Below, in pieces: positions 1 to 64,000 of a stretch of DNA of 64,000 nucleotides (position 1 is the first letter of the stretch; every line of letters begins with the position of its first letter). The DNA lies in contig OW240915.1 of the NCBI GenBank assembly GCA_933207985.1, forward strand, positions 279,854,373-279,918,372, written 5' to 3'. The DNA comes from Pelobates cultripes (Eukaryota > Chordata > Amphibia > Anura > Pelobatidae). The notes beneath the pieces are model-generated. The model was not told the DNA's origin, ran no database searches, and saw only the letters and a program-made list of their open reading frames with translations. Made by a program: the position numbers and the translations under genes.

Positions 1-1211
1 CTAAACAATGCTTTCAAAATCTTAGAGATTGTAATAGTTTTATTTAAAAACACCTTACCTAAGCAAAAAATAATGGGGGTTTAGTTACATTATATGATCA
101 TATATTGCATAAGCCTGCCACAACGTCAATGTACCCCATTCTTGGCAGGTCCTACTCTAGCAGCCTAATGCTTGCCCTTATATATATATTTATATATATG
201 TATATACATATTTTTTTTTCTTCATATTTTGAAGACAAAATGTTAATTAGCTTGTATATTTTTTATATGTCCTTTGAATAACACACATGTATAGTTAAGA
301 ATCTTGAACGCAATACAACTTTCTTTCAGTAAAGTAACTTTTATTTCTTAGTTTCCATAATATAAAGTATGTTAGTATATAAAAAAAAATATTGTGTATT
401 ATTGCTTTGGCTGCAGGAATGAAATCTTTTTTGATGCAGAGACGATCAAATATTCAGCAACAACAAGGGAAATAATGAATTAAAAAAAGTACAGACACTC
501 AGCAATAGCAAGGGCACAAGCAGCTGCTTGCAATAGCTACTAATGCAAATACCATGCTTTTTATTCAATTTCCATCACAAAGAAAACATAACAAATGCAA
601 AGCAATATCTTTAAAAAATCTGCTCTTGAAAAAGCTACTTCTAAACTATAATGCGAGATATACACACACATAAAAGCTTATAATTCTCTCTTTAAGGCAA
701 AAACAAGTGGTTTGTTTAAACTGCCATCATCTGGTAATTCTAATTAGATAAAATTCTGGAAACCTTGCCCATTAGTATTTGGGTAGTAGAAGAAAAAAAA
801 AAAAAAAGATTCTGGTCTGAAGTAGAGTGCGGATAGCTCTGATTAGACTATGAATATGCTATGTTACATTCTACCGCAATCCATGGAGATATGAAACTAA
901 AATATTATTTTGCTTGCTAAACAATGAAATGTATAGAACAGCAAATGGATTTGCAAAATAGTCAAACTAAAAATATTTGTAGCTCATTTATTAAAAATAC
1001 AGCTCATTTATTGCTTTGAATCATTGGCCTCAAATGTTCAATTATATTATCATTACACCTGGTCATTCAGTGATTTGTCCGAATTCCTTAACTCATACGG
1101 ATGAATCACACAAAAAAACAATATGGATGATGGACTTGCGGTTGTTTTTGTTTTGGGATTCACCTGTGGCACAAAAAACTTTGATGGGAAAAAAAGTTGA
1201 TTGGTTTAGGG
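1..1211. other. AT-rich non-coding sequence, no recognised element
   Basis: AT-rich sequence with short A and T runs and a TATATA stretch near 180-210. I see no exon-like open frame, terminal repeats or LINE tail on either strand. It is probably intergenic or intronic, possibly with repeats too old to recognise by eye. Confidence 0.6.
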
Positions 1212-1726
1212 NNNNNNNNNNNNNNNNNNNNNNNNNNNNNNNNNNNNNNNNNNNNNNNNNNNNNNNNNNNNNNNNNNNNNNNNNNNNNNNNNNNNNNNNN
1301 NNNNNNNNNNNNNNNNNNNNNNNNNNNNNNNNNNNNNNNNNNNNNNNNNNNNNNNNNNNNNNNNNNNNNNNNNNNNNNNNNNNNNNNNNNNNNNNNNNNN
1401 NNNNNNNNNNNNNNNNNNNNNNNNNNNNNNNNNNNNNNNNNNNNNNNNNNNNNNNNNNNNNNNNNNNNNNNNNNNNNNNNNNNNNNNNNNNNNNNNNNNN
1501 NNNNNNNNNNNNNNNNNNNNNNNNNNNNNNNNNNNNNNNNNNNNNNNNNNNNNNNNNNNNNNNNNNNNNNNNNNNNNNNNNNNNNNNNNNNNNNNNNNNN
1601 NNNNNNNNNNNNNNNNNNNNNNNNNNNNNNNNNNNNNNNNNNNNNNNNNNNNNNNNNNNNNNNNNNNNNNNNNNNNNNNNNNNNNNNNNNNNNNNNNNNN
1701 NNNNNNNNNNNNNNNNNNNNNNNNNN
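1212..1726. other. Assembly gap (515 Ns)
   Basis: An uninterrupted run of N. Open frames that cross it are artefacts of translating N. The bases on both sides are ordinary AT-rich sequence, so nothing can be said about the missing part. Confidence 0.99.
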
Positions 1727-4324
1727 TTATCTGCTGCTGTGACATGTCCGACAGTTGGTGCATGGTTTTCTATAAATCAGTTATAGAATAAAACATCAGC
1801 ATTCACGTATTTCCCTCCCAGTGATCTTTTACTGCACCGGCAGTGTATAAAAAAGAACTGGCATTGATGTTTTCCTTAATTTAATGATATTTTGGATTGT
1901 AGGAATTTATTTCACTTTGAAAAAAATAAAAAAGGATTAGTATTATCCTCAGCTGCATTCTTCATGTACCTTAAGCATTCCCCCAAATGACTCCTGTAGA
2001 TAGCACTGCAAGTAGACAGTTCTCCAAATCCAGTAAATCAAGTTCATGATAAAAAAATGTAAAACTGTGAAAACAGGTCATCGCTCAAATGTTGGTGCTC
2101 AAAACATAAATTCACTGGACTTTACAGGCATATGGATTTAAAACAAAGTTAAATAGCTATAACCTTATGGGTAAAAAAAAAATCACAAGATATAGTCTAG
2201 AAATGTAAGAGAGTAAGGAACAATACATATTGAAGTTGTATAGTAATAAAATGTACATAAGTTCTTGTATTTTAAAAGAGTAAATAAAATATGAGTGTCT
2301 TATGATCCTACATTATATATTCAAATAATGCAATTTCGTACAAATTCAAAAAAGTGGAAATTCAATTACTACCATCTCAAAACATAATTTGTCTTTAATT
2401 TTTTTTTTTTTGTAATAAATAAAATAGGAATATCACATGAAATCTGCCTGTATCTTTCTTTTATGTTTGCATAAAGGGGGCTTTAATATCAGTGAAGCAC
2501 CTCCATCATCCTTCCTTAATCCAATGGCATTACACTATTTGTTTTTCACTTATGATTAAGTGTTCTGCGCAACATGAAAGAGTGAGGTGGCTGTTTCTAC
2601 ATGATGGAATACATTTTTAAAATAGTGCAATAATTCCTGGATCAGCTGGGACTCCAATAGACAGCACCAATTCCTGAAAATCTGCAGTTGCACCCTGTTA
2701 ATGAGTTGTTTTACCCATTGGAGCTCCCATTGATTTTTTATTTCATTTTTTGGTTATTTCTATAAATTGTTTTTATCATACTGCCCAAACTGACCTAAAA
2801 CTATGATCACACATGTTTACTAAAAATGTTTTGCTAATTTATTGTACACCTTGTTTAATGTGGGACAGTAATATACAAGCATGGCTTTAAAAGTATGAGT
2901 TCAAAAAATGAAGTAAACAATTCACTTATTGAGTTCAGTAGTGTTTTTCTCTGTAAATAGTGTAATCCTAGAATTTTATAAAGCAAGTTTCCTTCCACTT
3001 GAGTCATATTGTGGATAAATTTATATTGATTCTCTATCATTGTCTACCATTCCAATTCTCTACCATTTCAGTTCCATAACCATATGAGATACTATTCTCG
3101 TCATATCATATAATTGACGTGGCAACCTGATATGCCTTTTAAAACTACACTCACAATTAGGTTAATGTCATTTCTCTATTGATGCAGATGTACAAGATGC
3201 CTATATAAACAACCAATATTTTAAAATCATATGGCCACTTGCTTAATGGCATTTAGGATCACACCAGGTTATCATAATTGTAGCTAATTAAATAACCCTG
3301 TTGTGCGGTTACTAAAATAAATAACTAGCTTTCATGATTAATTTTATTTTATTGGCAAACTTGCACAATATTATCTTTTTCATTTAATTTTGAATCAGTT
3401 TTCAACCCAAGATCTAAATTAATAAGTGTAAGAACTTTCCCTCTAATCTTTTTCATTTATTATGATGAAGAATAATAGCTGAACGCAGTGGCACTTTACC
3501 TGATCAGAGAGCTAATTCTCATGGTCTAATATATTGCTATTCTTATACTCTTCCGCAGTACATTGTCTTTGGATTAATGCCTATAGACTGACTTTGATTC
3601 TGTCCTTGGTGTTATGCCAGGAGTCGAGTTAGTACCCTCCTGTTCTATTTGGTTTTTGGCTCTGATGCTTATAATTAGAAGGATATATTGACTTTACTCT
3701 GTGGCCAGGCTTAAATCTTATATACAACAGTGTCCCATTTTAATATGCCTCTCTAAGATAGGTTCATTCTGTGCCATCATTCAAATAAAATACCATTCGG
3801 CTAAAGAATGGCAGCTTGAGAGGAGAAATGTTAAAAAGACGATGTAATACAAAATATAACAAAATGAATAAAAGTCAACAGTGGCTTAACTCTGAACATA
3901 TTTCCAAACACTGTAATTTGTAAAAAAAATACTTAAAAAGCTACTGTTTCACATATTAAAAGGTACATTAATATGCTAGGTCATATTTTTATAATATGTG
4001 TTTCCGTCAAGTCGAATGGTTTTCTCTTGATTTTAATTTACTAGTAAGGGTCTGCACGCTCAAATATGATCTTCTATGCATGTTTTAAGAATAGTATGCT
4101 CTTAAACAAGAACAGTAATGCAAACAAACCAGAAAATGGTCAGCAGTTTCATTAGCCTTCATTATAATATATTGTATGAATATAGTGCTGTGGTGTTTGC
4201 TATAGTATTAGCATACGTAAAGGAAATGACTCTATAATATGATTACAATGCCAGAAGACACTGCAGTGAGATTGATCTTAACATTTTCTAGAAACACTGT
4301 TTTGTTCTAAATCAAAGTGAGACT
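1727..4324. other. AT-rich non-coding sequence, no recognised element
   Basis: About 2.6 kb of AT-rich DNA with poly-A and poly-T runs and no coding signal. I found no terminal inverted repeats, LINE tail or LTR. A 61-codon minus frame near 2855-3040 has no recognisable motif and is within chance expectation. Confidence 0.55.
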
Positions 4325-4464
4325 TGCCGGGAACTGAAAGTAAATTTAGAGTAAAAGTGGGCCAAAATAGCCAAATTAAAAACATTTAATTCTTTAAGTC
4401 ATTTCAGTTTTTAATCTTGGCTATTTTGGACTTAAATTTCAAAATTCACCTTGAATTCCCTGCA
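4325..4464. mobile_element. Foldback MITE, about 140 bp
   Basis: The two halves are imperfect reverse complements. The left arm begins TTGCCGGGAA and contains CCAAAATAGCCAA followed by ATTAAAAAC. The right arm carries the complementary TTGGCTATTTTGG and ends AATTCCCTGCAA. A short spacer near 4383-4408 separates them. There is no coding capacity. The superfamily cannot be decided because no clear target duplication is visible. Confidence 0.6.
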
Positions 4465-4736
4465 ATTATATATTTAGTGAAAAGGGGAGTTTAAGAACTC
4501 TCTATTGGTGCTTTTTATACTGTATTCATTCTACATATTAATTCTTTATGGTTGTATCTTAGTAAGATACCCTATGTGTTAATTTTAGACCTGTTTAAAC
4601 ATAAGAATTTTTCCCTATTGTCTTTTTATTTTGGTAATGTAGGATTGTTCTGCTGCCTACACATATGTTCTCTTTTTTTGGCATTTGCAACTGTTTGGCT
4701 GTTCATGCCTAAATTGTTTTTTTTATGTTTGTTGTA

Positions 4737-5040
4737 GTTGTTAGTGCTGTGCGTTCCACGGTGGAACGCACACATATACTTCACCCGCGTCGACGCCGCG
4801 TCGTTTCCGGCGCGACGCACGACTGCGGGTGCTGTGCGTCCCATGGTGGAACGCACATCTATTTCCTGCACGCGAGGGCGCCGCGTCATTTCCGGGGCGG
4901 CGCGTGCATCTCGCAATTGATTGGTCCTCACATGCGAACGCCGCGCCGCTTCCGGTTTGGGCGCGTGCGTTCCACGCTGGCTACCACCATCCATGTAGAC
5001 GCCGGATTACTTCCGGTTTTCACCAACGAGCGTCCCTTTG
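4737..5040. repeat. CpG-rich imperfect direct repeats
   Basis: A GC- and CpG-rich island in AT-rich surroundings. A block starting GTGCTGTGCGT and containing a GGTGGAACGCAC palindrome occurs near 4741 and again near 4828. Each is followed by an xGCGTCxTTTCCGG-like segment, and a more diverged third copy runs about 4930-5040. It lies directly upstream of the TATA-like box and hammerhead-like core at 5087-5159, so it could be the upstream promoter region of that element. A host CpG island is the alternative; no exon is visible. Confidence 0.6.
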
Positions 5041-5120
5041 ATTTGGCCACACCAGGGAGCTATTATCAATTATGGTCAGTATGTTATATTTAAAGGAAGT
5101 TTTTTGATGCATGCTTTTTT

Positions 5121-5159
5121 ACACTTCTGATGAAGCCATTGGCGAAACGCGTTAAGTGT
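5121..5159 (+). ncRNA. Hammerhead-ribozyme-like motif (type I layout)
   Basis: Stem I is ACACTT (5121-5126) paired with AAGTGT (5154-5159), six perfect pairs. The core CTGATGA (5127-5133) is followed by one extra A, then stem II GCC-ATT-GGC (5135-5143), then GAAA. A minimal stem III (A-C, two-base loop, G-T) leads to GTT, the expected cleavage position after 5153. Very short stem III is known from hammerheads of Penelope-like elements and retrozymes. The extra A between CTGATGA and stem II departs from the standard core, so activity is unproven. Confidence 0.65.
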
Positions 5160-5274
5160 TATTTTATATAGCTTTTTATTTTATTGTATTTGTACTACTA
5201 TTAAATATACTTTTAAAGCTATATTTTATCCTCATTCTATTTATATCATCATACTTCCTGGCCTGTATATCCTA

Positions 5275-5340
5275 CAGTGGGGATTATACCACTGTATACC
5301 TTATATACTAGAGCAAGTTATCTGCTCTAGTAAATGTAAG
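5275..5340 (+). ncRNA. Structured module 1: hairpins A and B plus donor-like GTAAGTA
   Basis: Hairpin A pairs CAGTGG (5275-5280) with CCACTG (5289-5294) around loop GGATTATA. Hairpin B pairs CTAGAGCA (5308-5315) with TGCTCTAG (5323-5330). GTAAGTA, a good 5' splice-site match, starts at 5336. The same order recurs at 5470-5535 with different stem sequences. Confidence 0.55.
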
Positions 5341-5469
5341 TATAATATACTTATATTTACTTATTTATACTATTATTGGAAATTACTACACCATTGGAGT
5401 TCTCTGTATTTCTTTTATCTATACCACCACACCATTGGAGTACTCAAGACGCTGGACTTCTCATCCTAA

Positions 5470-5535
5470 GACGGGGATTGTACCGTCCACGCCTATCACG
5501 GTAGAGCTCCCACAGTAGCTCTACCAAATGTGAGT
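5470..5535 (+). ncRNA. Structured module 2: hairpins A and B plus GTGAGT
   Basis: Hairpin A pairs GACGG (5470-5474) with CCGTC (5483-5487) around loop GGATTGTA, almost the module 1 loop. Hairpin B pairs GGTAGAGCT (5500-5508) with AGCTCTACC (5517-5525), nine pairs. GTGAGT starts at 5530. Against module 1 the stems have changed on both sides while pairing is kept. Confidence 0.55.
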
Positions 5536-5810
5536 GTAAAATACCTTCGTTTTATTTATTACTCCTTCTCAATATTGTTAAAAATACTACACTACTGTAT
5601 ATATTTCTTTTTGTTTTCTTTTTGAGGACAAATTACCTGCAACTACTAAGAGACATCAAGTGTATGTATATTTAATTTATATAAGGCGCGGTTTCTCTCC
5701 TCCCCTTTTTATATTGTTCTTATCAAGGCTGGGAATCCTTGTTTTTTGTTACTGCTGCCTATCTACTGTTTATCTTTGGAGTGAGCACCCGACATATCTA
5801 TTTTCCTTCT

Positions 5811-7098
5811 CATATATTTAGTGAAGAATATGAAAGTTTTGGTGGTTTTTTTCTGACCATTTTTCGGTTACATTACGAAGAGAGGTCAGTGACCGTCAAG
5901 TGGGTGTTCTGTTTTTTATTTGAAGGGATAGCAGTATATTCCGTATTTGGGTACATTCTGAATACTTGCTTGGTATCTATACTTATATTATATTCTTCTT
6001 TACAAATTAGCTCTGGGAGTTATTTGCCTGAGGATGCTATATCTGTAAAGCATCTGCAGCAATAAGAATAAGGGCAAACTCGCTGTTCTGAAGTAAAAAG
6101 GCACTCATGCGGAAAATTCAAGATGTGTGACAAAACCCGAGGCAAAAGAATAGCTTTAAAGTACATGAAATAGCTCCGAGCTATTTATTAAAATATATAT
6201 AATATGCACATTTGTATTAGCTCCTATTTAATATTGCAGTGTCTAGAAACATATCTAAGAGAAAAAAAGACATAGTAAAATATTTAAAAGTATTAGAGTG
6301 GAGCCTTAGAATTTCATAAGCGATATTTTATTATTAACCTCTTCACTACCAAAATTAAGTATACATACTTTTATTTTTTTTTTTTTTTTTTTTGCAGTAT
6401 TGAATTTAATCTATAAAAGCTCAATCACCCGCATTTATACACTAGAAATGATTACCAATGTGTAGAAGAAATGTTCTCTGCCGGAAACAACTAGTCACTA
6501 TGATAATACCTGCAAGTTTGCAAAAATTCTAACCAATGCAAATAACTATAATAACTATAAGCAAGGCATTTGACTATTTGTATCGATTTTTGTCACACCT
6601 AGTATATGTGAGAAAAATGTCATTATAGCTTTTACGCTAACATTTAAGACGCTTTGTGAAATATTGCAAGAAAAGTTCAACTTTATACTGGTTAAAGCTT
6701 TTTTTTACTCAAATAATTGTTTATAAAGTATGAACAAGTAAATAAAAATTAAAATTGTGTAAATTGACATAATTGTAATTTCAAGGTTTGTATGCAAAAC
6801 AATCTATACACAAAATCGCTGTTACAATATTTTTATATTAGCTAGCTATGCATCTCTTGTTTCAAATAAATGTTATGCTAATATTATTATTCCTTAAGGT
6901 GAGATTTATTTAATATTTACGTTAATCAATTATATAGATGAGGGTAGATAAGCATTGCCATCTCAGTTTATTTAGATAGATGCTTTTCTGAAGAAAAATA
7001 ATAAGGAAAAGAAATGTAGGGCATTTTATGAAAAATTCTCCTGGTGCACCATTTACAAATTTAATAAACATGAACTTAGATGAGAAAGCATAGTGTCT
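5811..7098. other. AT-rich non-coding sequence
   Basis: AT-rich DNA with a long T run near 6370-6395. The first part may still belong to the preceding repeat. I see no other recognisable element or exon. Confidence 0.5.
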
Positions 7099-7679
7099 TT
7101 AAAGGGACACTCCACTGCCAAAATACAAACTAAATAAAACTTACTGTTTAGTAGATATACGCCAAATGAGAACTTGCATGCATTTCAATATGCAGTTTTC
7201 ATTGGAGTTAAAAACTATGCAGTTTTCATCGGAGTTAAAAACCGCTTGCAAAAACTACAGATCTCTTGTCTGCTGCCTTTGCAAACCCTCCTCTTGTAAC
7301 CCAGTCCAGACTTTATGTAACTATCCAATCACAGACTTCCCAATGCAGCTCAATGAGAAGTCTTTGCAAGCAGCGGCGTACATACCGGGGTCGCAGGGGT
7401 TGAGGCTGCAACCGGGTCCGGCCCGTCCGGTATGTACCCACTATGGCCAGCCTCTTCTCCTGGGGGGCCCAGGAGCCAGCCACCTCAGGGCCCCCCCGAG
7501 ACTGGCCCTGGTGTCACCTGGCGGGCAGGGTGACACCAGGGCACGACGCGCGAGGGAGCTGAACAGGGAGCACTCAGGGGAGAGTGCTCCCTCGTGCGCC
7601 CACCAGCCTGCCTGCTGGGTGACACCACTGGACCCCAGGGAATCCCCTCAGCTCTCCCAAAGGTAGGGAATTTTTTTGA

Positions 7680-7945
7680 AAAAACATGTGTGTTAGCATG
7701 TGTGTGTGTTAGCGTGTGCGTGTGTTAGCATGTGTGTGTGTAAGCGCGTGTGTGTGTGTGTCTGTTAGTGAGTCTGGTGTCTGTTAGCGAGTGTGTGTTT
7801 TGTAAGTGAGTGTGTATGTGTCTGCCTGTCTGTCAGTGAGTGTGTATCTATGTCTGTCACTGAGTGTGTGTCTGTCAGTAAATGTGTGTGTCTGTTAGCT
7901 AGTGTGTATGCGTCTGTTCGTGAGAGTGTGTGTGTGTCTTCAGCA
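7680..7945. repeat. GT-rich minisatellite inside the hAT element
   Basis: Degenerate tandem units built on GTGTGTGTGTCTGTTAGCGA. A related CA-rich array lies in the hAT-like element at 24.3-24.7 kb, on the opposite strand sense. Open frames here are by-products of the repeat. Confidence 0.75.
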
Positions 7946-8310
7946 CTTACCTTTCTCCAGCGCCGGACTCCCTTGGCGCTGGGGATCTCTCCGCCCTGAT
8001 CCACCTCTCAGCTCCGCATGCTCGTCAAGAGCCGTGCGTGCATTCAAACCGCCCATAGGAAAGCATTACTCAATGCTTTCCTATGGACGTTCAGCGTCTT
8101 CTCACTGTGATTTTCACAGTGAGAATCGCGGAAGCTCCTCTAGCGGCTGTCAATGAGACAGCCAATAGAGGCTGGATTAACCCTCAGTGAAACATAGCAG
8201 TTTCTCTGAAACTGCTATGTTTTCAGCTGCAGGGTTAAAACTAGAGGGACCTGGCACCCAGACCACTTCATTGAGCTGATGTGATCTGGGTGTCTGTAGT
8301 GGTCCTTTAA
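7942..8310. mobile_element. T2-like fragment inside the hAT element
   Basis: The segment ends in GTAGTGGTCCTTTAA at 8310. It resembles the MITE at 19448-19973: a TTTCTC-CAGC-like start with GGCGCT, CCATAGRAAAGCATT-like and AATGCTTT repeats, CAGCCAAT, and a CACTTCAYTGAG block before the end. It is probably the 3' part of a T2-like MITE carried within the hAT element, which is itself inside another T2-like MITE. Confidence 0.55.
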
Positions 8311-8589
8311 GTGTGTGTATCTGCATGCACTGGCGTACATACCGCGGTCGCAGCCCTGCGACCAGGGGCCCGCCGCCATGTGTTACGGCCTCGGCCCGCA
8401 CAGAGTAAGTGCGGAGGGCCCACGGATCAGTTTTTGCACCGGGGCCCCATGGGTTGTGTGTACGCCACTGTTTGCAAGGCAAGTGCTCTGAAAAATTGCT
8501 GCCTCTCGAGTTAAGTGCAAATAAGCTAAGCAAACCATAAAGCTTTCAAGCAGGCTAAAGTGCTTTAGGGGTTTAGGAGTATCCCTTTA

Positions 8590-11339
8590 AGCAAGATACA
8601 TGCTTGTTTAAAGGTTTAGTGACTTACCACAAATAAATGTCAATAGTACTATTATGTAACATCTTTTTGAGAAAGTATATGTAAGCTGTATAAATGTCTT
8701 CCTGCATTAAAAAAGTGGCATTTTGACAAAACTATTGTCTGCATTTATGAGTGTATAATACTTACTATAAAAAGACGTATATATCAATCAACTGAAGAGA
8801 AGAAGAAATTAAGAAGATTCAACGTTGACGATCCAACCAAGCTACATTTTACAAGAAGACTTTTCTATATCTCTTGATTTAGATTTCTACAGATCATATT
8901 AGTGAACAGGATTTGACAATGTCCTAAAGAGATATAATAGTGCTAGGTTCATTTAGACTGATTTTAGGTGTCGTAGACATTGCATGCAGTGATTGGCAAC
9001 CGTTTCTTTATGCCATGGGTGACATTTTACTAAATGTGGCAGCTTAATATAAGTTTAGATGCATACCATATCTTAAGTGAGATATGTTTGCACTTACAGT
9101 ATATGGACAACTCACTAAATATATACCACATTTAAGCTGAATAAAGTATTATATAGAATAACACGACATGGGTTATATATGTATAAGGAAATCATAACTG
9201 GCTTTCTGAACATATCAAGACTGTTGTATTTAGTGTAATAAGATCATTGATGGAGTTGTCAATACAAGGAACAGTTTAAACAGTTCAAAGATACAGAGAA
9301 AAGTCTGTATGCATGGTTCTCAGATCCATAAATAAGATTTTTGAAGCAACACACAAAAAACACATAACATAAATATGGAGGCTGGCATAGGATGAGAAAT
9401 ACATGCTATTCTTCAGGGTGATAATACCATAATATAATTTCCCCTTTAAAAGGTAGTAGACATTCTGATTTTTCCTATTTTATTTAATTTATATTGATTT
9501 TCCCCAGTTGGTTTAGTGATCTGTGTCATGTTAGCCACTATACTATAATATATTAAAGACCTTATCTGAGGATCTAAACATATTAAAGGTTGTTATGGTA
9601 CCCAGAGGTCCATGGTACTTTGTAACCTGAAGGTGTTAAACTGTTCTTAACTATTTTATCCCAAAAAGTTGCTCTACAGCACCGGATGTCCCTGCCCCCA
9701 GCGGCATCCGATTGCAATTTCATGAAGCATGGAGTGCCACCGGACAGGATCAGCAAATTCCTATTTTATTTTATGAATAGGAAGCTAATGATTGGCTTGG
9801 AGCATTAGCTGACCACTGTGTGCTGCAGACAGTCTTCCCAGACACTTTGGTCATAGACAGAAGGTCAGGAGGAGTCAGGGTCCATCCTGGTGGGATTAAT
9901 ATCTTGCAGTGTTTGCATTGCCCACTTTCTGTTACACAACATTAGATACAAGTCACACAATGTAGTCCATTTAATATACACCCCTGAATGTACACATATT
10001 TACATGACTTACAAATAGTTCCTTATATTTACATGACTTTCTAATACATTTCTACATTCTCCCACAATTCACACTGATACAGTAATACATTCCCATACTC
10101 ACATTGGCACTGTGCATTTACACACATGGTATAACACAAGAATATATGTTTCGTTCACACATCTACAACTGAATCCTTGCATTTGCAAATGCATCAATAT
10201 TTCACAAATTGTACTGACTTTAACAGTAACACCCGCGCTCATAAGTGTATACATTGATACACATTCCCTCACAGTATATGTACACTGAACACATAGAAAT
10301 ATACTATAATGAGTTTATTCATGGAGGAAGAACTTGTACAGAACTGTTAATACATCTTATATTGTAGCCCAAAAAAACTGAATCTGAAAAATATCTATAG
10401 ATACTTAATTGAACAGTAACAGATAGTGAAACCTGAATCATAACATTAAAGTTGCAATGCCCAAAATATGACTATAGAAGAGTTTGCAAATCTTTACAAA
10501 TTGCTATTATGGTCTAAGACAGTGTTGTAAAAATTCTAATTACTAGAATTAGCAGTTTAATTAAATAAATCCATGTGTCTTTGTACATGCATACATTGGA
10601 TGTGAAAGGTCCTAGTACCTATGTTTGCTTGGGGGCCCATGTTGCTCTTAGTCCTTTCCTGTTATAACATTCAGCAGGGAAATAGCATTCTTTCTCATCA
10701 GTCAAATATCAGTCAATGATGGGTTTAACAAGTCATAATGAATTGATTCTCATGTGTTTTATAAAAATAAAATACACTCACTTTTGTAAAGCAAACAAAA
10801 TTAATGGATATATAAAACAAGCATTTTAACCAAGAAAAAAATATAAATCAGCCACGTTTTCATTGTAATGAATGTCCTGCACTTCAATTTCTAAATCAAA
10901 TCAATAATTTGAAAGGTTAACACAAGCTTTTCAATACCCCTGGCTAGTGTTCAGAATAAATAATTGTATAGAAAAGCAATACTTTCTTGTAAAAGCTACA
11001 ATACAAGAAATACAAATTGTATTTGTTTGCCTTTAACACTGCTAATGGAATTACAGACAAGGATTTATATACATATTAATGATAAACTAATAGAAAACCT
11101 GGCCTTGCACGGAACATATTTTACTTGGTATGGAACATGTAGATTATAACAGGTACCTGCACAAATTCAAGGTATAGAAACCATTTCTAACATTTAATAT
11201 GTTTACTTTGATAAGGCATATAAAATAGATTCACTGGTCTCCTATTATTTTTCAAATCTTGTTAAATTCATAATTTTCCTCCAAAATATGCTTAATGCAG
11301 CAATGCTCCCTTTTCTGAACCAATTTTCATGAAATAAAT
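8590..11339. other. AT-rich non-coding sequence, no resolved element
   Basis: Mostly AT-rich. A more GC-balanced patch at about 9640-9910 could be an old MITE, but I could not find paired ends. A short frame at 10964-11149 has no motif. Confidence 0.5.
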
Positions 11340-12310
11340 TTTACAAGCCACAATGGATTTTCCCCTACATAAATCAACAGGTCCAGATGGATTTTAAAAA
11401 CAAATGCTATGCAGATGTCCTTGCAGTATGCTAACACAATGTATTAGAGGAGTCTAGACATCTTCCAGAAGAGATGCTGCTTACAATCATAACATCACCA
11501 AATCCAGGAAAATCACATGACTAATGAAAAAAATAATCTTATTTCTCCAACAAACACTGATGCAAAAATGTGATCAACAAATACATACAGCTGGACACAC
11601 TCAATGGTTTCCTATTAGCAGACAGTATTTTATTTGACGTTTAGAGGAAAAGAAAGCATTTTGGCACTATCCTGTGTCTTTGTAAAGTCTACAGGATAAT
11701 GCCGAACTGTTGTCTTTTCCTCTGAACTCCAAATAAAAGACTGACTGTTAATTAGAAACCATTGGGTGCACCCAGTTGTATGTATTTGTTTCAGTTGGAT
11801 TAATTGGGAGTTTTGGAGCTCCCAGGTGGGAGTATTCCCTTAATGAGTGTGTGCATTGCCTCTTACACTCTGCAGCTAAAATACTGTCAGCAAGACAATA
11901 ATGATCAAGTAGACTTCTACATGGTCAACAGAGTGCAGATAGATAATACATGGATTACAGTATTATATTTGATACACCACCTCCAGAGGATGGGAATATT
12001 AAGTCTCTGTCGACCTTTAGACGCCGAAAAAGCATTTGACTACCTGAAATTTATTTTCTGAGATTGCTGCAGAAAGTACCCTTTCCCCATTGTTTAATTA
12101 AATTAATTTTGCCTCATATTCCATCTAACATTTTTGAGATTTGGTGCCACAAATTTGTATAAACAACAACACAAGACAGGTGTGTCCTCTGTCACCACTT
12201 TTACATATTTTCGCTCTGGAGCCCCTTTCTCAGGCTAACCTCTTGCACCCAGATATACATGGTGTACATTCTGAAGATAGGGAAGATTAGGTCTTTTAGA
12301 TCATCTTCTT
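11340..12310 (+). pseudogene. Decayed L1/Tx1-like LINE ORF2 fragment (reverse transcriptase)
   Basis: Pieces of an L1-type reverse transcriptase can be read on the plus strand. A KSTGPDGF block lies near 11370-11395. After a MITE insertion come a DNTW segment with IHHLQ and DAEKAFDYL (in the frame at 11804-12061), then CPLSPLL-like and ALEPLSQA-like text near 12185-12235. These are the order and motifs of RT blocks 1 to 4 in L1 elements. Stops and frameshifts are frequent, so the copy is dead. The 3' side is cut by an L2 fragment. L1 and Tx1 cannot be separated on this evidence. Confidence 0.7.
11576..11793. mobile_element. Foldback MITE inserted in the L1-like fragment
   Basis: Near-palindromic. 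The left arm runs from ACAAATACATACAGCTGG through CTCAATGGTTTC, AGAGGAAAAG and TATCCTGT. The right arm gives the complement, ending CCCAGTTGTATGTATTTGT. The centre is at about 11672-11690. There is no open frame. It interrupts the reverse-transcriptase homology, so it is younger than the L1-like fragment. Confidence 0.7.
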
Positions 12311-12530
12311 CTTCATTATTATTATTATTTATAATGTGCCACCAATGGGAGGACTTACAGACAGATAATTGTAACCAGAAAAGTTTGATATCCAGAAATA
12401 GAGAGGGTAATGCTCAATGAGCTTACATGCTAGAGTGAGTGGGGTATATTGACACAAAATGTAAGGGTAGTGTAGAAAAATTGGTAGCTGGAAAAGTATT
12501 CACTGGGGGCTTAGTGGGTGGTTTTTATTT
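12305..12530 (-). mobile_element. L2-type LINE 3' end fragment
   Basis: Starts with an (ATT)n tract and ATTTATAATGTGCCACCAA, then ACAGACAGATAATTGTAACCAG, CAATGAGCTTACATGCTAGA, and AAAGTATTCACTGGGGGCTTAGTGGGT. The same order is present at 22527-22790, where it joins L2 coding sequence, so this is a shorter relative in the same orientation. Confidence 0.75.
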
Positions 12531-13173
12531 ATTGTTTATTTTTAATCATTATTTATACCTTGGACGTTTATCCTAATGTTATGTGGAATAGATTCATACA
12601 GCACAGTTTGCTTCTATAAACAAATTCAGACAAAGGCACAGGTATTGTGCATTGGATGGGGAAAGGGTTTTAGATTACCTTGCCCCATAAAGTCACCTTC
12701 CACTGGAGCATAGACTTATTAGCATATTCAGACCTCATGATCACAGCTGATACTACTTTAAAGTATAGGAGATAAGTTGCTTGCTATTGCATACATGTTG
12801 ATATTTATATTAGTCATGGCTTGATGGGAAAGAAATCATGAAAAATGTCATTCTTACATAGATTGCAATATTTATTTAGACCCTTGACAATTATTACACC
12901 TCCAGATATATTTATGTGGGTGAAAAACAGACAGATAAAAGTTAATAAATAATACGTTGACAATGTAGGTTTTTTCAAGGAGAACTTGTTGGGGGTGGTT
13001 TCGGTGCTCCAGATATTAATAAATACTGTCAACATTGATTGTTCCAGCTGTTTTAGAACTTCACTGCAGAAAAGATCACCTTCAAAGGGCCTATTTAGAA
13101 AGTTGTGTCATAAAACCCAATTTGATTATTATGGCTACTGAAAATATCAAACACCACCCAAAGTGCTAGGTGC
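12531..13173. other. Non-coding sequence, no recognised element
   Basis: AT-rich. The start may be more L1-like debris. A 73-codon minus frame at 12814-13035 has no motif. Confidence 0.45.
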
Positions 13174-13757
13174 AACAAACAAAAAATAAAATACATACAA
13201 CTTAACGTAAAACAGCTTCCCAGAGTAACCTTCCCAGATGGAAAATAAGTAAGATAGTATATAATTATGTAGAGAACAAAGGGATGCTGCTGTTAAGCCT
13301 AAACATTTTTTAAACTACATAGTGTAATATAACAAAGGCATGCAGAACTGACACTCTAATCTTGTGCACTCACAAGATCGCCTTATGGGTGCCTCCACTG
13401 ATGGTATTTGGCCTATTTTTATTTAATTATATTTTATTTGTAACTCTAAATAAGAAGGTATTTTTTACCTATCTGATTCCTGTTTCTTCTGGTTCCTGAA
13501 TCGAACCCCAGTTAGAGAAAAAGAGGTCACTTTGGCCCCCCAGTACCATCAGGAGAGGCACCCATAAGGTGATTTTTATACTCCACATCTTGTGAGTGCA
13601 CAATATTGGCGTGTCGATTCTGCATGCCTTTGTTGTATTAAACTATGTATTTTTTTATATTTTTTAGGCATCCCTTTGTTCTCTACATACTTATTTATTG
13701 TCCATCTATGAAGGTTAAGTTAAGTTGCATTAATCTTATTTTTTGTTTTGTTTTACA
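13174..13757. mobile_element. Large foldback element, arms over 200 bp
   Basis: Left arm 13174-13406 and right arm 13544-13757 are imperfect reverse complements. Shared blocks include GAGAACAAAGGGATGC, ACAAAGGCATGCAGAA, TTGTGCACTCACAAGAT and CTTATGGGTGCCTC. The 137-bp centre is not paired and has no known motif. On the outward strand each arm carries GTGAGTGCAC. No transposase is present. Confidence 0.75.
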
Positions 13758-14176
13758 GCTGTATTCCTTGGCTTTCTACATACTTATGTATTATTGATAC
13801 TGTCTGCTTCTGGTATCGTTCTCTTATATTTAAATTAGCATTCATCCAATGAGATCATGTTACACAGTTTCCTTTAACTAATCATAAAGCATTGCTAACA
13901 TACATCACTCCTACCTTCCATTTGAGACATTGTATCAAGGTATTTGCTCCAAAACAATGACATCATGCTTTTCCATTTGCAAAGGAATTACATATTCTGC
14001 AGACTGTTGAACAACTTTTTTTTTTCAATAGATGCTATATGGTGATGGAGAGATTAGAATATTTGCTGAATCTTCACTTCCTGATAACATGGGTCAAGAG
14101 TTTGTTACATGTCTTATGTGTGGTGGACTTTTTCTCACTTACAATTGTTTTGGAAACCAGACAGTCCCCAGGGCTC
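13758..14176. other. Non-coding flank of the chromovirus
   Basis: AT-rich sequence leading to the chromovirus target site; a T run lies near 14018. No element recognised. Confidence 0.5.
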
Positions 14177-14181
14177 TTACC

Positions 14182-14829
14182 TGTGATGCTTTTGTGTAAT
14201 ACCTCTTTAATTGGAACTCAACTGCAGAATTTTCTAAGGGCAGGAACAGTAAGTTTCACCTCCTATTATATTGGAGTGAATTCAGTGGACTGTATCTTTA
14301 AATAATAATCAGGAAAATGCCAAGTTAGTTCCAACTTGAATTTTAATAATGAAGTTTTAGCCTTAGCAGCAATCCTTATTTGTCAACAGAGAGTTTAAAG
14401 AAATTAAATACTATAATTAATTGATATGACTTGCTTTCCTTGACAAAAGATTTACTTAACTTAGAAGCACTCTGGCACTGGAAGGGTTAATTCACCCAAT
14501 GGAGGAAGAGGAAGGAGTCTCTTTTAACAAACTGCAGTTTAGTAGTGAGAGAAAGGAAGTCCGTTTGTCCAAGCCGAGGTCTGAGAGAGGAGAAGGTAGA
14601 AATCCGTTTACAAGCCGAGGTCTGGGAGAGGAGAAGGTAGAATTTCGTTTATAAGCCGAGGTCTGAGAGATGAGAAGGTAGAAATCCCTTTACAAGCCGA
14701 GGTCTTTGAATCTGGCGCGGTCTTCCTAAGTATCGTGGAAAGACCGCGTCAGAAAAAAGGGGCGGATCTAAGCGCCGTGAACCCGGAAGTGGGTTCCGGC
14801 GGCAGCATGAATGTTAGGTATACCTGACA
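14182..14829 (-). repeat. Chromovirus 3' LTR (648 bp)
   Basis: In element orientation it begins TGTCAGGTATACC and ends AAGCATCACA. It contains about three and a half copies of a 41-bp tandem repeat (AAGCCGAGGTCTGAGAGA...). Compared with the 5' LTR it has one extra 41-bp unit and lacks 72 bp, which accounts exactly for the 31-bp length difference. The missing part includes the inferred transcript start. Confidence 0.9.
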
Positions 14830-14864
14830 GTACCCCCTTCTCATGGGGCATCCTCTGGGTGCAC

Positions 14865-16620
14865 TTATTTCGGTTTAGAGGGGTAGCGTTTGTGAAAAGC
14901 ATCAACTAATCTCTTTGCATGAACATTAGATGAATCTTCCCAGGTATCTTCATCAACTCCATAACCTTTCCATCTGATAAGGTATTGTAAAGAGCCACGG
15001 TGGATACGAGAATCCAAAATCTTATGAATTTCATATTCTTCTTCACCTTGGACGATGATAGGTTCAGGAGTTGTTACTATTTCTCTATGGAAAGGATCAG
15101 GGATGTGTGGTTTAAGCAAAGAGACATGGAATACTGGATGAAGTTTAAAACTTGGAGGAAGTTTTAATTTAACAACGTTATCATTGATGATTGTAGTTAT
15201 TTGAAAAGGACCAAGAAAAAGAGAGCTCAATTTCTTTGAAGGACGGTTTGTGGTAATATTTTTTGAAGAGAGCCAGACAAGATCCCCCACTTTATAAGGA
15301 GGGGGAATTCTTCTATTATGGTCAAAAAACTTTTTCTGGTAGTTTTGGGCGAGTTGAAGATTCTCCCGTAATTTAAGGAATACAGAAGACATAAATTCAT
15401 TTTTTGAAGTAACCGTGGGATTGGATGAAGAATTAGATGGGATGGGAAATGAGGACGGATGAAAACCATAGTTGGAGAAAAAAGGAGTCATTTTCGTACT
15501 AGAATGAATGGTATTATTGTAAGAAAATTCAGCCATAGGTAACCAAGTGGTCCAGTCATCTTGCAGGTATGAACAATAACATCGGAGATATTGTTCCAAA
15601 CATTGATTAACATTCTCTGTTTGCCCATTAGTTTGGGGATGATAGGCAGAAGAGAGTTTGCGTTGAATTTGAAGAGAGAGACACATCTCTTTCCAGAATT
15701 TGGAGGTAAATTGTGTCCCCCTATCAGAAATAATTTCTTCTGGAAGACCATGAAGCTTTACAATATTATCAATAAAGACTTTGGACAATTCTACGGAGGA
15801 GGGTAATTTTTTTAAAGAGATGAAATGGGACATTTTAGTGAAGCGGTCCACAACAACAAGAATAGTGGTGAACTGTCGGGATGGAGGAAGGTCAACAAGA
15901 AAATCCATAGAAATGGATTGCCAAGGTTTTTCTGGAATAGGTAAGTTAAGTAGTAATCCAAAAGGTTGATTATGTTCAGATTTGGACCTTTGACAGATAG
16001 GACAAGTTTTGACATATAATTCAATGGTTCTATCTTGGCGAGGCCACCAATAATATCGTGAAGTTAGTTCAAGAGTTTTCTTTATTCCAGGATGTCCAGC
16101 TAGGGGTGAATCATGAACCATTTTGAGTAATTTGTTCCTAAGAATGGGAGGAATATAAATTCTATTTTTAAAGTAAAATATACCATCCTTTTTTGTTAAA
16201 TTAGGTGTTTTGGGAAGTTCAAGATCCTTTTGATTCAAGTTCCTTAAGTCATCCTGAAGAGAAGAGAGGATCCCTATTATTTTGTTAGGAGGATAAACAT
16301 CAATAGAAGTTTTAGAAGGAATTCGAGAAAGAGCGTCAGCCTTTTTATTTCTAGTTCCAGGTCTGTATATTAATTGGAAGTTAAACCGGTTAAAAAATAG
16401 GTTCCATCTAACTTGTCTAGCCGTAAGGGTTTTGTTCGTATAGAGATATTCAAGATTTTTATGGTCTGTATAAACTATTATAGGTTGTTTTGTATCTTCT
16501 AGAAGATGACGCCAATTTTCGAAGGCAGCTTTAACACTTAATAATTCTTTTTCACCGATAGGATAATTTTTTTCAGCAGAGCTCAAGGATCTTGAGAAGA
16601 AGGCAACTGGATGAAGTGGA
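14865..16620 (-). pseudogene. pol: Chromovirus pol, 3' part: RNase H, integrase, chromodomain
   Basis: A 573-codon frame ends at 14865 and is open upstream of its first TTG codon; it starts inside RNase H (YTDHKNLEYL, ADALSRI). An HHCC zinc finger follows (HDSPLAGHPG ... CPICQRS). The integrase core shows the three acidic positions in MDFLVDLP, SDRGTQF and QTENVNQ. A GPF module precedes the end, and a C-terminal chromodomain is clear (EYEIHKILDSR, YLIRWKGYG, DTWEDSSNV). Chromodomains direct integration to marked chromatin in chromoviruses. This half is well preserved; it is separated from RT by a frameshift near 16600-16660. Confidence 0.9.
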
Positions 16621-17735
16621 TCCTGAGGAGTCTTTTGCTGAGAAAGAACTGCTCCGATGAATCTGATGCATCGACTTCTAGGACATACAAGAATGTTGGA
16701 TTAGGTAGCTGTAGAATAGGTGCAGTTGTAAATCTTTCTTTTAAACTGTCGAAGGCAGCTTGTGCATCTTTATTCCATTTGAAAGGACGTTTAGTACTGT
16801 TAAGGTGGTTAAGTGGATGTGATACCTCTGAGTAGTTTCTAATGAATTTTCTATAGAAGTTTGCAAATCCAAGAAATCGTTGCAATTCTTTTGTAGTAGT
16901 AGGAACGGGCCAGTTAATAATACATTCGATTTTAGAGTTATCCATTTTCAGAGAATGAGGTGAAATAATGTATCCAAGAAAGGAGAGTTCAGTAACTTCA
17001 AAAAGACATTTCTCTGGTTTAGCGTATAATTTGTGAGTTCTCAATCTAGATAGAACCCATCTTACATGCTTCCTATGTTCATCCAAATTGTTAGAATATA
17101 TTAGAATATCATCTAAGTAGATAATAACACAAACATCCAAAAGATCTCTAAAGATATCATTTATAAAATGTTGGAATGTTGCAGGGGCATTACAAAGCCC
17201 AAAAGGCATCACTAGATATTCGTAGAGACCATATCTAGTCCGGAAGGCGGTCTTCCATTCATCATCCTGTTTTATTCTAATGAGGTTATATGCGCCTCGG
17301 AGGTCGAGTTTAGTGAATATAGTTGCAGTTCTTAACCTTTCAATTAATTCATTTATTAGTGGAAGAGGATAACGATTTTTTATGGTTATTTTATTTAAGG
17401 CTCTGTAATCTATAATGGGTCGGATGGTTTGGTCCTTATTCCTCACAAAAAATATACTAGAGGCAGCCAGTGAAGTCGAGGGTCTGATGAATCCTTTACG
17501 TAAATTTTCATTAAGATATTCTTTTAAGGTCTGCAATTCCTTTTCAGAAAGTGGATAAATGTGTCCATAAGGAATGGGAGCACCAGGTATTAGATCTATT
17601 GGGCAATCATATGCTCGATGAGGTGGAAGTGTTTCCGCTTCTTTTTTACAAAAGACATCTGAAAAGTCAGAGTAGAATGGAGGTATAATTGATTCCTGAG
17701 TAGTTTGGAGAATAGGAATATGTTGGAAGCAGGTT
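16583..17735 (-). pseudogene. pol: Chromovirus pol, 5' part: reverse transcriptase
   Basis: The frame is open from about 17735, in the +1 frame relative to gag at an eight-A run (17734-17741), to the stop at 16583. It carries the usual RT lead-in (PHRAYDCPID, PIPYGHIYPLSE) and the RT blocks RPIIDYRALNK, TKLDLRGAYN, VMPFGLCNAPATFQ and the catalytic IYLDDILIYS. The connection and RNase H start follow (VLEVDASDSS), where the frame breaks. Protease and the CCHC zinc knuckle, expected upstream, are absent. The first TTG at 17536 is not a real start. Confidence 0.9.
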
Positions 17736-18206
17736 TTTTTTGCAAAAGTCAGAAGGAAAAGAAATGGAAAAGGGTGACCATTTAATTAAAGGATCTTCAT
17801 ATAATAAAGACATAGCTTCAAAAAATTCATCCAGTGAATCTAGTATGGGATCATCATTCTCTAAAAAGGAATGGGCCCATGCCATAGGTTCGCCTCTTAG
17901 AAAGGAAATTACTGAACAAACTTTTGACCTTTCAGTGAGGTAAGATCGAGGTTTCAAAGCTATCAGAAGTTTGCAAGAATTTAAAAACTCTCTGTACTTT
18001 GTTCTATCTCCATAAAATTTTTCTGGATTACAGACAGCAGGATCACCAGCCGATTGAAGAGCGGCATGAGGAAGATGGCCTTGCATGTCTCTAACATAGG
18101 TTAATATTCTCTCATTTGTGATTTGCAGTTCCTGTAACCCTTGAGCAATCGTATCCACTCTATTGGTTAGGGCAGAAACTTGTGAGTTAATATCTGCTGG
18201 TTCCAT
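17667..18206 (-). pseudogene. gag: Chromovirus gag, truncated
   Basis: Starts with ATG at 18206, 21 bp inside the 5' LTR edge. The N terminus MEPADINSQVSALTNRV with a leucine-rich coiled-coil-like stretch, and the NPEKFYGDRTKYREFLNSC capsid-type segment, resemble Sushi-type gag, the source of mammalian PEG10/RTL genes. Only about 150 residues are gag-like. At the eight-A run the frame passes into sequence that reads as RT lead-in in another frame, so the second half of capsid, the zinc knuckle and protease have been deleted. Confidence 0.85.
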
Positions 18207-18213
18207 TGAAATA

Positions 18214-18226
18214 GGCTGGATTATTC
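18214..18226 (-). other. Self-priming primer-binding site of the chromovirus
   Basis: On the minus strand GAATAATCCAGCC abuts the 5' LTR. It lacks the TGG expected for a tRNA 3' end. Its exact 13-base complement, GGCTGGATTATTC, lies inside the same LTR (18767-18779, minus strand). This is the arrangement known for Tf1/Sushi elements, in which the 5' end of the RNA folds back to prime reverse transcription. Confidence 0.85.
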
Positions 18227-18905
18227 TGTGATGCTTTTGTGTAATACCTCTTTAATTGGAACTCAACTGCAGAATTTTCTGAGGGCAGGAACAGTAAGTT
18301 TCACCTCCTATTATATTGGAGTGAATTCAGTGGACTGTATCTTTAAATAATAATCAGGAAAATGCCAAGTTAGTTCCAACTTGAATTTTAATAATGAAGT
18401 TTTAGCCTTAGCAGCAATCCTTATTTGTCAACAGAGAGTTTAAAGAAATTAAATACTATAATTAATTGATATGACTTGCTTTCCTTGACAAAAGATTTAC
18501 TTAACTTAGAAGCACTCTGGCACTGGAAGGGTTAATTCACCCAATGGAGGAAGAGGAAGGAGTCTCTTTTAACAAACTGCAGTTTAGTAGTGAGAGAAAG
18601 GAAGTCCGTTTGTCCAAGCCGAGGTCTGAGAGAGGAGAAGGTAGAAATCCGTTTACAAGCCGAGGTCTGAGAGATGAGAAGGTAGAAATCCGTTTACAAG
18701 CTGAGGTCTGAGAAGTGGAGCCGGTAGCATCGAGTAGAGCAGCTGATCTCACTGCCGCACCTGAGTGAATAATCCAGCCCTTTGAATCTGGCGCGGTCTT
18801 CCTAAGTATCGTGGAAAGACCGCGTCAGAAAAAAGGGGCGGATCTAAGCGACGTGAACCCGGAAGTGGGTTCCGGCGGCAGCATGAATGTTAGGTATACC
18901 TGACA
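18227..18905 (-). repeat. Chromovirus 5' LTR (679 bp)
   Basis: Same ends as the 3' LTR. The inferred RNA start is near 18779-18780, giving a U3 of about 126 bp. U3 includes CCCACTTCCGGGTTCACGTC and a GC-rich inverted pair TCTGACGCGG ... CCGCGCCAGA. Downstream, in R/U5, are 41-bp tandem repeats (about two and a half copies). Confidence 0.9.
18767..18779 (-). promoter_or_regulatory. Inferred chromovirus transcript start / self-primer
   Basis: GGCTGGATTATTC on the minus strand is the perfect complement of the primer-binding site at 18214-18226. In the self-priming mechanism this is the first stretch of the RNA, so transcription should start at or one base before 18779. There is no TATA box at the usual distance; the upstream region is GC-rich. 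Confidence 0.75.
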
Positions 18906-18910
18906 TTACC

Positions 18911-19447
18911 ACATGACACATATTTTACTCTTAGCATTTCTAAAATTCCTGGGCAATGAAATCTGAAAGCTGGCATACCATATAATTACAGCTAAATGTC
19001 ATAGCTAAAAAGATAATTAATTTTCTCAATCCTTGGGAACAATGAAACAGAGGAACTTTGTTTAAGTATTCACTGAGGAGATATGAATCTGAGAATCTTA
19101 ACCTATATTTAAGATTAAATCTATACTTATATTCTTACCTGAATATAATAATAATATTTACATTTCCTTATATGTTAGATATAAAACCACATATAGTTTA
19201 TGAATAACTATTACTCTGTACTCTTTCCTTGCATGCTGTACACTTTCCCTATTGTTTAAAACAAATCAGTTATAAAAAAAAGTTCATATTTCTTAAAGGG
19301 CTAATATTCCTATTGTTGTAATTGTTATTGCGGACATTGGTTTTATTTTAATCACATTTGCACAGTACCACCCCAGTGGATAACGTACAGGAGTTGATTT
19401 ACAAAAACCGTATTAAAGGAATACAAAAGAATACAAAAAGGAATACA
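18911..19447. other. AT-rich non-coding flank
   Basis: No element recognised. A TTAAAGG at 19413 just before the next MITE may be a repeat of its end. Confidence 0.5.
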
Positions 19448-19973
19448 TTAAAGGAATACAAAAAATACAAACTTGTATTCTTAACACTATAGTGTCCTTG
19501 TCCCGAGCTAAATAGAGGTCTGACCTCATTTGCCAAAAAGTTAAAAAAAGCATCTATTTACATATTTCTAGCACTGAGACTTCCTCGGCGCTGCTCACCT
19601 CTCCACCTACAGTAACATCATGGAGGAGGCATGGCCTCCTCCACGATAGTCCAACTCAATGCTCTTCACAAAGAAGCATTGGGGACCTGATGCATATGCA
19701 TGGTGAGCACCGTTCATACATTCAAGCTCCCCCATAGAAAAACATTGTATTCAATGCTTCTCTATAGGCTTCTACATCAGATGACCAAGTTGTACTAGTC
19801 TATCAGCGCAACAAAAGCACCTATTGTGGATGGCAGTATTACAGCCAATCAAGGTGGAATTAAGACTGCAATGTAAAACGTGTTTTAAATTGCATGGTTG
19901 AAAGGATAGGGCTTCTGCAACCACACCACTTCACTGAGAAGAAGTGGTTTGGGTGACTATAGTGTCCCTTTAA
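19448..19973. mobile_element. T2-like MITE with TTAA ends
   Basis: The left end is TTAAAGGAATAC and the right end CTATAGTGTCCCTTTAA. An inner CACTATAGTGTCC near 19484 repeats the end motif. The middle carries CCATAGAAAAACATTG and a matching AATGCTTCTCTATAGG, so part folds back, and CAGCCAATCAAGG. It resembles the fragment at 7942-8310. No coding capacity. Confidence 0.65.
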
Positions 19974-20860
19974 CTGTACAGTGTATGAGTAAGGGTGCAT
20001 GGTTCGCTTTGGGAGTTAAGCTGCAAATGTAAAGAAATTGAGCCTTTTATGGTATAACACATTGCAAGCTTGTAAGCTTACAAGCTTTTCCTAAGGTGGT
20101 CTTACTATCTAATCAACTTGTGTAACATATCAAATGCATTTTTTTTTTTTATTTGGAGATGTATTTTTTATTTCTTTGAAATTGTCCATTAGCAACATAA
20201 CCTTTACTTTGAAATAATAACAGTAAAAAATGCTGTTTTTAATGCATTGTACAAGACATTTAATATGTCTGGCCATGCAGTCACATGTCATGACTACCTT
20301 TACAATATAAGGATCTCAAGAGAAAATGATATATAATTTTTTAAAGTTGTTTTCACTAAATTATAGCCATCATAACCTTCAAGAGAAATAGCTTCATTTA
20401 CTTCACAGTAACTTCAGAGATGCACTAAAAAACAAATATTTACAGCACTAAAGACTAGATTGTTACACACTCACCAAATAAATCACCTCTGCAAATACTA
20501 TAAAATTATTTTTTTTGTTATTTGCAATATAAGGTAGCTGCTAAATATCATCTGTTCTTATTTGAATTGACGAAAACATAACATGAAATATATATATTAA
20601 AAAATATATATACTGCTAAAAAATAACTATGGATTGATTTTATTTTCTGAACATCTGTTTACTTTATACAATGTGTACTAAATTCAAGGCATTCGTAGAA
20701 TTATAGAAAGGAGAAGTGTCTCGGTGAAGCGCTTATATGAGGAGTAATAGATATAAACAGTCTAAAACAACTTAAAGGGTGATTGCAGAGAAGCCCAATA
20801 TCCAAGGGTATACCTTTAGAATGACAATCACTTTTCTAGAGGCACCAGTATTTCTGCATA
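19974..20860. other. AT-rich non-coding sequence
   Basis: AT-rich with poly-T and ATATAT tracts. The last part (20700-20860) may be the tail of the following minus-strand repeat. No exon seen. Confidence 0.5.
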
Positions 20861-20942
20861 TCCCTTTAAATATAAAACAAAGATACAAATCATAGTGCAA
20901 ACTGTACAGTATAAATAAAATGTGAGAAATAATGCCAAGTGA

Positions 20943-21012
20943 CAACTCACAATTTTCTGAGCTAATAAACTTAGCTCAAGTTCTTGCGCCTTAGGGTCCG
21001 TTAAGGTGACCC
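20943..21012 (-). ncRNA. Structured module 2 of copy 2
   Basis: Hairpin A pairs GGGTC (21012-21008 on the minus strand) with GACCC (20998-20994), with CCTTAA in the loop. Hairpin B pairs TGAGCTAA (20978-20971) with TTAGCTCA (20965-20958), eight pairs. GTGAGTTG begins at 20950. Confidence 0.5.
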
Positions 21013-21130
21013 TCTCCCTCCTTTACATCCAGGCTTTCTTATGGATTTGTCCTAGGTAGTTATTGTAAAGGAAATGTATATAGTGTAATATTGTTAAAAA
21101 TAAAAATAGGTGATATAAAAGTACTAATAT

Positions 21131-21196
21131 GTACTCACAAACCCTGAGCCATCCAATAGGCTCCATTTAGATCGCATATGTGGTTAAGGACCACAT
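21131..21196 (-). ncRNA. Structured module 1 of copy 2
   Basis: Hairpin A pairs ATGTGGT with ACCACAT (21178-21184 and 21190-21196), loop CCTTA. Hairpin B pairs GAGCC with GGCTC (21146-21150 and 21159-21163). GTGAGTAC begins at 21138. The CCTTA loop recurs in module 2 of this copy, as GGATTRTA does in copies 1 and 3. Confidence 0.5.
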
Positions 21197-21350
21197 TCCT
21201 TCTTTGTAAAAGCAGTAGAAAGCAGTGCCGGTAGTGTGTTAAAAGTATATACTTTATTACTCAAAAAAAACTTTTAATAATAATTTAGTACTTTAAAAAT
21301 AACACTACTCGGCTATAGTCCAATAAATAGAGTTCAAGTGCTCACTGTTC

Positions 21351-21390
21351 CTCCAGGACACGTTTCGCTAATAGGCTTCCTCAGCTGGAA
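21351..21390 (-). ncRNA. Hammerhead-ribozyme-like motif
   Basis: Minus strand: stem I TTCCAG pairs with CTGGAG (five Watson-Crick pairs and one G-T). The core CTGAGGA fits CUGANGA, in which the N position is variable. One extra A follows, as in the other copies, then a weak stem II (GC...GC), GAAA, a minimal stem III (C, loop GT, G) and GTC. Cleavage would fall between 21357 and 21356. Stem II is weaker than in copy 1, so this copy may be inactive. Confidence 0.55.
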
Positions 21391-21420
21391 AAAGTTCTGT
21401 GCAGACTCTTAAATAAATAA

Positions 21421-21547
21421 CCAATTCCTACTAAAATTCTGAACTTAGCATCCCAACCACTTGTAGTCTAATAGAGTGAAACTAATCATGGGTTTTTATT
21501 ATAAATATGTTACCTCTTTTTCTGTAGTCCTATGGGAAAGGTTTTAC
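21421..21547. other. Short non-coding spacer
   Basis: AT-rich, no feature. Confidence 0.5.
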
Positions 21548-21795
21548 AATTTTTACCCAAAAATAAGACATCCACTGAAAATAAGCCCATTGTTTATTTT
21601 TGGGGGATGCTTGTAATAGAAGCCCTAGTTCGCTAGTCTATGTTTGGGGATTTCCCCCTAATGGAGCCTTGCTTTCTTGGACATGCTTGCTACCATTTTT
21701 GCCTGAAAATTAAGACATCCCCCAAAAACAAGCCCCAGCGCATTTTTCAGGTCAAAAATTTATATAAGACCTGGTCTTATTTTTGGTGAAAAGCT
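21548..21795. mobile_element. Foldback MITE with AAATAAGAC ends
   Basis: The left part has CCCAAAAATAAGACATCC and AAAATAAGCCC. The right part repeats the theme (AATTAAGACATCCCCC, AAACAAGCCCC) and ends TAAGACCTGGTCTTATTTTTGG, a tight inverted copy. Non-coding. Confidence 0.55.
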
Positions 21796-22109
21796 GTATT
21801 GGCTGTAAGATGTGCATCAACTTGTTTTGCCTTACTTGACATTCATATTTACTATGGCATTCAGAATAACACTTATAGTCTTGAGAAGTTCAAAAGAAGA
21901 TGGTTGTCATCCATCACTAAGCAGTAACTGCCTTTTTTTTTTTTTTTGTCAGCAGTGGTTCTACTGGGTGCGAAACTGTTCTAACCCACATAGAAGAAAC
22001 CCACATAGAAGAAAATGAATTGCAAACAACCTGAAAATCGAACTGGAATCTGATAAACTATTTAAACAAAAAGTGACTTTTACAACAAAGTGTATACGTG
22101 AAAAAAATA

Positions 22110-22440
22110 TCAAATTAAACCAATTGGAATGTAATTCCCTTTTTGGCAGAGATTTAACTCTGAAGAGGTCCTCAAATCTTCAACATATAAATATACACTA
22201 TATAGGGGTAGCTCTGCTAGGGAAGATAAACATAGTGCAGCATAGTGCAATACTGTAATAAAATATGAATGACATAAGGTTTCAGGAATCTTCCCAGATA
22301 TTAAACTCAATTCCAATTTGGACAATATAAGAAAAATAAAGTGCAAAAAGATAAAGTGCAAAATATAATTTTATTCACCTACACAGTACTATGTGTTTCA
22401 TCCCACCAGAAACTCCCTCAGGGAAAATTCAAGTGAAGAG
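22110..22440 (-). repeat. Dispersed repeat, minus copy
   Basis: On the minus strand TTTATTACAGTATTG, ATGTTTATCTTCCCTAGCAG and TACCCCTATATA match the plus-strand sequence at 23412-23480. It has a CCTGAGGGA ... GAAAC core remnant near 22391-22430, similar in spacing to the hammerhead-like cores, but stem I does not pair. Confidence 0.5.
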
Positions 22441-22523
22441 TACATGTAACCCCCCAGTACATGTAACCCCACCCCCCAGTCCCTTATAACCGCTTCTTCA
22501 TTGATCCACCAATGTTTCCATTG

Positions 22524-22526
<3 letters not shown>

Positions 22527-22556
<30 letters not shown>

Positions 22557-23190
22557 GTATTATTTATATAGCGCCATCAAATTCCATAGCTTTGTACAAT
22601 GGATGGACTAACAGACATATAATTGTAACCAGACAACTGGACGTACATGAACAGAGGGGGTGGAGGGCCCTGCTCAATCAGCTTACATGCTAAAGGGAGT
22701 GGGGTATAGTGACACAAAGGGTAAAAGTAGGGGTACAAAGTAGGTTGTTAGAAAAGTATTCACTGAGGGCTTAGTAGGTATTTTTTGTCAGTTGCAGGAG
22801 AGGAGTCATGGGGGGTGGGGAATAAAGACCTGCTAGCAGTTTAGCACTTTCTTGAAGAAGTGAGTTTTCAATGATTTTTTTGAAGAAGTAGAGACTGGGT
22901 GAAAGTCTTACGGAGAAGGGAATGGAGTTCCACCGAAGAGGTGCAGCCTCGGAGAAGTCTTGGAGGCGAGCATCAGAGGTGGGAGTACAGACAGAGGATA
23001 GACGTAGGTCTTTGGCAGAGCGCAGAGGCCTTGACGGGACATATTTGTGTATTAGGGAGGATAGGTAGGTTGGAGCAGCATTATGTAGGGACTTGTAAGC
23101 AAGCACCAGCATTTTAAATTGAGCCCTATATCTAACTGGAAGCCAGTGCAGGGTCTGACTGGCTTCTTCCCCAGCTGGGACCAATTTCTT
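22527..23190 (-). pseudogene. L2-type LINE, 3' part with ORF2 C terminus
   Basis: From left to right: (ATT)n tail, a TATTTATATAGCGCCATC box typical of L2 3' ends, about 200 bp of 3' UTR, then a minus frame (22771-23184). The frame encodes the ORF2 C terminus: TLHWLPVRYRAQFKML, AYKSLHNAAPTYLSSLI and AAPLRWNSIPFSVR. The copy is 5' truncated, as most LINE copies are. The frame start is a TTG and not a real initiation site. The copy at 12305 has the same 3' UTR. Confidence 0.88.
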
Positions 23191-23259
23191 CTCTGTTAAT
23201 TCTAGGTTTTACCTCTTCTGACATCATTGTGCATCCTGCGTGATGACATCATACGTACC

Positions 23260-23490
23260 ATGCAGATGTTCCACAATCTGGGCACCGGGCCTTCTATCCT
23301 TGTAAGTTCTTTCTCAGTTGTGTCATCAAGTTGCGGTTGTGATGATGCGAGCATTCTATATAAGTTGTATTTTTCTAATATTGTCCAAATTGGTACTGAG
23401 TGGAAAATATTTAATTACAGTATTGAGTATGTTATGCTATGTTTGTCTTGTTTATCTTCCCTAGCAGGACTACCCCTATATATTGCAGAA
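23260..23490 (+). repeat. Dispersed repeat, plus copy
   Basis: Homologous to the minus-strand repeat at 22110-22440 through TAATTACAGTATTGAGTATG and TTTATCTTCCCTAGCAG. With the L2 between them the two copies form a spaced inverted pair. Short similar frames on each copy (CLSSLAELPLY, CLSSLAGLPLY) follow from the shared DNA and are not evidence of a gene. Confidence 0.5.
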
Positions 23491-24140
23491 ACTGATAAAT
23501 GCAGCTATAAGAATAAAAAAACCTAATAAAAAAATTAGACTAGCTAAACACTGCTATCAACTTGCAACTTAACCAGTTCAGTGTTGTGACTGAGAATGGC
23601 TCTGCTTTTAGCAGGATCATTGATAGAAAATATATACAAATAACATGTCAAAGCTCGGTAGAACACCACTAGATGCTCAGCCTCCTAGTTCTAAAAGTCA
23701 TAGGGCAAGCTATCCATATTTTGTTTTAGACGTTTACTGAGTAGCTGTTACAAGGCCACAAAGTGCTATACTTAATACATGAATACGAGTTTGTACGCTT
23801 ATATGTGCAATCACTGCTACTTCTTGTACTGGGAAAGAGGTAAAAGTGCCCAAACTCGTGCCAGTTCTCTCAGTTGGATACACACAAGAGAGAGCCTACC
23901 TTGATAATAATTTCTCTTTAGACACTGCCTTGTTAGACTTGCTAGGAAACCATTGTGATTTGCCTTTGAGTCATTACCCTCATATCCCAAGATAAACACA
24001 TGAAGATGGTGCATGTTCAAATCTCCAACGCTTTGGTTGGTCGATGCCAGAGAATCGTATATGTGGCTCTTACACTGCAAGGAGTTGGTACATTGCATAT
24101 GTAATACAAAGAAATATCGCGTTAACATAGAAGGGAATTC
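23491..24140. other. Non-coding sequence, no recognised element
   Basis: No LINE tail, LTR or inverted repeat seen. A 103-codon minus frame at 23817-24128 has no recognisable motif. Confidence 0.5.
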
Positions 24141-24149
24141 TGGGGCTTC

Positions 24150-24566
24150 TCAGGGGCTTACCTTGAGAAATTGGCGCCCGGGGCAGATCCTGTGTGTGCC
24201 CCCCTCCAAATATAAAAAACACCTGCAACATTTTAAAAATGTTTTCTTTTTTTATAATGCATTGCAAAAATTTGTAAATGTTGTAAAACCCCTGTTTGCC
24301 CCTTCTAAAAAATCCCTGCACCCCCACACACACAGTTACAGGCATACAGTCACAGGCATACAGTCACACACACAGTTATGGGCATACAGTCACACACAGT
24401 TACAGACAGACAGTCACACACACAGTTACAGGCAGCATCACATAATCACAGGCAGACAGTCACACACACGTAGTCACATGCAGATAGTTGCACATAAAGT
24501 CAAAGGCAGTCACACACACAGTTACAGGCAGACAGTCAGACACACACACAGTTACAGACATATAGT

Positions 24567-24598
<32 letters not shown>

Positions 24599-25090
24599 GT
24601 TACAGGCAGACAGTCACACACACACATGCAGACAGACACACACACACACAGTTACAGGAAGTCACACACACACCCACAGACAGTTACAGGCAGACAGTCA
24701 CACACACACACTGTCTCTCTCACTTACTTACAGACAGTATGGCTGGAGGAGGAGTGGATTCTCTGAAGTCTCTCCCTGAAATCTGTTAGTTGGGGAAGCA
24801 GGGACTCCTTGCTTCCCCTCCATGTGCAGCAGTAGCAGTAGCAGCAGTGGCTGGGGGCCGGGTTAAGCTCTGCCCCTGCTGCCAGATTAGCCCCGCCCCC
24901 ATGTTTATTACATGCGGCTGGTTTTGAAGTGGCTGCACTGTGAGATGCGTCGGCTGCCCGGCACCCCAGCTGCCATGACAACCTGTGCGACCATACAGCT
25001 CACACTTGCTTGGCCCTGGTCATGATACCCCCCTAACAGGTGGCACCCAGGGCAGACCGCCCCCCACAAGCCCCCTAGTACGCCACTGTT
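24150..25090. mobile_element. hAT-like element with minisatellite core
   Basis: The right end TAGTACGCCACTG matches the hAT end at 8470. The left side is GC-rich (GGCGCCCGGGGCAGATCC), echoing GGCACCCAGGGCAGACC near the right end, so the subterminal parts are inverted-like. The centre is the CA-rich array. The left terminus and target duplication are not identified, so the boundaries are approximate. Confidence 0.5.
24318..24715. repeat. CA-rich minisatellite
   Basis: Degenerate tandem units of about 25-40 bp built on CAGTTACAGGCAGACAGTCA followed by CACACACA. Long open frames on both strands (His/Thr-rich or Cys/Val-rich) are caused by the repeat. Confidence 0.8.
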
Positions 25091-25247
25091 TATAGCTATA
25101 ATTGTTATTAACCAAAAATCACCAAAACTATTTATGAAGGTCAACAAATAATAGTGCTCTTTTCTCCATGTAAAAATATATGCATAAAATCTGTTGTACT
25201 GCTCAGTGAATTGCCTAATACATATACAGTAGAAAATTTTATGTTAT

Positions 25248-25670
25248 TACCAAAAAGAGAATGCACACTAGAACGATAAAGAATGCAAATATTTAATGAA
25301 CCAACAATTGGTTAAATATGCATATAGCAAAAAAAATCAGAGTGACAATATACAGGCATCAAAAATAAAACAGTAACAATTTACTCACTAGCCTAACCTG
25401 GCAGAAACACAGGTCCCTAATACCCCCAACATTTCGGCACCAACTGGCTGCCTTTTTCAAGGGTGTTTAGTTGGTGCCGAAATGTTGGGGGTATTGGGGA
25501 CCTGTGTTTCTGCCAGGTTAGGCTAGTGAGTACTTTGGTAAATTATTACAGTTTTATTTTTTATGCTTGTATATTGTCACTCTGATTTTTTTATTTTTTG
25601 CTTTAACCAATTGTTGGTTCATTAAATATTTGCATTCTTTATGGTTCTAGTGTGCATTCTCTTTTTGGTA
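25248..25670. mobile_element. 420-bp near-perfect palindrome (foldback element)
   Basis: Arms 25248-25445 and 25469-25670 are nearly exact reverse complements, separated by 23 bp. Matching blocks include TACCAAAAAGAGAATGCACAC, AATGAACCAACAATTGG and CCCCAACATTTCGGCACC. Reading outward, each arm has GTGCCGAAATGTTGG, a hairpin (ACCTG...CAGGT) and GTGAGTA (starting at 25526 on plus and 25388 on minus). That order recalls the hammerhead-bearing repeats. No coding sequence. Arm identity is high, so the insertion is young or arm identity has been maintained by gene conversion. Confidence 0.85.
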
Positions 25671-26440
25671 GTATTTATGTTTAGTTGGTACTTGAGGGAG
25701 TACCTGTGAGTAATAACACCTAGTGTAATACTTTTTCTATTGTTATATATTCTCTCCATCCGGTGTTATTGTAATAGTGTTAATGTTATAACAGTTATCT
25801 TTAATAAATAGTTTTGATACCATATGATTAGTTGTTAGGATTAGATAATTTATTGTGTACAGGGACCATTTCCCCATTTGTCTAGGTGACATAAAGTTTT
25901 TTACCGTCTTTACTTTACATATATGACATACATACTGTTTAATTGACAAAATGCAAGCATGGAATTGACTGAAATTGACAATCATTAGGTTTTGTCTTTA
26001 TTTTAAAACTTTGTTGAGTTATATGCATATAAATTGCAGAAGACCTAAAGCTGCGAGTTTGATGTTATACTTCTTAGACCTATATAGGCATGAAGAGCAC
26101 AGATAATTCAAATTGTTTGATTTGTAATTGCAATATTTAAATTCAAATACAGTTCTTTCATTTCATTATGGCCAGTGACATCATCTCAAATTTCAATGTG
26201 GATATTTTCTACACAGTGACACTCATCTTCTGAATATCATATTTTTACCTTTAGGAAGCAAACAGCTTTTGAATAAAAACATTTAATGCATTATTGTTAA
26301 AATGCAATTCTAGAAGGCCATAAGGACAACATATCCCAATAAATATTTAGTGTGCCATATTTTCTAATACACAATAAACTGGTGTAAACAGATTTCCAGA
26401 TTAGGGTCAAATAGTTTTTGGAACATTCACAACATTTACT
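25671..26440. other. AT-rich non-coding sequence
   Basis: No recognised element. An 80-codon minus frame at 25743-25985 has no motif. Confidence 0.5.
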
Positions 26441-27260
26441 TCCATGCTGAAACAACTCATTTATTTATCATTAGTGCCAACAAATTCCTCAGTGCTTTAC
26501 AATACGATAAAGGAGTAAGGATGTTCCAGGTTAAACAAGCTTTGTAAACCAGATCATATAAACATGAGAATGTTTACTAGCTTTTATTACTATTAGCATT
26601 TATTACAATGAAATAGCAGTAAGTAGTAGGCAATTTTTTTTTTTTTGCTAAGTAACTTACCCAAGGACACTTTCTAGTAAATCATTCTGACTGGAATGTG
26701 AACCTGAATTTCCTGAGTGATATTCCTGCTCTAACCATTCTCACGAATAATGTTGTGATACCTGTTACATTTACCATCTATTTTATAGATGGCATATAAA
26801 GTACTAATTTTTTTTTTTGTTTAGTTGTACCTAAATTGTATAGCGCAACTTTAGTTAATTGCTCAGCTACTTAGGCTGTGGGAACAATGTGAAAATTGTG
26901 AACACTTCCTGGGACTTTACATTAGCAGCCAGCTTTATCTACAGGTTGTATGTTTGTAGTGATGGTGGTCAGTTAGTACTTGTCGCAACAAGGAGAAACC
27001 AGATCTGGTAGTTAGTGAACATCATGGCCATTGCAAGCAATACAAAATGTGTAAACCAGATCATATAAACATGCAAATTTTTACTAGCTTTTATTATTAT
27101 TATTAGCATTTATTACAATGAAAGAACAGACGCTGACCTTGAGCCCTTTAAACAATGTTCTTCACTAAATAACCTGTAAGCTTACAATCTAATGTCTACG
27201 GTAATAAACAAACAATAACAATATGATGGGGAGTTGAGCAATTACATTTTAACTGAAGAT
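26440..27260 (-). repeat. Old L2-like 3' debris with a local duplication
   Basis: TAGTGCCAACAAATTCC and CAGTGCTTTACAATACG (26475-26515) look like the 3' end of an old L2/MIR-like element on the minus strand; GTAAGCTTACAATCTAATG at 27177 looks like another. A block of about 75 bp (GTAAACCAGATCATATAAAC ... CATTTATTACAATGAAA) occurs at 26545-26612 and again at 27047-27123. This indicates a local duplication or two copies of the same repeat. Confidence 0.45.
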
Positions 27261-28080
27261 ATTCAAAATAATTTAAATGTTTTGTAAAAGAAAATTCATT
27301 TATTGCATAAATATCTTATTAATTCAAGCAGAAACCTACTTAATAAAGATTTGTGGATTTTTAGCACAAAAAGTATGGAACATGGATATAAAAACTCAAG
27401 AAACAGAGCTTTTACAAATGCATAAAAATTATTAATTAAACCAACAAATATATTTTGTCATAAGGCATTTACTGGAAAAAGAACACAGCAGCAGAGCTTA
27501 TAGTTGTAAATTTTAAATTCTGCTGCTTTTCACAAAATAATGGTACATTACTTGGTTTAGTTACATTTCAACACTGCTGTATTTCATTTTTGCATTTGTT
27601 AGAGTGGTATACAAAAATGAATATTTTATCTGGTAGTGTGGGAGAATCTACATTTTCTTGCTTATTTGTAGCACCAAATTATTCATTATGTATTTTTCAG
27701 GATTGTTGAATCATTTTATAACCTCTGCAATAATGTCTAAAGATAGTTGTATATATTTTACATATCAATTACATTGAAATAAATAGCTAGAAAACAAAGA
27801 TATGCATTTAGAATTGTAATAATTTCATTTGCTGCATGTCTATGGAAATGGAAGAAAACAGACAGGCATTTGGAAATGTAGAACTTGGCAGCAACAGAAA
27901 ATAGTTAATTGGACCACATAGGGATTTATTTACCAGACGTTAAAGTGCACAACATAAATTTATGAACATATCAAGGGATTTATCAAATAAGAATGTGATA
28001 TTTTAAGTAAAAATATATAGTTAGAACAAGTACACATAAGCTATAGCTGAAGTTGGTAAGAGATATATTTACTGATAATA
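27261..28080. other. AT-rich non-coding sequence
   Basis: No recognised element or exon. Confidence 0.5.
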
Positions 28081-28084
28081 AATC

Positions 28085-28402
28085 CACTTCTCAGTGGTCT
28101 TATGTATTCCCAACTTGCACCGTTACAGTCTATAATGAATACGGCAGCAAGGCTCTTCTTTCTGTCCACCCGCACCTCTACTTGCTTACAAATCTCTACG
28201 CAATGCTTCTCCAAGCTACCTATCCTCACTAATACACAAATATGTGTATCACCCAGTCTCCACCCCTTCAAAAAATACTTAAAAGTGTACTTTACCTTTA
28301 AAAAGTGTACTTTTACTTTAGGAAAGCATATCAATGTTAGTCCACCTATTGTACAGCACAGTGGAATTTGTTGATGCTTTATAAATAATAATAATAATAA
28401 TA
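28085..28402 (+). pseudogene. Decayed L2-type LINE 3' end
   Basis: The plus strand encodes LQSIMNTAARLFFLSTR, the start of the conserved L2 C-terminal region, and AQ-free remnants up to a 3' UTR with GTACAGCACAGTGGAATTTG. The tail is CTTTATAAATAATAATAAT. It is frameshifted and short. The tail type matches the L2 family, not CR1. Confidence 0.65.
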
Positions 28403-28608
28403 ATGTCAAAATACATCTTTTACACAAAGAGCCACCAATGCATAAAAGAACCTTACAGTAGTGTTGGGAGAGATTAATATAGTCAAACACTTAAATAAGG
28501 CTTGGACTAGGTACACTATGCCTTTACCATGTGAATAGTCAGAAACCACCAGAGAGCCAGTTAATTTTAATAAAAGTTGGTAATGTTTCAAGCCCCTGAT
28601 CCTCTGAG
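28403..28608. other. Non-coding sequence between L2 and CR1 remnants
   Basis: Some may be the 5' edge of the CR1 fragment; I cannot place the boundary. Confidence 0.4.
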
Positions 28609-30000
28609 ATGACTTGGCTTTCTCAAAACTATAAACTGATAGAGAGGTGTGAAAAAAACATTGCATTTTACGAAGAAGTAAGGAGAAGTATAGATCAGGG
28701 TGTTGCAGTGGATGTGATCTACTTGGATTTTGCCAAGGCATTTAATACGGTTCCTCACAATAGTTTAGTCTTCAAACTAAAAGAAATTGGTCTAGATGAA
28801 TATTCATGTTCTTGGGAAGAACATTGGCTTAAGGATAGAGTACAACGAGTTGTCATTAATGGTAAATTTTCAGGCTGGACAAAAGTGGTAAGTGGTGTCC
28901 CTCAGGGTTCTGTTTTGGGACTGCTTCTATTTAACATATTTATAGATGATCTTGAAATAGGCATTGAAAGTCATGTTTCAGTGTTTGCAGATGACACAAA
29001 ACTTTTAAAGTAATAAAATGTGAGCAGGATATTGCTTTGCTGCAATGGGATTTGGATAGATTGGGGACTGGGCACTAAAATGGCAGATTTAAATTTAATG
29101 TAGAGAAATGCAAAGTTATGCACTTCGGGGTAAAGAATGCACAAGCAACTTACACCGTAAATGGTAGTGAATTAGGGATAACCACACACAAGAAGGATTT
29201 GGGAATTGTTATAAACAAATTAGGCAGCAATATGCAATGTCAATCTGCAGTTGCTAAGGCTAGTAAGGTTTTGTCATGTATAAATAGGGGCATAAATTCT
29301 CTGGATAAAAATATAATTTTGCCTATTTATAAATCGCTGGTAAGACCACAACTTGAATATACTGTGCAATTTTAGGCACCTGCTCTAAAGAAGGTTATCA
29401 TGGCACTAGAAAAAGTGCAGAGACGAGCTACATAATTAATAAAAGGAATGAAGCATTTTAGTTATGAAGAAAGGTTAAAATATTTAAATCTCTTTAGTTT
29501 GGAAAAACGGCACCTCAGAGGGCATATGATAACATTATACAAATATATTTGGGGCCAGTACGAAGCATTATCTGGAAATCTATTCATAAACAGGGCTATA
29601 CATAGGAGACGAGGTCACACATTTAGGCTGGAAGAAAAGAGATTTCATCTAAGGCAAAGAAAAGTTTTTTTTTTTACAGTAAGAGCAATAAGGATATGGA
29701 ATTCTCTGCCTGAAGAGGTGGTTTTATTAGAGTCTCTACAGATGTTTAAACTGCAATTGGATAAATACTTGCAATAACATAGAGGGATATAATTTCTAAT
29801 TAGTGGGGTAATAGCTGCTTGATCGAAGGAGACATCTGACTGCTATTTTAGGGTCAAGAAGGAATTTTTCCTAGTTTGTTGCAAAATTGTAAGTGCTTCA
29901 GGCTAGTTTTTTTGCCTTATTTTTGATCAACAGCAAAAACATATGGGAGGAAAGCTGAATTGATGAATGCAAGTCTCTTTTCAGCTATGTAACTATGTAA
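28609..30000 (+). pseudogene. CR1 LINE, 5'-truncated: reverse transcriptase and 3' end
   Basis: Three plus-strand frames (28609-29013, 29118-29375, 29448-29777) are successive parts of a CR1 ORF2. The first has [26 protein letters not shown] and the catalytic VFADDTKL. The second has MHFGVKN, KKDLGIVINK and YKSLVRPQLEYTVQF. The third has YEERLKYLNLFSLEKR and WNSLPEEVV. The 3' UTR contains GGGTCAAGAAGGAATTTTTC and CAACAGCAAAAAC and ends in the tandem tail AACTATGTAAC. Frameshifts separate the frames. This is a different CR1 subfamily from the copies at 53-58 kb and 62.7 kb, whose tail is ATGTTTCT-like. Confidence 0.9.
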
Positions 30001-30059
30001 CATCTTAAAGCTATTAGTTGATATGTAAAATTCAATAGATGAAAAGAAATGTTTGTTAC

Positions 30060-30160
30060 CCCACCAATTTACTATCTTGAAAGCCTCCACTTCAATGCAT
30101 AAAGCGCAACGGAATAAGTTGGCGCTATATAATTACTACTACTAATAATAACAATGCATT
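30060..30160 (+). mobile_element. L2-type 3' tail
   Basis: AGCGCAACGGAATAAGTTGG then GGCGCTATATAATTAC and a (TAC/TAA)n tail. The rest of the element is missing or decayed. Confidence 0.7.
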
Positions 30161-30533
30161 AAAAAGTTTTTTTATATATGTATTATGGTGGTTTTCACTT
30201 TTAACCCACTCGTTAAATAAAACTTGAATCCAGTGGAGGCTCATGTGGCGGAATCTACCGCCAATTTCGTATGTTTTATCTTTTTCCGTTCGGGTGTTAT
30301 GGTATATGAACTCTCTACGTTCAACTCCTGAATGAGGACCACCCTTGTACCCCATTAGAACGTTCACACCAGCAACTTAAGTGCGAACCCGCAAGGGAAG
30401 TAATTAATGAATGCTTCCCCTGGGTGGCCAAAATTTTGTATAACCAAATGCACATGGTCGACAGAAACACCTGAGTGCCTGGAACACCTTTTGGGAAGGC
30501 ACTTGCATGAATCCTGGTAAAGGTTATACTGCT

Positions 30534-32476
30534 GCAAGTTCTATTTTTTTTTTTTATAAATTCTTTATTTTGGTAGTGCATACATAAACAATACGCTTGA
30601 ATAGCCACGACAGCTATAGCAAGCTGCAATCAATAGAATAGTATAACAATAGCATGGCATGTGAGTATCGGCACAATTTTTTAAAAAGGTTATATAAATG
30701 ATTCAACATAATGCAGCCACTGAAAATAGGATAGAAAAAGAGCAATTTCAATCCTGGTCGTATGGTTAGTGTCGGCGTATATGCTTATGGACTGGAGTAT
30801 GCCTACAGTGGAAGGCAAGGTGCATGCTTATGTGCCTCTTGAGTCAAAAGTGAAATGGGACCCTGTGTTCTGAGGGAGTATGTTAATACGCCCGTGTTGT
30901 GGATCAGTTAGAAATTCCAGCTATAGGCCGTGTGTAAGGTCGTAAGGCCTTGTGGACAGAGAGGGCTGTGCACGGCCTAGATTGTCGTGTGAGTGAGAAG
31001 GTAAAAGAGGATACTGACGTGCAACCTGGTAGTGTATTTGTGCAGCTCCTAATTAGTGATCTCGTGGTAGAGTAAATGCGTTGGAGCTGGGGGGGTTTTG
31101 GTATTAAAGGGAGCCAATTAGTCCGGGTTCTGCCCGGTTCGGCGGCAAATAAAAGCCGTATAGCAATCCTGCTATGTGTGTGTAGGGGTTTCTGGGTTAC
31201 CCCTCAATAGGGCCTATGCCCTGGGAGTAAACTTGTACGTTTACAGCGATATGTGTATAAGAGGGAGAACATTAAAACAAAACAGCAAGCAAAACAAGAG
31301 TAACTCAAAAGTCCCGGTTCAGGTAGTCTGCTCTCCAAGCGTTCCCCTGGATGCTGGAACAAATGGGACAACTTTAGTCGGATCCCAGGTTGTAGCGGTT
31401 GAAGATGGCCGTAGTCCCATGTCGGTCAAGACAGTGTCCATTTCTGCGACGTCCGTCGCTTTATATTCCTTGCCTTGGTGTTGGATGAGGAGTATGTGTG
31501 ATGGTCCCCAGCGATACTTCACTCCCTTAGCCGTCAATGCCGCTGTAAGTGGTCGGAGAGATTTCCGCCATTGCAGTGTTGTGCGTGAGAGGTCGGAATA
31601 GAACGTTAAGTCCATGTCCTCAAAGCGGTATGGATTTTGTCCCCTGATGGAGCCCATTAAGGCAGTTTTGTCTTGCCCATTTTGAAATTTGACCAGAAGG
31701 TCACTTGTCGCTGAATTTGCAAGTTGTGTCGGCTTGGGCAAGCGGAACATGCCATCTAGCTGCACCCCTTTAGCTTGTTTGGGGGACAGGAGGGCTGTGA
31801 AAAGCCTTCTGAGTAGGTGGGGAAGTTCGGCTGGGGCAATTGCGTCTGAGAGGCCTCTGATTTTAACATGCTTCCACCTCCTTTTGTCTTCCATTGCTGC
31901 TAGTTGGTGGGTGAGTGTGATGTGGGCTGAGGAGAGGTCTTTGACCTGATTCTGCAGCTCTGTTATTTGTGCTGTTTGTGCCTGGGTGGATTGCTCCACT
32001 GCTGAGAGGCGATCAGTGAACCCCTTTACATCCTCCCTTACCTGGGAGATCTCTGCAGAGAGCGACTGGCGTAGGTCAGTCAGGAGAGAGGTAAGAATCT
32101 CCGTAGTGATTGGGGAGCCCATCGGCTGTTGTTTGAGTTTAGGAGGTCCCTTGTACCCCAGTGTCTCAGGGCAGTGGAGGGATGTGTCGTCCGAGCTTTC
32201 TGAGAAATCCTCATATTCGGCCGCCATGTTGGGCGCCGCCGCGCCATGCGGCCTCCTCAGTAAATCGCCGATATCGGCCGTAAATCGCGGGCGATCGGGC
32301 CGCGGCTTTTTGGTCTTTCTCCCCATATCAGGGGGAGTAGTTGCAGGCCGTCTGTTACCAGAAGGGAAGGCTTTTGGGGTCTTTTTCGTCCGGTTTTGGG
32401 CTGCGGTCGGCAGAGAGCAGGAGAAGTGCGACCGTTCATGCCGAGAGCTGGCTCCGCCCCCCGCAAGTTCTATTTT
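30534..32476 (-). mobile_element. ORF1-only L1-derived element (HAL1-like) with 14-bp TSD
   Basis: The direct repeat GCAAGTTCTATTTT flanks the element at 30534-30547 and 32463-32476. On the minus strand it has a GC-rich start (GGGGGCGGAGCCAGC), about 135 bp of 5' UTR, an intact 335-codon ORF1 and about 770 bp of 3' sequence, and it ends AATAAAGAATTTATAAAAAA. There is no ORF2. A 5' end complete to the duplication plus an A tail shows it was inserted as a whole unit, presumably with the help of an L1 ORF2 protein in trans. Mammalian HAL1 has the same design. Confidence 0.85.
31319..32326 (-). CDS. L1-type ORF1 protein (RNA-binding), intact
   Basis: 335 codons from an ATG (MGRKTKKPRPDRPRF). The N terminus is basic and disordered. 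Residues about 75-150 form a heptad-like coiled coil (LTDLRQSLSAEISQVR, ITELQNQVKDLSSAH). An RRM follows (RRWKHVKIRGLSD, then LLVKFQNGQDKTALMG), and a C-terminal domain (LTFYSDLSRTTLQWRKSL, GVKYRWGPSH). This is the coiled coil-RRM-CTD order of L1 ORF1 proteins, which form trimers and bind LINE RNA as chaperones. There is no frame disruption. It is not followed by an endonuclease/RT frame. Confidence 0.85.
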   Translation of the reverse strand: MGRKTKKPRPDRPRFTADIGDLLRRPHGAAAPNMAAEYEDFSESSDDTSLHCPETLGYKGPPKLKQQPMGSPITTEILTSLLTDLRQSLSAEISQVREDVKGFTDRLSAVEQSTQAQTAQITELQNQVKDLSSAHITLTHQLAAMEDKRRWKHVKIRGLSDAIAPAELPHLLRRLFTALLSPKQAKGVQLDGMFRLPKPTQLANSATSDLLVKFQNGQDKTALMGSIRGQNPYRFEDMDLTFYSDLSRTTLQWRKSLRPLTAALTAKGVKYRWGPSHILLIQHQGKEYKATDVAEMDTVLTDMGLRPSSTATTWDPTKVVPFVPASRGTLGEQTT

Positions 32477-32940
32477 CTGACCAACTATGCGAACAATGTT
32501 CAGGAGATGGGAACTACCGACTGGGGGGGCATTCGTACACCTAAATTAAGAGAATCCCTTGCATGGTGTTCGCACAGGAACCCACGAACAGAGACCGGCC
32601 AGGGCACATATTCCTCTGGAACTAGAATACTTAGATCAGGGATATCTGGGAATATAACTTGTGGGGTTCCTAGTTATGGTGGGGGTACTGTTTATTTCAT
32701 GTACGTTTTCTGTACCTGAGAGATAATTGAATTATATTTTTTCTCACGCAACTATCTCTCAGACACAGAGGACCATGGGAAGGAAAAACCTGTATAATTG
32801 TGTTGGAGACCCGATGTAGAGGTCTGTGCATAAAAGCTGTGTGTGACCCGAAATAAATCAGTTGACTCCCAGAACTATGTTTCATCTGGTTACTGGGGGA
32901 ATGGATGTCTGCATGTTTTAATGATTCCAGTCTGGCTGAG

Positions 32941-33146
32941 ATGAGGAGTTAGCAGATCTAATTCCAATTTCAATCTGTTTTAATCTGTAATGATTGTTTA
33001 TTCTGTTAACCATGTCATTTGTTTCTTGGCTCCTAATTACCACTGCAGATTAATCATATTGCAAACTGCAATGATAATAAGGAGTTGATCAGTACCCTAC
33101 TATAACTCTGTGTACACTATGTGCTGAGCGCTAATAGGAATTCAGC
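32941..33146. other. Short AT-rich spacer
   Basis: No feature; it may include the end of the preceding LTR-like sequence. Confidence 0.4.
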
Positions 33147-34003
33147 ATTATTGTCATGGTCTCAATCAGGTCAGATAGGAGACGATTGCCAGGTTTAACA
33201 GAAGTGACTTTATTCGTAGCGTTTGACATTATAAGAGTCTTTAGTAGAATAAATGAGAAAAAGGGAGAAATAAATGTTAAGGCAATATGCCCTATAAAGA
33301 AAACAACCAAAAGTGCAAATAACAACGCTAGAGAAGTAAAGTGAAAATAACAAGACCGGGATTAGTGACTTTTAAAGAATCAGGAATGAAAGGAACACCT
33401 TAGATAGCAAATTGCAGCAATATCCAGATAGTGGGTTTTCCTTTTTTATTTATCAAGGTAGTTAGGATAATTTTAATAGCAATCCAAGTAGGAAGGGTGC
33501 CTTATTGATTGAATCAGGTATGCAGGTTAAAGCAATAGTAGATCAAGTAGTTATGGTGCAGGTTTGAAGCAATTCAGGCAGGATGCAATACAGGCAAGTA
33601 CAGGAGAGTTGATAGTAATCCAATTTAGGAAGGAATATTGTTTGTAGCAATTCTAGAAGTATGCAATGCAGGTAAGTACCTTTAGGTAGGATGCAATGCA
33701 GGTAAGTACAGGAGAGTTGGTAATTATCCAAATTAGGAAGGAGAATGGATTGTATCAATTCAAGCAGGATGCAATGCAGGTTAGTACAGGATCTCTTACA
33801 GGAGCCAGGATCTCTCACAGGAGCCAGGATATAAAGTTCTTGGTATGAACACCAACTTCAATGGAACGGCCTCTTGCTTTTTTGGGTGTGGCCATTTATA
33901 GCAGGACTGATTAACATAGGACACAGGTGAGTATGATGTGGCTAGGGAGGCCACTAGAGGTGAAAACAAGTCTTGATTGTCATCATAAGAATCTGACAAT
34001 TAT
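33147..34003 (-). mobile_element. Solo LTR with 5-bp TSD ATTAT
   Basis: The LTR is 33152-33998 (847 bp). Its ends are TGTCA ... TGACA, a 5-bp perfect inverted pair, flanked by ATTAT at 33147-33151 and 33999-34003. On the minus strand a TATAAAT box lies near 33900 and an AATAAA near 33214, about 60 bp before the 3' end, giving the orientation. The centre is a tandem array. No internal coding region is present, so this is a product of LTR-LTR recombination. Confidence 0.88.
33540..33835 (-). repeat. Tandem array inside the solo LTR
   Basis: Imperfect units containing CAGGATGCAATGCAGGTAAG and TACAGGAGAGTTG, repeated about three to four times (roughly 60-125 bp apart). Another short duplication, ACAGGAGCCAGGAT, is at about 33797-33830. 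Tandem arrays in R/U5-like positions also occur in the chromovirus LTRs. Confidence 0.7.
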
Positions 34004-34103
34004 CTGAAATGGTTGGGATATATCCGTATCTTGATGCATTAACTGTGTTCGCATTATGTTTTATGAGAGCAGCAATATTTAATAGAAAACTAAAGCATTT
34101 TTG

Positions 34104-34258
34104 TCTAACAATGTAAAGGAGTTTAAGCATGCGTGGGATAGGCATAAGGCCATCCTAACTATAAGATAAGACCAGGGACTAATGAAAGAATTTATAAAAT
34201 TGGGCAGACTAGATGGGCTGAATGGTTCTTATCTGCCATCACATTCTATGTTTCTATT
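34104..34258 (+). mobile_element. CR1 LINE 3' end fragment
   Basis: GCATGCGTGGGATAGGCATA, CTATAAGATAAGACCAGGGA, AGACTAGATGGGCTGAATGG and the tail TCTATGTTTCTATT match the 3' UTR of the minus-strand CR1 at 53425-53680. Only about 150 bp of the 3' end is present. Confidence 0.85.
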
Positions 34259-34279
34259 TTACAGAGACATGTGCTGTGT

Positions 34280-34680
34280 AGTTATCTCTGTATTGCAGCT
34301 CTGTGTAATCTATCACAGTGATCCTGACTTTATGGGATAGTTATGAGTATCTCCTTATTGTGCCCAGCTCAATGTAATATCTCTGTATTTTACTCAGCTA
34401 CAAGTTGTATTGGGTATCTCGGTAGTCTACCAATATCTATGTATCTTATATATTATTATCATTGAGTTGTGCCCATCTCTGTGTATTATATCTCCATTTT
34501 TTTCTCAGCTCTGTCTGTGGTAGGGTGGTATCTCTGCATTGTACTCAGTTCTATATGCTTTATAGATATATTTATATTGTGCCCAGTTTGTTTTATTGTA
34601 TGAACATCTTTGTATTATGCTTAGCTCTCATTCTTGAATAAATATCTCTATACTGTATAGAGAGGAGTAAAATTCTGGAG
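34280..34680. repeat. Degenerate minisatellite
   Basis: Recurrent ATCTCTGTATT ... CTCAGCTCTGTGT-like units with variable spacing (TATCTCTGTATTGCAGCTC, ATATCTCTGTATTTTACTC, ATCTCTGTGTATTATATCTC and others). Old and irregular. Confidence 0.55.
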
Positions 34681-34782
34681 GTGGAGTCTGGTGCCCTACC
34701 ATCTTCACAGTTCACCGTTTCTATGTTTTATGTTTCCATATGTTTTAGCTTATCTATTTTCTAATTAGTGTATATTTTCTTT

Positions 34783-35099
34783 TATTAAACAAGGTAAGAG
34801 CCACAAAGCAGATAAAAAGTAACCGTGACAAATAAGAAAAAGTATATAATAAGGTAAAAAAAAACGAGTAGAACAAGTAGAAAGTATACACATAAAATGG
34901 GTAGACAGAAAAAGCAAGTACATGAGATGTATCTGGGTAAATAAACCATCAAAACTATCAAAAATTAATGACCCAGAATATCAATAAAACCCTTAGTTCC
35001 AGGAGAGTTTTTGTGATGAGTTAAGCAACTCTGGTATAGAGCTCTGCAAAACCGTTTCCTACCATAATGGCCGCTGGCTCTGCCCCCCTTGTCATGGTG
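34783..35099 (-). mobile_element. Possible short L1-derived element
   Basis: On the minus strand it begins AGGGGGGCAGAGCCAGC, like the start of the ORF1-only element at 32462 (GGGGGCGGAGCCAGC), and ends near TTTAATAAAAGAAAA. This would be an internally deleted L1 relative of about 320 bp. No target duplication was found, so the call is tentative. Confidence 0.35.
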
Positions 35100-35744
35100 T
35101 TTGATTATATCACCTAATCTGACAATAATCAGCTTCTACGTTTTCACAATATATACCTTTTAATTCAACTAGTCGATTTACTTTATTTATATTATCATTT
35201 CATGTGTTTTGTCCCGTTTTTGCAAATAGTTAATATGTAATCATAAGTAAACTCCTCATACAGTAGATATAAGCTTAGAATCAGGTGGATATTGGGTGGG
35301 CTGATATTGAAGGGTGTAGTTTTTTAGGTTAAACATGACTTGAAGTGTGGAGAAGTTAATGGAAGTAGCTAGTGGTTCAGATGAGTTTGACTGTCAGGAG
35401 CATGCAATGGATCAGGTCACAAAGGTGGTTGAACTATAGAGTATCAAGAATGCCTTCATGGATAGTTGTTTTCAGGATTTAGGAAAGTTAGTCTATAGGT
35501 ATGAGGAGGTTAGGAGTGAGATAAGTGGAAACCACAATATCAAGTGGGTAAAGGAAGGTTACAGAATGGAGTTCAAGATTCTCTAATGATCTCAGTGGAA
35601 CCTAACTAATAAGAGATAATGAACAACCAGAATATGGATAATTTAAAGACATAAGATAAGAGTATTGGTAATTTTGAAGTCCGTTGACTTCAAAATCACG
35701 AGCAGAGAGAAGCACCTTGAGGAAGAAATGGTAATATGCTGAAT

Positions 35745-36440
35745 ATTTGGGCGGGGCCTGGACACCATGCTGGCAGATCACACACAGCCTGTGCTCCTGC
35801 CTAAACTCAATTAAAATAAGCTTTTCCAGACGCAAATAACCTGCTACTGAACTTACACATGCTGTTACCTATACCACTTTGAAGAGTGTTCCAGCTCCGA
35901 TACTCCTGAAATCAGGCGACTGTGGCCAACAGCTTACTGCGGCCTGGTGGTTCCCTGGCCGATCACTTCATTTGGGGCTGCCTTGGCTTCCTTACTCAGA
36001 GGTCTCTCAGAGCCTCGCACTCCTTCCCCTCTGGACCGGTGGGAGTTATCCCAGTCCCCCAGCACTTACCTCTGGATCACCCCGGGGAGAATTTCCTGTA
36101 GGTGGCTGACATCTTTCAAGATGGCCGACGGCACTGCAAAACCTGATGAGAGAGTGACTTTGAAGCAGCCTTCATGCAAAAATTTGATGAAATATGCCAG
36201 TGATTCTGAGTGCGCTTGGAATGTAGGTGACAGCCACCAGCACTGGTAACACCTGAGCGACAGTGGACCGGGTCCGGAGATGACTTGCTGGAGCAGAGCA
36301 GATCTCCTTCATGTGCCTACCATAAATATTGCCCACCTAGACCAAGGGCACCCAGAAGTCTCCATGCATCACCCACAGAAGCAGAGACATACCAGAGACA
36401 CATTGTGAATATGGAAGTGGCGAGGTGAGCTGCCCAGCAT
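35745..36440 (+). mobile_element. Possible L1-like 5' region
   Basis: GC-balanced segment starting GGGCGGGGCCTGGACACC, which resembles L1-type 5' ends, with AAGATGGCCGACGGCAC near 36118. Open frames are short and show no ORF1 motif. No tail or duplication seen. Could be another element class. Confidence 0.3.
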
Positions 36441-38038
36441 CATAAAAAACCAACATCAAATTTGCATTGATGCACCCGTATCAGCGATGAGTTCCAAAAC
36501 TGTTGAAAACTAAGCATTCTCATGACTTCCAGTTTCTAAATGGAAGCCGTGCGGTGGAAACCAAAGGAGGTCATCCAAACCTCCTCATGTGATCAGATTA
36601 CCAGGAACATCCAGTTTGTGTGAACTGTAAAATGTTAATGTAACAAAGGAGGAAAGAAATATTAACGGTGGATCATAATTAGTTTGATTCTTCTTTCTGA
36701 AATTAACCCATTAAGATTTTCTTATGTATTTTGAACTCTATACTGTGAGAATAATATGAAACTACAAGAACATTCTCCATTTTTTTAATTTAGTTTTTGG
36801 TTAAGAATAATGTACAAACAACATGTGATGAATCACAAAAACAACACCAGCGGGTATGATGCTGCTAGCCAAGTCAAACAATGCTCAGTGAATAAATATA
36901 CTAAATATTTCACCAATATACATAATTCCTATGCGATATTATTTTTTTTTAAATGGAGTTAATGTCACAATGACTATTTTTGCCTTGAAAATGTGGCATG
37001 CTGTCATTTCTTGCACATACCTTTTAATTTGCAATGTTATTATTTGTTGCATAGCAGTTCATTCCTTGATATGTTTAGAATTCCAATTTGTCTTATTACT
37101 TAAGAAACTGCATTCCTTTTAGAGCTTGGATGATATTTTATTGTTGGATTTGTTCATGTAAGTTAAACAAAGCAAGGTTCTTGTTCAAAAAGCATATGTG
37201 TCTATTTTCCTCATCTTTTATTATTCTCAAACTTTAACCTCAGCAATGAATCAGCAAGCAGATGGGCCCCTCTCCCTTAGAGATATGGGCTGTTTTTTTC
37301 AACATAAACATTTTTTCTTTATTAAGTATAGCCCAGACAAGCATCTTTTACATGTTGGAAATATATATTATAAGAAAATGGTACACGTTTATACTAACTC
37401 TGCATATTGTTCTGATGTAAGCTATAATTTAAAACAAGTTAAACTTAATATATCATGGCTTTCCAAATTGAATTGAAATAAATAAATCATATTACTGGAA
37501 TACTGAAAAAAAATCTTACAAGTCAATTGAGTAAAGCAAGTAACAATATTTGTTTATAGTATAGTATTTGTTTTCTACATTAAATATATTTTATAAAATA
37601 TATATATTTTTTGTCAAACTATTTTTAAGTAGTTTGGCAAACAAAGTGAGTATTTCCTGGCAATCAATCCTTACTTACTCTGTCCCCAAAAAAAAGCAAT
37701 AGGAATGCTTACTTTCTTATCCATCCACAACATTGTGGGCACAACAGTATGCACTGATCTTCACTACGTATTGACATATAGTGGTATTTAATAATGGTGA
37801 ATTGCAGTACCATTGCAACTGAATTGCTGTTGACCCTTTTGATAAAGTTGACTCATCGCCACCAGGAGCCAAACAAGTCAATGATATTTCAGTTGCACTG
37901 CAAGGGTGGCATTGACTCTATGTGGCTGAATACTTGCATCACCCAGTGCTCTCAGCCTCTCATTGCCATTTATATATTTAGGATGGCAAATGATGATGTG
38001 AAATTCCTCATTAAGATGCCCTAAGCATAGGGCAGGAA
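36441..38038. other. AT-rich non-coding sequence
   Basis: No recognised element. Short frames at 36931-37122, 37198-37476 and 37794-38024 have no motif and no splice-site context that I would trust. Confidence 0.5.
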
Positions 38039-38166
38039 GAGGCAATCTTCAGCACTCCAGATGTTGTGGACTACATTTCTCATAATATTCATACAGTCAT
38101 AATGTTTGCAAAATATTAGAGGTGATGTAGCTCGAAACATCTGGAGTGCTGAAGACTGCCTAACCA
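38039..38166. mobile_element. Short foldback MITE
   Basis: GGCAATCTTCAGCACTCCAG plus ATGTTGTGGACTACAT on the left is mirrored by ATGTAGCTCGAAACAT and CTGGAGTGCTGAAGACTGCC on the right. About 35-45 bp arms with a short AT-rich centre. The GTTGTGGACTACATTTCTCA motif is common in vertebrate MITEs. Confidence 0.7.
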
Positions 38167-39595
38167 TGGCATAGTGAATGAGTATGGGGTACACATGAAT
38201 AATCTATTATAAATATTAAATAAGCTAAAAATAAGATTAATAAAAAAAAGTATTTAGTCTGATTATTCACATATTGCATGTGATTTTAAACTGAAATATT
38301 TTACATTCAATATAATTTCAGGCAAAAAATAAATAAAATAGATTTGTATTTATATGGCAATGTTTTTCCTCCCTCTATAAACTAAGGAACAGTGAGTCAA
38401 GATATGGTTCAAACTACATCAATCTGAATATTGTTCTTGCAGTTACTTGTTTTCTCTTTTTTTTAAATTGCCTATTTTTCTAATAAACGATGAATTTGAC
38501 ATTTTAAAATAAAGAAATAGTTTTACCACATACACTGTTAACCTATTGGAAATATGAGAAAAGTGGTAAAATGTCAAGCTCTGTACATTGTACACAAAAA
38601 AAAATTCTCATATTACTAAATTTATCTTCGGCTAAGCATCTGCCTCCTCTAGAGCATTGACTGTTATTACATACACTGCAATGATCTAGAAAGGAACTCA
38701 AGTGTAACATTGCAAATGAAAAAGGTCATCAAGTGATACAAATAGTAAAAAATATTTCACATTTAACATTGTATATTGTTTGCCCTTGTCTTTCAGTTTT
38801 AAAAAAATTGTACATTTATAATATCCAGAAATATCATGTTAGTTAGTAGAAATATACCACGTATCAGTCTCAACCTGGGAAAATGTATCATTAAAACTGT
38901 CATAGAGCAATGTTTTCTATAAATAAAAAATAGCAAGATATTTTAAAATATCAGTAATGTTCATAAGTTCTTAATTAGCAGAACTATTCAAATCTCTCTG
39001 CAGGACATGCCATCTTACAGTAGTTGTAGTTGCTCGCTAATAATACCCATGCAGAATTGTTTTGTCCGTTATTTGTTTTCGGGTTCAGTTTCTTTGTTTG
39101 ATGGGCAAACATGTTGATTCTGTAAATGTCATGAAGAGGGTGGTATGATTTTAGGAAGGACTCAATGTTTGACTTATGGCATCATTATGTAATCTTGAAA
39201 AATAATATTGATACAGTGATAAACTTGAAAAATAATAGTGATATAGGGAAAGGTGGACTTTGATGACCTGAGGAAGTAAAGACAAGGTGGGGTAAAAATC
39301 TTAAAAAGAGATAGACATTTGATGTCTGAGTCCCAACTGTCTTAACATATACAGACTGGAAAACCAATTTGAAGATTTAAGAAAAAAGAGCAACTTCTTA
39401 AAGGTCTACAGAAAAAAGGTGAAATATACTCAGATCTAGTTTCTTCTAGTAAATCTTGAGCTCCGTTTCAATACAATTTAAACAATAAATATGAGAATCT
39501 ATCAGAATCAGAGAGTGATTATGAAAATGGAATTCATAAAATAGTTGAAAACAAAGTTTGTAAGTCTAATGTGCATTTCACATTATTGTTGCAAT
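38167..39595. other. AT-rich non-coding sequence
   Basis: No recognised element or exon. Confidence 0.5.
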
Positions 39596-40481
39596 ATGTA
39601 TGTGACAAACTCCCCTTTCCAAATGAGTTTGCTAGGAGTTCCTGGGGCAGCCTGCTTGCCAGCCTCCTGCCCACAGACTATGGACCCTGTAAAATGTGAT
39701 GTAAAAGTCTCTGTTTGTGTATTTGGACTATATAGTTCGGGAACCGAACAGCCGCATGAACTGGACACCACCCTGGAGCTTGTTGAGCCTAATTACTACT
39801 TTGTAGTAATATCCACTGCAGTGTTCGAAGTTTTTGTCTGGGTGGCCGCAATTCCTATGGACGACCAAAAGGTGGCGGCCATCTTGTTCGTATGAACACA
39901 GGCAACGGAGTTTGGTCATTGAGTTCATGGAACTATTTTCGGACACTGAAACTCCCGAACACCGCTGGACTTCCATGATCGCCTGGGTTCGGGTTCTACA
40001 ACACTTAGAAAGACACTGTTCGGTGGAAACGTTCCGATGGACAAGGAAAACAAGCTAATTGTGTGTATGTTTTTAATGTAGTCTACTCTTAGGTCCTGGC
40101 AGGAGTGCCCCTTGCATGGGGAACTTCATATAAGGCCAGTTGTGGCTTCCAAAAAAGGTATTCCAGCTTGTACTCTCAGGACTATGTGACATCTGGTTAC
40201 TGGGAAGGGAAAGGACTACTCTTTAATCACTGTACCAGTGTGGAGGATTCAACAAAGAAAGTCCCTGTAAGGACAAGAGCCTCAGGACTGAGTATCGTCC
40301 AGTGCCTGGCGGTGTCTAGAGTGAATTCCCCATTCGGCTCCAGGAGTGAGCGGTTCCAGGACCCAAGTCATGCCACGGCGACTGTGGGCAGAAGTGCTGC
40401 GGTTTGTCCCCTGTTCCAGCTAGGAAGCGGTCCTTGGCAGAGGTACCCAGCCAAGGGTATAGGGAGCTCTGTAACAATGTA
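39596..40481 (+). mobile_element. Solo LTR with 5-bp TSD ATGTA
   Basis: The LTR is 39601-40476 (876 bp). It begins TGTGACAAACTCCC and ends GAGCTCTGTAACA, flanked by ATGTA on both sides. It is GC-richer than its flanks. A CATATAAGG box near 40126 suggests a plus orientation. ATCTGGTTACTGGG is shared with the LTR-like sequence near 32885. No internal region is present. Open frames across it have no retroviral motif. Confidence 0.85.
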
Positions 40482-40794
40482 GTTTACAATATTTATGTGC
40501 AATAAAATTACATAGCTGTGGTCCACAGTGTGAATCGATAGTTTTCAAGATGAATATTGAATTGTGTATGAAATGTGAATTGTGCATGTTTCATGTTGTA
40601 GCATGACAGACTCCCTAAAATAAAGTTTGTTGGTTTTTTTTGTAGTTCTTTCAACATTATTCTGCTAAACCATAGAAAAAAACAAAACAAAGAAAACACA
40701 ACCCCAGAGGTTTTTAAGTGCAATAAAGGAAAATGAATATATCTTTCAAGATTATTACACATGCCTATTTAAACTTGGATTATAGAAGACCTTA

Positions 40795-40840
40795 CCACAC
40801 TTCTGATGAAGCAATGAGAGGAGAAACATATAAATTGTGG
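40795..40840 (+). ncRNA. Hammerhead-ribozyme-like motif, partly decayed
   Basis: Stem I CCACACTT (40795-40802) pairs with AATTGTGG (40833-40840) at seven of eight positions. The core CTGATGA (40803-40809) is intact and followed by the same extra A, but stem II is disrupted. GAAAC (40823-40827) leads to ATATA, where CGCG of copy 1 has become CATA, as CpG decay would give. Likely inactive. Confidence 0.5.
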
Positions 40841-40982
40841 ACCCTAGCACTTACTGGACTTTTTCAACTTTTTTTTTTTTTTTTTTTTTACTGTATTGTT
40901 ATTTTACTATGTAATAAAGGTAATTAGCTATACTTACCTAGTTACTTACCTCCATCCTGCTTCCTGTTTATCCTCAACATCC

Positions 40983-41050
40983 CAAGGTAGGGATTATACC
41001 ACCTGAGGCTTATTATACTAGAGCAAGTCCTGCTGTAAAAAGTGTGAGTA
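40983..41050 (+). ncRNA. Structured module 1 of copy 3
   Basis: The loop GGATTATA (40991-40998) is identical to copy 1, with an imperfect stem AGGTAG / CCACCT. Hairpin B CTAGAGCA / TGCTGTAA keeps six of eight pairs. GTGAGTA begins at 41044. Confidence 0.45.
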
Positions 41051-41055
41051 TGTTT

Positions 41056-41089
<34 letters not shown>

Positions 41090-41530
41090 TATTTATTTTT
41101 ACTTCCCATATTTTTGTTTTCTATATTCTATATCTGCACAAGAAATATCCAACTGGGAATACTCTTACCACCTAAACCTACATATATCATTTTGCTTGGA
41201 TTATGCCATCTGTGCAAAATACAACATAGCTCTTAGTTAGCTCTGGAAAACGTGAGTATATTACCAACACAAGTCTGCTAATATTTGCACTTCATCTGTA
41301 CTGTACTGCACTATTATTTGTTTTTGTTCTTTTTGAGATTATTAATACCGAAGTATTTTGAAAAGTATATACTTTTGCTTTTATTGTACTTAAAAATCAT
41401 CGGCTGGGATTTTTCTTTGGTTTAACACATAAGGTTTTGTGAATTCCTGTGTGATTAACTGCTGCCCAGACTATTTATTTATTATAGTGAGCGCCTATCA
41501 CAAAACCTTATTCTTTGTTTGTTGTTCTAT

Positions 41531-42290
41531 AAGCATTCTTCCCTCTGCTACATGGACCTCTCCCACATCACCTACATCTCTATGGCTACAAAAAACATAT
41601 TCTCATTTGTATAAATGTTAAAATAAATGTTAAAATATATGTTTTTTTTATTTTAACTTACATTAATTACTTTTTGCATGAATTAATACCAAGAAAAAAT
41701 TCTACTTTTAAACTAAAAAGTAAATAAAATGACTATAAAAGTTAAACCACTCTGCATACAGTCCCCCCCCCCCTTTCTGGCCGTAAAACTTAATAGGTGT
41801 CTTGTCTGTATAGAACAGCAGTTCCCAAACTCTGTGATGGGCACACAGGCGCGCCACAAGATATTTTCCTGGTGCTATGATCATATGATGATAACACTGG
41901 GAACCGTGCCTCCCTCTCCCCTGCTGGCTCTGCAGGACCAGAGGGGAGATCACGGATCCAAGAGTGAGAGGATGCATGAAGAGTTTAGGAAGTGGCAGGG
42001 AGCACACTTCCTAAACACACAGCTGTGTCTATTTTTTAAAATTATAAGGAAGGAGTCCTAAGCTGGTAGCTCCCTCCTTGAAATAACTAAAATGAATGAA
42101 CGATGAATGAATGGTATGAATGAAATTTCATCCAGCAAGCAATTTGTTCTTATATCATTCATAGTATTTTGAATTGTCAAATTACTCTGAATACATGCAC
42201 GGTTCAGCCAATTAGATATCAGTGTGAGCCGACTTGCTGACACCACTCTGTCCCACAGCCAATCACTGCCACCTTTCCTGTTAACAGGGC
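41531..42290. other. Non-coding sequence, possible old MITE
   Basis: Includes GC-balanced DNA at 41760-42000 without a recognisable boundary, and GCATGCACG-free CAGCCAATCACTG text near 42257 like that in T2-like MITEs. Confidence 0.35.
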
Positions 42291-42460
42291 TTTGATTTAC
42301 TGTATAAATACGAAGAGGACAGTAATTGGCTGTAGGGAAGAGTCAGGTCAGCTGCTCAGTCACAGCAAGACTATGGAAATTTTAATGGAAAGTAACACAG
42401 AAAATGTATTTAAGGTCTAAATGCATTTAAGTTGTGTTGATGCCAATAGTGGTCCTTTAA
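42290..42460. mobile_element. T2-like MITE right end
   Basis: The end CCAATAGTGGTCCTTTAA (42445-42460) matches the T2-like right end at 8310. The left end was not found. Confidence 0.45.
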
Positions 42461-42892
42461 GTTGCTCTTATACTCCTTGTGTGTATATTATTTATTTATA
42501 AAATATTTTACCAGGAAAGATTCATTGAGATTTCTTTTGTTTTCAAGTATGTCCTGGGTCCACAAAACATTGCATTGATACATTATGGTACAATAAAATA
42601 CAAAAACAATATTAATATACAATATATACAAAATTTAACATAGAATAGGTATGAAATATATAATCAACCATAACACATGCATTCTGTTTTGAGGTATGTA
42701 TAGAGGGATCTCTTAAAGGACTTTAGGCTTGGGGAAGATTTTAAAGTGTGCGGGAGGTCGTTCCACAATTGCGGTGCTCTGTAGGAGAAAGAGGATTGGG
42801 CTGTTTCTTTTTGTATTGAGATAGACTAAATAAAGTGCTGGTACCGGATCAGAGGTTATAGGAGGTGGGAACAGCCGAGAAGAGCATTTTGA

Positions 42893-44176
42893 TCAGGTAG
42901 GGTGGGAGTCTCCCAGAAAAGCACTTAACACAAGGCTGGGAAGATGAAGGGTGTGTCTGGATTCCAGTGACAGCCAGTTTAGTTCTTTTAGCATGTTACA
43001 ATGATGGGTCCTATAATTACATTGTAGCACAAATCGGCAGAATGTGTTATACAATGTATTAAGTTTATTAGTGTTTGATTGCAGTGCAGATGCATATACT
43101 ACATCCCTATAATACAATGATTGGCATCAGCATTTGCTGTACAATCTTTTCCTTTACTGTAGGACTTAGGCAGGATTTGTTTCTGTACAGGGCACCTAGT
43201 TTTGGATTAAGTTTAGATGCAAGTTTTGCTATGTGGAGGGCAAAAGATAGATTGGGGTCTAACAACATACCCAAGTATTTGAAAGAGTGGGCTGCGGTCA
43301 GTGTGCTATTTGAATTTGTTTTGATGGATAGTTGGGAATTGTGTAATTTGTGTAATTTAGGTACTGTTCCAAAGATCATTGTGACAGTTTTGTCAGTGTT
43401 TAGTAAGTTTGTTTTTTGCGATCCACTTTTCTACCTCTGTAAACTGGTCTTGAAGCACAGATTCAAGCTGCGGTAGATTGGATTTGCTTGCATAGATTAC
43501 TGTGTCATCTGCGTACATGTGTACATTCGAGGATTTGCAGACATTAGGCAGATCATTTATAAATAATGTAAATAGTAGGGGGCTGGGAATGGAACCTTGG
43601 AGAACAACACACGTGACTGGGAGAGGGAGGGAGTCGCTGTTAGAAATGGACACATATTGCGAGCGGTCCGATACATACAATCGAAACCAGGTTAGCGAAC
43701 AATCACCAATACCTGAGTTTTTGAGTTTGTGCAGTAGAATGTCGTGGTCTACTGTGTCAAAGGCCTATGCAAAATCAAGGAAAATAGCTCCAGTTAGGTC
43801 TCCTTGTTCCATGCCAGTTTGGATGTCATTGGAAAACTTTTAATAGGGCAGTTGTAGTGGAGTGATTCTGGCAAAAGCCTGATTAATCAGGGGTCAGATA
43901 GTTTGATTGTTGGTAATACTCACATAATTGCGTATAGACACATTTTTCTAAGATTTTTGACAATACCGGGAGCAATGATATTGGGCGATAGTTAGATACC
44001 AATGTAGTGTCACCTCTTTTATGGATAGGCACTACTCTCGCATTCTTCCAAAGTTTGGGTATGTATCCAGGCACCAAGGATTCATTAATTATGGTTGCTA
44101 GGGGTTTAGCAATTGCTGGCGCACTGATCTTCAACAGCATTCCTGGGATTTGATCAGGTCCAGACTGGTTTTTCAT
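42893..44176 (-). pseudogene. L2/Rex1-like LINE reverse transcriptase, frameshifted
   Basis: Four minus frames in order. 43883-44176 has GPDQIPGMLLK, VPIHKRGD and NYRPISLLPVLSKILEK. 43393-43680 has LQGSIPSPLLFTLFIND and the catalytic MYADDTVIYASKS. 43107-43379 has FKYLGMLLDPNLSF. 42893-43117 has NMLKELNWLSLESRH, the typical C-terminal block. The RT core motifs are complete apart from QGS-I-PSP in place of the usual QGS-x-LGP. The A block with DHDILLH-like text lies between frames near 43750. Confidence 0.88.
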
Positions 44177-44269
44177 TTTTAGATTATTAAGGTGTTTTTT
44201 TATGACAATAATAGGTACAGGTCTAAAAATGAACTTGTCTATATTGGGCCTTTACAAATTTAGTGGGGC

Positions 44270-45161
44270 CTAATCCACATTTGTAGTTCCAGGATGCGTG
44301 TCATTTATTGGCTTGGCAATCAGGGCAGTGGAGCAACCGAAAAAATAATTGTTAAAGGTATTTGCTACATCTAAGGGAAGTTGCAGGGTTTGGTTATCCA
44401 CTTTGACAGTGGAGGGTTGGAAGTGGATTGGGGGAGTTTGTAATTTATTTATGACTTTCCAAAAGTTTCTAGGATTTGATAGGTTATTGTTTAGATTTTC
44501 ACAGAAATATTGGGCCTTGGCCAATTTTGTTTGTTTTGTGCATATATTTCGCCATTGTCTATATGCACAGTGATAATTCATAGAGCCAGTACGCTTGAAC
44601 TTTGACCACAAAGAATCCCTAAACTGGTACATTTGGATGAGGTCAGCTGTGATTCAGTTCATATGTGCTCCTTTTACTCTTACCTTACACAGCGGGGCAT
44701 GCAAATTCAAAATTTGAAGGAGTTAAGATTGGAAGAATTCAACAGCACAGTCTAGATCTGGGATAATGTTTAATCTGTGCCATGGAAGGTTCAAGATTAC
44801 ATTTTTTGAAGGACCTGGTGATTTTAACCTTGGGAAAGGATTTAGTATCACTTATTTTGCACACGCAGTACACTAAACATTGATCACTGAAACTGTTTGG
44901 GAGAACACCGGCCTCCTGGATTCTATCAGGAGAAGTGGAGAGAATCCAATCGAGCAGGGTATGGTTATGGCTTTTAATGTTTATACGAGTTGGGGAGGAG
45001 ATTAATTGCGTTAGCTGCAAAGTCTTAAACAGTGTGCAAGAACAATTATTTTTAGGATTCAGCCAATCAATATTAAAATCTCCAAAGACCAACAGTTCAC
45101 TTTTTGGGTTTTGAGCTATGGTTTCACTAAGGAGAGGGGCTATGTCAGATAGGGAAAGCAC
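44270..45161 (-). pseudogene. L2/Rex1-like LINE endonuclease C-terminal part and linker
   Basis: The frame at 44739-45161 carries LLVFGDFNIDW, the metal-binding GDFN block of AP endonucleases, and HTLLDWILS with SFSDQCLVYC where functional copies have the SDH block. The frame at 44270-44632 is the linker before RT (AYRQWRNICTKQTKLAKAQY, PRNFWKVINKL). The change of H to Q in the SDH position would affect a catalytic histidine. Confidence 0.8.
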
Positions 45162-45313
45162 TGGGATGCTAGGTGGGCGGTAGATTCCTGCAACAATGAT
45201 TGATTTACTGCACGGGAACTCAATTGTGCCAGAAAAGAAATCACAGGTGGCAGAAGGGCTAAAGTTTTGTAAGGGGGTAAACTTTATGGAATTGTCAACA
45301 TAAATAACAATGC

Positions 45314-45850
45314 CTATCCTCTCTTTGCTCTGTCATTTCTAAAACATGAATAACCCTGTATTGCAATGGGAGTGTCCGGTATTTTAGTCATTAACCATGA
45401 TTCTGAGATCACAATAATTTTTGGTTTGTTATCGGAACACCAGGCTTGCAGTGCATCCAGTTTAAAGAGTAAGCTGCAGATGTTGCAGTGCACAAAAGAG
45501 AGGCCTTTTTTAGTAGGGAGATTATGACTAGAATTAGCTGTGTGACCAGGGTTAGACTCCACATCATTTACAACGGCAAGTGACATAAGGAATAGGAATG
45601 TGGACATCATCTTTGTTTGGCCATATAGTGAATGGGATACTTTATAGTTTTGTGAGGTGGGGGTAGTAGGGCTATTTTTTATAACTCTCCACCAGCACTC
45701 AGCAGATAAGTTACAGGAACAGAGCAGGCCATGAGGTATGATAATTTGTTTTCCAGTATGAGGTGTGTGCTTATGCTGGTAGTGATGTGAACAAAATTGG
45801 ATTGAGAAAAGGGTTATTAAGAATAGCAGCATGGCTATATTTGGATTCAT
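45314..45850 (-). pseudogene. LINE N terminus: signal-peptide-like leader, 2A-like motif, endonuclease start
   Basis: The best start is the ATG at 45850 (MNPNIAMLLFLITLFSIQF), giving a short polar start and a long hydrophobic stretch like a signal peptide. The frame is open a little upstream from a TTG. After about 95 residues comes LAVVNDVESNPG, the 2A consensus, but followed by H, not P. Then the AP endonuclease begins: FVHCNICSLLFKLDAL and IIVISESWL. Signal-type leaders linked to 2A are known in some LINE proteins. A 1-base shift ends the frame near 45314. Confidence 0.85.
45545..45565 (-). other. 2A-like ribosome-skipping motif (DVESNPG), last P replaced
   Basis: Minus-strand codons read D-V-E-S-N-P-G then H-T. 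The consensus is D(V/I)ExNPG followed by P, and the P is needed for re-initiation after the skip. One base change (CCC to CAC) would explain H. The motif lies between the leader and the endonuclease. Confidence 0.8.
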
Positions 45851-45910
45851 GTTAGTGGTATGAGGTGTGTAGTTAAAAATGAAACAAATCGTAAAAAACA
45901 AAAATTAAAT

Positions 45911-47640
45911 AAAAGTATATAAAATTGGTTTGTGATATATATCTATTTGTAGGGAGAGAGGGCATGTATATATAGGGTTAATAGATTGGAAAGGTGTGCT
46001 GATCAGTGTTTGCACCTGTCATTTCAGGAGATTGAAAGTATAAAGGTTGCTCCGTGTGTCTCTTTAAAAAAATATATGGGGCAAGATAACAATACAAAGA
46101 CCACATTATCATTATTAGAAGCATGTCATTATGAGCAAATATCGAGACTCTCAAACATTTTCTATAAACACAATAGCAGTATAATCCGTACAGCTGGATA
46201 ACTCTTGGGTATGCTCTGTCTATCTTAGTTCAGGTGCAACAACAACATTCAGATAATTATTGTAGGGTATTCTTAATACAATAAAATGTATAGATTGTTT
46301 TGTTTTTATGTATGTCACTCATCTTAATTATCTGTATAGTGATTAGAGGCTGCAATCTAATGTCTCTTTTAAAAAATACAAGTTGCTTAAACATGAAAAT
46401 AATAGGTTATTTTTTTCCTGTTTTAGACAAAAAATATATACTTTTGTGGTTTACTTTCTTTGTTTAATAAGACAAATGTTATGCACTCTGAATGGAGAAA
46501 AGTTTTTAATGTCCTGTTTTCACCAATATCTTTTCTATTATGTATTACTATAGAAACCAGAGTAGACAAACACATAATAAAATATTATAAAATTGCACAA
46601 AATTAATTACAAATCTATTTTTGGAACCCTATTAAAATGATTTTGAACAGGAAATATAAAAAAAAAAAAAAAACTTTCTGAAAATCCTGATTTGATGATA
46701 ACCTGATACAGGATTAGAAAAGAGAGAATTATCATTGCACAGAATATATGTAAATGAAATGAAAAATGCTAAGAGAAGAAAAGTAAATTAGTTAATTAGA
46801 AGCCTGCAATCTTGTTTCTCCTCAACTTGGAAGAATAATTACCATGGCATGACATTGATAAGGGTTCATTTATACACGATAATTATATTTGCTTAATATA
46901 TTTTAATTAATACAGTCTCTGCTTTTATTCTGTTGCCTTTGAAATATTCATGTAAGTATATATGCAATGTTTTGTTCAATTGCATATACTTGCTCTCATA
47001 TCATAGATCAAAATACAATTCCCCAGTTCTGAAGCCCAATATAGTTCTGCAGATATTTTTTTTCCACGGTCCGTCATTTGCATTAGGACTCATGTAGAGT
47101 AATGGACAAATCTGTCTGACATCACTATATCATATTATATAGGTAGAATATTAACTTATTTTTTTTAATTTATGACTGTTTAGACCTATGTCTAATCGTT
47201 TTTCCAAGTTACAAATTCTATTGAATTGCAAATTTAGATTATCAATAACTAAACATCTACAAGATCCTTTCTAAAAATAAAAATTTATGAAAATGTATGA
47301 ATTTTTCAGCTGGCACACCTACCTACCTACCACACCTATAAGTTATAAAATTGTCTATTCACAAACATTACCAATGAGAATCTCTAGACATTTACTAGAA
47401 CTTAATAATGCAGATATAATATATTATTAAAATGTTTATATTACAATTTTTAATACATAGTCCAATGGTGCGATGTTTTTTAAGGTCACTGTATTTCAGA
47501 ACATTTGCACAGTTGTTCTTTGCAGGTGCCCTGGGTTTTCTCATATATATGTTTACTTTTTAATACATCACTTGTGAGAGAAAACTTGGTCTGGTAGTTG
47601 ATTGCGTATACATTAGGCCTGATTTACTGAACAGCAGCCT
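45911..47640. other. AT-rich non-coding sequence
   Basis: No recognised element apart from homopolymer runs. A 71-codon frame at 45986-46201 has no motif and may lie in the 5' flank of the LINE. Confidence 0.5.
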
Positions 47641-47736
47641 GAGGTTTGAGTGTTAAATGTCCCAGGGAGAGATGTTAGGTTTGCAAGATGCATTATTGGT
47701 ACTCTGCAGACCACGGTATGGGTCCCTGGGGCGTAG

Positions 47737-48201
47737 CACTTGGAGAGCAGGGTGGGCCAGTGCTCCAATAGCACCAGCTGCTACGTAACAGCCGGACCAG
47801 AACTTTTATTTTGCTTAGTTGTTTTACTTATGCCTAATTGCACCTCACCTGTATCTGATCAATAAGCTAGCAGGCTTTTAAAAAGAAGGGATCAGCATGC
47901 GGCAGAGTGAGGAGGAAAAGCCAGAGGAATGGTGTCTTGCAGTTATACTTTTTGTAAATTGGCAAGTGGGAAAGCCACCCAATTCCAGATAGGGATTTGC
48001 TGTGTATAGTAAGTGCTCAAGCAAGAGCAAGGAATTTTGTTTTGTTTATTTTTCATTTTTGAAACACCTGTATATATATTTCACTGAATAAAGCTGAAAA
48101 ACTGAGCTGGATGTGTCCTGGACTTTCATTACCCTAGAAGGCTGTGGTTACAAGATCTGTGACAAAATCCTACCTGGAAAAGAGGTGGTGTGTTACACAC
48201 T
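47737..48201 (+). mobile_element. Possible solo LTR (4-bp TSD CACT)
   Basis: Promoter-like TTTTAAAAAGAAGGGATC near 47875, an AATAAAGCTGAAAAACTGAG polyadenylation region near 48087, and a TG start (47741) with a CA end (48197) flanked by CACT. GC content and layout fit an LTR in plus orientation. The ends are not an inverted pair beyond TG/CA and four bases can match by chance, so confidence is limited. Confidence 0.45.
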
Positions 48202-49886
48202 TTAAGTGTACTGTTTGAGCTCAAAATCAAATTCCATAGGCATCACAGAGCAGTGCAAATAGGAAGTTCTATCATGTATATATGATATGCATGATTAAGG
48301 CTTGATGCCAGAATGTATATAATTTTGTTCTCTTGATCCTGAATAAAACTCCTTCCTATTTACACTACTAGGTGAAGACTTTTGAATTTGATTTTGCATA
48401 CTTCTAAGAGACTGATAATCCCTTCGATGGTGCTCCAGGTGTGGTAGCAGAATCCATCTACTTGGTTCCCTGAGTGCAACACCACCTTTGGTACTAAATA
48501 CTTGTACAGTTTGAGCTGTCGCCCTCCCTCAACCTCTTTTCCAGTACAGATGATCCCAAAGTGATGTGTACTGTTGTAGATTATTAACTGCAGTATTTCA
48601 TGGTATATCATTCTGCCTTTTTACATGCCCATGTTGGAAGAAGGATATCATTTTTTCTGTTCTGTTTTTCTGTTGTACTTTTGGCAACATTGATCTTTTT
48701 CAAATGTTTTTTCTATTAAAAATGAATAGCATACATTCTTATTTTAAAGTGTATTGTAATACTGTGAAAATACATTGCTATTTACTGTTGTGAATTGTGT
48801 CCTAGCTTGTATTTTACTCATTACACAGTGGCACTTTTATTGCATCGGTGGGCAATTGACTTGCTTCTTATTTTGAGATACTACCTCATAATTCGAGACA
48901 TTGTTTAACAGATGGTCTATAGGCATAGAAATGACCATACAGCCTCTTAAGGTGTTTTAAATTTATACCAAATAAAATAAAATTAGCAAATTACAGATGG
49001 TCAATAAAACATGTATTTCTTTGCTATAATGGCTTTGCCATGGGTCACGGGTGTGATTCTTATTACCCAGTTTTCGAGGCACATTCCACATTCAACTTCG
49101 GACTGAGAAGGATGCCTTCCCCATCCTGTGGTCTTCTCCGTTAGTTCTGCTTTTGGTGATAATATGCAGTGTAACATTTCTATTTTAAATAGTTTTTCTA
49201 GCTGCTCCTTTTTTGTTTTTATTTAGTTAAAGTTATAAAAGCTGCTTCTTCCTTGTTTTTGTTTAGCTGAGGTTATGAAAGTAGATCTCTCTTTGGTGTC
49301 CAGCAATTCAGTCTATAATTATCCTGCAACTGTTCATGCAGATGTCACGGGTCTGAGAGGAACATAGCATCTGAGTGTTATAAAATGAATGACACGGAGT
49401 TTGTGAGAAATTCATTGTCGGAGCATGGATATGCATTTTAAAATTATCTGCAAATTTAATAAACAGTATATGCAAGACAAAATAAAAAGTAAAAAATTAA
49501 ATACAAATTGAGACATGGGATATTCTTAAATGACAGATTTGACTCTTTGTTCCATCCATTCTTAAGATCAACGTACAGATTGATAGAACGTTTTTATTAG
49601 TATACATATAAAGAATATTTTATTATTAATGTATTTATTTTTTTTATCATCTGTGTCCCAAATCAATTGATGATAATGAACCTAAAAATTCCACAAATTT
49701 CTCTCATAGTTTAAAATAATTGTTATCTATTCATTTTAGTTGCTCAAAATTAGGACACATCACTATAATGTAATTAAATAACAAAGACCTTGAAGGTATA
49801 GCAGCATTGAATAATATTATAATTAATTTATAATATATTATATTAAAAGCACAGTAACTCCTTAACTTAAATGTGATGCGATTGTG
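48202..49886. other. AT-rich non-coding sequence
   Basis: No recognised element. Short frames at 48360-48611 and 48566-48793 lack motifs. Confidence 0.5.
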
Positions 49887-50039
49887 CTAGGAATCAGGGC
49901 CGGCCAAAGACATTGTGCTGGCTGGGGCAAGGATGAAATGCTGCTCCACCTCTCCGACATCTGACACGGCAAGCACCACAAGCATATTAGGCCCTCCCCT
50001 TTGTATGGAGTAGATGCCATCACTGTGTATAGAGGATGT

Positions 50040-50230
50040 TACATCTGTATGGGAGGTACTGTGTGTGTGTGTGTGTGTGTGTATGGGAGGTAATGTGTTT
50101 TTTGGGGGGATGCAGTGTGTATGTAAGGAATATACTGTGTGTGCTGATGAAGAAGGGTGTGTGTTTGGAATGTATAATAGGGGATGTAGTGTGTGAAGGG
50201 AATGTATTTTGTGTATGTGCTGGTGATACA
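50040..50230. repeat. GT-rich minisatellite
   Basis: (GT)n followed by degenerate units such as TATGGGAGGTAATGTGT, ATGCAGTGTGTATGTAAGG and AATGTATTTTGTGTATGTG. Open frames on both strands here are repeat artefacts. Confidence 0.65.
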
Positions 50231-50362
50231 ATGTTGATGCAAGTGCTTAATCAGACTCAATGCTTAGCTCCCTTCATATTATGTCACTCCCATTAGCATT
50301 TTCTTGTCTTTGTCTTTTTCCCTCCAGCTACAATAAAAAACAATATATGTAAAATTTCAACA

Positions 50363-50867
50363 TACAGTGGGACCTCGGTTTACAAAAGCCTCGGTTAACA
50401 TAATTTTTGGTGTACAAATGAAAATCCATTGAAAATAATGCCTCGGTTTACAAATTTGTTTTGCAATACAAAGCAAGTTTCCCCAGGATGCATTGCACCT
50501 GGGAGGTTTAAAGCACCGCCCCTGCATGCTGGGTAGCACGTGGCGTTGAGTGTGGAGGTGTTGGAGCGGCTTTTGCATCAATTTTTGGAGCCATTCTGGA
50601 AATTGTTTGCAGTTGTTTTGGGACTTTCTAGTGCATTTCTCAAGCTGTGGAAAGGTAGGGAGCTGAGCTTCGTTGTTTGCATGCCTTTTATTGTGTGTTC
50701 TACATTGTGAGTTGGTTTCCATGCCAGCTTATTTTGAGTTTTTTCTGACCTCCAGAATGGATTAATTGGTTTTCAATGCAGTCCTATGGGAAACCGCTTT
50801 ACACATTTTTCACAATAAGAAACGTCCCAGAAAACGTATTAAATTCGTAAACCGAGGTCCCACTGTA
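50363..50867. mobile_element. Tigger/pogo-like MITE with TA target
   Basis: Perfect 19-bp inverted ends CAGTGGGACCTCGGTTTAC (50365 and, inverted, 50865), each bordered by TA. Internal direct repeats CCTCGGTTTACAAA / CCTCGGTTAACATA near the left end. The CAGTGGGACCTCGG-type end with TA duplication is that of Tc1/mariner-Tigger MITEs. 501 bp, no transposase. Confidence 0.88.
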
Positions 50868-51345
50868 CAATTAATTATTCTTTTTTTTTTTTTTCTCCCC
50901 GTGTCCTACCTCATGCAATGTGTAGCTTGGCTATGCTCTCTTTATGGGGAACTGACTGGTGAATCTACAGCCTGCCTCCACACTGAAGTCACGCCACATG
51001 GGTGATGTGTGGGAGACAGGGGCGGGGCTATATTGTGACTTCATATATCCGCTACTTCCACACACCCTGAAATGAAGCAGTGAGATCAGTAGAGGGAGAA
51101 AGGATCCGTCTTTTATGTTGTGGGCTACTGACATTGGCCCTGCCTGCTAGTGAGCCGGGTGGGGAATTCCCTAATTTTCCAAGCTGGTTCACGATTGGGT
51201 TTAACATGGGCTGACCTTCAAAAGCCTTAGGTTCAATTTCCTGAGGGCTCAGTCTGCCCCTGGGTGGGAACTGTGTCCCCTGCCAGGAGCCCCTGTTGCT
51301 ATTGCTCCCTGTGCCACAGGTCGCACACCCCAAAGGCCGGCTCTG

Positions 51346-52182
51346 CATTAGTATCATGTTCGAGAATGACAGGGGCACTGGAACAGAAGTGAATTTTACC
51401 ATTTTGTTTCTTTAAATATGGGGGAGTGGACCAGTACAGCAAGGGTTACTTTAACAAAAAAATTGTGTTTTATGGGTTTATGAAAACAGTTTTTTCGTTG
51501 GAGTAACCATGTAAATATGACTTGTAAGCTGTGACAAAAATCCAAATAGGCACTATTTAGGCAAAATGTCTTTCAAGTGAACAATTCCTCATATCTGTTA
51601 ACTAGAAATGCTTTTTCTAATCTATTGGTTGTTGAATATAAATAAAACATATATAAGTAGTAAGCTGTGCATTCATTACAATTTGTGTTCCATCATATGT
51701 TTGCAAGACCTTTGAAATATTGAGTTATTTGCATTTTACATGCAACTATAAAGATGTAAATTATTCGGGAGAACATAAATATTTAAAATATAAATTTCAA
51801 CTTTAATCAAGCACATACATACTGCTTTAAACGCGCAAGCATCCCATTTGCCACTTTGTTACAGTAATCTATGCAGCTAAATGGGTTAATAGTCCCACAG
51901 CAAAGACATATTTAAGAAGTATATATTACAGTTCTGCAAAGTATCATATCACCACCAGCCATCCAAGATCCTTGGTTGTCCTAATTCCTTCAGACCAAAA
52001 TATTGATTCAATATGATCCAGCATCGCTGGTGGCTCTAATTGGCTGTTTTTGAGCTATTTTATAGTTTCTCTATCTGTTTTAAACAATTCATCCTCTAGA
52101 CAATAGAATTTTGTCAGATTATGAAAAAAACTTCTCTCTAAGCACATCTCACCATATTACATTTTCTTTAAATTCATGTTTA
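51346..52182. other. AT-rich non-coding sequence
   Basis: No recognised element. Confidence 0.5.
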
Positions 52183-52620
52183 AAGGAGCACTCTGATGTT
52201 AGATATGCAAACATGTATTCCTAAGTTTAGAGTGCTTTCTTAACCAATTTGCTTATTATGCCCCCCTCAAAACAGTAACATAATGCAAATTTATTTAACT
52301 ATTGTCCACTGGTGTGCCAGGTTTGCCACAGCCACTGCTCCTCCCTGTCTGATATCATCATTACAGATGATCTCAGCCAATCTAAAGCTTCCCAGTTGGA
52401 AAGCATTGGGGGGCTAGTGTGCTTGCTCAGCAATCAACGTGCTTTGCCATTTAGCATCTCCTCTTAGAGTTGAATTGACTCATTAAATCTCCATGGGGAG
52501 AGGTGGGCCTCTTCATGCATGTAATGGTGAACTTACATACCGAGTGCTTGGTTCATGACTTTGGATCCAGATGCCCTGAATAGTATAAACATTCCAGGGG
52601 TGATTAAATACACAAGGGAT
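52183..52620. mobile_element. T2-like MITE, left end recognised
   Basis: Begins TTTAAAGGAGCACTCTGATG, close to other T2-like left ends. GC-balanced inner part with CAGCCAATC and AAGCATTGGGG, as in the copy at 19.6 kb. The right end is not found, so the 3' limit is approximate. Confidence 0.45.
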
Positions 52621-53117
52621 CCATAGTCTCTGGGTAAGAGGCTAACCTGCGTCGCTCTGCAAGGTTTTTCTACCATTACGAAGTATAGAGTACACTGGTC
52701 CTAACCACACCAGGGAGAGCCAATGGCTGTCTGGGTGACAATATGTCATACGATAACACTTCTGGGTTCGGCACTCCGCTGTGCGGAGCTAGACCCGGCC
52801 CCCCTCTGACGCGGCTCTGACGGTATTTAGGGAGACCGCGCCAGAGAGAGGGTGCTTGGTGATTGGGTGCGAGCTAATGTGTGAGCTGCCTCCGCGAGAC
52901 CGCGGGCTCCACAGGCTCAGCTACTGGGAACTACTTCCGCCAGACTTAACTCTCCACAGGGTCTGGCAATGTGGGTCCGACTTCCGAGTGTACACGCCGG
53001 ATCCTGGAAGACGCCGGCTCTCAAGCTCTGATGTTGTCTTAGCCATCGGGCTAAGACAAGTAAGCTTCATGTTATAGAGGAATGCTGGAGAACGGAAACT
53101 CACTTTACAAGTGGACA

Positions 53118-53424
53118 TTATCTCTTTATTATTGGAGGACAACTAACCTTAAGTATACCTCTCATCTAATTATCTACAATCTAATTTAATAATGAACTAA
53201 GTCTTGCTTTCTGAAATCTTCTCTACTACAAGCTACTAATTATTTGGAGGACAACTCTCATCATACTTATTTACTATGCTCATTCACTATGAACTGTTTC
53301 TTGCTTTGCAATTACACTCAGTGCTTCAAGTTACTAATTATTTGGAGGACAACTCCCATGATGCCTATTAGCTATGAACTGTTCTTGCTTTGTAACTATT
53401 CTCAGCTACTTGTTTAATATTACT
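53118..53424 (+). repeat. About 100-bp tandem array inside the split LTR
   Basis: Three imperfect units share ACTAATTATTTGGAGGACAACT, then CTTATTTACTATG-like text, TATGAACTGTTTCTTGCTTT and a CAATTACACTCAG-like end. The CR1 sits at the end of the third unit. Confidence 0.7.
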
Positions 53425-53676
53425 TAGAAACATAGAAACATAGAAACATAGAAACATAGAATGTGACGGCAGATAAAAACCATTCGGCCCATCTAGTCTG
53501 CCCAATTTTCTAAATACTTTCATTAGTCCCTAGACTTATCTTATAGTTAGGATAGCCTTATGCCTATCCCACGCATGCTTAAACTCTTTTACTGTGTTAA
53601 CCTCTACCACTTCAGCTGGAAGGCTCTTCCATGCATCCACTACCCTCTCAGTAAAGTAATACTTCCTGATATTATT

Positions 53677-56345
53677 TTAAAACCTTTGTCCCTCCAATTG
53701 AAGACTATGTCCTCTTGTTGTGGTAGTTTTTCTTCTTTTAAGTATAGTCTCCTCCTTTACTGTGTTGATTACCTTTATATATTTAAATGTTTCTATCATA
53801 TCCCCCCTGTCTCGTCTTTCCTCCAAGCTATACATGTTAAGATCCTTTAACCTTTCCTGGTAAGTTTTATCCCGCAATCCATGAACCAGTTTAGTAGCCC
53901 TTCTCTGAACCCTCTCTAAGGTGTCAATATCCTTCTGAAGATACGGTCTCCAGTACTGTGTACAATACTCCAAGTGAGGTCTCACCAGTGTTCTGTACAA
54001 TGGCATGAGCACTTCCCTCTTTCTACTGCTAATACCTCTCCCTATACAACCAAGCATTCTGCTAGCATTTCCTGCTGCTCTATTACATTGTCTGCCTACC
54101 TTTAAGTCATCAGAAATAATCACCCCTAAATCCCTTTCCTCAATTGTTGAGGTTAGGACTCTATCAAATATTCTGTACTCTGCCCTTGGGTTTTTACGTC
54201 CAAGATGCATTATCTTGCACTTATCCACATTAAATGTCAGTTGCCACAATTCTGACCATTTTTCTAGTTTACCTAAATCATTTGCCATTTGGCTTATCCC
54301 TCCTGGAACATCAACCCTGTTACATATCTTAGTATCATCAGCAAAAAGACATACCTTACCATCAAGACCTTCTGCGATATCACTAATAAAAATATTAAAG
54401 AGAATGGGTCCAAGTACAGATCCCTGAGGTACCCCACTGGTGACAAGTCCAAGCTTCGAATATATATTCCATTAACTTCAACCCTCTGTTGCCTGTCACT
54501 CAGCCACTGCCTTACCCATTCAACAATATTGGAATCCAAACTTAAAGATTGCAGTTTATTGATAAGCCTTCTATGTGCAACAGTGTCAAAAGCCTTACTG
54601 AAATCTAGGTAAGCAATGTCTACTGCACCACCCTGATCTATAATTTTAGTTACCCAATCAAAAAAATCAATAAGATTAGTTTGGCATGATCTCCCTGAAG
54701 TAAATCCATGTTGTCTCTGATCTTGAAATCCATGTGTTTTTAGATGTTCAACAATCCTATCCTTTAACATGGTTTCCATCACTTTCCCCACTACTGAAGT
54801 AAGGCTTACTGGCCTATAGTTGCCCGACTCCTCCCTATTACCTTTCTTGTAAATAGGCACAACATTCGCTAACTTCCAATCTTCTGGGACTACTCCTGTT
54901 AACAATGATTGGTTAAATAAATCTGTTAATGGTTTTGCTAGTACACCAATAAGCTCTTTTAATAGCTTTGGGTATATTCCATCAGGTCCCATTGACTTAT
55001 TTGTCTTTACTTTTGACAGTTGAAATAGAACCTCTTCCTCTGTAAACTCACGTGTAATAAGTGACTCCTGTATCCTTTTTCTCAACTGAGGTCCTTTTCC
55101 TTCATTTTCATCTGTAAATACAGAACAAAAATATTTATTGAGGCAGTCAGCTAGCCCTTTATCTTCTTCTACATACCTTCCTTCTTTTGTTTTTAATCTA
55201 AGTAATCCTTGTTTTACTTTTCTTTTCTCATTTATGTATCTAAAAAATGTTTTGTCCCCCTTTTTTACTGACTGTGCTATTTTCTCTTCTGTGTGTGATT
55301 TGGAAGCTCTTATAACTTGCTTAGCCTCTTTCTGCCTAATCTTATAGATCATTTTGTCTTCCTCACTCTGGGTTTTTTTATAATTCCTAAATGCTAACTT
55401 TTTGTTTTTAACTATTTTGGCCACATCTGCGGAGTACCACAGTGGTTTCTTGAATTTTTTGCTTTTACTGACAAGCCTAATGCAATTTTCTGTTGCCTTC
55501 AATAGTGCAACTTTTAAATAATCCCATTTCTCTTGGACTCCATTTAAATTGCTCCAGTCTGATAATGACTCCTCTACCCATATTCTAATTTTAGAAAAGT
55601 CTGTTTTTCTAAAGTCTAAAACTTTTGTTTTTGTGTGGTGTGACTCAGTCACTGTTCTTATATTAAACCACACCGACTGATGATCACTGGATCCTAAACT
55701 TTCACCTACAGTAATATCTGATACCAAATCTCCATTTGTTAACACTAACAAATTTTTTTTAGAGACAATCCCAGTAGTGAGTTTAGAATAGGTGTGCTCC
55801 TGGCACAAGTAGCTAATTTTGTTTTCCAATTCACATCAGGTAGATTAAAGTCACCCATGATGATAACTTCCCCCTTCATTGTCATTTTAGCTATTTCCTC
55901 TACTAGTAGATTATCTAACTCTTCAATTTGTCCTGGGGGCCTATAAATCACACCTACACGAGTTACGAGTTACTGTGTGATTACCAAATTCTAACGTAAC
56001 CCAAACGGACTCTATGTTTGCCTCACTAACTTTTATTAGGCTAGATTTTATGCTATCCTTCACATACAGGGCCACCCCTCCCCCTTTCTTGCTTTCCCTA
56101 TCTTTTTTGTATAAAGAGTACTCTGGTATTGCTATGTCCCAGTCATTTCTCTCATTATACCATGTCTCAGTAACAGCGACTAAATCTACACTATCAGTTG
56201 CCATTATTGCCACAAGTTCATGGATCTTTTCCCCTAAACTGCGAGCATTTGTAGACATGAATCTAAGCTTATCATTTTTTAGCACACTTGCTACAGGCAC
56301 GTTCTGTCCTTGTTTTGGGGGACAATTGGATTGATGTTTTATCAC
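53677..56345 (-). pseudogene. CR1 ORF2 (endonuclease and reverse transcriptase), broken
   Basis: Frames in order: 56345-55941 has MSTNARSLGEKIHELVAI and VAVTETWYNERND (endonuclease). 55951-55745 has VIIMGDFNLPDVNW. 55829-54294 has GSSDHQSVWFNIR, the linker, NKSMGPDGIYPKLLKEL, NYRPVSLTSVVGKVME and IAYLDFSKAFDTVAHRR. 54288-53677 has KCKIMHLGRKN, EERDLGVIISDDLKV and YRTLVRPHLEYCTQYW. Breaks: a 7-base duplication near 55966-55980, a deletion near 55750-55765 relative to the copy at 63.3 kb, and a shift near 54440 that puts the SGVPQGS and catalytic FADD blocks out of frame. Confidence 0.9.
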
Positions 56346-56361
56346 TCTATTGCCCCCCCTC

Positions 56362-57339
56362 CTAGTTTAAATACATCCTAGCAAAACCTCTGAACTGCTC
56401 ACTGAGAAAAAAATTTCCCTTTTGAGAAAGATGCAAACCATCTTTTTTGTACAGCTTATTTCCATTCCAAACAGAGCTACCATGAGAAACAAAGCCAAAT
56501 CCTTGTTCCCGACAACATTCACCAAGCCACAAATTAAAGTCCCTAATACGCATCTGCCTGTCGTTCTGAGTGTTATGCACAGGCAGAACTTCAGAGAATG
56601 ACAGTGTGGAAACAACCTGCCGTATATCATTGGCAAAAACACTAAAAACTTCCTTAACCACTGAAACCTCATTGCAAGCCAAGTCATTTGTCCCTAGATG
56701 GACAAGTACATCCAATTCCCCTTCCTGCTTTGCTTGCTTAACAATATAACAGATACGTCTCCTGTCTCTGTGAGCAGTAGCTCCGGGAAGACACCTCACA
56801 AGAGCACCATTGTCCATCTCCACACCTCTTATGATCGAATCCCCCAACAACAACTGCTTTCTATTAGGCCTCACCATAGTCTCCAAGCCAGTCTCCACAA
56901 CACCACTAGCCTCAGTGCCTCTCTCCACAAAACCACTAGCCTCAGTGCCTCTCTCCACAACACCACTAGCCTCAGTGCCTCTCTCCACAACACCACTAGC
57001 CTCAGTGCCTCTCTCCACAACACCATTACACTCTGAAAGTGCAGAAAATGAATTATGTAGAGCAACAGACTGTGCAAAATGCCATTTATCCACAACTCTA
57101 AGTCTACCAGATCCTACAGTAATCCATCTGCCATTCCTAGTATGTCTCTGCGGCAGTGGCTTTGCAGCCGTTCCAGTCTGAGTTTGTTCACCAGATAATT
57201 TACAAATCTCAGACTTCAAAAATACAATCTCCTGCCGCAAGATAGAGAACTGTCTACAGATTAGACAACAAACAAATCTCCAAAAAGTAGAACGTGAAAC
57301 AAATGCATAGCAACTATTACACTGAACTAAGTCTGCCAT
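56362..57339 (-). CDS. CR1 ORF1 protein with SGNH-type esterase domain, intact frame
   Basis: 325 codons from ATG. Residues 7-33 hold four or more cysteines (CNSCYAFVS, CCLICRQ), a zinc-finger-like region, then a hydrophobic heptad stretch (FSILRQEIVFLKSEI). A 10-residue unit VVERGTEASG is repeated four to five times in the middle. The second half is SGNH hydrolase-like: LLLGDSIIRGV (Ser block), VLVHLGTNDL (Asn block) and KKDGLHLSQKG (Asp-His block). Esterase domains occur in ORF1 of many CR1 and L2 elements and may act on lipids or in RNP assembly. The frame lies about 17 bp upstream of the ORF2 region. Confidence 0.9.
   Translation of the reverse strand: MADLVQCNSCYAFVSRSTFWRFVCCLICRQFSILRQEIVFLKSEICKLSGEQTQTGTAAKPLPQRHTRNGRWITVGSGRLRVVDKWHFAQSVALHNSFSALSECNGVVERGTEASGVVERGTEASGVVERGTEASGFVERGTEASGVVETGLETMVRPNRKQLLLGDSIIRGVEMDNGALVRCLPGATAHRDRRRICYIVKQAKQEGELDVLVHLGTNDLACNEVSVVKEVFSVFANDIRQVVSTLSFSEVLPVHNTQNDRQMRIRDFNLWLGECCREQGFGFVSHGSSVWNGNKLYKKDGLHLSQKGNFFLSEQFRGFARMYLN
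56890..57033 (-). repeat. 30-bp tandem array in CR1 ORF1
   Basis: About four and a half near-identical 30-bp units (CTCAGTGCCTCTCTCCACAA + CACCACTAGC). The length is a multiple of three, so copy number can change without breaking the frame; it adds VVERGTEASG units. Confidence 0.9.
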
Positions 57340-57423
57340 TCCAATGAGAAAAATAATTTAACTCAAACTAATCTTAACTTTTTTCTTTATCCTCCTGAAT
57401 ACCTCAGATTACCTCCAGTTTAT

Positions 57424-57697
57424 CTCCAGAATATCTCCAACTACACACTTAGAAGCAGCACTCTCCAGAATATCTCCAACTACACACTTAGAAGCAGCAC
57501 TCTCCAGAATATCTCCAACTACACACTTAGAAGCAGCACTCTCCAGAATATCTCCAACTACACACTTAGAAGCAACACTCTCCAGAATATCTCCAACTAC
57601 ACACTTAGAAGCAGCACTCTCCAGAATATCTCCAACTACACACTTAGAAGCAACACTCTCCAGAATATCTCCAACTACACACTTAGAAGCAACACTT
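57424..57697 (-). repeat. 39-bp tandem monomers in CR1 5' UTR
   Basis: Seven units of 39 bp (CTCCAGAATATCTCCAACTA + CACACTTAGAAGCAGCACT), differing by an occasional G/A. An eighth single unit lies upstream in the element at 58000-58038. They read through as a 13-residue repeat on the minus strand but lie before ORF1. They resemble promoter monomers of some rodent L1s in layout only. Confidence 0.9.
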
Positions 57698-57710
57698 AGG
57701 TGAAGCAACC

Positions 57711-57755
57711 AAGCTATATTAGCCAAGCTAATGACAACAAGCCTTATATAACTCC
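57711..57755 (-). promoter_or_regulatory. Internal TATA-like promoter in the CR1 5' UTR
   Basis: TATATAAGG on the minus strand (57750-57742) is about 35 bases before AGCTTGGTTGCTTCACC (starting 57715). The element's outer 5' end at 58058 begins with exactly that AGCTTGG sequence, so it looks like a transcript start. A CAGGTAAGA splice-donor-like site lies upstream near 57930-57945. Confidence 0.6.
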
Positions 57756-58367
57756 TAAAATCACCACCCACTAGGAATGTTTAACACCTGAGTAGGCCTC
57801 CGCTTATTTGCAAACAATAGCTAATTAACCAGCAATCAATAGCAAGTAACTAGCTTAATCAAATCAAATGCTTTATAATTACCAACAGGAATTCAAACCT
57901 TGTGCAATCAGTAACCTTTTCCTACAGATGAATCTTACCTGTAACAGTAGAAAAGAAAGCTCTTAGCACAACTCTTAGACAGTTGAAACTTCTGAAAACT
58001 CTCCAGAATATCTCCAACTACACACTTAGAAGCAACACTTAGGTGAAGCAACCAAGCTACTATTGAAGATTATTCTCATTAACCAAAGAATGTTACTTAA
58101 TGCATCTCTGAGGAAATACTTAATAATTAACTTTGTGTTGTTTATTACTTGCACCTCTTCTTATTGGATTATTGCCTAAATGCAATTCATTTAAGTTTAA
58201 CACTTATTAAAACTTTGTTTGAATCAATTTACCAGCGATTCCCTCTTTTCTTAAAGCTACAGTATTGATACTTTAAAGTTTCTCCGTATCTTCACTCATG
58301 TAATTAGGCAGGTTTACAAGCTGCAGTTGAGTTCCAAGCCAAATCACCCAAGTAGCGTAACACAATA

Positions 58368-59160
58368 CCAGAAGTGGGCTTAGGAAGCAATGTACAAAGT
58401 TCCTTTTTCAGAACAGGCAGTGTTTGTATAGCTAAGGCTACAGGTACAATCTCTTTGCATTAGAACCACTATAATAAGCTGAAGGGGTTTTGGTGCTTAG
58501 ATTTTCCCTTTAACCACTACACGGTGTTAGGATGTGCCATTGCATCATAATTATCCCTCTTTAATGCCGTTCGTATGTATTGATGGCTTTAATGTCTAAC
58601 ATTTTGGTGTCCTAACATTTTGGTGTTAGCATGGTAAAGCCCTGGACATACCAGGGAGTCCCAGGCATCAATCAATACCTGGGGCTCCACTGTGACTGAC
58701 AAATGCGCTGTATGTTGTGCTCAAAGTGAACACTGCTACAGCTATTTAAATAGGTAATTCAATGTCTATTGCAAATACGCCGTGTGAGCACAGTTATATC
58801 CCTGCTCACACCATGGAGACCCAGTTATCAGTCTATACTTGGGGCTCTTCTCTATGAGCTGGGACCAAAAGAACACAAAGTGAACACTGCTTATAGCTAT
58901 TTAAATCCTAGAAGAACATCGTGACTGTGTGACCTCGCTCAGGTATGGTGATTCTGGTTTTACAAAGGTCTAAACAGATCTCCCAGCATGGCCTTGTGCT
59001 GATTTTGATCACATTGTGATCAGCATGCCTGATTTACAGCATTACAGGAATATCTCTGTAATGCAGAAAACAGCAAGCAGATGGTGGCAGTATAAAACTC
59101 TCTACTGTTTTAACTAGTAAATACATCTGCTGATATCAATACTAATATTAGCAGAATATT
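58368..59160. other. Non-coding sequence, possible old repeats
   Basis: GC-balanced. GAAGGGGTTTTGGTGCTTAG with ATTTTCCCTTTAA near 58510 looks like a T2-like end. ACATACCAGGGAGTCCCAGG and a later CACACCATGGAGACCCAG suggest a duplicated GC-rich piece at about 58650-58860. No frame of note. Confidence 0.4.
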
Positions 59161-59164
59161 TCTA

Positions 59165-59400
59165 TAGGGATAGGGTTAAGGTTAGGAGTAGGGTTAGAGT
59201 TAGGGTTATAGCAGGGTTAGTCGTAGGTTTAGTGTTAGGGTACAAGTTAGAATTAGTGTAAGACTAGGCTTAATTGTATAGTGAGGGTTAGGGTTAATGC
59301 TGTTTAGGGTTAGGGATAGTGTAGGGTTAAGGTTAGATGTAAGGTTAGGGCAAGTATAAAGTTAGTGTAAACATAGGGCTAATGGTAGGGTTGGTATATG
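59165..59400. repeat. Degenerate interstitial telomere-like repeats (TTAGGG)n
   Basis: About 235 bp dominated by TAGGGTTAGGG, GGTTAGGAGTAGGGTTAG and close variants, always the same strand. Vertebrate telomeres are TTAGGG. Units are diverged, so this is an old internal array, not a chromosome end. Confidence 0.8.
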
Positions 59401-59640
59401 GGTAACTACCATTAACTACAAAAATGTAATTTGGATCCTACAGAAATGAGATATGTAACAATCAGGACTAATATGTAAATCTATTTTGAGTGCTTTTTTA
59501 TTAGTTGCACTGGATGTGTAAAAATGATTATAAGCAAAATGATGAAAAAAAAGTGTCTCCCTCAATTTTTTAACATTTAATTTACACGTTATGTTGTGCT
59601 AAGTAAACATACAGGGTATTAAAGGAAAGCTATGTCTGTC
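59401..59640. other. AT-rich spacer
   Basis: No feature. Confidence 0.5.
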
Positions 59641-59641
59641 C

Positions 59642-59722
59642 TTTAACCCCTTAAGGACACATGACATGTGTGACATGTCATGATTCCCTTTTATTCCAGA
59701 AGTTTGGTCCTTAAGGGGTTAA
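59642..59722. mobile_element. Short palindromic MITE (TTAACCCCTTAAGG ends), copy 1
   Basis: Begins TTTAACCCCTTAAGGACAC and ends TCCTTAAGGGGTTAAAC. Inside, ACATGACATGTGTGACATGT is itself dyad-symmetric. TTAA at both tips with CCC next to it fits piggyBac-type targets. Confidence 0.75.
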
Positions 59723-60537
59723 ACAAATTATATAATATGTATGGGAGAACTTAAAGTGAGATTATTAAATTACAGTTGAACAAATACATAGCACAAATTT
59801 TAGGTTTTGTTTTGGTTCCGAACTTGAACAATTGCCTCTGTCCTCAAGGGGTTAACATGATTCAATAAAAAACCTGGGGAAGATTACTCAGCCTTCAGTA
59901 ATTTGTAATAATAAAATAATTACTTTGGAATAATAAAATATCCATAGTAGTAATAAGAAAAGGAACCGTCTCAAACAATTACCATCATTAATTTATTGAA
60001 AGTTTAGCAGGCACAATCACAGTTTCATATATATATATATATATAATTTTCCATGGAGCTTATATTTTTATGCAATTCATGTGTGAAAGGGTGAACTCGA
60101 CTTACAGGCATTTTACGTTAACAATATTAAATAGACTCGGGATAATTTTTGGTGATTACCTGAGGCACTGTCTTTCTGGTTTTCACTATATCTCTAAAAG
60201 CAAACTGTTGATAAGACTTTTTTTTTTTTAGCAAAATAAAATTGCAGATATACAATCTGATTGTTTTGGGATTTTTTTTCCCATTAAAATCTCAAAGCAA
60301 ACTAGCTAAATAAAGCTTGCTAAATTAAATTATACATTCTAACATATTGGATACACATTTAAATTATGAACTTCCTAGAGTTAACATTAGATGGATTTTA
60401 TGTTATTTTTTATTTCTTGTATATGTATTTCAGTTAATCCAAATCAGTCTGAAAAGTTATTAATACACGGGCGCCAATATGTTGATCGTGAGCTACCAGT
60501 CGATCGCAAATGCAATGCTGGTAAATCGTGGCCGTCT
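59723..60537. other. AT-rich non-coding sequence
   Basis: CCTCAAGGGGTTAACATG near 59843 is a lone end of the same MITE type. (TA)n near 60027. No other feature. Confidence 0.5.
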
Positions 60538-60539
60538 CT

Positions 60540-60620
60540 TTAATCCCTTAAGGACACGTGACATGTGTGACATGTCATGATTCCCTTTTATTCCAGAAGT
60601 TTGGTCCTTAAGAGGTTAAT
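60540..60620. mobile_element. Short palindromic MITE, copy 2
   Basis: TTTAATCCCTTAAGGACACG ... GGTCCTTAAGAGGTTAAT. Nearly identical to the copy at 59642, 0.9 kb away and in the same orientation, with three or four substitutions. Confidence 0.75.
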
Positions 60621-62724
60621 TAGACATGGTTCGAGGACCACGACTCAGGCAGCACTATTTGATCCTGTGGAGGAGCATGAAGGCACGCAACTCCATGCAG
60701 ATGTTGACATGCTCCGCCTTCCGTCAGTGATTCCTGTCAGCTCTTTTAGTAGGTAGAACTCATTGAGCTGGTCATTTAAAAAATAGATCATGACACTAAA
60801 ATGTGTGGACACTCCTGTATTAAAAAAATTATTCCCATCCCTGTTTCTTAATTTAGTAAAGGAAAAACTTTCTTATGTTATGTTATGTTATGAATAATTA
60901 CCCATTCAGTCAAACTGCAATAAGAGCATCCCTTCCAACCTGCTGCCATCAAACTTGTGTTTCAGTGCTATTCTATATAGATAAAGCTATACACATATTC
61001 ACATATCTATATATTAAAATATGAAGATACAGTTTAAGGGTTAATCCAACCAAAAACCAGTGTTGTGCTTTATTTGTACCGACCCCTTCTGTGCTGGTCT
61101 CTTACCTCCCCCCCCATAATCAGTAATGCCAATAAAAAATAAAGAAAATTAAAGGCTTAAACTTACCCCCTTTCTCTTGATGAGGCTAAGTTCTCCCTCA
61201 GCCTGATCCTTCTTTGCTGACATCACTCCCCTTCCATTTCAGGAAGGTGTGTCAGGTAGAACAGACTGAGGGGAGGACAGATGCAACATGCAGAGGAAGG
61301 CCATGCTGCCATTGGCTGTCTGGCACTAGCATGCTGTGAGTGCTGGTGTTAGACACCTTTTGTGCACAGAACTTACTCTAGCCAGCCTGGAACTTTGTTC
61401 TGGGTTCATCAATGACACGGCTGGAGGAGGAGTTACACCTCTAGTAATGAAGGAGTAAATATCTGTATGTGCAGCATTTCAAAATGAAACACTGCACATA
61501 CAGACTCCAAGCACCATGACTACTACAAATCACTGACATTGCCATGGTACACTCAATAATGCTTTAACATCTGCACTCTGCTGCAGCCACTAGGGTCATA
61601 CAAAAAGTGCTTTAGCAGCAACCTCTGCATAGTTTGCCCTGAGTGTCAGGACCCGTGTGTTTTTGGCATTATTTTTAACAAAATAAACAGATGTATAGCT
61701 TCAGCGGGTTTGGCATTATGCACAAGGAGGAAGGGACAGGGAATCTCCTTGCATCATAACCTTAAGTATAATGCTTAGAATGTCCATTTATAGAAGCTCT
61801 TATACTCTTACAATTCAAACACCATCTTTGTTCTATTTACTGATGTGTGACAAAATACACAGCTGGGGAATCCTAATTCACTAGTGTAGTATATCCTGCT
61901 TTAGTTTGCACTACTATACCATTGCATGGAAAATGTGCTAAAATCTAATTTGAGCCCACACAGGGAACAATGTAGGGCAGACGTCTAACAGAGTACCAAG
62001 AAGAAGGACATTCCTTTGGTTTACACGGTGATTGCTGTGTTCTTAGAACATTGTATCACAACTGCTTTTTCCACATAGCCCCTATGTAGGTTATAAAATG
62101 TATAATACAAGCACAGTCACTTGCTCTCTAAGCTTTCTTTTCCTGTTCTAATTCTTTAAATAACCTTAAGAAGCAGCTGATACAGCCAGCTGAACTAAAC
62201 AAATGTTACATACAGTTCAGCAATTTAATTACAAACAGAAGGAAAGCAAGAGCTCGGCATCATTTCTAAGAGGTCCTCGGAGAATGAAGAGATGCTGAAG
62301 CAATTATAATGTAGATGGAACATTATTTACAATGCATAAAAAACAGCACAGTCAAAACAATTCATAAGCATGAACACAGAAGAAAAGAAAAACTGAAATT
62401 AAAAATGAAGTTTTACTGCTTATACAACCACTACACTGCCGTCAACTTACATGTCCATCTTTCAATAAGTGAAGAGAAGCAATTTAATAGAGAGAGTAAT
62501 GTCAATAAAATAAAGAATTTTGATCCTATAGAAACATACAGAAGTTTATTTACTAAGGGGTAGATGGTGGGGAATTAAAAAATTAATTATAAAATTTAGG
62601 CAAAAAGAAAATCAAGTTTGAAACCCAGCTTAACTGGTACATTTTTCCAATGCAGATACTAAATTGCAACATGGTTTTTAGTTCATCAGAATTTACTCTT
62701 TAGTGAACTAAACAAGGAAAGAAA
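60621..62724. other. Non-coding sequence, possible old T2-like MITE
   Basis: A GC-balanced segment at about 61030-61570 has CATTGGCTGTCTGGC and GCATTTCAAAATGAAACACTGC, and might be an old MITE. Boundaries not resolved. The rest is AT-rich; the frame at 62315-62563 (lysine-rich) has no motif. Confidence 0.4.
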
Positions 62725-64000
62725 GTAACTGTAGCGAATGTGTTAAAAAAATTATGAACTTAGAGTCATGTCTACAAATGCTCGCAGTTTAGGGAATAAG
62801 ATCCATGAACTTATTGCAATAATGGCAACTGAGAATGTAGATTTAGTGGCTATTACTGAGACATGGTATAATGAGAAAAATGATGGGGAAATAGCAATAC
62901 CAGGGTACTCTTTATATAGAAAAGACAGGGGAGGCAAGAAAGGGGGAGGGGTGGCCCTGTATGTGAAGGATAGCATAAAATCTAGCCTAATAAAAGTTAG
63001 TGAGGCAAACATAGAGTCCGTTTGGGTTACGTTAGAATTTGGAAATCACACAGTAACTTCTGTAGGTGTGATTTATAGGCTCCCAGAACAAATAGAAGAG
63101 TTAGATAATCTACCAGTTGAGGAAATAGCTAAAATAACAATGAAGGGGGAAGTTGTCATCATGGGTGACTTTAATCTTCCTGATGTGAATTGGAAAACCA
63201 AAATAGCTGCTTGTGCCAGGAGCACACATATTCTAAACTCCCTACTGGGATTGTCTCTGAAACAAGTCGTTGAGGAGCCAACTCATAAAGAGGCCATACT
63301 AGATTTAGTGTTAACAAATGGAGATTTGGTATCAGATACTACTGTAGGTGAAAGTTTAGGATCCAGTGATCATCAGTCAGTTTGGTTTAATTTAAGAACA
63401 GTCACTGAGTCACACCACACAAAAACAAAAGTTTTAGACTTTAGAAAAACAGACTTTTGTAAAATTAGTAGAAATGTGTAAAGGAGTCACTATCAGACTG
63501 GAGCAATTTTAAATGGAGTCCAAGAGAAATTGGATTTAAAAGTTGCACTACTGGAAGCAACAGAAAATTCAATTAGGCATGTCAGGAAGAGCTGAAAAAT
63601 TATTAAATCACTTTGGTACTCCGCAGAAGTGGTCAAAATAGTAAAAAACAAAAAGTTGGCATTTAGTAATTATAAAAACCCAGAGTGAGGAAAACAGACA
63701 TCTATAAGGGTAGGCAGAAAGAGGCAAAGCAAGTTATAAGAGCCTCCAAAGCACACACAGAAGAGAAAATAGCACAGTCAGTTAAAAAAGGGGATCAAAC
63801 ATTTTTTTAGATACATAAATGAGAAAAGGAAAGTAAAACAAGGATTAGTTAGATTAAAAACAAAAGAAGGAAGGTTTTTAGAAGAGGATAAAGGTCTAGC
63901 TGACTGCCTGAATGAATATTTTTGTTCAGTATTTACAGATGAAAATGAAGGAGAGGGACTTGAGTTAAGAAAAAAGGACAAATTAGGCTTTTGTTACATG
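62725..64000 (+). mobile_element. Second CR1 copy, 5'-truncated, runs off the window
   Basis: From about 62725 the plus strand matches the minus-strand CR1 (GTAGCGAATGTGTTAAA versus GTAGCAAGTGTGCTAAA) and continues through endonuclease and linker. It starts just before ORF2, so ORF1 and 5' UTR are missing. The 3' part lies beyond the window. Confidence 0.9.
62768..63481 (+). pseudogene. CR1 ORF2 endonuclease domain, then broken
   Basis: A 237-codon frame covers the AP endonuclease: MSTNARSLGNKIHELIAI, VAITETWYNEKND, IPGYSLYRKDRGGKKGGG, VVIMGDFNLPDVNW, ILDLVLTNGDLVSD and SLGSSDHQSVWFN. The metal-binding N, E, D-N and S-D-H blocks are all present. It stops at 63481 where the linker shifts frame; further linker remnants with stops continue to the window end. 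It retains the stretch deleted in the copy at 55750. Confidence 0.9.

Follow-up and report, generated by a model that had tools for sequence, protein, structure and literature searches.

Three hammerhead-bearing repeats in the window

The 64,000-nucleotide stretch of the Pelobates cultripes genome analysed here (the window) contains three diverged copies of a repeat, at 5.1 kb, 21.4-20.9 kb and 40.8-41.3 kb. The first-pass annotation had assigned them one layout, a TATTTAA box and a hammerhead core followed by two modules, each consisting of hairpin A, hairpin B and a donor-like GTRAGT. The positions and the shared layout were borne out (Table 1). The spacings were exactly as claimed, namely 209, 246 and 241 bp from the core to the first GTRAGT and 194, 188 and 208 bp from the first to the second GTRAGT in copies 1, 2 and 3, respectively.

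Table 1. Features of the three repeat copies in the window.
Feature	Position	Strand	Remarks
Copy 1 TATA-like box TATTTAA	5087..5093	+	40 nt upstream of hammerhead core
Copy 1 hammerhead	5121..5159	+	minimal type I; helix III is palindromic ACGCGT
Copy 1 ATTAAA	5200..5205	+	poly(A)-signal-like
Copy 1 exon 1	5278-5335	+	58 nt
Copy 1 exon 1 hairpin A	5274..5295	+	acceptor CTACAG ends at 5277, within the 5' arm
Copy 1 exon 1 hairpin B	5307..5331	+
Copy 1 intron 1	5336..5470	+	GTAAGT..CCTAAG, 135 nt; exact loss of the same intron in L308
Copy 1 exon 2	5471..5529	+	59 nt; hairpin A 5470-5487, hairpin B 5500-5525
Copy 1 intron 2	5530..5626	+	GTGAGT..TTTTTGAG, 97 nt; exact loss of the same intron in L311 and L312
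Copy 1 exon 3 start	5627	+
Copy 1 GTGAGCAC	5781..5788	+	last clear stretch in common with copy 3 (GTGAGCGC, 41487)
Copy 2 TATA-like box TATTTAA	21409..21415	-
Copy 2 hammerhead	21349..21392	-
Copy 2 module 1	21133..21202	-	inferred exon borders; hairpin A 21178-21196, hairpin B 21145-21164, donor GTGAGT 21133-21138
Copy 2 module 2	20945..21021	-	inferred exon borders; hairpin A 20993-21013, hairpin B 20957-20979, donor GTGAGT 20945-20950
Copy 3 TATA-like box TATTTAA	40766..40772	+
Copy 3 hammerhead	40796..40839	+	decayed
Copy 3 module 1	40985..41049	+	hairpin A 40985-41004, hairpin B 41020-41036, 1 mismatch in each; donor GTGAGT 41044-41049
Copy 3 module 2	41176..41257	+	hairpin A broken; hairpin B 41225-41245; donor GTGAGT 41252-41257
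Copy 3 intron 2, predicted end	41337	+

The base preceding GTRAGT is T in five, C in one and G in none of the six modules of copies 1 to 3. Usual splice donors prefer a G just before GT, and the module donors of these copies differ in this respect. Upstream of copy 1 lies a GC-rich region (4744-5060) with repeated TTCCGG and an 85-bp repeat containing palindromes, which is probably the promoter and exon 0 of the element. At the 3' end of copy 3 (about 41428-41510) a perfect 14-bp inverted repeat, ATAAGGTTTTGTGA / TCACAAAACCTTAT, surrounds GTGAGCGC; it was not seen in copies 1 and 2. The window contains other repeats, too: a long broken inverted repeat (55076-56280 and 62746-63974, 86-96% complementary, arms about 6.5-8.5 kb apart), an array of a 39-bp unit with seven near-identical steps (57384-57735) and nested palindromes with 72-bp arms (97% and 94%) at 25245-25673, where Rfam gave a mir-147 match far below the gathering score.

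With thresholds chosen after the copies had been seen, a generic hammerhead scan of the window detected two sites, those of copies 1 and 2 (200 simulated windows: mean 0.145, maximum 2), and the only two hairpin-GTRAGT pairs spaced 170-225 apart were located behind these two hammerheads (simulated windows: mean 0.095, at least two pairs in 1 of 200). The likewise post hoc pattern GAGC..GCTC-N7/8-GTRAGT has four matches in the window, all in copies 1 and 2, and none in 100 shuffles.

Copies 1 and 3 are clearly homologous from TATTTAA onward (alignment score 291.5; best of 30 shuffles 145.5). The sequence likeness of copy 2 is modest (215 vs 176.5; leader alone 157 vs 133.5), and this copy is related more by layout than by sequence. 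With a covariance model built from copies 1 and 3, the modules of copy 2 reached only 9.4 and 6.0 bits; of the four top matches of this model in the 1-kb copy 2 stretch, three were on the wrong strand, one of them outscoring the modules. Copies 1 and 3 together have four modules with 16 stem pairs, eight of which are changed on both sides (3.8 in shuffles). Stems are weak or broken in copies 2 and 3. The copy 3 stems have decayed (stem B, shuffle P = 0.316 and 0.246), and stem B of copy 2 is not unusual in the first module (P = 0.118) and reaches P = 0.004 in the second. The window has 77 GTRAGT sites in all, and when their adjoining stems are ranked by strength, two of the top three are found at unrelated sites.

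A genome-wide family with covarying hairpin exons

The layout had been proposed to define a family, and this proved correct on a large scale. In the P. cultripes genome (3,086,115,345 bases), a strict hammerhead pattern had 1,940 exact matches (942 + 998) and a strict pattern of hairpin B and GTRAGT had 18,911 (9,552 + 9,359); both reversed-pattern controls gave 0. Matches were frequently found in -/+ pairs with identical stem. Copies 1 and 3 belong to one subfamily together with L262, L269, L270 and L304-L307, and scored 893.5 and 257.5, respectively, against L270 (best shuffles 128.5 and 124.5). The loops and flanks of copy 2 resemble by eye those of the L245/L254/L301 subfamily. It was not singled out as a member, because L301 gives it no better score (159; best shuffle 115.5) than copy 1 does (157; 133.5). 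Three modules are present in L269 and L291. Among 242 loci listed from viral and other genome contigs there were 120 module-like and 122 hammerhead-like matches and none with both; these matches look like chance, and one of the loci (L169) passes a simple stem check.

In the copy-1 type and its kin each module is an exon of 57-70 nt. Hairpin A has the acceptor AG at its foot or next to it, and 7-8 nt separate the GCTC of hairpin B from the donor. Covariation was analysed in 28 non-redundant modules with a GGAT loop. Here, 86.7% of the cells were paired (shuffled 73.6%, slid versions at most 43.2%), and 71 cells differed on both sides (shuffled 27.5, slid at most 16). The number of further pair types was not raised (19 vs 21.1 shuffled). 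Hairpin B had been preselected through GAGC/GCTC in the search pattern, and the pairing of these bases is uninformative because it is fixed by that pattern. The stem-B pair next to it, the closing pair, was formed in 41 of 44 modules (expected 19.7), as T-A in 19, A-T in 13 and C-G in 9. Both hairpins, as judged from the aligned modules, are maintained by compensatory change. The first-pass annotation had made its proposal depend on a family with this layout and on covariation in the A and B stems; the family is present and both stems covary.

Furthermore, ATCC was found 5-16 nt upstream of GGAT in 25 of the 28 modules. The corresponding AUCC-GGAU pairing hardly varies and is therefore not probed by covariation. 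Copy-2-like modules appear, by eye, to have AGG/CCT in place of ATCC/GGAT, which suggests, short of proof, a second pairing.

The copies as leaders of Penelope-like elements

The repeats had been regarded as a separate non-autonomous family. This view is disfavoured because the leaders belong to elements with reverse transcriptase (RT) frames: they are the 5' leaders (pLTRs) of Penelope-like elements (PLEs). Many leader copies are truncated and without reading frames, including all three in the window, which are most likely what is left of pLTR leaders from P. cultripes PLEs that carry introns and a hammerhead. The locus L301 (C1:133892500-133900500) comprises two direct tandem PLE units, in which a hammerhead and a module are followed by ORF1 (393-aa frame), the RT frame (735 aa) and then a second hammerhead and module. 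This order recurs in L302 and L303, but each of these has a single donor site, and some of their frames are broken. In all three tandem loci, which belong to subfamilies other than that of copy 1, the reading frames lie downstream of the hammerhead and the donor site(s).

The 735-aa frame of L301 matched RVT_1 with an E value of 1.2e-6 and 28.9 bits, slightly below the Pfam cut-off of 29.6. It has 1,510 relatives, the best of them in frogs, where they are widespread; we place it among the PLEs by its sequence, not by a tree. A PDB search with this frame gave nothing meaningful. Pfam returned no match for ORF1 of L301 or for the copy-1-type C-terminal frame, and no GIY-YIG domain was detected in the L301 frame at E 10. 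A weak GIY-YIG match (E 0.01, 16.6 bits, cut-off 22.6) was obtained for the copy-1-type fragment of L304, and PF01541 is present in three among the 120 RT relatives listed (of 1,510), a fourth bearing that name.

Inverted arms were found in all 18 retrieved -/+ pairs (L251-L268), which had been selected for that orientation; one of them is a 187-bp palindrome. PLE-like reading frames were recognized by eye in 16 of the 18 spans and are absent from L258 and L259. In L258 (1460-1646) two outward-facing hammerheads stand head to head in the 187-bp palindrome, a minimal inverted-pLTR product. The arms are mostly 94-100% identical over 0.4-2.5 kb, suggesting recent insertions. The pLTRs are arranged as inverted arms in these pairs and as direct tandems in L301, L302 and L303, a combination that has been called typical of Penelope (PMC3846280). 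An assignment to DNA transposons with terminal inverted repeats was considered and rejected, given the PLE-like frames in 16 of 18 spans and the fact that inverted pLTRs are usual for Penelope. For target site duplications the best match was 5-6 nt in five of the 18 elements and none was seen in 13, the element ends being poorly defined.

Hammerhead, promoter and poly(A) context

The hammerhead ribozyme is a predicted self-cleaving RNA. Its helix II begins with A-C, and the Rfam model RF00163 gave it 13.1 bits (E 1.1, 81-nt search), below the gathering score of 34. No hammerhead was found by Rfam in the whole window at the gathering score and at E<=10. Across the 100 genome matches listed, the core and the covarying helix II are kept, and the differences in stem II among these matches are compensatory changes.

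Loci retrieved by the hammerhead pattern alone contain 56 hammerhead sites, of which 19 are distinct, and the flanks of these 19 were inspected. A TATA-like box was present at -60..-20 of the hammerhead in 8 of 19 sites (mirror 0). Eleven sites have A[AT]TAAA 40-260 nt downstream (upstream 5), and 11 have GTRAGT at a distance of 140-375 nt (mirror 3). In copies 1 to 3 a poly(A)-like signal is located about 120-136 nt upstream of the first donor. There may be two transcription starts, one upstream of exon 0 and another directly ahead of the hammerhead.

Intron loss in genomic copies

The donor-like sites are true splice donors in the copy-1 type and its kin, because there are genomic copies with exact intron loss, and probably also in copy 2. 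Five such copies were detected, one lacking intron 1, two lacking intron 2 and two lacking the hammerhead-bearing intron 0. The junctions had been predicted from aligned copies, with each module taken as an exon, and were then searched for in the genome. The exon 1-exon 2 junction gave two matches, L308 and L309. Compared to L284, L308 shows an exact 128-nt GT..AG loss with donor 2 retained; a second pattern for this junction found L308 again and nothing further. L309 was rejected as a spliced copy, being a chance palindrome. The exon 2-exon 3 junction, for which the acceptor TTTTTGAG followed by GA had been predicted beforehand, gave two matches, L311 and L312 (control 0). Both exhibit exact loss with the break at the same base, and both have kept the 3' end of intron 1, while their sequences are distinct. 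The exon end followed by GTGAGT at intron 2 was found in 455 unspliced copies, some of them from subfamilies whose exon 3 may start differently, compared to two spliced copies.

For the exon 0-exon 1 junction (17 bases) there were 22 genome matches. The ten loci read comprise two junctions (L316, L318), two acceptor point mutants (L313, L315) and six ambiguous cases. In L316 and L318, read over 166-171 nt of the exon 0-exon 1 region only, exon 0 (CACACCAGGAAG.., 26 nt to the junction) runs straight into exon 1 without a hammerhead. In all 31 unspliced relatives the exon-0 end has the same 26-nt length and is followed by GTAAGT, and in one of them (L262) it continues into a part-deleted hammerhead. 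These loci indicate that the hammerhead of the copy-1 type lies in an intron. Donor 0, GTAAGT, is located 48-49 nt upstream of the core in eight of nine copy-1-type sites; it has been lost in the window copy, where it would be expected at about 5083.

From these alignments the copy-1 type is read as starting with the GC-rich upstream region and exon 0, followed by the donor and intron 0, which contains the TATA-like box, the hammerhead and the poly(A)-like signal. Next come exon 1 and intron 1, then exon 2 and intron 2, and finally exon 3; exons 1 and 2 each contain a hairpin A and a hairpin B. By the same alignments, all three introns are spliceable in the copy-1 type and its close kin, and nearly all copies retain them.

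Possible function of the structured leader

The best explanation, which we consider probable, is that these PLEs possess a leader with structured splice sites, leading to inefficient splicing and to an unspliced sense template. As spliceable introns are almost never lost, the template would normally be unspliced, and the sense-strand GT-AG junctions in genomic copies indicate that sense RNA does get copied. The structures at acceptors and donors may offer a cause for poor splicing. The hairpins would render the splice sites weak or switchable, aided by pairing of the invariant upstream AUCC with GGAU of loop A, either as a pseudoknot or as an alternative hairpin with the acceptor in its loop. 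If the hairpins weaken the splice sites in this way, much of the sense RNA would remain unspliced and could be used as retrotransposition template, and the spliced RNA would mainly serve as mRNA. With the ribozyme in intron 0 (copy-1 type), splicing would delete it and only unspliced RNA would retain it.

It is possible, and we suggest it only tentatively, that the leader acts as an RNA switch which directs a single transcript to either of two fates. At each acceptor, the choice between splicing and no splicing would then fall to the two hairpins and the AUCC-GGAU pairing. Spliced RNA would become mRNA, the ribozyme being discarded along with intron 0. Unspliced RNA would become template, and the retained ribozyme might serve as a mark or as a trimming device. 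If this is true, covarying duplicated mini-exons together with an intronic ribozyme let a retroelement keep its introns through retrotransposition.

Alternatively, intron keeping could have another cause, namely an antisense template (PMC3846280), and the hairpins may also, or instead, bind RT. That they act chiefly as a site for binding or packaging by the element's own RT-endonuclease, with the introns as passengers retained for other reasons, seems unlikely to us. The modules are duplicated, up to three, and covarying, and the RNA stretch that the lizard PLE PAc requires for insertion is located at the pLTR-ORF junction, within the ORF's initial 172 nt (PMC11167929), which would agree with such a role. 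However, the present hairpins lie in the leader and not in the ORF, and they are fixed relative to used splice sites, at the donor as well as at the acceptor; moreover, RT binding and splicing functions can coexist. We regard it as improbable that the donors mainly recruit U1 snRNP in order to silence the poly(A)-like signal behind the hammerhead, splicing being a side effect. The excess of A[AT]TAAA and GTRAGT behind the hammerhead and the position of the poly(A)-like signal before the first donor in copies 1 to 3 fit this explanation, but the acceptors are conserved too, exact intron losses exist, and poly(A)-like hexamers are frequent in A+T-rich DNA.

There is very little to recommend a separate non-autonomous retrozyme-like family spreading as cleaved or circular RNA. 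The hammerhead is of the amphibian weak-helix-III type (PMC7229834) and many copies, like those of the window, lack reading frames, but the leaders are part of elements with RT frames, and the hammerheads of L301 are 4.8 kb apart with frames in between, instead of 170-400 nt as in the short non-coding retrozyme-type unit. Equally implausible is an origin of the five spliced copies by chance deletion or assembly error, with hairpins conserved by shared descent only. The events are indeed few and several were read over 166-201 nt only. However, three different introns are affected, the gaps being exact GT..AG losses at sites that had been predicted; L311 and L312, two distinct sequences, share the base at which they break, L308 is exact over 128 nt, and the covariation is far above that of shuffles and slides.

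Structured splice sites with an unspliced sense template, the explanation we prefer, would address the open question of how PLEs retain introns while copying via RNA. The rarity of spliced copies is measurable (intron 2: 2 vs 455), and splice sites within covarying structures would be a concrete, testable cause of intron retention.

Comparison with known systems

PLEs with hammerheads in their pLTRs were reportedly described by Cervera and De la Pena in 2014, and Arkhipova is said to have reported intron-keeping Penelope elements in 2003. Hammerheads are common, but not universal, in PLE pLTRs. Retroviral leaders, such as that of HIV-1, combine a poly(A) signal with a major splice donor that is structured, and their structured splice sites determine how much RNA is spliced or left unspliced; this is a likeness in the way of working, and HIV-1 is not a relative of the Pelobates elements. 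Hammerhead PLEs, intron-keeping PLEs, repeat-borne hammerheads of frogs and weak-helix-III hammerheads of amphibians are already known. A literature search, covering few subscription journals and sources partly in excerpt, found no account of covarying mini-exons at PLE splice sites or of spliced PLE copies.

PAc of Anolis is similar in having a telomerase-like RT frame, tandem pLTRs and a hammerhead in the pLTR (PMC11167929). It differs in that no tandem hairpin exons or leader splice sites are described in the available text of that report, and the words 'splic' and 'hairpin' are absent from its main text. The repeat-borne hammerheads of Xenopus tropicalis and related intronic vertebrate hammerheads (PMC3088659) resemble the present ones as hammerheads in interspersed frog repeats and, with regard to the copy-1 type, by their location in an intron; a module architecture is not described for the Xenopus repeats in the part of the paper available. 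Axolotl retrozymes share the amphibian hammerhead with a weak helix III and a palindromic loop. They are 330-350-bp non-coding tandem repeats giving rise to circular RNA (PMC7229834), whereas the Pelobates hammerhead belongs to the leader of a coding element. In frogs, genome size is reported to be associated with the summed length of Penelope inserts, but not with their number or recent activity (PMC12822217).

The Penelope elements of Adineta vaga have kept spliceosomal introns, too, and possess direct and inverted pLTRs (PMC3846280). In that study an antisense template is favoured, and unspliced sense RNA is left as a possibility. Unlike in Adineta vaga, sense-spliced copies exist in Pelobates, and the structured splice sites may offer a cause for the retention of introns.
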